Assembly (NCBI GenBank): GCA_020630335.1 | Contig: JAHDBN010000019.1 | Location: 3,115 to 42,896 of the forward strand | Reading direction: 5' to 3' | DNA from: Bacteriovoracaceae bacterium | Lineage (GTDB): Bacteria; Bdellovibrionota; Bacteriovoracia; Bacteriovoracales; Bacteriovoracaceae | DNA: 39,782 nucleotides | Shown: positions 1-39,782 of the stretch, piece after piece | How positions within the stretch are numbered: the stretch's first letter is position 1 | How the letters are laid out: each line of letters begins with the position of its first letter | Position numbers and translations under genes: made by a program | Notes under the pieces: generated by a model | What the model saw: the letters and a program-made list of their open reading frames with translations, nothing else | Databases searched by the model: none | Told to the model about the DNA's origin: nothing

Positions 1-389
1 ATGGCGGTAGAGAAAGATCTAAAAATTTATCCAGAGTTTTTGAAGCTCTAATTGGTGCAATGTATTTAGATTCTAGTTACAAGCAAGTACAAACTTCTTT
101 TCTTTTTATGTGTGAGAAGTTTGAGAAAGAAGAAGATTGTCTTTTGTTTTCTAAAGAAATCTTAGAAAACTTTGATTCGAAATCAGAATTACAAGAAAAA
201 GTCATGAAACATTTTAAAGCAACGCCAATTTATAAAACAAAGCATATGGGACAAGGAGTTTTTAAAGCAACTTGTTGGATAGGTGATAAGAGTTTAGGTT
301 TTGCGCTGTCTAGCTCTAAAAAGAAAGCAGAAAAAGAGCTCGCTAAAAAAATTTTAGAAAATAAAGAATTATTTCAGGAGAGTAAATAA
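1..389 (+). CDS. rnc: Ribonuclease III, 3' part
   Basis: Only the C-terminal ~128 residues are inside the window; the reading frame is already open at base 3 (GGRERSKN). The segment FEALIGAMYLD is the second conserved acidic helix of the RNase III catalytic domain, and its Glu is an Mg2+ ligand in the family. A double-stranded RNA-binding domain follows at the C-terminus, running from DSKSELQEK to the KKAEKELAKKILE helix. The enzyme processes rRNA precursors and cleaves structured RNA in the cytoplasm. The stop codon overlaps the era start as TAATG, so the two are translationally coupled; rnc-era is a common bacterial pair. The internal ATG at base 60 is not the real start because the conserved motif lies upstream of it. 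Confidence 0.93.
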   Translation, partial: GGRERSKNLSRVFEALIGAMYLDSSYKQVQTSFLFMCEKFEKEEDCLLFSKEILENFDSKSELQEKVMKHFKATPIYKTKHMGQGVFKATCWIGDKSLGFALSSSKKKAEKELAKKILENKELFQESK

Positions 390-1357
390 TGTTATTAACA
401 AACCAACATCCTCATAATAAATCAATAATGGTTTCTTTGCTGGGTAAGCCTAATGCTGGGAAAAGTACTTTGGTCAATAATCTTTTAGGTTTTGATTTAT
501 CAATTGTAAGTAGAAAGCCTCAGACAACTAGGAATTCATTTCATTGCTGTTTCACTGTAGATAGAACGGAGATTATTTTAGTTGATAGTCCAGGGGTCCA
601 TCAGTCAGGTCAAGAATTAAATGTTAGAATGAACGGTGAGGCTCAAAAAGCAAGTGAAGGTGTTGATAAGAATTTAATTTTAATTGATTCAAGAAAAGAA
701 AATCTCGTTAAAGAGTTTGAAGAATTTGTAAAGTTTTTAGGGAAAGATCTTTCTAGTTCTTGGTTAGTTTTTAATAAGTGTGATGTTGCAGAAAATAAAA
801 ACTTTGAAGAAGCTTTTAAAACACTGCAAGAAAAGTTTTCATTTCTAGAAAAATATTTCGTAATAAGTGCAAAAGAAGGAGAGAATATTCACCTTCTTAT
901 AAGTGAATTATGTGATTCAGCTGAGAATGGGCCTCATCATTATTCAAAAGGTGATGTTTCAAATAAAAACATGAGGTTTTTTGTTACTGAGTATATCAGA
1001 GAACAGGCGTTTAGACTTTTAAAAGAAGAGCTCCCTTACGAGCTTGCAGTGACGATTGATAAGTTTAAAGAAGCAGAATATGACGAAGATAATCCCAATA
1101 AAGTTCTTGGAAATATCGCAGCAACCATTTTAGTAAATAGGCCAAGTCAAAGAGCTATAGTTGTTGGATCTGGAGGGGCAATGATTAGAGAGATTGGTTC
1201 TCAAGCAAGAAAGAAAATTGAAGCTATGATGGGTGGAAAAGTTTTTTTAAAGTTACACGTAAAGGTAGCTCCTAAGTGGTTTAGAAATAATTTTATCTTG
1301 GAAGAAATAGGATTACCGCGAGTAAAAGATTCTAAAAGAGTTTGGAGGAAAAGATGA
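389..1357 (+). CDS. era: GTPase Era, 16S rRNA maturation factor
   Basis: Era is a GTPase with a KH domain that binds the 3' end of 16S rRNA and assists 30S assembly. Visible motifs are the P-loop GKPNAGKST (residues 19-27), the G3 motif DSPGVH (66-71, Ser where most Eras have Thr), and G4 NKCD (129-132). The KH-domain core GSGGAMIREIG lies in the C-terminal third. At 322 residues it is slightly longer than the usual ~300. The ATG overlaps the rnc stop, with CAGGAG just upstream as ribosome site; a second in-frame ATG at 428 is possible, but the spacing favours 389. It sits between rnc and der in a compact operon. Confidence 0.96.
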   Translation: MLLTNQHPHNKSIMVSLLGKPNAGKSTLVNNLLGFDLSIVSRKPQTTRNSFHCCFTVDRTEIILVDSPGVHQSGQELNVRMNGEAQKASEGVDKNLILIDSRKENLVKEFEEFVKFLGKDLSSSWLVFNKCDVAENKNFEEAFKTLQEKFSFLEKYFVISAKEGENIHLLISELCDSAENGPHHYSKGDVSNKNMRFFVTEYIREQAFRLLKEELPYELAVTIDKFKEAEYDEDNPNKVLGNIAATILVNRPSQRAIVVGSGGAMIREIGSQARKKIEAMMGGKVFLKLHVKVAPKWFRNNFILEEIGLPRVKDSKRVWRKR

Positions 1358-2925
1358 AATCTCCAGTCATATCTTTAATCGGAAGACCTAATGTTGGGAA
1401 AAGCACGATTTTTAATCGTTTGCTTGGAAATTCAATGAAGGCAATTACTTATAACCAGCCAGGTGTTACGAGAGATCGTCATTATGGAATTTATTCTTAT
1501 GATGATAATGAAGGTGAAGCTCAGGATGTTATATTAATTGATACAGGTGGTTTTTATCCTGATTTAGAAAGAGTAGAGGATGATAAACTTTACTCAGTGA
1601 TGGCGGAGCAAGCCAGACACGCTGTAACGGAATCTGATCTTGTTTTAATCGTTATGGATGTTCGAGATGGACTTTTACCTTTTGATGATTCGATTGTTTC
1701 CTTTGCTAGAAGAGAAAAGAAAAACTTCTGGGTTCTTATTAATAAATTTGATGATGATAAACTAACTGGGCAAGAAGCAGAGTTTTATAAGTATGGAGAT
1801 GCTGAAATTTTTCTTACCTCTGCTGAACATAACAGAGGATTAAATGAGCTAAAAGAGCGTATTGTCGATTTTGCCAGCAAGTTTAAAGGTGATCACGAAA
1901 ACTTTTTTGAAGGAGTAAAGCCAAACTATCCAGTTGGTGGAAGAGTTTCAATAATCGGAGCACCCAATGTGGGTAAATCAACACTTCTTAATCATCTTGT
2001 TGGAAGTGAGAGAGCATCTGTTTCAAAAATTGCTGGAACGACGATTGATCCTATTGAAGGTTTTATCGATATTGATTTTGGTCAAGACGTTAAATATCTA
2101 ACTGATGCATACTTTAGATTTAAAAAAGATGAGATTAGTCTTTATGAAAAAGTTCAAAAAGCCGTAGAGGAAGATGAAGAACTTGTAGATGATATTGAAG
2201 AAAGTTTTGAAACTGATGAGCCAATAAAAGATACAGTGAGATCTCTTAAAATTATAGATACAGCAGGGATTAGAAGAAAAAGTCATATAGATGGTTTTAT
2301 TGAATCTCAATCTGTATATAGATCTCTTCGTTCAATTAATGAAAGTGATATAGTTGTTTATCTTGTAAATGGTGACCTTGGCCTTACCACTCAAGACAAA
2401 AAACTTATGGGGATAGCAATAGAGAAAGGTAAAACTTTAATTATTGCAATTAACAAGATTGATCTAAAAGAAGAAGTTTATAGTGATAAAAGAGAAAAGA
2501 AAGAATTTCTTTTGGACTTCGCTTACGAATTACCATGGCTTAAATACTGCACACCTGTATTTATTTCTGCAATGAAAGGTTGGGGGATAGAGTCTTTAAA
2601 GAAAGCTATTGTGACTGGATTGATTAATAGAAGAAAATCTATACCAACAGGAGCGTTAAATAGAGTTCTTCATGGACTTGTAGATGCAAATCCTATTATG
2701 GTGCGAGGAAGAGGAAGAACGAAAGATTTTAAATTTAAATATGGAGCAATGGTTAAATCTGATCCGCCAACGTTTTTATTATTTGTAAATAGATCTCAAG
2801 GTGTTCCTGTTCAATTTAGAAGATACCTAGTGAATGGAATAAGAAAAGCATTTCCTATTCCTAATACACCTATTCATATTGTCTTTAGAAGAGGTAAAGA
2901 AGATAAGAAAAATACTACCAAGTAA
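1354..2925 (+). CDS. der: Ribosome biogenesis GTPase Der (EngA) with extra insertion
   Basis: Der has two GTPase domains in tandem plus a KH-like C-terminus and acts in 50S ribosome assembly. The first P-loop is GRPNVGKST (residues 10-18) with switch I GVTRDRHYG; the second is GAPNVGKST (202-210) with G3 DTAGIRRK from residue 302 and a following NKID. The C-terminal domain ends near FRRGKEDKKN. I chose ATG 1354 because GGAGG lies 5 bases upstream and the ATG overlaps the era stop as ATGA; the upstream TTG at 1342 would itself overlap that ribosome site. The protein is 523 residues, longer than typical Der (about 440-490). The excess is an acidic insert at residues ~248-296 in the second G domain, whose switch I reads GTTIDP instead of the usual GTTRD. 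Confidence 0.95.
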   Translation: MKSPVISLIGRPNVGKSTIFNRLLGNSMKAITYNQPGVTRDRHYGIYSYDDNEGEAQDVILIDTGGFYPDLERVEDDKLYSVMAEQARHAVTESDLVLIVMDVRDGLLPFDDSIVSFARREKKNFWVLINKFDDDKLTGQEAEFYKYGDAEIFLTSAEHNRGLNELKERIVDFASKFKGDHENFFEGVKPNYPVGGRVSIIGAPNVGKSTLLNHLVGSERASVSKIAGTTIDPIEGFIDIDFGQDVKYLTDAYFRFKKDEISLYEKVQKAVEEDEELVDDIEESFETDEPIKDTVRSLKIIDTAGIRRKSHIDGFIESQSVYRSLRSINESDIVVYLVNGDLGLTTQDKKLMGIAIEKGKTLIIAINKIDLKEEVYSDKREKKEFLLDFAYELPWLKYCTPVFISAMKGWGIESLKKAIVTGLINRRKSIPTGALNRVLHGLVDANPIMVRGRGRTKDFKFKYGAMVKSDPPTFLLFVNRSQGVPVQFRRYLVNGIRKAFPIPNTPIHIVFRRGKEDKKNTTK

Positions 2926-3703
2926 TATTAAATGTAAGCATAACTGTATAGCCTAAACCTTTAAGATCATCGTAGCCAATTTTCGTAGTAGGAGATGGGC
3001 CCCAGCCAGTCACGTCAGCATCATAATAACTCACAGGGTGAATAAGTGCTTCAAGTCCTAGGTATCGTTTTTTAAACTCAAGTGGAAATTCTAATCCAAA
3101 CCCGAGTCCAGCGCCGACGCCTCCGCCTTTCTCTGTATCTATACTAGGCTGATCTTTAAAGGTGCTAGTTTGAAACCAATACTCGAGTCTTGCTGCAAAG
3201 TAAGGATTAGAGTAAGAAAAAATCGAGTTTAGATTACTCGTATCAAAATAATATCTGTAAGCAAGGAATGGCCTTATGATAGCAATATCTATAGTTCCAA
3301 TATCTGTTCTACTAGGAAAACGTCTTGATTGAAAATCAATAAACATACTGTGCTTTGAATACTCAAGACCAAAGTTAACAGCGGAAGTAAAATTCATAAA
3401 ATATGTTACGGAGAGATGAAAACTAGGAATTTTATCTTCATAAGCACTTCCTCTATTACCACCAAAAGTTGTATGGCCAATTCCAGCGTTAACAGAAAAA
3501 AATCTTCCATATCTATAAAATCTTTCATCTTCTAAGATTTGAGAAGATTCAACATCTTCTTGGAAGTCACTAAAAATACTGCCACCTATATTAAGGTCAT
3601 CATCCATTTCATTCAGAAGTTCATCAGAAACTTGTGTTTGAGAATAAGTATTTAGGCTCCAAAATGAAGCAGAGCATAAAAATAAGAGTGCTATAACGCG
3701 CAT
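2915..3703 (-). CDS. Secreted outer-membrane beta-barrel protein
   Basis: This 262-residue protein begins with a signal peptide (MRVIALLFLCSASFWS, cleavage probably after NTYSQ). The mature part starts acidic, then shows alternating aromatic/hydrophobic strands with Gly-rich turns (FSVNAGIGHTTFGG; YFMNFTSAVNFGLEYSK; GLGFGLEFPLEF) and ends in a short beta strand finishing NITW. This is the pattern of a small outer-membrane barrel; no enzymatic motif is visible. The gene is inverted relative to der and yfgM and lies between them. Its 3' end overlaps the end of der by 11 bases. No clear ribosome site is visible before the ATG. It could be an envelope porin-like or structural protein; the specific role is unknown. 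Confidence 0.7.
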   Translation of the reverse strand: MRVIALLFLCSASFWSLNTYSQTQVSDELLNEMDDDLNIGGSIFSDFQEDVESSQILEDERFYRYGRFFSVNAGIGHTTFGGNRGSAYEDKIPSFHLSVTYFMNFTSAVNFGLEYSKHSMFIDFQSRRFPSRTDIGTIDIAIIRPFLAYRYYFDTSNLNSIFSYSNPYFAARLEYWFQTSTFKDQPSIDTEKGGGVGAGLGFGLEFPLEFKKRYLGLEALIHPVSYYDADVTGWGPSPTTKIGYDDLKGLGYTVMLTFNITW

Positions 3704-3758
3704 AAAAAAATGTTAACGTAAACTTTTAGCTAAATCTAGACATAAACCTTCGGTTATT

Positions 3759-3788
3759 TTGACAAGCACAGCACCAAGCTTTTAAGAT
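3759..3788 (+). promoter_or_regulatory. Sigma-70-type promoter for yfgM-bamB
   Basis: A perfect -35 TTGACA (3759-3764) is followed after 18 bases by TAAGAT (3783-3788). It lies ~45 bases upstream of the yfgM-like start codon. Reading the -10 as GATAAT (3786-3791) would make the spacer too long. Confidence 0.5.
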
Positions 3789-3833
3789 AATTTTTCATAA
3801 AAACTATTTAAATAAGCTTTAGCAGGAGTTCGC

Positions 3834-4520
3834 ATGGCAAAAACAAAAAAAGCAAAACCAGCACCAGTAGTAGATCCATCACAAGTATTTGCTGAAAATC
3901 AAGAAAAATTAAAATTTTATGCAAAGTGGGCGATGATTCTTGTTGCTCTAGCACTTGTTGTTTCATTTTTAATTGGCTTCATGAACGATAGAAGTAATAA
4001 GAAATTGTCATTGGCAAATGAATCTGTAGGGAATTTTGAATCTACAGTATTAACAGAATTTAATGATGGAAAAATCACTGAAGTGGACTTTTTAAATAAA
4101 GCAACTGAAGTGGTAAAAGATTTAGATTCTTCTGCTCCTTTTTTATCAATTATGTCTTCGGTATTTGATAAGTTAAAAACTAAGCCTGAACTTAAAGATC
4201 AATTCTCAAGCTTCTTAAACTTACTTCAATCTAAGTCTAATCATTCATTATCTACTTATTATTATAATCTTTATTCTTCTGTTCATCACGAAGAGCATGG
4301 AAACTACGCTGAAGCAATTAAGTCTTTGAAAAAGAATTTTGATTCAGATGTGAAGTTAGAAGAAAAAACTTATCTAGATCTTGGAAGACTTTATCTTTTG
4401 AATAATCAAAAAGAAAAGGCAAAAACTAATTTTAACTACTTGATTAGTAAGTTCCCAAAGTCTCAAGAAGCTGATTTAGCTAAAATTTATGCCAATAAAA
4501 ATGGCTTATCATTAGAGTAA
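3834..4520 (+). CDS. YfgM-like membrane-anchored TPR protein
   Basis: The 228-residue protein has a short Lys/Pro/Ala-rich cytoplasmic N-terminus (MAKTKKAKPAPVVDP), one transmembrane helix at about residues 31-50 (WAMILVALALVVSFLIGF), and a C-terminal periplasmic helical part with TPR-like repeats (YAEAIKSLKKNF; YLDLGRLYLLNNQKEKAKTNF). This matches the architecture of YfgM, which in E. coli associates with SecYEG and periplasmic chaperones. Genomic context supports it: bamB follows 2 bases after the stop codon, and der is one gene away, the same three genes that sit together as yfgM-bamB-der in E. coli. The ribosome site GCAGGAG precedes ATG 3834. Sequence similarity alone would only justify 'TPR protein'; the name rests mainly on context. 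Confidence 0.7.
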   Translation: MAKTKKAKPAPVVDPSQVFAENQEKLKFYAKWAMILVALALVVSFLIGFMNDRSNKKLSLANESVGNFESTVLTEFNDGKITEVDFLNKATEVVKDLDSSAPFLSIMSSVFDKLKTKPELKDQFSSFLNLLQSKSNHSLSTYYYNLYSSVHHEEHGNYAEAIKSLKKNFDSDVKLEEKTYLDLGRLYLLNNQKEKAKTNFNYLISKFPKSQEADLAKIYANKNGLSLE

Positions 4521-4522
4521 TT

Positions 4523-5632
4523 ATGAAAATATGTTTGCTACTGAGTCTTTTGTTTTCTTGTGCGAATCTAGAAAAAAAAGCGAAGAAAATTTTTAACAAG
4601 CCAGAAAGAAAAAAGAATGTTTTCCAGCTTTCTTGGAATAAAAATCTAGATCCTGAATATGAATTAGGAAACTTACCTATTGGTGGAGTAACTCCTAAGC
4701 TGGGTGAAGAAAAACTCTATGTTGGAAATCTCGCTGGCGGTATGCATATTTTTGATTTTTCTGGAAAAGACATGGGATCATTTAGTGATTCTGAGCCAGT
4801 TTTAGGTAGGCCTTTAATTAAAGACAACATAATCTATTATGGTACAAGTGAAGGACATCTTGTTGCCAAGGATAAAACAAGTGGGAAGATTATTTTTAAA
4901 GAATTTCTTCAGTCTCCGGTTGAGTCTGATATTTCTTTTTTTGATGGAAAAATTTTAGCAAGACTAAGAAGTCATGTTTTAGTCGCTCTTGATGAAAAAA
5001 CTGGGAAGGTAGTTTGGCATTACAAAAGATCCGTACCTTTCATGTCTACTCTAAATAGAGTATCTACTCCTTTAGCTCACAACTCTAATCTTATATTTGG
5101 GACGGCAGATGGTTATCTTGTAAGTGTCAAAGCAAGTGATGGTGGTCTCAATTGGGAGAGAAAGCTTTCTAAAAAGAAAAAGTTTGTAGACATTGATATG
5201 AATCCGGTTCTTATTGAGAATAAAATTTGGATTGGTTCTCTAGGTGGAAATTTCCATGTTATTGAACCTGACTCTGGAGCAACCTTAAAAGAACATAAAT
5301 ATATGGTGTCTGCAGAGCCAGTAAAGCACAATAAATCTGTTTTTGTATTTACTGATGCAGGAGAAGCTTTAATTTTTAATGCAGTAGATGGAACTTTAAT
5401 TCAAAAGAGAAAAATCTTGGATCAAAGTTTTAGCTCAGCTAGAAAATGGAAAGAGCATTTCATAGTATCAACTTATTCAGGGAAGCTTTTGGCCATAGAC
5501 CCAGAGTCTATGAAAATTGCTGATACATTTAATCTAGGACATAAGTTTTCTTCAGTTTTTGGACGTCTGGAGAGCAATAAGGACTTTCTAGCAGCTTATT
5601 CGTCTAGAAATCGCTTGTATGTGTTTAAGTAG
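4523..5632 (+). CDS. bamB: BamB-like outer-membrane assembly lipoprotein
   Basis: BamB is the beta-propeller lipoprotein of the BAM complex, which folds proteins into the outer membrane. This 369-residue protein has a lipoprotein signal ending in the lipobox LLFSC at residues ~10-14, then repeated PQQ-like propeller blades (KLYVGNLAGGMHIFD; IIYYGTSEGHLVAKD; LVALDEKTGKVVWHY; LIFGTADGYLVSVKASDGG). The spacing of Gly-Asp/Gly-Lys 'DxxTGKxxW' blade motifs and the size both match BamB (~390). It starts 2 bases after the yfgM-like stop, so translation is coupled. Other PQQ-repeat lipoproteins exist, but the yfgM-bamB-der neighbourhood makes BamB the best call. Confidence 0.82.
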   Translation: MKICLLLSLLFSCANLEKKAKKIFNKPERKKNVFQLSWNKNLDPEYELGNLPIGGVTPKLGEEKLYVGNLAGGMHIFDFSGKDMGSFSDSEPVLGRPLIKDNIIYYGTSEGHLVAKDKTSGKIIFKEFLQSPVESDISFFDGKILARLRSHVLVALDEKTGKVVWHYKRSVPFMSTLNRVSTPLAHNSNLIFGTADGYLVSVKASDGGLNWERKLSKKKKFVDIDMNPVLIENKIWIGSLGGNFHVIEPDSGATLKEHKYMVSAEPVKHNKSVFVFTDAGEALIFNAVDGTLIQKRKILDQSFSSARKWKEHFIVSTYSGKLLAIDPESMKIADTFNLGHKFSSVFGRLESNKDFLAAYSSRNRLYVFK

Positions 5633-5777
5633 CTTTAACTAAATGTAAGAATTTTTTTTCACTACTAGCATGTCAATAAACAAATTCAGGTTAATCCATA
5701 TGAATATGCTTCTTTCTCATTTCATTGATGCATGGCCGTATTTCAGAACCATTTAAGTTTACGCCAAAAACTTGATC

Positions 5778-5793
5778 CTACTATATATAGTGT
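5778..5793 (+). promoter_or_regulatory. NrdR box 1 upstream of nrdJ
   Basis: CTACTATATATAGTGT matches the published NrdR consensus acaCwAtATaTwgtgt at 14 of 16 positions. NrdR is the ATP/dATP-sensing repressor of ribonucleotide reductase genes. The site lies 42 bases upstream of a second weaker box, in the leader region of nrdJ. Confidence 0.7.
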
Positions 5794-5819
5794 TAAAATC
5801 AAAAAAATGACATGAAAAT

Positions 5820-5835
5820 GTTCTATATCTTGTGT
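5820..5835 (+). promoter_or_regulatory. NrdR box 2 touching the nrdJ -35
   Basis: GTTCTATATCTTGTGT matches the NrdR consensus at 12 of 16 positions. It is offset 42 bases from box 1, four helical turns, so both would face the same side of the DNA. Its last base is the first base of the candidate -35 hexamer, so binding would block RNA polymerase. Confidence 0.6.
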
Positions 5836-5863
5836 TGACTAAAATTCATTGAGGCCGAATACT
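5835..5863 (+). promoter_or_regulatory. Candidate nrdJ promoter
   Basis: TTGACT (5835-5840) is followed by a 17-base spacer and AATACT (5858-5863). A start site near 5870 would give a leader of about 57 bases before the GTG start. The rest of the intergenic region 5633-5927 shows no recognisable cobalamin riboswitch core and no clear terminator for bamB. Confidence 0.5.
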
Positions 5864-5927
5864 AATCTTATTCCTCGTTGTTAAAACTAGAGAATTTTAA
5901 AATCTTTTCGCTTAAAAAGGAGTTCAA

Positions 5928-8900
5928 GTGAAGTTTAAAAGAGTGTTTACCCGTGAAAATCTATCAGCTTATGAAGGTATTGAGTTCGAAAAGAGAACTT
6001 CAGAAGTAAGAAACCTTGATGGATCGACGTCATCAAGTATGGAAGTTATTGTTCCTAAGTTTTGGTCTCAAGTGGCTACAGATATTATAGCTCAGAAATA
6101 TTTTAGAAAAACTGGTGTTCCACAAACAAATGAAAAAGGCGAAATCTTAAAAGACGAAAGTGGAAACGATATACTTGGCTCTGAAACTGATTCAAGGCAA
6201 GTTTTTAATAGGCTTGCTGGATGTTGGGCATCTTGGGGCAGACGGTATAATTACTTTGATTCAGAAAGTGATGCGGCAGCTTTTGAAGATGAAATTCGTT
6301 TTATGCTTTGTCACCAAATGGCAGCTCCTAATTCACCTCAATGGTTTAATACTGGTTTACATACAGCTTATGGAATAACGGGAAGTCCACAAGGGCACTT
6401 TTTTGTAGATCCAAGTACAGGTAAGGTAAATAAATCAACAAGTGCTTATGAGAGACCACAACCACACGCTTGTTTTATCCAATCTATTAATGATGATCTC
6501 GTAAATGAAGGCGGGATTATGGATCTTTGGACTAGGGAAGCAAGACTTTTTAAATATGGTTCAGGGACAGGAACGAATTTTTCTAATATTAGAGGAATAG
6601 GTGAGCCTTTATCTGGAGGAGGATTTTCTTCAGGGTTAATGTCTTTTTTAAAGATTGGTGATAGAGCAGCAGGTGCCATAAAATCTGGGGGAACAACAAG
6701 AAGAGCTGCAAAAATGGTTTGTCTTGATCTTGATCATCCAGATATTGAAGAATTTGTTATGTGGAAAGTGAAAGAAGAAAGAAAAGTTGCAGCACTTGTA
6801 ACTGGTTCTAAGGTTTGTAAGGATTCACTTAAAGCAATCATGAGTGCTCTTGTTGATTCAGAATTAGTTGGTGAGTCACGCTATACAACAAAAGAAAACA
6901 AAGCACTTGGAAAAGCAATTAAAAAAGCTCAATTAAATTTTGTGCCAATGAACTATATAAGTAGATGTATTGATCTTGCAAAGCAAGGAATTACTGATAT
7001 TGAGTTTGAAGTTTATGATACTGATTGGAATAGCGAGGCTTACGCAACGGTTGCGGGACAAAACTCTAATAACTCTGTTCGTGTACCAAATAGTTTTTTT
7101 AAAGCATTAGAAAATGATGCTGATTGGGAATTGAAATCAAGAACTGATGGCAAAGTAATGAAAAAGATCAAAGCAAAAGATCTTTGGGCAAAAATTAATG
7201 AATCTGCATGGCAATCTGCTGATCCAGGTTTACAATTTGATGATACCATCAATGAATGGCATACATGTCCAAAAGATGGAAGAATAAATGCTTCTAATCC
7301 TTGTTCTGAGTACATGTTTTTAGATGATACAGCTTGTAATCTTGCAAGTTTAAATCTTGTTAAATTTGTTGATCCTGTAACAAAAATGTTTGATGTGGAT
7401 AAGTTTGTTCATGCTTGTGAGATATGGACGACAATATTAGAGATATCTGTATTAATGGCACAATTTCCTTCTAAGCAAATTGCACAACTAAGTTATAAGT
7501 ATAGAACTCTAGGACTTGGTTTTGCTAATATTGGTGCTTTATTAATGAGACTTGGAATGCCGTATGATTCTGAAGAAGGTAGAGCAATGGCAGCCTGTAT
7601 TACAGGTATCATGGGTGGTACAAGTTATAAAACCTCAGCAATGCTTGCCAAAGAACATGGAGCTTTCCCAGGATACGATTCTAATAAAGAAGACATGCTA
7701 AGAGTTATTAGAAACCATAGAAGAGCTGCTCACTCAGTGGATAATAGTGAATATGAAAATCTGACAGTTTGTCCAGTTGCTATTGATCAAGAAAAATCTG
7801 CCAAATATTTAAGCGATGCTGCGAAGAAAGCTTGGGATCAAGCTTTAGAGTTAGGAATGAAGCACGGGTTTAGGAATGCTCAGACAACAGTTCTAGCTCC
7901 TACAGGGACAATTGGGCTCGTAATGGATTGTGATACAACTGGAGTTGAGCCAGACTTTGCCTTGGTTAAATTTAAAAAATTAGCTGGCGGAGGGTACTTT
8001 AAAATTATAAATCAATCAGTCCCTGCTTCTCTTGAAAATCTAGGATATTCGACTGAACAAATTAAAGAGATTGAAGCATATGCTGTTGGTCGAGGAACTT
8101 TAAATGGATGTTCTACTATTAATCATGAAACTTTAAAAGCTAAAGGTTTTACTAAAAAATTAATTCAAAAAATAGAAAGTGCTCTTGCAGGTGCTTTTGA
8201 TATTAGCTTTGTTTTCTCTAGATTTACTTTAGGTGATGAGTTTATCTTAAAAGATCTAAAACTCTCTGAAGAAAAACTAAATGATCCAATGGTGAATATT
8301 TTAAAAGAAATTGGTTTTAGTGATAAAGATATTGAAATAGCCAATGATTATGTATGTGGAACAATGACTGTCGAAGGTGCTCCACATATCAAAGATAAAG
8401 ATCTTGCAGTTTTTGATTGTGCAAATAAATGTGGGAAGTACGGTAAGAGAGTTATTAGTTACCAAGGACATATTAGAATGATGGCCGCAACTCAGCCTTT
8501 CTTGTCTGGAGCTATTTCAAAAACAATTAATATGCCAAACGAAGCAACTGTTGATGATATCAATGATGCTTATACTTTATCTTGGAAATTAATGGTTAAG
8601 GCGAATGCAATTTATAGAGATGGTTCAAAATTATCTCAACCTTTAAATGCTCAGGCTTTTGATAATTTAGCAGTGGAGGATTACGATGAACTTTCTCAAA
8701 CTGAAAAGATTACTAGTGTCGCTACTAAAATAGTTGAAAAAGTAATTTACAAGGAAGTTTCAAAAAGAAAAATTCTTCCTAACAGACGATCTGGTTATAC
8801 TCAGAAAGCAAATGTAGGTGGGCACAAAGTTTATCTAAGGACTGGAGAGTATAATGAAGGTGATCTAGGAGAGATCTTTATAGATATGCATAAAGAAGGA

Positions 8901-9428
8901 GCTGCTTACAGATCTTTAATGAACTGTTTCTCTATAGCTATATCTCTTGGACTTCAATACGGAGTTCCATTAGAAGAGTTTGTTGAAGCTTTTACATTTA
9001 CAAGATTTGAGCCAAATGGGGTAGTTATTGGCCATGATAATATAAAAATGTCGACATCTGTAATTGATTACGTTTTTAGAGACCTTGCTTGTAGATATTT
9101 AGGAAGACATGACCTTGTTCATGTTAAACCTGCTGATTTAAAAAATGATGCCATTCAAGGTGAAGATGAAAACCAAGAACCGCTTCTTCAAATGATTGAA
9201 GGCAGAGAAACAACTCAGCATGCAGATGGATCAGTTAGCGTGAAGACTAATAAAGTTTTTACCAAAGAAGCTGATTCGCAAATGTTAATGGAGCAAAAAA
9301 AGAGGCAAACAGCAAAACTTAAAGGATATGCTGGAGAACCTTGTACAGATTGTGGTGCTTTTACTCTTGTGAGAAATGGGTCTTGCTTAAAATGTGATAG
9401 TTGTGGTGGAACTACGGGATGTTCATAA
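5928..9428 (+). CDS. nrdJ: Adenosylcobalamin-dependent (class II) ribonucleoside-diphosphate reductase
   Basis: This 1166-residue enzyme reduces ribonucleotides to deoxyribonucleotides with a B12-generated thiyl radical, so it needs no oxygen or NrdB partner. The active-site loop NPCSE supplies the probable thiyl Cys459 with Asn457 and Glu461. The redox pair is likely Cys182 (PHACFIQ) and Cys470 ([10 protein letters not shown]). [11 protein letters not shown] and APTGTIG are further family signatures. The C-terminal part carries the [19 protein letters not shown] domain found in long NrdJ proteins and ends in a Cys-rich tail (CTDCG...[14 protein letters not shown]), a zinc-ribbon-like or thiol-shuttling tail. 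The start is GTG with AAGGAG five bases upstream. It is a single-gene unit with its own NrdR-controlled promoter. No intein is present. Confidence 0.95.
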
Positions 9429-9450
9429 AATAACGCAAAGAGTCTTCTTA

Positions 9451-9495
9451 AATAGTTTCTGTTGTTTTTGTTTTTGAAAAATGACAGAAACTATT
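9451..9495 (+). terminator. Long inverted repeat after nrdJ
   Basis: A perfect 12-base inverted repeat (AATAGTTTCTGT at 9451-9462 and its complement at 9484-9495) encloses a 21-base loop that itself contains a TTTTTGAAAAA palindrome. It begins 23 bases after the nrdJ stop. There is no T-run downstream, so it may be a 3'-end stabiliser or factor-dependent terminator rather than a classical intrinsic terminator. Confidence 0.45.
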
Positions 9496-9572
9496 AACAT
9501 TTCTTAACAAAATTCTTGAGTCCTTTAGGATAGTATGTGTACTTAAAATAAATCATTTAAAGGATTTCATTA

Positions 9573-10919
9573 ATGAAAAAAGTGCAGCTTCTTCTTGTTT
9601 TATTATTCACTTCATCTTTGAGTTTCTCGGCTACTGTTAAGGCCTACTTTAATCATAATCAAGATAAATCTTACGTTGATCCTTATAGAAAAATTGAAAA
9701 GCCTGGGGATAATTTAGAAGCGATTTTAATTAAGGCCATAGATAACGCTAAAAAAACAATTGATTTTGCTGTTCAAGAAATTAATCTTTCAAATCTTGCA
9801 AAGGCCTTAGTTAAAGCTAAAAAAAGAGGTGTTCTAGTAAGAGTTGTCTTAGAAGATCAGTATAATACAAACTTTGTGCGATATACGAAGGATGAACTTG
9901 CTAGAGTTAATGAACATTTGCGAAGCAAGATTGTTGAGCACCAAAAGTTTTTAGATAAAGATCGAAATGGTTACATTACTAAAAAAGAAATAGCCTCAAG
10001 AGATGCTTTGACTATTATTAAAAATGCAAAGATAGAAGTGAGAGATGATAGGTCTTCAAAATTTAGAGGATTAATGCATCATAAATTTGTTGTTATTGAT
10101 AAAAAATATACTCTTGTTTCTTCTGCAAACTTCACAAGAAGTGGAGTTCACGGAGACTTTAATAAAGCAGAATCGATAGGAAATGCGAATGCGATGATTG
10201 CATTTTCTAGCAAGGATCTTTCTAGATATTTTTCAAATGAGTTTGGTTATATGTGGGAAGGGAAATTTAAAATAGCTAAACCTTTTAGAGAAGCTACTGA
10301 TTTTATAGTGAAATCAGCTGAAGGTGATACATATGTAAGAACTCATTTTTCTCCTACAAATATAAAAAGATATGGAATGAAAAGTAGTGGTAATGGGCTT
10401 ATTGCAAGAGTTCTCGCTAGGGCGAAGAAAAGTATCTTTGCAGATCTTTTTGTTTATAGCTCTCAACATATTGCAGACACTCTTCTTACTTTAAGAAAGA
10501 AGAAGCCTAAATTAAATATTGAATTTTTGGTCGATTTTCATTTTGCTAACAGATATTTCTCAGAAATGTTAGATATGTGGGGATTAAAAATGAGAAATCC
10601 AAGTACGTGCTTTTATGAATTTGATAACAATCCTTGGAGAGTACCTGAAAAGAAGTTGGGGATTCCATGGATGAATAAAGGTGATAAGCTTCATCATAAG
10701 TTCGCAGTTGTTGATGGAAAATATATAATTTTTGGATCTCATAATTGGTCAAAATCTGCGAACTCTTCAAATGATGAAACTTTATTAGTTATTGAAAATA
10801 AAAAACTAGCAAAGCAATTTAGCAAGGAACATGAAAGATTATTTAGCCAAGCGAACTTTGGGCCATCAGATTTTCTTTTAGATAAAATAGATAGAATAGA
10901 CCAAGATTGCGGAGAGTAA
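9573..10919 (+). CDS. Exported phospholipase D-family protein with EF-hand loop
   Basis: The 448-residue protein has a signal peptide (MKKVQLLLVLLFTSSLSFSA) and two HKD catalytic motifs: His169-x-Lys171-x4-Asp176 (HHKFVVID) followed by SSANFTRSG, and His374-x-Lys376-x4-Asp381 (HHKFAVVD) followed by GSHNWS. Two HKD motifs form one active site in the PLD superfamily, which cleaves phosphodiester bonds in phospholipids or nucleic acids. Residues 128-139 (DKDRNGYITKKE) form a canonical 12-residue EF-hand calcium loop between the first strand region and the first HKD motif. Because it is exported, it would act in the periplasm, at the cell surface, or on prey material. Whether the substrate is lipid or DNA cannot be decided from sequence. 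AAGGA precedes the ATG; the first gene of a run of four exported proteins. Confidence 0.88.
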   Translation: MKKVQLLLVLLFTSSLSFSATVKAYFNHNQDKSYVDPYRKIEKPGDNLEAILIKAIDNAKKTIDFAVQEINLSNLAKALVKAKKRGVLVRVVLEDQYNTNFVRYTKDELARVNEHLRSKIVEHQKFLDKDRNGYITKKEIASRDALTIIKNAKIEVRDDRSSKFRGLMHHKFVVIDKKYTLVSSANFTRSGVHGDFNKAESIGNANAMIAFSSKDLSRYFSNEFGYMWEGKFKIAKPFREATDFIVKSAEGDTYVRTHFSPTNIKRYGMKSSGNGLIARVLARAKKSIFADLFVYSSQHIADTLLTLRKKKPKLNIEFLVDFHFANRYFSEMLDMWGLKMRNPSTCFYEFDNNPWRVPEKKLGIPWMNKGDKLHHKFAVVDGKYIIFGSHNWSKSANSSNDETLLVIENKKLAKQFSKEHERLFSQANFGPSDFLLDKIDRIDQDCGE

Positions 10920-10958
10920 TTCATTGATTCATTGATTCGTTCTTAATATCATGTAGGA

Positions 10959-12281
10959 ATGAAATTTCTCTTTATATTGATTTGCCTAAGTGCTAATTCT
11001 TTTTCGCAAGCAAGTTCTTATGGAAATGTGGATGGCACGATAAACGCAACTCGTTTTAGATTAAGTTTTTCACCTAATACAGCTACAATCGAGGATGCAA
11101 ACCTTGCCAATAATTCTTTTATGATTAGAGATAATCAAGAAATTAGGCATATTTGGCTATTCAGTGCATCTTATGATTTTTCTAGACATGGTATCCTAGC
11201 TGATCCTCCATTAACAACCTTACCTGTAAAGCCACTTATTAAGGAAGTGCATTCTTTACGTTTAGGAGCTAGTAAAGTTTTTTCATCAAAGTTTATGCTA
11301 GGTTTAAAAGTACCATTTCACAGAGTGATGCTTGCAGAGAGAAATACAGGGCTAGATAAATTTAATTTTCATTTAGGTGATATTGAATTAATGGGGAAAT
11401 ATCAATTTTATAAAAAAAATAAAATAAACATCACTCTGAATCCCTTTATTGTATTACCTACAGGAAGTAATGAATATTTAACTAGTGATAAGTCAACATC
11501 AATAGGACTAGATGGGCTTTTTAGCTATCAGAAGAAAAATTCTAAACTGTATGCCTCTGCTGGATATGCTTTTAATCATGGAGCTAAACTTAACTTTAAT
11601 TATAATTCCGGTCATGTTGATATTATCGATCATAAGTCTCAACTGCGTTTCGGAATTGGCTATGCTCATGACTTTTTAGATAAATTGGGAGTGAACGCTG
11701 AAATTTATGGAAGATATTCAACAACTTTTACGAAGTATAGAAATCCGATCCAGACCCAATTAAGTTTACGGTATGAATTGAAAAAAGGATTGCTAGGACT
11801 TTATGGAGGTTATCACTTTGAGGGTTTTAAGTTTAAAGAAAATGAGAAAGGATTCTTTTTAGGCCTGAAAACTCTTTACGGGAAAACATCAAAGTTTATT
11901 AGTGATGAAAGAAAAGCAGAAGTTAAAGACTTTCTTGAGCTTAGTTTAAATGTACAGTTTGATTCAGATAGTGATGTTATACAATCGATCTCTTATGAAA
12001 GGTTAAATGAGTTTTCTGATAAACTGATTAAGTATGCTGCTGATTTTAAGTCAGTGACTATTGAAGGACACACGGACTCTTTACATGATGAAAGTTATAA
12101 TATGAACTTATCTAATAAGCGTGCAATTGCTATTAAGAACTATTTAGTTTCAAGAGGTGTTCATGCTTCAAAACTTCAAACTCTGGGGTTTGGTGAATCT
12201 AGACTTAAAACTTTAGGGAATACAGAAGAAGACCATGCTCAAAACAGACGTGTTGAAATGAAAGTTAATTTTGATGATTAA
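10959..12281 (+). CDS. OmpA-family protein: beta barrel plus peptidoglycan-binding domain
   Basis: A signal peptide (MKFLFILICLSANSFSQ, cleavage near ASS) is followed by about 280 residues of amphipathic strands typical of an outer-membrane barrel (LRLGASKVFSSKFMLGLKVPF; LYASAGYAFNHGAKLNF; GLLGLYGGYHFEGF). The C-terminal ~120 residues are an OmpA domain: LSLNVQFDSDSDVI, then TIEGHTDS, NLSNKRAIAIKNYLVSRGV, LQTLGFGES and NRRVEMKV, the residues that hold meso-diaminopimelate in OmpA. It probably ties the outer membrane to peptidoglycan. The ribosome site is poor (AGGA nearly abuts the ATG). A short TCATTGAT direct repeat (10921-10936) lies upstream. Its stop is 10 bases before the next gene. Confidence 0.85.
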   Translation: MKFLFILICLSANSFSQASSYGNVDGTINATRFRLSFSPNTATIEDANLANNSFMIRDNQEIRHIWLFSASYDFSRHGILADPPLTTLPVKPLIKEVHSLRLGASKVFSSKFMLGLKVPFHRVMLAERNTGLDKFNFHLGDIELMGKYQFYKKNKINITLNPFIVLPTGSNEYLTSDKSTSIGLDGLFSYQKKNSKLYASAGYAFNHGAKLNFNYNSGHVDIIDHKSQLRFGIGYAHDFLDKLGVNAEIYGRYSTTFTKYRNPIQTQLSLRYELKKGLLGLYGGYHFEGFKFKENEKGFFLGLKTLYGKTSKFISDERKAEVKDFLELSLNVQFDSDSDVIQSISYERLNEFSDKLIKYAADFKSVTIEGHTDSLHDESYNMNLSNKRAIAIKNYLVSRGVHASKLQTLGFGESRLKTLGNTEEDHAQNRRVEMKVNFDD

Positions 12282-12291
12282 AGGCATAAAT

Positions 12292-13398
12292 ATGAAAAAA
12301 TTTTTATTAGTAATATTTGTTTTATTAATGAGCTGTGAGGATCAACACCAACATCCAGAACTAGATAATCAGGTATGTGCGAACTCTCTAGTAACTGGGA
12401 CAGGTTCTGGTATTGATAAAGAGAATGCAGCTCCAAGTTGTAAGTACATAAAAATGGTAAGTAATGTGAATATGAAATCAGGTAAAGCTTGGCTAGATAT
12501 TGATGGGCCAGATGGTTCACTACCTGCTTTTATTGGATTTTGCGATATGGATTCAGATGGTGGTGGCTGGACTCTTGTTTCTAAAATAAAATATACAGTT
12601 AGAGGTCCTTCAAAAATAGAGATGACTGGAGATAAAAGTCTCATAGGATTAGCAAAAGATCCGATGTCAGGAGGAGAGTTTTCTTCTTTTTATACAGAGT
12701 TAGAAGAGTTTACTTCTCCAAGATATCCTAATTATTTCCCTATTGCTTTTAATGGAGATGCCTTACAAACCAATGTGGATAACGTGAAAGCAACTGCTCC
12801 TGGTGAGTGTTTTGCGATAATGAGTAGAGAGATAATCGAAGGATTGAGAGTTAATTGTAGTGCATCTTTAGGAAAGAATATTGAAGTATCGAGAGAAAAC
12901 TCTATTATAAAACAAGATCAACTAATAGGAGAGAATCTTAAGAGCAAAAGTTATATTAAGTCATCAAAGTTTTTTAATCCTATACAACATAAATGTGAGT
13001 CACCTGTATCAACTTGTAATTCAAAAGATAAAAGTGGTTGTCATCCTGGACTGATTTCTACTGTTTATGAAAATTATGATTCAACGACTGGAAAAGTTTC
13101 AGGGTTAAAAACAAGTGATGATGGCTGGATGGAAGATTGCTCAAAAGAAAGAGCTAATGGATTAATGCGTGATTTATCAACTGCTCCGAAGGTAGGTGAT
13201 ACAATTTTACCAGCTGGTTGGATGAGCGGAGGTCTTTCAGGAAGTAACCCATCAGCTTTTTATGACTTATCAGAATCTGGAGATAAAAGTTCACACTCTT
13301 CATCTGGATCAGTTAATATGAAAGCTCAAAACGATAAGCTCTATTCTTATTGTTATAGATCTGGAGACTGTGGGTTTACACTAATCTATGTTAAGTAA
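12292..13398 (+). CDS. Lipoprotein with fibrinogen C-terminal-like domain
   Basis: From ATG 12292 the protein begins MKKFLLVIFVLLMSCEDQ, a clear lipoprotein signal with lipobox LLMSC. The upstream in-frame ATG at 12271 overlaps the OmpA gene and would spoil the signal peptide, and AAAGG lies 8 bases before 12292. After a short linker, the segment around FCDMDSDGGGWTLVSKI is the hallmark N-terminal motif of fibrinogen-related and intelectin-type domains (consensus 'YCDM...GGGWTL'). Several later Cys residues (CESPVSTCNSKDKSGC; CYRSGDCGF) probably form disulfides. In animals these domains bind sugars or acetyl groups; in a lipoprotein the role may be surface recognition or adhesion, which is inference. 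The same-strand layout suggests one transcript with the OmpA-like gene and the next lipoprotein. Confidence 0.65.
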   Translation: MKKFLLVIFVLLMSCEDQHQHPELDNQVCANSLVTGTGSGIDKENAAPSCKYIKMVSNVNMKSGKAWLDIDGPDGSLPAFIGFCDMDSDGGGWTLVSKIKYTVRGPSKIEMTGDKSLIGLAKDPMSGGEFSSFYTELEEFTSPRYPNYFPIAFNGDALQTNVDNVKATAPGECFAIMSREIIEGLRVNCSASLGKNIEVSRENSIIKQDQLIGENLKSKSYIKSSKFFNPIQHKCESPVSTCNSKDKSGCHPGLISTVYENYDSTTGKVSGLKTSDDGWMEDCSKERANGLMRDLSTAPKVGDTILPAGWMSGGLSGSNPSAFYDLSESGDKSSHSSSGSVNMKAQNDKLYSYCYRSGDCGFTLIYVK

Positions 13399-13410
13399 AT
13401 GGGATTTTTT

Positions 13411-13830
13411 ATGAAAAAAATTTTAATAGCATTATTTTTCTTTCTTGTATCTTGTGGAGAGGGCGAGAAACAAAAAAACAACAAGTTAATTAATAAAATA
13501 GATGGAATCACAGCAGAAATACCTCCAAAAGAGTGTGCTGATTCTTTAATGGTTGGATCTTGGGATGAGATCTCAAGAGATGATGAAGAAATTCTTAATG
13601 TTGCTGAAGACTGCTATGCTGAAAATCGATATTGTAATTCTGAGATGAAATTTTTCTTTAAAAGTGATTCGAGTCTATTAGTAGATGTTATTTCTACAGA
13701 TGATCAAAAGAATTGTTTAGAGCTTGGTCAACACAAATGTGATTATGTCCTAAGTAATGATGATCCTGATATATTTATTCTTTTTTGTGATGATTTAAAA
13801 CTTGTTTACAGGAAAATTTTTAGGCCTTAA
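13411..13830 (+). CDS. Small Cys-containing lipoprotein, unknown
   Basis: The protein begins MKKILIALFFFLVSCGEGEKQ, a lipoprotein signal with lipobox FLVSC. I chose ATG 13411 over 13399 because it gives the standard n-region and a GGGA ribosome site lies 6 bases upstream. The mature part is about 120 residues, acidic, with six cysteines (KECADS, DCYAENRYCNSEM, NCLELGQHKCDY, LFCDDL) that could pair as disulfides; the run of short strands hints at a small beta fold. I do not recognise the family. It follows the fibrinogen-like lipoprotein by 12 bases, and its 3' end overlaps the end of uvrC on the opposite strand by 11 bases. Confidence 0.7.
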   Translation: MKKILIALFFFLVSCGEGEKQKNNKLINKIDGITAEIPPKECADSLMVGSWDEISRDDEEILNVAEDCYAENRYCNSEMKFFFKSDSSLLVDVISTDDQKNCLELGQHKCDYVLSNDDPDIFILFCDDLKLVYRKIFRP

Positions 13831-15685
13831 TTTTTTTTAAATATTCAATTATTTTTTGAGCAGTACTTTTATTTACACTGAAAAGATCCCAAAATTCTTT
13901 AATTTCTAGTTTAGCAAGCTCTTCAATTTTACCATTATGTTTAGAAAGAATCTTTTGAATCGTAACTTTTCCAACTCCTGGGATTTTAGAAAGATCAGAG
14001 TGAATAAATTTCTTTTTCTCTTCTTTATGATGAAGTTTTCTTGAGAAACGATGTGCCTCATCTCTCATTTGGGTGAGGATTCTAAATAATTCTATATTTT
14101 TTTTAAGTGTATAGGGATTAGTTCGGCCTGGTATAAATAATCTCTCTTCTGATTTATTCATGAGATCATTTTTATATGTAGGGTGAAGTCGAGATTTAGC
14201 AATACCTACAACTGGAATATCAATTTTATGCTTTCTTAAAATTTTTTGAAAACTTTTCATTTGAAGTTTTCCTCCATCTACAACAAAAACATCTGGTAAT
14301 AAAGTTTGCTTCAAGCGTCTCTCTAATACTTCCTCCATCATAGCAAAGTCATTGTTTCCTTCAGGTCTTTCTTTTAAATGGTATAATCTGTAATTTTTAG
14401 AATCTTTCTTTCCATCCTTAAATGTAATTTGTGAGGCAGTAGGAGATTGGCCTTGCCAGATAGCTACATCATAACATTCTAAATCTCTTGGCATCTCTTC
14501 AAGTTTAAGTAAATCTTGAAGTTTCTTTAAGCCTTTTAAGATATTTTGATAATTATCTTTTCTCATCCTTTGAGCATTTTCTGCGAAATCTTTAGTCGTT
14601 TTTTGAAGTTCATTAAACTTTCTTGGTACTTTTGCTGCAGTCAAATTATTAGTGAATTTATTAGAAAATAGCTCATTGAGTATTCTTAGATTCTTTTCGC
14701 TTAGATTTGAGTAGAAAAATTTAGGTAAATTAAATTTCTCAGAATAATAGGAAAGAATTACAGAAGGAAGTTCTTTTTGAAAATCTTCCTCATCTTGAAA
14801 TGAATTAATAAAATTAAGATTTTTTGTACCTATTAAAAGAGAGTTTCTGATTTCATAAAAGCATAAATCTATTTCATCTTTATGATAAAAATAAGCAAAT
14901 AAATCAATATCTTTTGGCCCTTTATTCAATTCGACTTGTTGCTTGTGTGAAGCTTCATCATGGATTTCTAAAGTGGAAATAGAATCTCGTAAAAGAATTG
15001 CATTTTCGAATTGTTCATTTTTTGAGTATTTATTCATCTTATCTTTTAATTCTTTTATAATATTTTTTCTTTTATTTGGAGATTCAAAAAAGCTTTGAGC
15101 TTTCGATATCGTTTCTTGATAGCTTTCAATAGAAATTTTTTGAACACAAGGTGCGTTACATTGGTTCATTTCAAAAATAAGACATGGAGTTTTTCTAGAG
15201 CGAAACTCTGTTAGCGAACAATCTCTTAACTTAAAGGTCTTAGTTAAGGCCTTCAGAGTAGATTTTAAATGTGTGCCTTCTGGGAAAGGACCAAAGTGCT
15301 TATAATTTTTCTTATTTTTTGGCTTTCTTGTGTATACAAGTTCTGGGAAATCTTCATTATAATTTATTTGAACGTATGGATAGGTTTTATCATCTCTTAA
15401 ACGAATGTTGTATTTAGGGTTAAATTTTTTAATGAGATTATTTTCTAAGATTAAAGACTCTATTTCGGTACTTGTCATAATAAATTCAAATGATTGAATA
15501 TTTCTAACTAACGCTTGGGTCTTAATATATTTTTGGGAGTTATCAAAATAAGTACTAACTCTATTTTTTAAATTCTTTGCTTTGCCTACGTAGATAACAT
15601 CTTGATACTTATTCTTCATAAGATAACACCCAGCCGATTTGGGCAGGAGTTTAGCTTGTTTTAGTAAATCTTTTTTTAAAGTCAT
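13820..15685 (-). CDS. uvrC: Excinuclease ABC subunit C
   Basis: UvrC makes both incisions in bacterial nucleotide excision repair after UvrA/UvrB have marked the lesion. At the N-terminus is a GIY-YIG nuclease domain (GCYLMKNKYQDVIYVGKAKNLKNR, split here as GCY at 19-21 and IYVGKAKNLKNR at 31-42, with ESLILENN later). Four cysteines between residues ~150 and 180 (DCSLTE, TPCLIF, NQCNAPC) match the positions reported for an iron-sulfur cluster in UvrC. A UVR helix pair follows (EQFENAILLRDSI), then the RNase H-like second nuclease (VFVVDGGKLQM) and a C-terminal helix-hairpin-helix (IPGVGKVTIQKIL). Length 621 is normal. The gene is divergent from the small Tudor-like gene, with 113 bases between start codons. 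Confidence 0.95.
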   Translation of the reverse strand: MTLKKDLLKQAKLLPKSAGCYLMKNKYQDVIYVGKAKNLKNRVSTYFDNSQKYIKTQALVRNIQSFEFIMTSTEIESLILENNLIKKFNPKYNIRLRDDKTYPYVQINYNEDFPELVYTRKPKNKKNYKHFGPFPEGTHLKSTLKALTKTFKLRDCSLTEFRSRKTPCLIFEMNQCNAPCVQKISIESYQETISKAQSFFESPNKRKNIIKELKDKMNKYSKNEQFENAILLRDSISTLEIHDEASHKQQVELNKGPKDIDLFAYFYHKDEIDLCFYEIRNSLLIGTKNLNFINSFQDEEDFQKELPSVILSYYSEKFNLPKFFYSNLSEKNLRILNELFSNKFTNNLTAAKVPRKFNELQKTTKDFAENAQRMRKDNYQNILKGLKKLQDLLKLEEMPRDLECYDVAIWQGQSPTASQITFKDGKKDSKNYRLYHLKERPEGNNDFAMMEEVLERRLKQTLLPDVFVVDGGKLQMKSFQKILRKHKIDIPVVGIAKSRLHPTYKNDLMNKSEERLFIPGRTNPYTLKKNIELFRILTQMRDEAHRFSRKLHHKEEKKKFIHSDLSKIPGVGKVTIQKILSKHNGKIEELAKLEIKEFWDLFSVNKSTAQKIIEYLKKIKA

Positions 15686-15798
15686 AATTATTCTTTAAAT
15701 AGTCATTTAGAGCCTATTTTATAAGCAAACTTTACGAGATGCCATTAAAGAGCTATTATAGCTAAGTTTTATCTTATAATATTGAAGGCGGTTTGTGC

Positions 15799-16059
15799 AT
15801 GGCAACAACAAAGAAAACAACGAAAAAAAAGAGAAAAAAGAAAAAATCAAGCGCCGAAGTTGCCAAAGATCTTTGGATTAAAGGTATAGCAAATTCAGAT
15901 ACAGATTCTAAAACATACTCTATCAAAAATAATTATGTTGTCGGTGAAATTATTGATCACAAAGTTTTTGGCCGTGGAGTTGTTAAGTGTTTAATTGGAA
16001 ATGAAAAAATTGAAGTTGTATTTGAGGACCAAGTGAAAACCTTGGTCCAGAATAAATAA
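15799..16059 (+). CDS. Small Lys-tailed protein with UvrD/PcrA-type Tudor-like domain
   Basis: The 86-residue product starts at ATG 15799 (AAGG about 10 bases upstream; an earlier TTG at 15793 adds only two residues). Residues 1-20 are almost all Thr, Lys and Arg (TTKKTTKKKRKKKKSS), a histone-tail-like basic segment. The C-terminal ~45 residues (VGEIIDHKVFGRGVVKCLI...KIEVVFEDQVKTLV) match the pattern 'VGdxVxHxxFGxGxVxx...xVxFxxxxKxL', the Tudor-like fold at the C-terminus of UvrD/PcrA helicases that binds RNA polymerase. A free-standing copy with a basic tail, beside uvrC, suggests a nucleic-acid or polymerase-associated role. It could instead be a CarD-like relative; assignment is by pattern only. 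Confidence 0.65.
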   Translation: MATTKKTTKKKRKKKKSSAEVAKDLWIKGIANSDTDSKTYSIKNNYVVGEIIDHKVFGRGVVKCLIGNEKIEVVFEDQVKTLVQNK

Positions 16060-16062
16060 TTT

Positions 16063-17682
16063 TTAGAATCCACCAAATGGCGAGTATGGAGAAGCTCCAT
16101 AGCCTTGTCCCCATCTATTTCCATATGAATAAGCATCTCTTCCGATTGCTTGCTGTTGTCTTTGGTATTGATAAAAAGTTGCTTGTGGATTACTGAATCT
16201 TCCGTTTCTTCCACCTCTGCCAACTCCACCACCTCTATTAAATCCATTGGCACCGCCGTAACCATTAATTCCGCCATAGCCGTTACCGCCGTAACCGTTG
16301 ATTCCGCCGTAACCGTTGATTCCGCCATAACCGTTGATTCCGCCGTAACCATTAATTCCACCGCCGAAGCCACCGCCATTGAAGCCACCGTAATTTCCAC
16401 CACCAATAGCTCCACCAACTAGCCATCCTTGAACACCTGTTCCTGGATACCCGCCAAAGCCACCACCATATGGTAAATGTCCATTCGCGCCTGCTTGCCA
16501 ACCTGGGAAGCCTGGTCTGTATTGGCCACCAACTTGCCATCCGTAATTATTATTTAAAAAACCTGGAGTTCCACCGAATCCAATATTTCCATGGAAGCCG
16601 CCACCGAATCCACCATAAGGATTATATCCGCCAAGCCCTTGAGCTCCTCCGAAATAACTTGGACCAAGGCCACCAAAACCTCCTCCAAAACCTGCATATT
16701 GTCCAAAGCTTGCTCCATTACATTTTGGAGATTTTGGAGTGACAAAGTCTCTTGCGAGCTCTCCATCTGCTAGTCTTTGAAGATTTTCATTATAAATATT
16801 TCCGTTTAAAGATGTAATGGAATCTGTGTAAGAACCATAAGCTGTAGGACAAGCTCTGGCGTATTCTTTGTGAGTTAAGTATCCAAAAACTGGACCAGCT
16901 AATGCACCAGCTAAACCAACAAGTGTTCTACCAAAACCAAACTTGTTTCTGCCTCCACCTCTTCTAGATCTACAATCAGGACAATCTCTATCGTATTCAT
17001 CACGTAATCTTCTTCTTTCAGCTTCTTGATCAAAACAAGGTACTGAACCAGCTCGAGGATTAATACCAACTGAACATTGAATATCTCCACCGTTAGAAGT
17101 GATGATTCTACCAGGGTTTCCTTCGATAACTTGGTGAGTTCCGCCTACACATTGAGACATTGATCTATTTTTAAGACAGTCTCTAACATCCCAACCAAAT
17201 AAACATTTAGAACATCTTTTACTCATTTTACTGATGTCATTTTTCTTATAATACTTCCTACATCTCCACTTACAGTGTCTATGACTTGTGTAGTAATTTC
17301 CTATCTGAACAGTACCGTGCCCACAGTCTCCTGGAATGATATTTCCATTAGCATCTTTTTTGTTCGGACAATCAATTGGATGCTCATAAACATCAGGGTT
17401 GCCACCTTTATGCTTCTTCCACGCTTCAACTGCTTTTAAATGATCTTGTTCTGAAATACAATAATCACTTAACTTTTGAGTTAATTTGATATCCCAACTC
17501 GCTCCATCTCCTGTACAGTGAGCATTTGTAAAACATGTTGTACCGTTTTGAGTTGAAGAATCGTAAGAAAGTTTTGCTCCTTTAGAATCACATTCATCTA
17601 GCCATGAAGCTAAGTGAGTTCCAGCATGTTGAGAAAAAACTTGAGTTGAAATTGCTAATAATAAAATTACGAACCTATGCAT
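16063..17682 (-). CDS. Secreted Cys-rich / Gly-rich repeat protein
   Basis: The 539-residue product has a signal peptide (MHRFVILLLAISTQVFSQ). The N-terminal half holds about 18 cysteines in varied spacing (CGHGT, HRHCKWRCRKYY, KRCSKCLFGWDVRDC, RDCPDCRSRR), pointing to disulfides or metal binding. A basic Arg/Gly patch and a short hydrophobic Gly/Ala helix (TLVGLAGALAGPVFGYL) follow near the middle. The C-terminal ~210 residues are Gly/Tyr/Asn/Phe-rich, including tandem GGINGY hexapeptides, and the end is Gln/Tyr-rich. No enzyme motif is visible. Gly-Tyr-rich exported proteins are often structural or surface-coat material, but this is a guess. The 3' end lies 3 bases from the convergent Tudor-like gene. 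Confidence 0.75.
   Translation of the reverse strand: MHRFVILLLAISTQVFSQHAGTHLASWLDECDSKGAKLSYDSSTQNGTTCFTNAHCTGDGASWDIKLTQKLSDYCISEQDHLKAVEAWKKHKGGNPDVYEHPIDCPNKKDANGNIIPGDCGHGTVQIGNYYTSHRHCKWRCRKYYKKNDISKMSKRCSKCLFGWDVRDCLKNRSMSQCVGGTHQVIEGNPGRIITSNGGDIQCSVGINPRAGSVPCFDQEAERRRLRDEYDRDCPDCRSRRGGGRNKFGFGRTLVGLAGALAGPVFGYLTHKEYARACPTAYGSYTDSITSLNGNIYNENLQRLADGELARDFVTPKSPKCNGASFGQYAGFGGGFGGLGPSYFGGAQGLGGYNPYGGFGGGFHGNIGFGGTPGFLNNNYGWQVGGQYRPGFPGWQAGANGHLPYGGGFGGYPGTGVQGWLVGGAIGGGNYGGFNGGGFGGGINGYGGINGYGGINGYGGINGYGGNGYGGINGYGGANGFNRGGGVGRGGRNGRFSNPQATFYQYQRQQQAIGRDAYSYGNRWGQGYGASPYSPFGGF
16258..16358 (-). repeat. 18-bp tandem repeat encoding GGINGY
   Basis: Five or six degenerate copies of an 18-base unit (on the + strand ACCGTTGATTCCGCCGTA and close variants) lie within the Gly-rich gene. 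One copy is shortened by three bases, giving GGNGY. The copies differ mainly at synonymous positions, so the peptide repeat looks maintained while the DNA has drifted. Confidence 0.85.
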
Positions 17683-17798
17683 ATTATCATCCTATGATAT
17701 GTTAAAAGTCTCCGACTAATAGTATATCCCTAGTATAAGACAGTTTTATTTAATGGAAAAATTTTCAAACTAAAAAAAAACAAGTAAAAAGATAAGGT

Positions 17799-18398
17799 AT
17801 GCAAAATTTGCCTCCTTCTTCGAAAAACTTTGATATTGGACTTATCCTTGAGTGGGGCTTTGTTCTTTTTGTTCTCATTTTCTTAATTTATGCAGCTAGA
17901 AAAATTATGAATGAGAAGACGAACTATCTAGAAGAAGCTCTTTGGTGTGATTTCTTCGATCTTCGCTTAGCCATTCCCAAGTGGTGGACTCAAGTAAATG
18001 AGGAAAGTGATTTCTTAGTATATCAAAGAACTGATACAAAATATGATTGGTATTGTGAAATAAAGAAAATCTCAAGTTCTCTGAGTTGTGATGAATACTT
18101 AAAAAAATATTTAAATGACAAAAAGGTTATCCTTGATAACTCGTATGATAGTTACGAGAAGACGGTTGTATCTGAAAATCTAATTTTGAATGGAGAAGTA
18201 AACAAACGAATCCAAGATTTTACTAGATATGAAGCAACCGCAACTATTGATAATCTAGAAAGGGCCTATATCGATATCATTGCTATAAAAATGAATGAAA
18301 AAGAAATTTACTTCTTTGAAAGCAAAAGTTCAGTGTTAAATGGTTGTGTGGAAGGGCCTTACTTTGAAGAATGCTTGAAAAATCTTAAAGTCTCTTAA
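17799..18398 (+). CDS. Unknown membrane-anchored protein
   Basis: This 199-residue protein has one strong transmembrane helix at about residues 13-31 (LILEWGFVLFVLIFLIYAA) with a short polar N-terminus. A soluble domain rich in Trp, Tyr and acidic residues follows (LAIPKWWTQVNEESDFLVYQRTD; KYDWYCEIKKI; TATIDNLERAYIDIIAIKM). The alternating strands suggest a small alpha/beta domain. I do not recognise the family. There is an AAGG-type ribosome site (GATAAGGT) just before the ATG. It is divergent from the Cys/Gly-rich gene and its 3' end overlaps the next, oppositely oriented gene by 14 bases. Confidence 0.7.
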   Translation: MQNLPPSSKNFDIGLILEWGFVLFVLIFLIYAARKIMNEKTNYLEEALWCDFFDLRLAIPKWWTQVNEESDFLVYQRTDTKYDWYCEIKKISSSLSCDEYLKKYLNDKKVILDNSYDSYEKTVVSENLILNGEVNKRIQDFTRYEATATIDNLERAYIDIIAIKMNEKEIYFFESKSSVLNGCVEGPYFEECLKNLKVS

Positions 18399-18828
18399 CT
18401 GAAAATTTTCTTAATCTTTCAACCATGAAATCAACAAGTTCTGAATCTGTAGCATAAACTTCTTCAATTTCATCTTTTCCTAATAAGAAATCTTTAATTC
18501 TCAAAGCAACATGATGAAGAGATTCAGTTAAATAAAGCCCAGAAATACTTTCACCACTAAAGCTTTTAATGATTTCTTTTTTAGCGTGATTATACATTTC
18601 AGTTTCAGTGATATCACCTGGAATCTCAGTTCCAAATTTATCTTGAACTTCTTCAATAGCTTGTTCTTTAATATCTTCTTCGGTTGAAAAACTTACGTTT
18701 AATTCTGTCGCAAGAGCATCGATAAGAAGTGCTCTATGATCAATTTGATATTCTATAATTCTTGCTTCTTGCAAATGATTTAAGCTATAACTAGCAAGAA
18801 GTTGCAATGTGTCAAAATCGGTTCTCAT
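18385..18828 (-). CDS. Probable DUF507 protein
   Basis: The 147-residue product is soluble, acidic and all-helical, without a signal peptide. The arrangement of two similar helical halves (RIIEYQIDHRALLIDALATEL... and HVALRIKDFLLGKDEI...), with the ending DSELVDFMVERLRKFSV, resembles the DUF507 family found in Deltaproteobacteria-like bacteria and Aquificae. Its function is unknown. The assignment is from recollection of family pattern, without a search. It is upstream of nothing on its own strand; murJ lies behind it on the same strand with 88 bases between. Confidence 0.55.
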   Translation of the reverse strand: MRTDFDTLQLLASYSLNHLQEARIIEYQIDHRALLIDALATELNVSFSTEEDIKEQAIEEVQDKFGTEIPGDITETEMYNHAKKEIIKSFSGESISGLYLTESLHHVALRIKDFLLGKDEIEEVYATDSELVDFMVERLRKFSVKRL

Positions 18829-18916
18829 TTTTAACCTTTACTTTAAAATTGTATACATTTGAAGTCTATCTTAAAGCTCGTCAGTCCTACAACTTAAAAA
18901 GACTGGAATTTAAGAA

Positions 18917-20482
18917 TTAATTTTTCTTTTTTCTAACATAAATAAAGTTTCTTTCTCCTAGTATAAATAAAATACCAAGAAAACTTCCTACTAAAACAAG
19001 AGAAATTAGCGCAAAGATAAGTAACTTCAAGATTATACTTTCAGAGAAAAACTCTACCTGAGGTTTTATCCATAATCCTAGAAAAAATATCAAAAAAGCT
19101 GTGAATATAAATTTAGCTAATTTTAGAGAAAAGATATCGCTTAGAGAAAACGCAATGTATTTTTTGAGGTAATAGATTTGAAGCGATAAATTGGCAATGA
19201 CAGCACAACTTGCAGATAGTGCTAACGCAGAAAATCCCATTATATTAATTAATGAAAGAGCAATAGAGATATTTACAACAACTGATATTATAGAAGTTAT
19301 TACTGGTATTTTTTCTTTATCGATAGCATAGAAGATTGGAACAGAGATTTTATATAGCCCATAAAATGGTAATGACAATGAATAAAAAAAGAGTGCCTTT
19401 GAGGCCATCATAGTGTCGTTTCTAGTAAATTTACCACGTTCAAAAACGATATTGATAATCCAATCTGAGTAAAGAAGAATAATGATTGTTATAGGAATAA
19501 GTAAGCTTAGAGTCAGAAAAACAGTTGAGATAAAAGTTTTTGATGCTTCATCTTTTTTATTACTTTTCCACGCATTAGAAAAATGTACTAGGTGAGAATT
19601 TCCTATGGAAACACTTAGCACACCATTTGGAAATTGAAATAACCTAAAGCCCCAGTTAAGCCAAGCCACTGCACCTGTACCAGCAGTTACAGCTAAAGCA
19701 GTATTGATAAGCATATTGACTTGATTAAAAGAGTAGCCAATAGTTCCTGGGCCCATTTTGTAAAGAATCCTTTTTACATTGGGACTTAAAAGTTTATTTG
19801 GAAATTTAAAGCTATAGCCATGTTTTCTAATAGTAGGAATTTGTAGAGCCAATTGAAGGAATCCACCAATTAAAATACCTATGGAAATTGAGATAATACT
19901 ATGAATACCTTGATTCTCCAGAAAGTTTGCTAAAAAAAGAATGGAGCAGATAACACTCAAATTTAAAAACACTGGAGTTAATGCAGGTAGAAAGAAAATC
20001 TTATAAGTATTCAGAACTCCCATAAGAAGAGCAGCTAATGAGATGAGCATCAGAAATGGAGAGATGATCCTAACCATTAATACAGTGAGATTAAACTTTT
20101 CCATATCTTGATCAAAGCCAGGAGCGATAAATTTCACTAAAAATGGAGCAGTAAGAAAAATAATAATACTTAATATGCTTGTGATGATAAATAAGGCCCA
20201 AAAAGCCTGATTGAAAGTTTCTTGAGACTTATTTTTTATCTTTGACTCAGTGAATATAGGAACGAAGGCAGATGAGAAGGCTCCTTCTGCAAAGAGGTCT
20301 CTAAGCATATTAGGGATTCTGTAAGCAACATAAAAAGCATCCGTCAGTCCAGATGCTCCAAAAGTAGCTGCGATGAGTTGCTCTCTTACTAAACCTAGGA
20401 TTCTACTGCAAAAGGTTGCTACAGCCATTCGGGCTGAGGTTAATAGTATTGAAAGTCGACTCTTTTCTTGACTATTGGCCAC
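18917..20482 (-). CDS. murJ: Lipid II flippase MurJ (MviN)
   Basis: MurJ moves the peptidoglycan precursor lipid II across the inner membrane. The 521-residue protein is almost entirely hydrophobic helices (14 expected in the family). It carries the N-terminal family signature SRILGLVREQLIAATFGAS, followed by DAFYVAYRIPNMLRDLFAEGAFSSAFVPIF, which includes the Arg and Asp residues essential in E. coli MurJ. The C-terminus is short and basic (ERNFIYVRKKKN). The gene is divergent from hppA, with 77 bases between start codons that must hold both promoters. Confidence 0.95.
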   Translation of the reverse strand: MANSQEKSRLSILLTSARMAVATFCSRILGLVREQLIAATFGASGLTDAFYVAYRIPNMLRDLFAEGAFSSAFVPIFTESKIKNKSQETFNQAFWALFIITSILSIIIFLTAPFLVKFIAPGFDQDMEKFNLTVLMVRIISPFLMLISLAALLMGVLNTYKIFFLPALTPVFLNLSVICSILFLANFLENQGIHSIISISIGILIGGFLQLALQIPTIRKHGYSFKFPNKLLSPNVKRILYKMGPGTIGYSFNQVNMLINTALAVTAGTGAVAWLNWGFRLFQFPNGVLSVSIGNSHLVHFSNAWKSNKKDEASKTFISTVFLTLSLLIPITIIILLYSDWIINIVFERGKFTRNDTMMASKALFFYSLSLPFYGLYKISVPIFYAIDKEKIPVITSIISVVVNISIALSLINIMGFSALALSASCAVIANLSLQIYYLKKYIAFSLSDIFSLKLAKFIFTAFLIFFLGLWIKPQVEFFSESIILKLLIFALISLVLVGSFLGILFILGERNFIYVRKKKN

Positions 20483-20559
20483 TATATTTCCATTATCTTT
20501 TGGTTATTAATATTAAATTAATTTTACGATAACCTCTAACTATTAAAAGGTGAAATTTT

Positions 20560-22584
20560 ATGGAAAATGCCATTGGATTTATGAATTACAGTCCATTTAT
20601 TGCTGTTGCTGGATTTGGCTTCGCGATGATGACTTATTTTTGGGTTGTTAAACAACCTGCAGGAAATGCAAAAATGATCGAAATTGCTGGTCTTATTGAA
20701 TCAGGTTCGATGACGTTTTTAAGAAAAGAGTACACGTTACTTTTTATTTTCTTAGCTGTTGTTGCCGCTTTAATTTGGTCTTTTATTGGTCAAAATACAG
20801 CAGTTTGTTATTTAGTTGGGGCGGTTGCTTCAATGGTTTGTGGATTCATGGGAATGAAAGCCGCAACGAAATCAAACGTAAGAACTGCGCAAGCAGCTTC
20901 TGTTTCAGGTCAAGGGAAAGCATTATCAGTAGCTTTCTTTGGTGGTTCGGTAATGGGAATGACTGTTGCTTCTTTAGGTCTTCTAGGAGTTGTTGTAGCT
21001 TTTAGAATTTTTGGAGTTGAAGCATTAAACGGTTTTGCCATGGGTGCTTCATCTATCGCTCTTTTCGCTAGAGTTGGTGGTGGTATTTATACAAAGGCAG
21101 CTGATGTTGGTGCTGACTTAGTTGGTAAAGTTGAAGCTGGTATTCCTGAAGATGATCCTAGAAACCCTGCAACTATCGCAGATAACGTTGGTGATAATGT
21201 TGGTGATACAGCTGGAATGGGAGCAGATATTTTTGAATCTTATGCAGGTTCAATTATCGCTACTATGTTTATTGGTTCAACTATGACTACTGCTTTTAAT
21301 TCAACAGATGCTTTAAGTTTATCTCAAATTAATAGCTCTGTTGTTTTACCGATTATTGTTGCAAGTATTGGTTTGATTGCTTCTTTTGTTGCGATCATGA
21401 CAATGAATCTTTTAAAGAATTCAAACCCTGCTAGTGCACTTAGATGGACACCGGTTGTTGGAATTGTTGGACTTTTTGCTGGTTCTTGGTTTTTAGTTGA
21501 TGCAATGGACTTTACACAATTCGCAAATCCAATGGGACCTTTTTACTCTATGGTTATTGGATCGTTGTCTGGTTTAGGTATCGGTTTTGCTACTGAATAT
21601 TATACTGCTGGAGAGTTTGCTCCAGTTAAAAGAGTAGCTGAAGCTGGGAAGACTGGTCCTGCAACAAATATTATCGCTGGTATTGCTGTTGGAATGTATT
21701 CTTGTATTCTTCCAATCTTCATTATTGGTGCTGCAATTTATTATGCAAATGAGTTCTCAGGACTTTATGGAATTGGTATTGCCGCTGTTGGTATGCTTGC
21801 AACAACAGGGATTACTATGACTGTTGATGCTTACGGACCGATTTCAGATAATGCTGGTGGTATTGCTGAGATGAGTGAGCTTGGACCAGAAGTTAGAGCT
21901 ATTACTGATGGATTAGATTCTATTGGAAATACAACTGCTGCTGTTGGGAAAGGTTTTGCTATTGGATCTGCAGCCTTAACTGCACTTGCAATGTTTTCTG
22001 CTTATTCAACAGCTGTTGGATTAGAGACAATCAATATTATGAATCCTAAAGTTGTTATCGGGCTTTTAATCGGTGGTGTTCTTCCATTTTATGTTGGAGC
22101 AAACACGATGAGTGCTGTTGGTAGAGCTGCTCAATCAATGGTGGAAGAAGTAAGAAGACAGTTTAGAGAAATTAAAGGAATTATGGATGGATCAGGAAAG
22201 CCTGATACTGAAAAATGTATTGCTATTGCAACTGATGCTGCTCTTAAGGAAATGATTGCTCCAGGTTTAGTTGCAGTTATTGCTCCACTTGCTATGGGAT
22301 TCATTCTTGGTAAAGAAGCTCTTGGTGGAATGCTTGCAGGTGCAACTGTTACTGGTGTTTTACTCGCACTTTTCATGGCAAACGCTGGTGGTGCTTGGGA
22401 TAATGCTAAGAAAGCAATTGAGCAAGGTCATATTAAAGGTGAATCAAAAGGTGGGGAAGCTCATAAGGCTGCAGTTACAGGTGATACTGTCGGTGATCCA
22501 TTTAAAGATACATCAGGTCCTGCGATGAATATTTTAGTGAAGCTTATGAGTATTGTTTCGTTGGTTATTGCTCCGCTATTGTAA
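20560..22584 (+). CDS. hppA: Membrane-bound, K+-dependent-type ion-pumping pyrophosphatase
   Basis: This 674-residue polytopic protein couples pyrophosphate hydrolysis to export of H+ or Na+. The active-site segment is [26 protein letters not shown] followed by [22 protein letters not shown] (given here in two pieces), with the paired DNVGD motifs that bind Mg-pyrophosphate; the distal DNAGG and [14 protein letters not shown] loops are also intact. In the loop [10 protein letters not shown], residues 460 and 463 are Ala and Gly. K+-independent H+-pumps carry Lys at the first of these, so this enzyme should need K+. Whether it pumps H+ or Na+ is not decided here. AAAGGTG precedes the ATG, and a strong intrinsic terminator follows. 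Confidence 0.95.
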
Positions 22585-22617
22585 GTGCCAGGTACTTTAA
22601 ATTAAAAATACTTACTT

Positions 22618-22643
22618 AAGGCCCTCAGATGAGGGCCTTTTTT
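22618..22643 (+). terminator. Intrinsic terminator after hppA
   Basis: AAGGCCCTC pairs with GAGGGCCTT around a 4-base loop (AGAT), followed directly by a T-run. It is a textbook rho-independent terminator 34 bases after the hppA stop. Confidence 0.93.
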
Positions 22644-22682
22644 ATTTCTATGAGTTAAGCTTTATTCATCAAAGGATGATTT

Positions 22683-23636
22683 ATGAAACCTAAAATTCTT
22701 GTTTGCGATGGGATGAGTTCTGATATTTTTAATAAACTAAAAAATAATGAGAATTTTGATGTTTATCCAGAAGCTAAAAATTCTCAAGAAGTGGTAGCTA
22801 AAGAAGCAGTTGAAGCAGATGCTCTAGTGATTCGTTCAGCGACGAAGCCAAACCAAGAATTTTTAGATAAGTGCAAAAACTTAAAATATATTATTAGAGC
22901 TGGAGAAGGTACTGATAATATCGATAAGGTTCACTGCAAAGAAATAGGAATTAAAGTTTCTAATACTCCAGGAGCTAATAATAACTCGGCAGCAGAACAT
23001 GCGATAAGTCTAATGTTTACTCTTCTTAGAAAAACAGCTTGGGCGAATAGTTCAATGCAAGAAGGAAAATGGGAAAAATCAAAGTTTTCTGGAAATGAAA
23101 TGACTAATAAGACCGTAGGGATTATTGGTTTTGGTCGGATAGGGCAATTAGTTGCTAAGCGTTTAACTGGCTTTGATCCTGAAATTCTTTATTTTGATCC
23201 TTATGCGAGTTCTCATTCTGTTAACTATGATAATATTACAAGAGTTGAAAACCTCGATGATATCTTTAAAAAATCAGATGTGATAACTGTCCATGTTCCT
23301 TTAATGGAAAAGACCAAAAACTTTATAACGAAGAATCATTTTGATTTGATGAACTCTAGTGCGATCTTTGTGAATGCAGCAAGAGGTGGAATTGTAAATG
23401 AGCAAGATCTTATCGATGCTCTTAAAGAAGGAAAAATGAAAGCTGCCGCTTTAGATGTTTTTTCTACTGAGCCTTTGAAAGAAAAGACAGAACTTCATAG
23501 TTTAGAAAACCTTGTATTAACTCCTCATTTAGGTGGAAGTACGGCGGAAGCTCAGTATAGAGTAGGTGAGATGGCCTATCATCAGTTAAAAGAGTTCTTT
23601 AATAATGGAAATCTTTTAAACGAGGTTCGAATCTGA
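22683..23636 (+). CDS. serA: D-3-phosphoglycerate dehydrogenase-type 2-hydroxyacid dehydrogenase
   Basis: A 317-residue NAD-dependent dehydrogenase. It has the substrate-side motif RAGEGTDNID, a Rossmann NAD loop GIIGFGRIGQLVAKR, and the catalytic triad of the D-2-hydroxyacid family: Arg in NAARGGIVNE, Glu in FSTEPL, His in TPHLGGST. The GST after the catalytic His and the RAGxGxDNID stretch are typical of phosphoglycerate dehydrogenase, the first step of serine biosynthesis. It is the short form without a C-terminal ACT domain, so serine feedback through ACT is not expected. Other hydroxyacid substrates are possible. AAAGGATG precedes the ATG. Transcribed separately from hppA, as a terminator lies between. 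Confidence 0.83.
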   Translation: MKPKILVCDGMSSDIFNKLKNNENFDVYPEAKNSQEVVAKEAVEADALVIRSATKPNQEFLDKCKNLKYIIRAGEGTDNIDKVHCKEIGIKVSNTPGANNNSAAEHAISLMFTLLRKTAWANSSMQEGKWEKSKFSGNEMTNKTVGIIGFGRIGQLVAKRLTGFDPEILYFDPYASSHSVNYDNITRVENLDDIFKKSDVITVHVPLMEKTKNFITKNHFDLMNSSAIFVNAARGGIVNEQDLIDALKEGKMKAAALDVFSTEPLKEKTELHSLENLVLTPHLGGSTAEAQYRVGEMAYHQLKEFFNNGNLLNEVRI

Positions 23637-23737
23637 TCAGATTTAGTTTTTAACAAAGCTCTTTACTCAATTTTGATATTATTTACCTCCTTCTAAATGG
23701 TAAGCAGTTAGCTGCTATATTTTTGATAGGAGATACT

Positions 23738-25405
23738 ATGAATTTTTTAAAGATATTCTTAATATTATGCATAACTTACTCATGTACAAGTGTGAAGTAT
23801 CCAAGTAGTAGAGGGGTTGCACAAGAAGATAAAGCAAGTGAGGAGATTACTTCTAAGAAAACTTACTTCGCAGAGAGTAGAGATATTAAAGATCTTCATT
23901 TCTTGCTAGAAGAGTTTTTTATTTCCTCTAATAAAAAGAGTGTAAATGTAGGTGATTTTCACAAGTTTTTTATCTCTTTAGAAAAAAAAGAAAGAGAGAT
24001 TATTTTAGAAGAACTTATAATGATAAAAAAGCTAGATAAGCTGGCAGATGAAAGAGTTGAGTTGCTCCAGGATTCCTCAGTTTATACAAATCTCAAGGCT
24101 ACCAGGGCAGGAGATTTATATAATTTACTGGGATTAAGTCATTTTGCTTTAGAGAATAATTTATCTCCTTTCGATGTTCAGAGTAAAAAGAAACTATACA
24201 TAAATCAAGATGCTTTGTATTTAGGCTATACACCTCTTCATTATAATTTAACTGTTAGTAAGTATCTTAAGGATATAGCAAAGTTAAAAAGAGAATTAGC
24301 TAATTTTTCCATTATAGTAAAAACATATAATGTACTGACAAACAAAAAGATTACAAATGTGAATTATAGTTATTGGGATCTTGTTCCATTTGAAAAAGAG
24401 AATGGGGAATTAAAGGTGGGCAACAAAGAATTAAAGGATTACTTCTTTGAACAAAATTCTTTTAAGATTACGGCAGATTCACAAAACTATGTATCGTCTT
24501 CGATTTCAATAATTCCAGAGTTACTTAAATATAAAGGAGAGAATGTATATAAAATTGGTCTATTACCTTCAGGGCTATCAGCTAAAAACATTGCTGAATT
24601 ACAAAAATATGAGGAGAGTCCTGCTTTAGCAAAATTAGAAGAAACAATAAAAGAATATGAAAAAGTATCCTTAATTAACTTTTCAGATATTGATAAGAAT
24701 ATGGCATTCATAGTTGATGGCTCAGCTTCTGTTGATTACGTTCTGCCAGTGATAGTAAATGAACTGAAACTAATGTGTGAATTGATGCTACCAGAAAAAT
24801 TACTGAGCATATATGGAATGGGATCTTCACGGAGCATCGTTTATCTTGAGAACGTGAAATCGAAAGAAAAGGATAAGGTACATGCTTCAATTAGGAAATT
24901 TAACGGATATCACGAAGGAGATGATCTAAGATACTCGTTAAGACAAGCACTAGAAAATTCTAAAGTTCAAGTTATTAATATTTTATCTGATGCAGAATTT
25001 GAAGACGATCCTACGTTCTTGTTAAATGAGTTGAAAGAGAAATTTTCAAAAAGATTAGAAACAGTACAAATTAACAATTTTATTTTCAATGGAAGCTCAA
25101 ACATCTATACGGAGTTTATGAAAACAATGGGTGGAGTAGAGGGAGTGAGCAAGGTAAGTAAGGGGCTATCATCAGAGATGTCAGACAAAGTTCTTAAACA
25201 AGTAAAAGAGATGAGATCTGAAATGGAAAGATATAATAAGCGAAAAGCAGACTTGAAGAGGTATGGAGTAAGTTCTATCAAGGAACTACTTGAGAACATA
25301 GAAGAATCCGCTATTACCTTTAAAGGTACAGCAACTGGACACTTAATAAACACTTTATTGGATGATATCTATAAGGAAATAGAAATAATAAAAAGCAAGA
25401 AATAA
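23738..25405 (+). CDS. Lipoprotein with von Willebrand factor A-like domain
   Basis: ATG 23738 has AGGAGA 4-9 bases upstream and gives a lipoprotein signal (MNFLKIFLILCITYSCTS); the TTG at 23723 is too far up. After a helical N-terminal half, the segment MAFIVDGSASVDYVLPVIV carries a MIDAS-type DGSAS motif at the end of a hydrophobic strand, followed by LSIYGMGSSRSIVYL and QVINILSDAEFED, the strand order of a von Willebrand A fold. The C-terminus is helical and charged, probably coiled coil (KQVKEMRSEMERYNKRKADL). It may bind metal-dependent ligands in the envelope; the partner is unknown. A small hairpin, AGCAG-TTAG-CTGCT (23703-23716) followed by ATATTTTT, sits just before the ribosome site and might be a leader attenuator or the serA terminator. 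Confidence 0.68.
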   Translation: MNFLKIFLILCITYSCTSVKYPSSRGVAQEDKASEEITSKKTYFAESRDIKDLHFLLEEFFISSNKKSVNVGDFHKFFISLEKKEREIILEELIMIKKLDKLADERVELLQDSSVYTNLKATRAGDLYNLLGLSHFALENNLSPFDVQSKKKLYINQDALYLGYTPLHYNLTVSKYLKDIAKLKRELANFSIIVKTYNVLTNKKITNVNYSYWDLVPFEKENGELKVGNKELKDYFFEQNSFKITADSQNYVSSSISIIPELLKYKGENVYKIGLLPSGLSAKNIAELQKYEESPALAKLEETIKEYEKVSLINFSDIDKNMAFIVDGSASVDYVLPVIVNELKLMCELMLPEKLLSIYGMGSSRSIVYLENVKSKEKDKVHASIRKFNGYHEGDDLRYSLRQALENSKVQVINILSDAEFEDDPTFLLNELKEKFSKRLETVQINNFIFNGSSNIYTEFMKTMGGVEGVSKVSKGLSSEMSDKVLKQVKEMRSEMERYNKRKADLKRYGVSSIKELLENIEESAITFKGTATGHLINTLLDDIYKEIEIIKSKK

Positions 25406-25530
25406 GAAGAACTGAAGTCTTTAAAAGTTTACAAAGTTTTTGCTCAATGGAAGGTTATTGTCTAAAGATTATACACCTGCTAAGAAATCTACATTTACAC
25501 TACTCTCAGATCGAAATAATCGTCTATAAA

Positions 25531-25547
25531 CTTGGCACGCCTTGTGC
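25531..25547 (+). promoter_or_regulatory. Sigma-54 (RpoN) promoter
   Basis: TTGGCACG-CCTT-GTGCA matches the sigma-54 consensus TTGGCACG-N4-TTGCW except for one base, with the invariant GG and GC at the correct 10-base spacing. Transcription would start near 25558, about 36 bases before the lipoprotein ATG. No activator-binding repeat was identified in the 125 bases upstream. Confidence 0.78.
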
Positions 25548-25593
25548 ATTATAAGTTTGCAGATAACTTAAAATGATTTCATAAGGAGAGAGT

Positions 25594-26139
25594 ATGAAAA
25601 AAACAATTTTATTAGGAATGCTATTCACATTAGTAATTTCATGTGGAAGTAATGACAACAACAATGGACGAACAAATGTTAATAGTTCAACTATTTCACA
25701 GCGAGTTAGATCTTTAGAGAACTCACTTAGGTGTCAAGGAAGTAGTAGGAGAACTAATGTTGGATTTGTGGCAACTATTAGAAATAAAAATACGAGACCT
25801 GAACTTCACTTTTCTAGAAAGGTGAATAATGTAAGTCTATCAAATATGAATAGAGTTCAAGGTGTTTATATCGGAGCGACTCAATATAATGATATTGTAG
25901 TGGTAAAAGAATTATCAGCATCAAGTGCAGAAGTTTTAATAAGAATGTGTGCCGATAATACTTATGCTAGAGATATTACTAGATTTGAAGTCTTTCAATA
26001 TAGTACTTCAAATGTAACTAGCTGTGATTATAATCAAATAACAGCATTAAATATGTTTGTTGTAACTAGATGGGGCCAAGAGCAAGAACCACTAATTACA
26101 ACTTCGGCATGCGAAAGAGATTTTCAACAAGGATTTTAA
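25594..26139 (+). CDS. Lipoprotein of unknown function under a sigma-54 promoter
   Basis: The 181-residue product starts MKKTILLGMLFTLVISCGSNDNNN, a lipoprotein signal with lipobox LVISC and a Gly-Ser-Asn-Asp linker. The mature part has three further Cys residues (LRCQG, RMCAD, TSCDY) plus one near the end (SACERD) and mixed strands and helices; no known motif is visible. The ribosome site AAGGAGAG lies 6 bases upstream of the ATG. It stands alone between its own sigma-54 promoter and a bidirectional terminator, so it is a single-gene regulon member whose expression depends on an enhancer-binding activator encoded elsewhere. Confidence 0.75.
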   Translation: MKKTILLGMLFTLVISCGSNDNNNGRTNVNSSTISQRVRSLENSLRCQGSSRRTNVGFVATIRNKNTRPELHFSRKVNNVSLSNMNRVQGVYIGATQYNDIVVVKELSASSAEVLIRMCADNTYARDITRFEVFQYSTSNVTSCDYNQITALNMFVVTRWGQEQEPLITTSACERDFQQGF

Positions 26140-26181
26140 TAATAATTTCTGAGAAATCAGATATTATTCTCTCCCCCCTAC

Positions 26182-26215
26182 AAAACTCCAAAGAGACTAG
26201 ATCCTTTGGAGTTTT
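26182..26215. terminator. Bidirectional intrinsic terminator
   Basis: AAAACTCCAAAG (26182-26193) and CTTTGGAGTTTT (26204-26215) are a perfect 12-base inverted repeat. A-runs and T-runs at the two ends allow termination in both directions between the convergent lipoprotein and amidase genes. The right arm overlaps the last two bases of the amidase stop codon. Confidence 0.9.
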
Positions 26216-26909
26216 ACTCTTTTAAAAGTTCTAAAATTTTTTGAGAATAATCTTCTAAATATTGAGTTCTTTTGATTTTATTTAACTCATTTGGATTTGA
26301 CATGAATCCTGGTTCAAGAAGCAAACCTGGTCTTTTGGATAACGCAAGAATATAGAATAATCCTGGTTTCACTTTTCTATTTTTTATACCATGCTTTTTT
26401 AAAACAGGGGTTATAAGATTATTGAGTTTGAAAGCTAACCTTTTAGAGTCGTGATGAGTAAGTTTAATAGCGAGATCAATTAATATTTTATGCGTAATTG
26501 AAGTTTCTTTTTCTTCTAATCCTACATTTTCAATACTTTCTAATTTTTTTACAGCTTTATTTTTATGATTATCAAGATAAAAAATTTCAGAACCAGAAGC
26601 TGCTTTATCTTTTGAAGAATTAAAGTGTAACGAGAGGACTAAATCAGCTTTTACTTTATCGGCTTTAAGGGCCCTTTCTTCCAAGGAAACAAATTTATCA
26701 CTATCTCTGGTTAAGAAAACTTTATGTTGAGATTGAAGCCTATTTTTAAGTATTTTTGCGAAGTGAAGAGTTAGATCTTTTTCAAAAATTTCTTTTTTAT
26801 TTACTTTAGTTTTTGCTCCGACCTCATAACCTCCATGTCCAGGATCGATCAAAATAGTAAGTGAAAAACTATGAATGCTAAAAAATAAAAAAAAACTAAA
26901 GTGCTTCAT
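26214..26909 (-). CDS. N-acetylmuramoyl-L-alanine amidase (Amidase_3 / AmiC type)
   Basis: Amidase_3 enzymes are zinc peptidases that cut the bond between N-acetylmuramic acid and the stem peptide. Visible are the zinc motifs ILIDPGHGGYEVGA (His plus Glu), LSLHFNSS (His) and the catalytic LLLEPGFMSNPNE (Glu). The 231-residue protein has a signal peptide (MKHFSFFLFFSIHSFS) and no extra wall-binding domain, close to the minimal catalytic domain. I use ATG 26909; the TTG at 26915 adds two residues. It overlaps the end of the upstream SpoIID-like gene by 14 bases, so the two enzymes are co-translated. Candidate roles are daughter-cell separation, spore-like or bdelloplast remodelling, or prey-wall processing. 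Confidence 0.9.
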   Translation of the reverse strand: MKHFSFFLFFSIHSFSLTILIDPGHGGYEVGAKTKVNKKEIFEKDLTLHFAKILKNRLQSQHKVFLTRDSDKFVSLEERALKADKVKADLVLSLHFNSSKDKAASGSEIFYLDNHKNKAVKKLESIENVGLEEKETSITHKILIDLAIKLTHHDSKRLAFKLNNLITPVLKKHGIKNRKVKPGLFYILALSKRPGLLLEPGFMSNPNELNKIKRTQYLEDYSQKILELLKE

Positions 26910-28005
26910 TAACAAAAGAAATTTTAAAGTTTGGTAAGTAATAACTCAAGATTTGTTTATGATTAAATCCTCTCTTAGCTAATTCAAGAGCTCCCAATTG
27001 ACATAAACCTACTCCATGGCCATTACCTTTGCCTTCAAATCTAACATGCTTTGCTTCTTTGGAGATACTATATCTATTTGATGGCAATATTTTTCTCCCT
27101 AGCTTCTTTCTAAGAAGAGCTTTATTTAAAGAAAATGTTTTTCCTGCTGAAAATAAATCAAACTTTTCTTTAAAGATATTTGAATCGAACAAATCAATTT
27201 TAGAAACAATGATTTTTCTTTTTAATGTCTTGGAGAAAAAACGAGAGAGTTTTTGAAGAGGGACTTTGTTGCTCCAAGATTTTTGAGCATAGTTATGGCA
27301 ATAAGGGCATGTGATGCTCTCGTACTCGGGAATAGTTGTGCTCCATATATCAGAAGGAAGGAGTGTTTTCCCACCACATTTTGAATGATAAAAAATAGGT
27401 TTTAGTACTTTTGAATCTGGAAGTAATATTAACCCTTCTGTTTGTTTCGCTGCTTTTATAGAGTTCGATCTTTCATTTTCTAAACTTCCATGGACTTGAT
27501 CTTTTTCAGAATTTTCTAAATGAAAATCTTGGCTTCTTGGATTTTTTTTTAATTTATGAAGAGCATAGGTCCTTGCAGCGATGGCCTGCGCTTTTAAAGC
27601 TTCTATATGCCAAGAAGGATTCATTTCTTTTGTTAAGATAAGTGCAATATATTTCTCGAATGGTAATTTTGTAATTAAATTGCAAAGAGAGCTGTTTTTA
27701 TTTGAAGTAATTAGAAATTCGCCAGGATAAGAGTTTTTATTCCATTGAATTTTCCCATACTCACTTTGCAGAGAAACAAAAAGTTTTTCTTGCTTTAGAG
27801 CTAAACTTTTTTTAGCGCAATCAAATTTGAAAATTTTATTCCCGGAAAAAGAATCTGATTTTTTAGAATTTAAATAAGTTCTTTTTAAAGATTTTCCTGA
27901 AATAGAAATTTTTTTTTGATTTTTAGCTATTAAAATACTTACATCAGGAATATTGCTCCATAAGGATAAACTAAAGAAAACGCATAGCAATCTAAGGCAA
28001 ATAAT
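26896..28005 (-). CDS. SpoIID/LytB-domain peptidoglycan lytic transglycosylase, probable ATT start
   Basis: SpoIID cleaves glycan strands already stripped of peptides. The diagnostic segment ILTKEMNPSWHIEALKAQ followed by AIAARTYAL holds the catalytic Glu (in KEM). The C-terminus GHGVGLCQLGALELAKRGF, then ILSYYLPNF, matches the family end motif. His/Cys residues in YHSKCGGKT and CPYCHNY could bind zinc, as reported for a clostridial SpoIID. Start: the only near-cognate start usually considered is TTG at 27990, but AAGGAGGG (28017-28010) is 20 bases away from it. ATT at 28005 is 5 bases from the ribosome site and adds MICLR before LLCVFFSLSLWS, completing a signal peptide with a positive charge. 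The amidase gene follows with an overlap. Confidence 0.85.
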   Translation of the reverse strand: MICLRLLCVFFSLSLWSNIPDVSILIAKNQKKISISGKSLKRTYLNSKKSDSFSGNKIFKFDCAKKSLALKQEKLFVSLQSEYGKIQWNKNSYPGEFLITSNKNSSLCNLITKLPFEKYIALILTKEMNPSWHIEALKAQAIAARTYALHKLKKNPRSQDFHLENSEKDQVHGSLENERSNSIKAAKQTEGLILLPDSKVLKPIFYHSKCGGKTLLPSDIWSTTIPEYESITCPYCHNYAQKSWSNKVPLQKLSRFFSKTLKRKIIVSKIDLFDSNIFKEKFDLFSAGKTFSLNKALLRKKLGRKILPSNRYSISKEAKHVRFEGKGNGHGVGLCQLGALELAKRGFNHKQILSYYLPNFKISFVNEAL

Positions 28006-28182
28006 AGTTCCCTCCTTAGAACTATAATCATTAATAAATTGTAGGAAGATGACTTTGATCTTGTAAATAGATATAAGAGAGAGCTTTTTAGTTTTTAATA
28101 TAAACTAGTGAAAAAATTTCCTATCCTTGATAAAAGCTTGATAAATGAAACTAATCTCCGAAAAGTTTAATAGGAGAGGGTT

Positions 28183-28389
28183 ATGAAATCAGATTTAAGA
28201 AAAGAAGACTTTGTTGATTATTTTGGTAGTAAAGAAAAAATAAACAAACAAATTCATCAATGTAGGCATTGTGGATCTAAACTATTGCTGACTCATTTAC
28301 CCGACTATGGAAAACTTTATGTTCAAGAAACATCTAGATGTTTAGATTGTGGAGAAGTACATAAAAAAAGACTACATATTCTAAATTAA
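28183..28389 (+). CDS. Small zinc-ribbon protein
   Basis: The 68-residue product has two CxxC knuckles (CRHCGSK and CLDCGEVH) 31 residues apart, with a KLYVQETSR strand between, the layout of a small zinc ribbon. It has no signal peptide and is hydrophilic with a charged N-terminus (KSDLRKEDFVDYFG). No family name is recognised; such proteins often bind nucleic acid or protein partners. TAGGAGAGGG precedes the ATG. A possible promoter is TTGATA (28127-28132) with 17 bases to ACTAAT (28150-28155). It is upstream of the DsbA-like lipoprotein but 98 bases apart, so co-transcription is not assured. The ~175 bases between it and the SpoIID-like start show no other feature. Confidence 0.75.
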   Translation: MKSDLRKEDFVDYFGSKEKINKQIHQCRHCGSKLLLTHLPDYGKLYVQETSRCLDCGEVHKKRLHILN

Positions 28390-28487
28390 TTAAATTTTAA
28401 CAAACTATTGACCATTAGCTGTATTGATAAAATTCATTATCTTCATTACTATTATTAAGCAAATCATTTCACTACAAAGGAAGGAAG

Positions 28488-29291
28488 ATGAAGATTTTAT
28501 TAATTTGTGTATTAACACTTTTTGCTTGTAACCCTGCAAACAACCAAGGAAGTAGTTCTAGTAGCAGTAGTGCAACGGGTACTATCTCTAAAGATGCAGT
28601 AAAAAAATTATTAATGGATAACCCTGATATTTTAACAGACGTTATTGAAGCTCACCCTGCAAAGATCTTAGATACATTTCAAGCTGCAGCAAAAAAAGCT
28701 CAACAAATACAAAAAGAAAAACAAAGATTAGAAAGTTTTAATAAACCTCTAGTTGCCAAGATGAGAAGTGATGAGCTTTATAGAGGCAATAAAGATGCTC
28801 CTTTGCAATTAGTTGAATATTCTGACTTTCAATGTTTTTACTGTTCAAAAGCTTATCAAACAGTAATGAGTCTTCTTGAAAAATATAAAGGAAAGATTAG
28901 TTTCGTTTATAAGCACCTTCCAGTTATTGGTAAATACTCTAAGAAGTGTTCAGAGTTTTATGAAGCAATTAGGTTACAAAGTGGAGAAAAAGCAATGGCT
29001 TTTCATGATGAGCTTTATAAGAATCAAAAAGCTATTAATTCTGGAGGAGAAAAGTTTCTAAAAGAAATGGCAGTTAAGGTTGGAGCAGATGTCGCGAAGA
29101 TAGAAGCTGATATTAAAGCTGGTAAAGTTGCAGAAAGAATCAAGCAAGATACTGAAGAAGCAAGGAAATTTGGTTTTTCTGGTACTCCTGGGTTCTTGTT
29201 AAATGGTATTGCCGTTAAAGGTGCTTATCCGCTTGATCACTTTGAAGGAATTGTTGAAGAACTAAAGAAAAGAGGAAAAGTTAAACTTTAA
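28488..29291 (+). CDS. DsbA/BdbD-type thiol-disulfide oxidoreductase lipoprotein
   Basis: A lipoprotein signal (MKILLICVLTLFACNPAN, lipobox LFAC) is followed by a Ser-rich linker and a helical segment. The thioredoxin-fold domain then carries the active site CFYC (in YSDFQCFYCSKAYQ) and the cis-proline loop GTPGFLLNG. The KYSKKCSEFYEAIRLQSGEKAMAFHDEL helix region is the DsbA-type insertion (given to show residues KKC and HDEL). It probably forms or shuffles disulfides in secreted Cys-rich proteins at the membrane; several such proteins are encoded in this window. AAGGAAG is the ribosome site. A strong terminator follows 33 bases after the stop, so it ends a transcript. Confidence 0.88.
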   Translation: MKILLICVLTLFACNPANNQGSSSSSSSATGTISKDAVKKLLMDNPDILTDVIEAHPAKILDTFQAAAKKAQQIQKEKQRLESFNKPLVAKMRSDELYRGNKDAPLQLVEYSDFQCFYCSKAYQTVMSLLEKYKGKISFVYKHLPVIGKYSKKCSEFYEAIRLQSGEKAMAFHDELYKNQKAINSGGEKFLKEMAVKVGADVAKIEADIKAGKVAERIKQDTEEARKFGFSGTPGFLLNGIAVKGAYPLDHFEGIVEELKKRGKVKL

Positions 29292-29323
29292 AATAAGAGA
29301 ACATTTTAATACACTATTTCATA

Positions 29324-29348
29324 GGGGCAACTTTTTGTTGCCCTTTTT
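29324..29348 (+). terminator. Intrinsic terminator after the DsbA-like gene
   Basis: GGGCAAC (29325-29331) pairs with GTTGCCC (29337-29343) around a TTTTT loop, followed by five T residues and ATTT. Confidence 0.92.
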
Positions 29349-29428
29349 ATTTGCCAATTAAAAACAAATAAGATTTGATAAAGATAATTGATATATTTTA
29401 ATTAATTCTTTCAATCAAGGAGATGATT

Positions 29429-29707
29429 ATGAACAGAAAAGAACTAGTTGACGCAATTTTAAAAAACAAAGAACTTCAGCACTGGACGAAAAAAGAGTGT
29501 GAAACTTTTATTAATTGTATGACTGATACAATTAAATCTTCAGTAAAGAAAGGTGATGATGTTTCTTTATTTGGTTTTGGAACTTTCACTAAAATAAGAA
29601 GAGCTGCTAGAAATGGTGTAAATCCTTCTACTGGTGAAAAAATTAAAATCAAAGCAAGAACTTCTCCAAAATTCAAGCCTGCTAAAGGTTGGAAGGACAT
29701 GTTCTAA
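29429..29707 (+). CDS. HU/IHF-family DNA-bending protein
   Basis: The 92-residue product carries the family pattern throughout: MNRKELVDAILKNKE, KSSVKKGDDVSLFGFGTF and the beta-arm RNGVNPSTGEKIKIKA with the DNA-intercalating proline in NPSTGE, ending KPAKGWKDMF. Length is normal for HU (about 90). I chose ATG 29429 because AAGGAG sits exactly 6 bases upstream; the ATG at 29423 abuts the ribosome site. HU coats and bends chromosomal DNA. Whether it is the main HU or an accessory copy cannot be said. It is flanked by terminators on both sides, so it is a monocistronic gene. Confidence 0.93.
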   Translation: MNRKELVDAILKNKELQHWTKKECETFINCMTDTIKSSVKKGDDVSLFGFGTFTKIRRAARNGVNPSTGEKIKIKARTSPKFKPAKGWKDMF

Positions 29708-29741
29708 TTAGTACTAAATACTAATTTACTAAAGTAATTCG

Positions 29742-29770
29742 AAGGAGAGAATTTATTCTCTCCTTTTTTT
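29742..29770 (+). terminator. Intrinsic terminator after the HU gene
   Basis: AAGGAGAGAA (29742-29751) pairs with TTCTCTCCTT (29756-29765) around a TTTA loop, and the T-run continues to 29770. It lies 34 bases after the stop codon. Confidence 0.92.
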
Positions 29771-29771
29771 A

Positions 29772-29801
29772 TTGAATCCTTTTACTTTTATTCAGTATAA
29801 T
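29772..29801 (+). promoter_or_regulatory. Sigma-70-type promoter for the flagellar regulator block
   Basis: TTGAAT (29772-29777) is followed after 18 bases by a perfect -10 TATAAT (29796-29801). The predicted start near 29808 leaves a 12-base leader with GAAGGA before the ATG at 29820. Confidence 0.65.
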
Positions 29802-29819
29802 TAAGTTAGAAGGATAAAT

Positions 29820-30329
29820 ATGGATAAAGAGATAGAGCAAAACGAATTAATAAATGTACTCAAGAGTTTTGATGAAGGTGCATTAATAAATTTTGATTCA
29901 AATTTTCAAAAAAAACTTCTTCAAAAACTAACTAAAAAGTTTGCAGTTAAAAATATAAGAATTTCTATGATAGAAACTCTTCCTCTTGATGAAAACGAAA
30001 TTCATAAAGTCATCGGTAAGGCTAAAGAAATACATCATATTGGAGTTCATCATAATAACGAAATAGTATGTTGCCTAGACGAGAGATCAGCTACAAATTT
30101 CTTAAATATTTGCTATGGCGTCAAAGAAGACAGTTTTTTTGATAAAAAGAAAACAAGTTCTTTAGAAGATTTTTTTATTCTAGATTTCATAAAAGAATTC
30201 TCTCAAAGTTTAGACTGTGATGACTTTTCCATTTTTAATGATACAAACTTCTATATTGCGAAGTTAGAGAATAGTTACTTCGAAGTATTTTTTCATTTTA
30301 TTAAATTTAAACAAGAGATGTTAGCTTGA
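29820..30329 (+). CDS. Unknown protein, first gene before flhF
   Basis: The 169-residue soluble protein has no signal peptide. The N-terminus is helical and acidic, then KKFAVKNIRISMIETLPLDE gives a strand-turn region and ERSATNFLNICYGVKED a helix; the C-terminus (FYIAKLENSYFEVFFHFIKFKQ) forms strands. It overlaps flhF as TTGA (its stop TGA lies inside the flhF TTG start), so the two are translationally coupled. That position suggests a role in flagellar placement or number, but no FliM, FlhG or MinD motif is visible, and I do not recognise a family. Confidence 0.72.
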   Translation: MDKEIEQNELINVLKSFDEGALINFDSNFQKKLLQKLTKKFAVKNIRISMIETLPLDENEIHKVIGKAKEIHHIGVHHNNEIVCCLDERSATNFLNICYGVKEDSFFDKKKTSSLEDFFILDFIKEFSQSLDCDDFSIFNDTNFYIAKLENSYFEVFFHFIKFKQEMLA

Positions 30330-31366
30330 AGACTTATACTTTTGAAGGAAACTCTCTTGAAGAAGCTCTAAGTGCAGTAAAAAATCATTTAGGGCCAGAA
30401 GCCGTTATTTTAAAAACAAATAACTATTCAGGAATACAAGGAGCCTTGAAAAAAAATAAGTTTGAAGTTATTGCAAGAAAAGCTGAAAGTTTAATTGAAG
30501 ATAAGAATGAACATTTTAATTTTGAAGAATATGAGACTCGTTTTAAGGATTTGGAAAAATTAGTAAATGAATTAAGCTTAGAGATAAAAGAATCCAAAGA
30601 AAAAAAATCTTCTATCTATAAAATAAGAAAAATATTAAAATCTTTTGATCTTTCAGAAGATTTAATTTCACATGTCCTAAAAAAAGCAAGCTTTGAATTG
30701 AATTCAGATGAACTTAAGAATGAAGAAGTCATTTATGAACTTGTTTTAAGAGAAATATCTAGAAGTATATTAGTGTCTCATTCTTGTTTTACTAAATTAG
30801 AAAATAAGTTTAAATCAGTTATAACCATACTCTGCTCTCCTCGTTCTTCTGGACAAAGTTCGATGACAAAAAAGTTAGCAAGCTTAAGTGAAAGTGCTGA
30901 AATCATTTGCTTTCGAAGTTGTGATGAACAAAATTTTAGTAATTCAATGTTAGAGCTGGATGTACATAATGTGCATACCCTTCATGATTTAATAGCGAAA
31001 TTAAATCGTTTAACTCATAAGAATCGACATGTTTTTATAGACCTGAATACTAACAATTATCCAGAAGATCATACAAAAAAAATTATTCATTCTATAAAAA
31101 AGAATTTTAAGAGAGTAGAGGTCTTACTATCTTTGTCAGCTATTCACTCAGAATTGTATAATAAAAGAATTAGTCAGATTTATAAGGATATAGCGGATGG
31201 AGCAGTAGTATCTCATTTGGATCTATCTTTAAATCTTTCAGCCCTAGTGAATGTACAATTTTTTAATAAACTACCCTATAAGTTTTTTGGTACAGGGCCA
31301 GTTATCCCAAAAGATTTAGAAGAAGCTTCTAGGGAGAAAATTATATCCCATATATTAAGCTTATAA
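30326..31366 (+). CDS. flhF: FlhF-like protein with degenerate GTPase motifs
   Basis: FlhF is an SRP-type GTPase that places polar flagella. The N-terminus MKTYTFEGNSLEEALSAVKN followed by LGPEAVILKT is the clear FlhF N-terminal domain, and KFFGTGPVIPKDLEEAS near the C-terminus matches its G5 region. A coiled coil sits at about residues 60-95. The GTPase core is worn: where FlhF has GPTGVGKTT, this has SPRSSGQSS (171-179, Gln177 replacing the catalytic Lys); DTAGR is replaced by DLNTN, and TKLDE by SHLDL. It should therefore be unable to bind or hydrolyse GTP normally. The start is TTG 30326, coupled to the upstream gene. The reading frame is intact, so this is divergence and not a pseudogene. 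fliA follows without an flhG between. Confidence 0.78.
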   Translation: MKTYTFEGNSLEEALSAVKNHLGPEAVILKTNNYSGIQGALKKNKFEVIARKAESLIEDKNEHFNFEEYETRFKDLEKLVNELSLEIKESKEKKSSIYKIRKILKSFDLSEDLISHVLKKASFELNSDELKNEEVIYELVLREISRSILVSHSCFTKLENKFKSVITILCSPRSSGQSSMTKKLASLSESAEIICFRSCDEQNFSNSMLELDVHNVHTLHDLIAKLNRLTHKNRHVFIDLNTNNYPEDHTKKIIHSIKKNFKRVEVLLSLSAIHSELYNKRISQIYKDIADGAVVSHLDLSLNLSALVNVQFFNKLPYKFFGTGPVIPKDLEEASREKIISHILSL

Positions 31367-31431
31367 GTATTTTTTCATTATTCTTTAGACCGTAATTTTT
31401 TCTTCAAGAAACATAGGATTTTTAAAAAGAT

Positions 31432-31437
31432 TATAAT
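31432..31437 (+). promoter_or_regulatory. -10 element giving a possible leaderless fliA transcript
   Basis: A perfect TATAAT ends 7 bases before the fliA ATG, so transcription would begin at or next to the A of the start codon. No Shine-Dalgarno sequence is present in the upstream bases. No good -35 is seen at 16-18 bases. Confidence 0.4.
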
Positions 31438-31444
31438 TACATCA

Positions 31445-32221
31445 ATGACTACAAAACTTAGAAATCTAAAAGATTATAGAGATACCAAGAATCCTAGGGT
31501 GAAGCAAAAAATAATTGTGGAGTATGCTCCTTTAGTAAAGTTTATTGCTCAGAGAATAGCATCAAGGTTACCTTCTAATATAGAACTTGATGATCTTATT
31601 TCATGTGGTGTTATTGGTCTAATGGATGCAATAGAAAAATTCGATGCAACAAGACAAAATAAATTTAAAACGTATGCAGAGTTTAGAATTCGAGGATCGA
31701 TATTAGATGAATTAAGGGCTCAGGATTGGATCCCAAGATCAGTGCGAGATAAAGCAAAAGTTCTTGATAGAGCTGCTGCCAAAATAGAAAACCAATATGG
31801 ACGATCAGCAACAGAAGAAGAGATGTGCAAAGAGCTAAATTTAAGCATTGAAGAGTATCATCAAATGTTAAATCAAACACAGTCTGTATCAGTTTTAAAT
31901 ATTGATGATTCTAATCTTTTTAAAAAATGTGATAAGAAATCGATGCGAAACTTAACTGAAAATAGAAATGGAACGAATCCTTTTATTTCTATTAATGAGA
32001 AGGATTTGAGTGATAAGCTTAAAAATGGCATAAAACTCTTACCTGAGAAACAACGACTTGTTCTTTCTTTGTACTATTATGAAGACCTTAACCTTAAAGA
32101 GATCGGAAAAGTTCTTGGTGTTACAGAGTCACGAGTGTCGCAACTTCATACTCAAGCTATGATAAGATTAAGATCAAAACTAAAAAATAAGATTTCAGAA
32201 GAAGATCTTAGGGTCGCCTAA
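31445..32221 (+). CDS. fliA: Flagellar sigma factor FliA (sigma-28)
   Basis: A 258-residue sigma-70-family factor that directs RNA polymerase to late flagellar and chemotaxis genes. Region 2 is intact (YAPLVKFIAQRIASRLP; LDDLISCGVIGLMDAIEKFD; FKTYAEFRIRGSILDELRAQDW, in which IRGSILDELR-xxDW-PRSVR is diagnostic of FliA/WhiG). Region 3 follows (YGRSATEEEMCKELNLS), and region 4 carries LPEKQRLVLSLYYYEDLNL followed by EIGKVLGVTESRVSQLH. There is no visible ribosome site. The gene is 78 bases behind flhF, where many bacteria have flhG between the two. A short hairpin CTTAGG-GTCG-CCTAAG overlaps its stop codon. Confidence 0.92.
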   Translation: MTTKLRNLKDYRDTKNPRVKQKIIVEYAPLVKFIAQRIASRLPSNIELDDLISCGVIGLMDAIEKFDATRQNKFKTYAEFRIRGSILDELRAQDWIPRSVRDKAKVLDRAAAKIENQYGRSATEEEMCKELNLSIEEYHQMLNQTQSVSVLNIDDSNLFKKCDKKSMRNLTENRNGTNPFISINEKDLSDKLKNGIKLLPEKQRLVLSLYYYEDLNLKEIGKVLGVTESRVSQLHTQAMIRLRSKLKNKISEEDLRVA

Positions 32222-32314
32222 GGCCGAGCAAAAAACTCCCTTAAGTTCTTTCCAAATCGCTAACCCTGCGTCATTATTAAGATATAAGCATTTTATCAAT
32301 TAATGAGGTTTAGA

Positions 32315-34219
32315 ATGTTCGGTGATAAGTTTAAAGATTCTTTTAAAATATATTGGTTTCTTCATGTCATATTTGTTGCGATAGTTGTCTTCGCTTTTTT
32401 TCTTTTAATTCACTTTAAAAATCAATCATTAGAAAGAGCTGTGAAGATGTCTAATCTTCATAAAGATGTAAAAACGGTTGTAGAAACATCTCAACTTTTA
32501 AAAAGAAAAAATGTTTCGAATGAAGAATTAAATAATAACTTAGATCACCTTATTTCGATTAATAAAGAAGTCTTAGGTATGCAATCTTTGCTTGGAGAAG
32601 ATGAACTTCATGAAAAAAGAGCAGAATTATTTGAAAGTTTTTCAGATAATCAAAGACCAGAATTTGATCTTTCTAAAAGTTGGTTTGATTATGTTGAAGC
32701 AAATAAGAGTTTTTTGAAATTTGTACAAGCAAATTATTGGAAGACATTGACTGGAATTAGTAAACGAATAGTAGCTAGAACAGATTCTCGTTTTGATTGG
32801 AATAGATTTCCTTTTGATGTTATTAAAAATAATAGTAAGGATTATCAACAGGTTTTAGATGTTACAAAAGCTTCAGCTTTAAAAGAAGAAAGTAAAGTTG
32901 AGATTGAAAATAACATTAAAGAATTATCCAAGAGATTAGAAATTGTAAAAAATGAATTAATTAAATCAAGACCTTATAGAGAGAATTATAATGAGTTCAT
33001 GAGGCTTACAGAGAAATGGGTTCAAAGGTGGAATAAGTCATCGCAGAGAGTTCTCACTCCTAGGTTTGATTTTATGTCGGTTAAAGATTTTTTGACTTTA
33101 GCATTTGTCATCTTGCTTTCCTTAATACTGTTTTACGTACTTGGGAAAAAAGTATTTCTTTACAACAAAGGACTGGCTGAACAAGAAAGTATTGATCAGT
33201 TTAACAGACTTATTTTAAAAGATGATATTAAGTTTATCGAAGGTGGAAGCTTTGAGTATCAAAATACCATTAAGAGTCTAAGAGAATATCTTAAAAAGAA
33301 ATTAAGCTTTTCTCGAATTTTTCAAAAGTCGGTACCTTTTCCTGCTTTGTTATTAGATGAGAAAATGAATCTTAAGTGGAAAAATGAACACTTTGATGAA
33401 TTCTTAAATATAGATGATAATAATATTTTAAAAAAATTGGATGACTCTTTTGCGCAGAATATTTCTTCTATGATTCAAAATACTTTTGAGAGTAATCTTC
33501 CAAGTATTTACAAAGTTAAAAATAAAAAAGATCAATCATTTCAAATTTATATTACGCCAGTTGAAAGTTATAGTGTTAGATTTGTGATGATTTCTTTTAC
33601 CTCTCTTGGTGAGGTGGAGGGATCTATTAGTATTCATGCAAGTTCTCTGCTGGAATCTCTTGATCATATTTTAGAAAACCTAGAAGATGAAAGTTTTAAC
33701 CCTGAGGATCTATCTAATGAGTTTTCTAAAAAAGAAGTGAATCTTCTTTATGAAAAGCTTTTAGACTTTGTTTCATATCGAAATAATAAGAGTCTTCATC
33801 TACAAAAAAATGTTTCAAGTTTGAATTCAGATGTGGAAGTAATGAAAGAAGCTTTAGAAAAAATTAATAATTTGAATTCAGAATCTCTTGATATTTATAG
33901 TGGTCTTTCTTCTAAGTTTTTAGAGTTAAAAAATACTCTTACTGATTCAGTTGAAATGAATGAAACTCTTTACTTACATCAATTGCAGGGTAGTCAGCTA
34001 ATTGAAGAGTTAGGAGAACTAATTTCATCACCTAGCCACTTAGAGAATGTAAATCTTTATCTCGAAAAATCATTAGAAGTTCAGAAGAAATTTGCAGAAT
34101 ATGAAGAGGAAGTTATTATTCTTCTTAAAAGTATTGTAGATTCTACTAAACAAATAGGTGGACATTTATCAGTTGTTTCAGAAAATATTCAAGAAGGATT
34201 AAATAAATCTTTAAATTAA
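32315..34219 (+). CDS. Two-transmembrane signalling-like protein, output domain not recognised
   Basis: From ATG 32315 (GAGG 6 bases upstream; ATG 32303 overlaps that site) the protein has 634 residues. Transmembrane helix 1 is at ~13-33 (WFLHVIFVAIVVFAFFLLI), a periplasmic helical domain of about 220 residues follows, and helix 2 is at ~255-275 (LTLAFVILLSLILFYVLG). The cytoplasmic part has a PAS-like segment (VPFPALLLDEKMNLKWKNEH) and then long heptad-rich coiled coils to the C-terminus. No histidine-kinase, GGDEF or methyl-accepting hairpin motif is visible. The layout resembles a chemoreceptor or sensor kinase that lost or replaced its output. It is downstream of fliA; its stop overlaps the convergent astA stop by 4 bases. 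Confidence 0.7.
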   Translation: MFGDKFKDSFKIYWFLHVIFVAIVVFAFFLLIHFKNQSLERAVKMSNLHKDVKTVVETSQLLKRKNVSNEELNNNLDHLISINKEVLGMQSLLGEDELHEKRAELFESFSDNQRPEFDLSKSWFDYVEANKSFLKFVQANYWKTLTGISKRIVARTDSRFDWNRFPFDVIKNNSKDYQQVLDVTKASALKEESKVEIENNIKELSKRLEIVKNELIKSRPYRENYNEFMRLTEKWVQRWNKSSQRVLTPRFDFMSVKDFLTLAFVILLSLILFYVLGKKVFLYNKGLAEQESIDQFNRLILKDDIKFIEGGSFEYQNTIKSLREYLKKKLSFSRIFQKSVPFPALLLDEKMNLKWKNEHFDEFLNIDDNNILKKLDDSFAQNISSMIQNTFESNLPSIYKVKNKKDQSFQIYITPVESYSVRFVMISFTSLGEVEGSISIHASSLLESLDHILENLEDESFNPEDLSNEFSKKEVNLLYEKLLDFVSYRNNKSLHLQKNVSSLNSDVEVMKEALEKINNLNSESLDIYSGLSSKFLELKNTLTDSVEMNETLYLHQLQGSQLIEELGELISSPSHLENVNLYLEKSLEVQKKFAEYEEEVIILLKSIVDSTKQIGGHLSVVSENIQEGLNKSLN

Positions 34220-35241
34220 TCTTTTAAAGAAACATAGCGAACTTCATCACCGATTTCTAGTCCTAAGGTATCAGTCGTTAATTGATCAATGATGATTTCA
34301 TTTTCATTTTGTAACTCGATATTACCTAATATAGAAAAAAACTTATGTTTTTCCAAATTAGAAATTATATAAGGAGTATCACTTTTTATACTTGATTTTG
34401 TTTTAACTATTTTAGCAACCTTACTTTTTTGAACAGTTCTTATTTTATTTACATTTGCACTTACAATCGGACCTGGCTCAAAAATTCCCACAAGATCTGA
34501 AATCTCAAATCCTTCTTGTTTTAAAATTCTAAGAGCAGGTTCCGTGTTTTCATGAACTTGTCCGACAACTTTTTGCGCTTCAGGAGGTAGTAACTCTTTA
34601 ATAATTGGATATTCAGGAAGTAAGTCTTCAATAAAAGTTTTATCTTTCATTGTTAAAGAGTCAGCTTGAGTAAAAGGGATTTTAAAAAGTTTACTCCCCA
34701 CTGCTTCCCAGAAAGGAGAATGTCCATTCTTATCTACTTTACCTCTCATCTCTGCAATGATTTCTTTTTCAAAAAGATTTAGATGATTGGCTATAAATTG
34801 GAATCTTGTTAAAGATAGAAACCGTCCATTTTGAGAGTTTCTATAAGCAGGGCTTAAGAAAAGACTGCAAATTTCAGCAGGTCCGCTAAAAATTTTATGA
34901 ACATGCATCGCAGTAACAGTGTTTTCTATTGAAATAGTATCTGATTTTCTTTCTTGGCCTTCTAGTTTGTAAAAATAATAAGGATCAAATCCTCCTATTT
35001 TAGAAATAATTCCACTAATCCCAACTAACTTAGATTTAAAAAGATCTTCCATAACAAAGAGGTATTGCTCGCCTCCTGGCTTATTATTTTCAGCATAGTT
35101 AAAACTTCTTTCACTTTCAATTATTCGCCTTAACAGTACTTCTTCGTCTAAAGGAAGAGATGTTAAACCAAAGTTGGCATCTCTTAAGATGTCCATTAAG
35201 TCAGGAAGATCTTCTTTAGTAATTGGACGGATTATTAGCAT
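34216..35241 (-). CDS. astA: Arginine N-succinyltransferase-like protein
   Basis: AstA transfers a succinyl group from succinyl-CoA to arginine, the first step of the AST arginine-degradation pathway. The 341-residue protein starts MLIIRPITKEDLPDLMDI, the family beginning (an acetyltransferase-fold start), and continues through LFVMEDLFKSKLVGISGIIS, GGFDPYYFYKL, EICSLFLSPAYRNSQNGRFLS, and AEMRGKVDKNGHSPFWEAVG followed by KLFKIPF, all typical of AstA. Length (about 340) is normal. It is second in a two-gene unit, 6 bases after the aminotransferase stop. The other ast genes (astB, astD, astE) are not in this window. Confidence 0.85.
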   Translation of the reverse strand: MLIIRPITKEDLPDLMDILRDANFGLTSLPLDEEVLLRRIIESERSFNYAENNKPGGEQYLFVMEDLFKSKLVGISGIISKIGGFDPYYFYKLEGQERKSDTISIENTVTAMHVHKIFSGPAEICSLFLSPAYRNSQNGRFLSLTRFQFIANHLNLFEKEIIAEMRGKVDKNGHSPFWEAVGSKLFKIPFTQADSLTMKDKTFIEDLLPEYPIIKELLPPEAQKVVGQVHENTEPALRILKQEGFEISDLVGIFEPGPIVSANVNKIRTVQKSKVAKIVKTKSSIKSDTPYIISNLEKHKFFSILGNIELQNENEIIIDQLTTDTLGLEIGDEVRYVSLKD

Positions 35242-35247
35242 AGTCTT

Positions 35248-36618
35248 CTAAAACTCCAATAAGGTCTTTTCTATAATTTCAACAACCTCATCTATATGAT
35301 GATTTTCAATTGCTCCCATAGGAACAAGAAATCGAACTCTTGTAGGTAGCTGACCAGCAATAAAGCTTAAAACTCCATTTTTAAAAAGCTTAAAAGTAAA
35401 ATCTTTAGATTTTTGCATATCACCTTTAAATAAAGTCATCGCAACCATTGCACCAATTCCCCAAGGGCCTTCAATTTTATCAGGATGTTTTTTGTGAAGA
35501 TCGTTTAATTTTTGAGAAAAATAAGCATGTACTTTATTTATTTTTCCATCTTTGCCAAGATATCCATCATTCACAATAGTATTAATTACGTAATAACTTG
35601 CATTAATAGCAGTAGAAGATGAAGTAAAGGTCTGTGAAACAAGTCCTGGTCTTGGCTTATGATCCGCTTTGTATATAGTTGCACAGGTTTGAGAGTTTTT
35701 TCCTATGCAAACGAAATCTACATATTTATCTAACTCAAAATATTGAAAGGCAAAAAGTTTTTCAGTTCGGCCAAAGCTTTGTACTTCATCTATAATAATT
35801 GAAATATTGTGTTTCTTACATTCATTAAAAAGAGCTTCAAAAAATTCTTTATTTCCTAACCAAGATCCAGCTTCACCTTGAATGACTTCACATAAAATAG
35901 CAGCGTGCTTTCCTGGATGTCTGGAAATATGTCCAGCAAGAGCACACATCATTCTATCAATAGAGCCTTGATGATCTAATTCATCATAAAATGGTAAGTA
36001 ATCAACACAAAATGCTTCAGGTAAACCATCTCTATATTTTGCTTTGTCTGTTACTCCTGCAACAGCAATAGTTCTACCATGGAAACATTTATTAAAAGCG
36101 AGAACTCTATCAGCGGGATGTTTTTTTTGAAAAGCCATCTTTAGAGCATTTTCATTAGCCATAACTCCACTAGAAGTTAGCATGACATGAGAAAGATCAG
36201 CTCCATATTTATTTGCTTGGGTGAGTATTAAATCAATGAGCTTCTCACTATCAATATTTTGTTGAAGATTACCCTGCATGACAGTGTTGCTAATTGCTCC
36301 ATCTATTAAAGCTTCCATCAAACCAGGATGTGAGTGTCCTAAGTAGTGAACACCAATGCCGGTAATAAAGTCGTATTTTGTTGAACCATCTGCCAACTCT
36401 ACAAAGGGGCCTTTTCCAAAGCCACTGCCTATGTAATCGTAAAATAGCTTACCACCTCTGTTTTGAGATAGCTTATTAATAAGTTTTTCATAACTTTCTT
36501 GGTCTTTTGCAGGCATTAAACCAGTTATTTTTTCTTGATGATTTAAAAGAGCATCCCTGATGAGTTTTTTGGCCTCTTTAATCTTTGGATCTTGGTAAAA
36601 TTCATTAGCTATAGTCAT
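35248..36618 (-). CDS. Class III PLP-dependent aminotransferase (AstC/ornithine-type)
   Basis: A 456-residue class III aminotransferase. YDFITGIGVHYLGHSHPG is the N-terminal family signature; TSSGVMANENALKMAF precedes the PLP phosphate site; IIIDEVQSFGRT holds the Asp that contacts the PLP ring nitrogen; the Schiff-base Lys is most likely in CIGKNSQTCA. The latter segment resembles lysine 6-transaminases as much as acetyl/succinylornithine transaminases, so the substrate is uncertain. Its close link to astA points to succinylornithine, arginine-pathway or related basic amino-acid use. The unusual Q-rich 'GK-S-Q' region is worth noting. It is divergent from the E1 gene. Confidence 0.83.
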   Translation of the reverse strand: MTIANEFYQDPKIKEAKKLIRDALLNHQEKITGLMPAKDQESYEKLINKLSQNRGGKLFYDYIGSGFGKGPFVELADGSTKYDFITGIGVHYLGHSHPGLMEALIDGAISNTVMQGNLQQNIDSEKLIDLILTQANKYGADLSHVMLTSSGVMANENALKMAFQKKHPADRVLAFNKCFHGRTIAVAGVTDKAKYRDGLPEAFCVDYLPFYDELDHQGSIDRMMCALAGHISRHPGKHAAILCEVIQGEAGSWLGNKEFFEALFNECKKHNISIIIDEVQSFGRTEKLFAFQYFELDKYVDFVCIGKNSQTCATIYKADHKPRPGLVSQTFTSSSTAINASYYVINTIVNDGYLGKDGKINKVHAYFSQKLNDLHKKHPDKIEGPWGIGAMVAMTLFKGDMQKSKDFTFKLFKNGVLSFIAGQLPTRVRFLVPMGAIENHHIDEVVEIIEKTLLEF

Positions 36619-36729
36619 AACACCTCTAAATAAAAAAAATTTAAAAACTTCTGTTAAATACGTCTGAACTTGGTTATAAATATAGCACCGAATTTTACAT
36701 ATAGATATGAAAATAGATAGGAGCTTTTC

Positions 36730-38868
36730 ATGGCGCGAAAGAAAGTTGTAAAGAAGAAAAAAACGAAGAAAAAAGTTGCGAAAGTTGGTAGTCGAGCAAA
36801 GGCAACACCCATTGCTCCAAAAGAAACTTACCTAAATTCCGTTGAGCATTTTTCTGCTAAAAAAACTAATAAAAAAACAATTCTTGAGTGGTATAAAATT
36901 CTAACTTTAGGGCGAATGGTTGATAATAGAGCACCTAATTATTTAAAGCAGGCTCTTGGCTGGTCTTATCATGCTCCGTGCGCTGGACATGATGGTATAC
37001 AACTAGCAATTGGACAAGCTTTTGATAAAAACACAGATCATATGTTTCCTTACTATCGAGATATGATGACAGCTCATTCAGCAGGCTTAACAGCTACAGA
37101 GCTAATTTTAAATGGTCTTTCGAAAGCAGACGATCTCGCAAGTGGTGGAAGACATATGTCCAATCATTTTGCTAAGCCTGAATGGAATATTCATAACGTT
37201 TCTAGTTGCACAGGAAATCATATTCTTCATGCTGTTGGTTGTGCTAGAGCAATGAAATATTATAAGCATAAAGGTGTTGCAATTAACTCTCAAGGAGAGA
37301 GTAGTTTAAGTGAAGGGTATTGTTACGAAGCTATTAATGGAGCGAGTAAAGAGAAACTTCCTGTAATTTTTGTTATTCAAGATAATGGCTATGGGATTTC
37401 AGTTCCCAAGTGCGATCAGACCGCTCATGAAAAGTATGCAGATAATTTTTCAGGATTTTTAAATTTAAAAATACTTCATTGTGATGGAACAGATATTTTT
37501 GATTCAATGAATGCGATGAAAACAGCAAGGGATCATGCTTTAAAATATTCTGAGCCTGTTATTGTTCATGCGATGTGTGTAAGAATGGGAAGTCATTCTA
37601 ATTCTGATAAACATGAATTGTATCGCTCTCCTGAAGAGATAGCAGAAGCTGTAGCTCAAGACCCAATACCTCGTTTTGAAAAGGTTTTATTAAAAGAAAA
37701 AATTGCTAGTAAAAAAGATTTAGAAAAAATTCAAAAAGATTGTAAAGATCAATTAATGAAAGCTCATAAGGAAGCTGTGGCTGCACCTCATCCTACTCCA
37801 GAATCTATTTATGATTTTGTTATTCCTGAAAGTTATGAAGCAGATAAATTTGGTGATGGATCTCATGATGAAGATGGAGAGCCGATAAAGTTTATCGATG
37901 CTTTAAATACAACTCTTAAAGAAGAGTTTAGGCATAACCCAGATACTTTTATTTGGGGACAAGATATGGCCAATAAAGATAAAGGTGGAATTTTTAATGT
38001 CTCAAAAGGGATGCAAAAAGAGTTTGGAAAAGAAAGAGTCTTTAATGGACCAATTGCAGAAGATTTTATTCTAGGGACTGCCAATGGTGTGTCTCGGTTT
38101 GATGATAAAATCCGAGTTGTAGTAGAAGGAGCAGAGTTTGCTGATTACTTTTGGCCAGCAATGGAGCAACTTGTAGATTCAAGTCATGATTATTGGAGAT
38201 CTAATGGAGCTTTTGCTCCTAATGTAACAGTTAGAATTGCTTCTGGTGGTTATATTGGCGGTGGGCTTTATCATTCTCAAAACATAGAAGGAACATTAAC
38301 AACTTTCCCTGGTATTAGAGTAGTAGTTCCTGCTTTTGCTGACGATGCTGCAGGCTTGTTAAGAACATCAATGCGCTCCAGGGGAATGACAATGTTTCTT
38401 GAACCTAAGGCCTTGTACAATGCTAAGGATGCAATGAGTGTTGTCCCGGAAGGATTTGAAGTTCCCTTTGGTAAAGCACGGATTAGAAGGGAAGGGTCTG
38501 ATTTAACAATTATTACTTACGGAAATACTGTTCATCATTGTTTAAAAGTTGCTGAAGAGTTATCAGGTGAACATGAAATAGAAGTTTTAGATTTAAGATC
38601 TCTTAGCCCTCTAGATGAAAATGCTATTATTGAAACAGTTAAAAAATGTAATAGGGTTTTAGTTGTTCATGAAGATAAAGTGTTTGCTGGCTTTGGTGGA
38701 GAGATAGTTGCATTGATTAATGAGAAATGTTTTGAATTTTTAGATGCACCTGTTTTAAGAGTTGGATCAACTTTTACTCCTGTAGGATTTAATAGGATTT
38801 TAGAAAAAGCGATTCTTCCTAATGTAGAAAGAGTAAAAGAGAAAGCTTTAAAGCTTCTGAAGTTCTAG
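36730..38868 (+). CDS. Fused alpha/beta 2-oxoacid dehydrogenase E1 component
   Basis: This 712-residue protein joins E1-alpha (~residues 45-370) and E1-beta (~385-712) of a branched-chain-type 2-oxoacid dehydrogenase, the thiamine-diphosphate enzyme that decarboxylates 2-oxoacids. The alpha part shows MFPYYRDMMTAHSAG, GGRHMSNHF and the TPP loop SQGESSLSEGYCYEAINGAS plus VIQDNGYGISVP; Glu replaces the Asp of the common GDG start, as in other fused forms. The beta part has IWGQDMANKDKGGIF, FNGPIAEDFILGTANG, GGYIGGGLYHSQ and EPKALYN. Residues 1-26 are an Arg/Lys-rich tail (ARKKVVKKKKTKKKVAK), not needed for catalysis. AGGAGC precedes the ATG. No E2 or E3 gene lies nearby. Confidence 0.92.
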   Translation: MARKKVVKKKKTKKKVAKVGSRAKATPIAPKETYLNSVEHFSAKKTNKKTILEWYKILTLGRMVDNRAPNYLKQALGWSYHAPCAGHDGIQLAIGQAFDKNTDHMFPYYRDMMTAHSAGLTATELILNGLSKADDLASGGRHMSNHFAKPEWNIHNVSSCTGNHILHAVGCARAMKYYKHKGVAINSQGESSLSEGYCYEAINGASKEKLPVIFVIQDNGYGISVPKCDQTAHEKYADNFSGFLNLKILHCDGTDIFDSMNAMKTARDHALKYSEPVIVHAMCVRMGSHSNSDKHELYRSPEEIAEAVAQDPIPRFEKVLLKEKIASKKDLEKIQKDCKDQLMKAHKEAVAAPHPTPESIYDFVIPESYEADKFGDGSHDEDGEPIKFIDALNTTLKEEFRHNPDTFIWGQDMANKDKGGIFNVSKGMQKEFGKERVFNGPIAEDFILGTANGVSRFDDKIRVVVEGAEFADYFWPAMEQLVDSSHDYWRSNGAFAPNVTVRIASGGYIGGGLYHSQNIEGTLTTFPGIRVVVPAFADDAAGLLRTSMRSRGMTMFLEPKALYNAKDAMSVVPEGFEVPFGKARIRREGSDLTIITYGNTVHHCLKVAEELSGEHEIEVLDLRSLSPLDENAIIETVKKCNRVLVVHEDKVFAGFGGEIVALINEKCFEFLDAPVLRVGSTFTPVGFNRILEKAILPNVERVKEKALKLLKF

Positions 38869-39617
38869 TTTGTATTGCTGGGTACTAATTGTGTTTTCAT
38901 ATTTAAGATATAGAGTTTTCCCTCATTTAAATTCTTTAGAACTTGATCTTTTAGATTGCCAGCTGAAGTTTTAGCAATCTCTCTTCCTAAATGATTATTT
39001 AATAAATCCATCGTGCCATCGCTTCTTTTGTGATAATACTCCCTTCCATTTTGATTTAAGTCATAAAAAGTATAATGATCATTGCCAAACTCATGAATAG
39101 AAGAAAAAAGTTTTGCAAAATCTTCAGAAATATTTTTAGTCATTAATGCATTCCAGTACGCATGTCTAAAAGCATCGGCTCGGTTGTTTTTATATGATTT
39201 ATTTTCACTTGGTATAAACTTGGCTTTTTTCTCTGCAATTCTTCCAAGATAGCAAGCATAAAATGTTAATAGGGGGTATGAATGATAAAATTGAATTTCC
39301 ATGTTATTTAATCGATTGATTATTTTTTTATCAAATAGCCCCGAATTAAATAATGTTTTTACATGTGCCGGAACCCTTTCTTCTAATTTTTTGATTTTAT
39401 CAGGAGACATTAACTCAATAGAACAAGAACTAGAGCAAGAATTTAAAAGTTGATTTGGATTTATTTCTACTAGACATTGCATATTTTCACTAAAGACAGA
39501 AATGAGTATTTCGTGATGCTCATCAGTTAGTTTTGTGAGCTTATCTTTTGAGTAATATTGAGAAAAGATACTTGATGAAAAAAGTAAAAGAACAATGAAA
39601 AGTTTAGATAAATTCAC
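38865..39617 (-). CDS. Secreted protein of a conserved unknown family
   Basis: The 250-residue product has a signal peptide (MNLSKLFIVLLLFSSSIFSQ). The C-terminal half carries NNRADAFRHAYWNALMTKNI, then HEFGNDHYTFYDLNQNGREY and GTMDLLNNHLGREIA. The combination 'ADAFRHAYWNA..HE...MDLxNNxxG' is a recognisable conserved unknown domain (I associate it with DUF6973) and looks like a metal- or substrate-binding active site with conserved His, Glu and Asn. The activity is unknown. Three Cys residues occur in the mid-part (CLVEI; SCSSSCSIEL). Its 3' end overlaps the E1 stop by 4 bases. The start ATG has no strong ribosome site. Confidence 0.6.
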   Translation of the reverse strand: MNLSKLFIVLLLFSSSIFSQYYSKDKLTKLTDEHHEILISVFSENMQCLVEINPNQLLNSCSSSCSIELMSPDKIKKLEERVPAHVKTLFNSGLFDKKIINRLNNMEIQFYHSYPLLTFYACYLGRIAEKKAKFIPSENKSYKNNRADAFRHAYWNALMTKNISEDFAKLFSSIHEFGNDHYTFYDLNQNGREYYHKRSDGTMDLLNNHLGREIAKTSAGNLKDQVLKNLNEGKLYILNMKTQLVPSNTN

Positions 39618-39782
39618 TTTTATTAATCGGATATTAAGCCAGATTCTTTATTACTTGAGTTTCCTATTTAGGTGATTGTCATCATTGTCTTTTATCATAG
39701 ACTTGTTCTATTCCTTAATGTTTTTTTAATGTGCTCCTCTCCCCACCGCCTAGTATTCATCTCACATTCTCCTCTTCTCCAA
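39618..39782. other. Right edge, no gene recognised
   Basis: The last 165 bases are C/T-rich on the + strand, and the final ~50 bases are less AT-rich than the rest. On the - strand one frame is open from the edge to 39696 (it ends with residues RTSL), but 28 codons are not enough to identify a product. Regulatory DNA of the preceding - strand gene probably lies here. Confidence 0.4.

Follow-up and report, generated by a model that had tools for sequence, protein, structure and literature searches.

A Gln-type FlhF, a probable pseudo-GTPase, shared by the Bacteriovoracaceae and kept in a genus without a flagellum

The FlhF proteins of the Bacteriovoracaceae, a family of mostly predatory bacteria, form a clade-wide class of probable pseudo-GTPases, and one genus of the family retains such a protein in the absence of a flagellum. 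The best overall explanation, to which we assign a probability of roughly 0.6, is that FlhF in this family is a scaffold free of its GTP switch, that FlhG changed along with it, and that in the aflagellate genus the protein serves a non-flagellar task. Flagellar placement is held to have a conserved core, the GTP switch of FlhF, which FlhG shuts off (PMC12826062). A polarly flagellated family whose FlhF has lost its GTPase in evolution and whose FlhG has been rewired would be a natural experiment: with culturable predators such as Halobacteriovorax, the role of GTP in FlhF could be tested directly. In the aflagellate genus, for its part, the scaffold role of FlhF is split from the flagellum, which offers a route to a flagellum-independent partner.

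The window, that is, the whole stretch of 39,782 nucleotides that was analysed, carries flhF on the forward strand at 30326-31366, as identified by its open reading frame and motifs, SRP54/FlhF family matches, an NG fold and purifying selection in genus mates. The frame encodes 346 amino acids with zero internal stops and begins with TTG, in a 4-bp overlap (TTGA) with the stop of the open reading frame at 29820-30329, which bears out the intact frame and coupled start described by the first-pass annotation. NCBIfam FlhF is the top match of the protein, yet it reaches 41.5 bits against a cut-off of 174, and Pfam SRP54 scores 30.8 bits (cut-off 22.7) while covering the back half of the domain only. 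For the structure, 56 family sequences went into an AlphaFold model (mean pLDDT 83), and comparison with the PDB puts it nearest to solved FlhF/FtsY NG domains: S. putrefaciens FlhF-GDP at a Z score of 24.4 and B. subtilis FlhF-GTP at 23.2. The NG fold is thus retained. Together with an N-terminal B domain or FliG-interaction domain (FID; residues 1-54, 30326-30487, forward strand), this SRP-GTPase fold marks the protein as an FlhF by descent. It shares with the S. putrefaciens and B. subtilis proteins (8r9r, 2px0, 2px3) the order B/FID-linker-NG, an NG fold at Z 23-24 and the N-terminal domain KFE..(S/T)LEEAL..VK..LGPDAIILKT, and in flagellated relatives it occupies the same operon place before flhG/fliA. 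Within its own genome (2.36 Mb, 98% complete), PF00448 matches only Ffh, FtsY and this FlhF. Ffh and FtsY, which share the SRP GTPase fold with FlhF, are separate and canonical, and a second canonical flhF doing the usual job is rejected by the same search.

Motif equivalences, all on the forward strand, were taken from a profile alignment with two solved FlhF structures, 2px0 (B. subtilis) and 8r9r (S. putrefaciens). The P-loop (G1) equivalent is SPRSSGQSSM (residues 171-180, 30836-30865), in which Ser171 replaces the first Gly and Gln177 replaces the Lys; the G3 equivalent, DLNT (residues 239-242, 31040-31051), retains its Asp with TAG gone; and the G4 equivalent, SHLD (residues 296-299, 31211-31222), has His for Lys and again retains the Asp. 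The DTYR motif of the G2/insertion box is also absent. Unlike the S. putrefaciens and B. subtilis enzymes, this FlhF has no GxxxxGK[ST], DTYR box, DTAG or TKLD Lys. What it keeps is Asp239 in G3, Asp299 in G4 and, as a G5-like loop with FGTG, FFGTGPVIPKDLE (residues 320-332, 31283-31321), which is highly conserved within the family. The alignment upholds Gln177, DLNT and SHLD as first described, but the claim that all GTPase motifs are degraded goes too far. Since the DTYR box is lost while Asp239, Asp299 and FGTG are kept, it is the phosphate/Mg side of the predicted pocket that is destroyed, not every motif position.

This state extends well beyond a single genome. FlhF was found in 111 of the 116 genomes searched in the order, which all belong to one GTDB family, Bacteriovoracaceae. 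Among 44 Bacteriovoracaceae FlhF sequences from whole genomes, the P-loop Lys is Gln in every case and the first P-loop Gly is Ser in 43; none has GxxxxGK[ST], whereas all 46 FlhFs from other Bdellovibrionota families (Bdellovibrio-like and deeper ones, used as the outgroup) keep it, with the same operon and domain layout. Likewise, a canonical P-loop is found in none of 80 FlhF records from named genomes, many of which come from the same genomes and which include the isolates Halobacteriovorax marinus, Bacteriovorax BSW11_IV and DB6_IX, so that the loss is a whole-family state. In a maximum-likelihood tree, a single long-stemmed branch, supported at 100/100, sets the Gln-type proteins apart from the rest, and at the P-loop site they carry a new conserved loop, SExxSGQSSM. 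A single clade with a new conserved loop argues, as far as sequences can tell, that the GTP-binding motifs were lost once, in the Bacteriovoracaceae ancestor, and then fixed, which is unlike random decay. A lineage-specific accident of this one genome is rejected by the census and the tree, and the pseudo-GTPase scaffold without a GTP switch proposed by the first-pass annotation gains support as a trait of the entire family. A limited literature search, which is no proof of novelty, returned no mention of an FlhF pseudoGTPase or of FlhF with Bacteriovorax. As a separate observation, the flagellated sister of the window's genus (G070; L036) has an FlhF that retains the first P-loop Gly (GEGATGQTSM).

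The FlhF of S. putrefaciens works as a tether, with its NG domain attached to HubP, the pole landmark, and its FID to FliG (PMC11236974). In Vibrio FlhF it is GTP binding that matters, not hydrolysis; in V. alginolyticus, loss of T306 or D439 abolishes flagella and G299A, K305A and K437A have partial effects (PMC6092412). The family FlhF appears, on comparison with these proteins, to be a tether made GTP-independent, one that would no longer bind GTP. Its Asp299 and conserved Ser/Thr178 correspond to the most loss-sensitive V. alginolyticus residues, and because these two, Asp239 and the G5-like loop are conserved, some non-hydrolysing ligand binding may persist. A stronger form of this idea is that the pocket was re-specialised to bind a guanine ligand, be it GDP, ppGpp or some other nucleotide, with no Lys/Mg coordination, which would make FlhF a sensor instead of a dead scaffold. 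Gly176-Gln177 is indeed invariant across 56 aligned named-record FlhFs, Asp239 and Asp299 are invariant as well, the FGTG-VPDDIE loop ranks among the best-conserved parts of the G domain, and (p)ppGpp binding is known for SRP GTPases (PDB 7o9h, 7o9f and 8rix are among the structure matches). We nevertheless regard such a sensor as unlikely, as the insertion-box motif is deleted and its stretch varies freely in the family (entropy 3.1), the G3 TAG and the first Gly are lost, and the conservation could equally serve a dimer or partner interface.

The partner of FlhF has changed as well. The DQAxxLR helix of FlhG is the activator of FlhF GTP hydrolysis (PMC12826062), and unlike the FlhG of the S. 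putrefaciens and B. subtilis systems, that of the family does not have it: the helix is found in 0 of 75 Bacteriovoracaceae FlhGs, compared with 8 of 32 from the outgroup. A Trp-Leu (WL) pair upstream of Walker A, on the other hand, is present in 75/75 and absent from all 32 outgroup proteins. This motif sits in a short N-terminal segment with the consensus KTSEWLxSF or AxxWLLSQN, after which GKGGVGKT is intact; an exception in the whole-genome set is the FlhG of L040, which as read has no WL pair before Walker A, possibly a start-codon matter. The link between the WL motif and the Gln-type FlhF is one of co-occurrence. The known activator helix is not universal in Bdellovibrionota FlhG, as several outgroup families (e.g. 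L073, L086, L102) have FlhGs without DQAxxLR beside a canonical FlhF P-loop. Loss of the helix would thus be more widespread than that of the GTPase, which it may have preceded.

In the window's genus, represented by four draft genomes (98, 99, 94 and 88% complete), the flagellar context itself has disappeared. The gene order in relatives is fliM fliN fliP fliQ fliR flhB flhA flhF flhG fliA; the window and the other genomes of its genus instead have a 169-aa gene, flhF, fliA and a gene for 638-640 aa, so that of the flhA-flhF-flhG-fliA arrangement seen in flagellated relatives only flhF-fliA is left. Profile searches found FlhA, FliG, the FliM/FliN C-domain, CheW and flagellin in none of the four genomes, and no FlhG orthologue in them either; FlhA and FliG are present in nearly all other Bacteriovoracaceae. 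An FlhG encoded elsewhere in the genome is rejected, the candidates being background ParA/MinD-like matches of at most 47 bits that resemble paralogues in the flagellated sister. Unlike the S. putrefaciens and B. subtilis systems, the genus therefore has no FliG or FlhG for FlhF to bind, and the co-occurrence with FliF/FliG and FlhG that goes with a placement factor, seen in the rest of the family, is missing here. Flagellar placement, the function first proposed for this protein, can be inferred for the flagellated relatives and fails for this genome. It is highly improbable that flagellar genes were simply missed and that FlhF places flagella here as usual. The genomes are draft assemblies, which leaves some room for this account, but four independent genomes are without five flagellar/chemotaxis families common to nearly all relatives, and the flhA and flhG sites next to flhF are contiguous and empty in all four.

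Type IV pilus and Tad-type ATPase relatives (PF00437) are retained in the genus. FipA is a known polar partner of FlhF, and FipA (DUF2802) was not found in the family genomes searched. Several observations on flagellar genes elsewhere in the family stand apart from these results. G070 has flagellin, FliG and FlhA with no CheW match, and apparently swims without the usual chemotaxis coupling. In another genus, a 1.6-Mb genome (G050) has no FlhF, FlhA, FliMN_C or flagellin and has probably lost the flagellum independently. Most family genomes (e.g. G001, G027, G051) encode a second short FliG_C protein of about 145-160 aa beside FliG, which is absent in the aflagellate genus.

Translationally coupled to flhF, the 169-aa protein (29820-30329, forward strand) occurs in all four genus genomes and has only marginal profile matches elsewhere, and is thus genus-specific by sequence. 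A FliM-middle/CheC-like fold is predicted for it from a low-confidence model (pLDDT 57, three sequences), whose 25 top-ranking PDB matches (Z 5.7-9.0) all belong to FliM middle domain, FliY, CheC or CheX, the next falling to 2.5. The protein differs from FliM, CheC and CheX in having no FliN-like C-domain, no significant sequence match (a profile comparison with FliM by hhalign stayed below significance) and no flagellum in its genome. That it is a truncated FliM descendant, moved beside flhF by deletion of the intervening genes, is a reasonable but unproven reading of the model. On the 5' side of its gene, a consensus scan places a putative sigma-70-like promoter, TTGAAT-18-TATAAT (29772-29801, forward strand), preceded by a terminator at 29741-29766; a sigma-28 consensus scan of the window was too permissive at 3 mismatches given the AT-rich DNA. 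Downstream of flhF lies fliA (31445-32221, forward strand; FliA_WhiG, 275 bits), encoding a flagellar-type sigma-28 factor and retained in all four genomes without a flagellum, followed by the gene for a 638-aa membrane protein (32303-34219, forward strand) that BLASTP shows to be conserved 3' of fliA in the family (E 3e-39 and 4e-27 for the G011 orthologue against flagellated relatives). In Bdellovibrio, FliA is an essential attack-phase regulator whose targets include Tad pili (PMC5430801). By analogy, such a role would explain how fliA outlived the flagellum.

Selection still acts on flhF itself. Comparing G011 with G034, the closest pair of aflagellate genomes, gives dN 0.103, dS 1.95 and dN/dS 0.053 for the gene, within the range of adjacent housekeeping genes. 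The B/FID (N-terminal 52 residues) has dN 0 at dS 1.2, the NG domain has dN 0.053 at dS 1.8, and the linker is nearly free to change. The gene is therefore under strong purifying selection in these two genomes despite the missing flagellum. Its frame is intact in three of the four genus genomes; in the fourth, G065 (L187:618-2001), flhF is cleanly absent while both neighbours, the 169-aa gene and fliA, are kept about 115 bp apart, and this loss counts against an essential role in the genus.

A decaying pseudogene is rejected by the dN/dS and the intact frames, though G065 lost the gene. A wider version, in which flhF is a relic carried along in an operon with a fliA retained for the attack-phase programme, could draw on the disappearance of flagellum and FlhG, on the clean gap in G065 and on the essential place of FliA in Bdellovibrio. 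We consider it improbable, given a dN/dS near 0.05, an N-terminal domain without a single amino acid change between two aflagellate genomes and a G domain altered no more than in the flagellated sister. That last point comes from a count of family-conserved columns altered in the genus relative to the flagellated family, with control trios as comparison. In the FID 16/35 (46%) are altered, compared with at most 19% in control trios, and in the linker 15/17 (88%), compared with at most 39%; the pseudo-G domain, at 8/39 (21%), is about equal to the flagellated sister alone. With the FID and linker altered beyond the controls and the pseudo-G domain about as much as in the sister, the pattern fits loss of the flagellar clients and a remodelled client end, with an unchanged role for the pseudo-G domain.

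A history of the following kind would accommodate these results. Loss of the GTP switch in the Bacteriovoracaceae ancestor would have turned FlhF into a nucleotide-independent, or at least non-hydrolysing, scaffold that holds a client with its N-terminal domain and, with its pseudo-G domain, either itself or a fixed partner at the pole. Among flagellated members, an FlhG with the Trp-Leu motif in place and the DQAxxLR helix gone would probably control FlhF through ATP-dependent binding alone. The window's genus would later have lost the flagellum and FlhG; its FlhF would then have dropped the conserved linker motif and remodelled the client domain while retaining the pseudo-G domain, and might act, along with FliA and the coupled protein of FliM/CheC fold, in a task outside the flagellum, perhaps the polar placement of a pilus or an attachment machine. 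The presence of Tad pili among FliA targets in Bdellovibrio suggests, by analogy, a pole-attached pilus or attachment system as the client. More specifically, a non-flagellar machine may have taken over a nucleotide-free FlhF as its polar scaffold, with the FliM/CheC-fold protein and sigma-28 as partners and the FID retooled for a new client, a proposal that we advance tentatively and at somewhat less than even odds. Elsewhere in the window, on the reverse strand at 16063-17682, lies a gene whose Gly-rich product carries tandem repeats of the GGINGY type in the C-terminal half.
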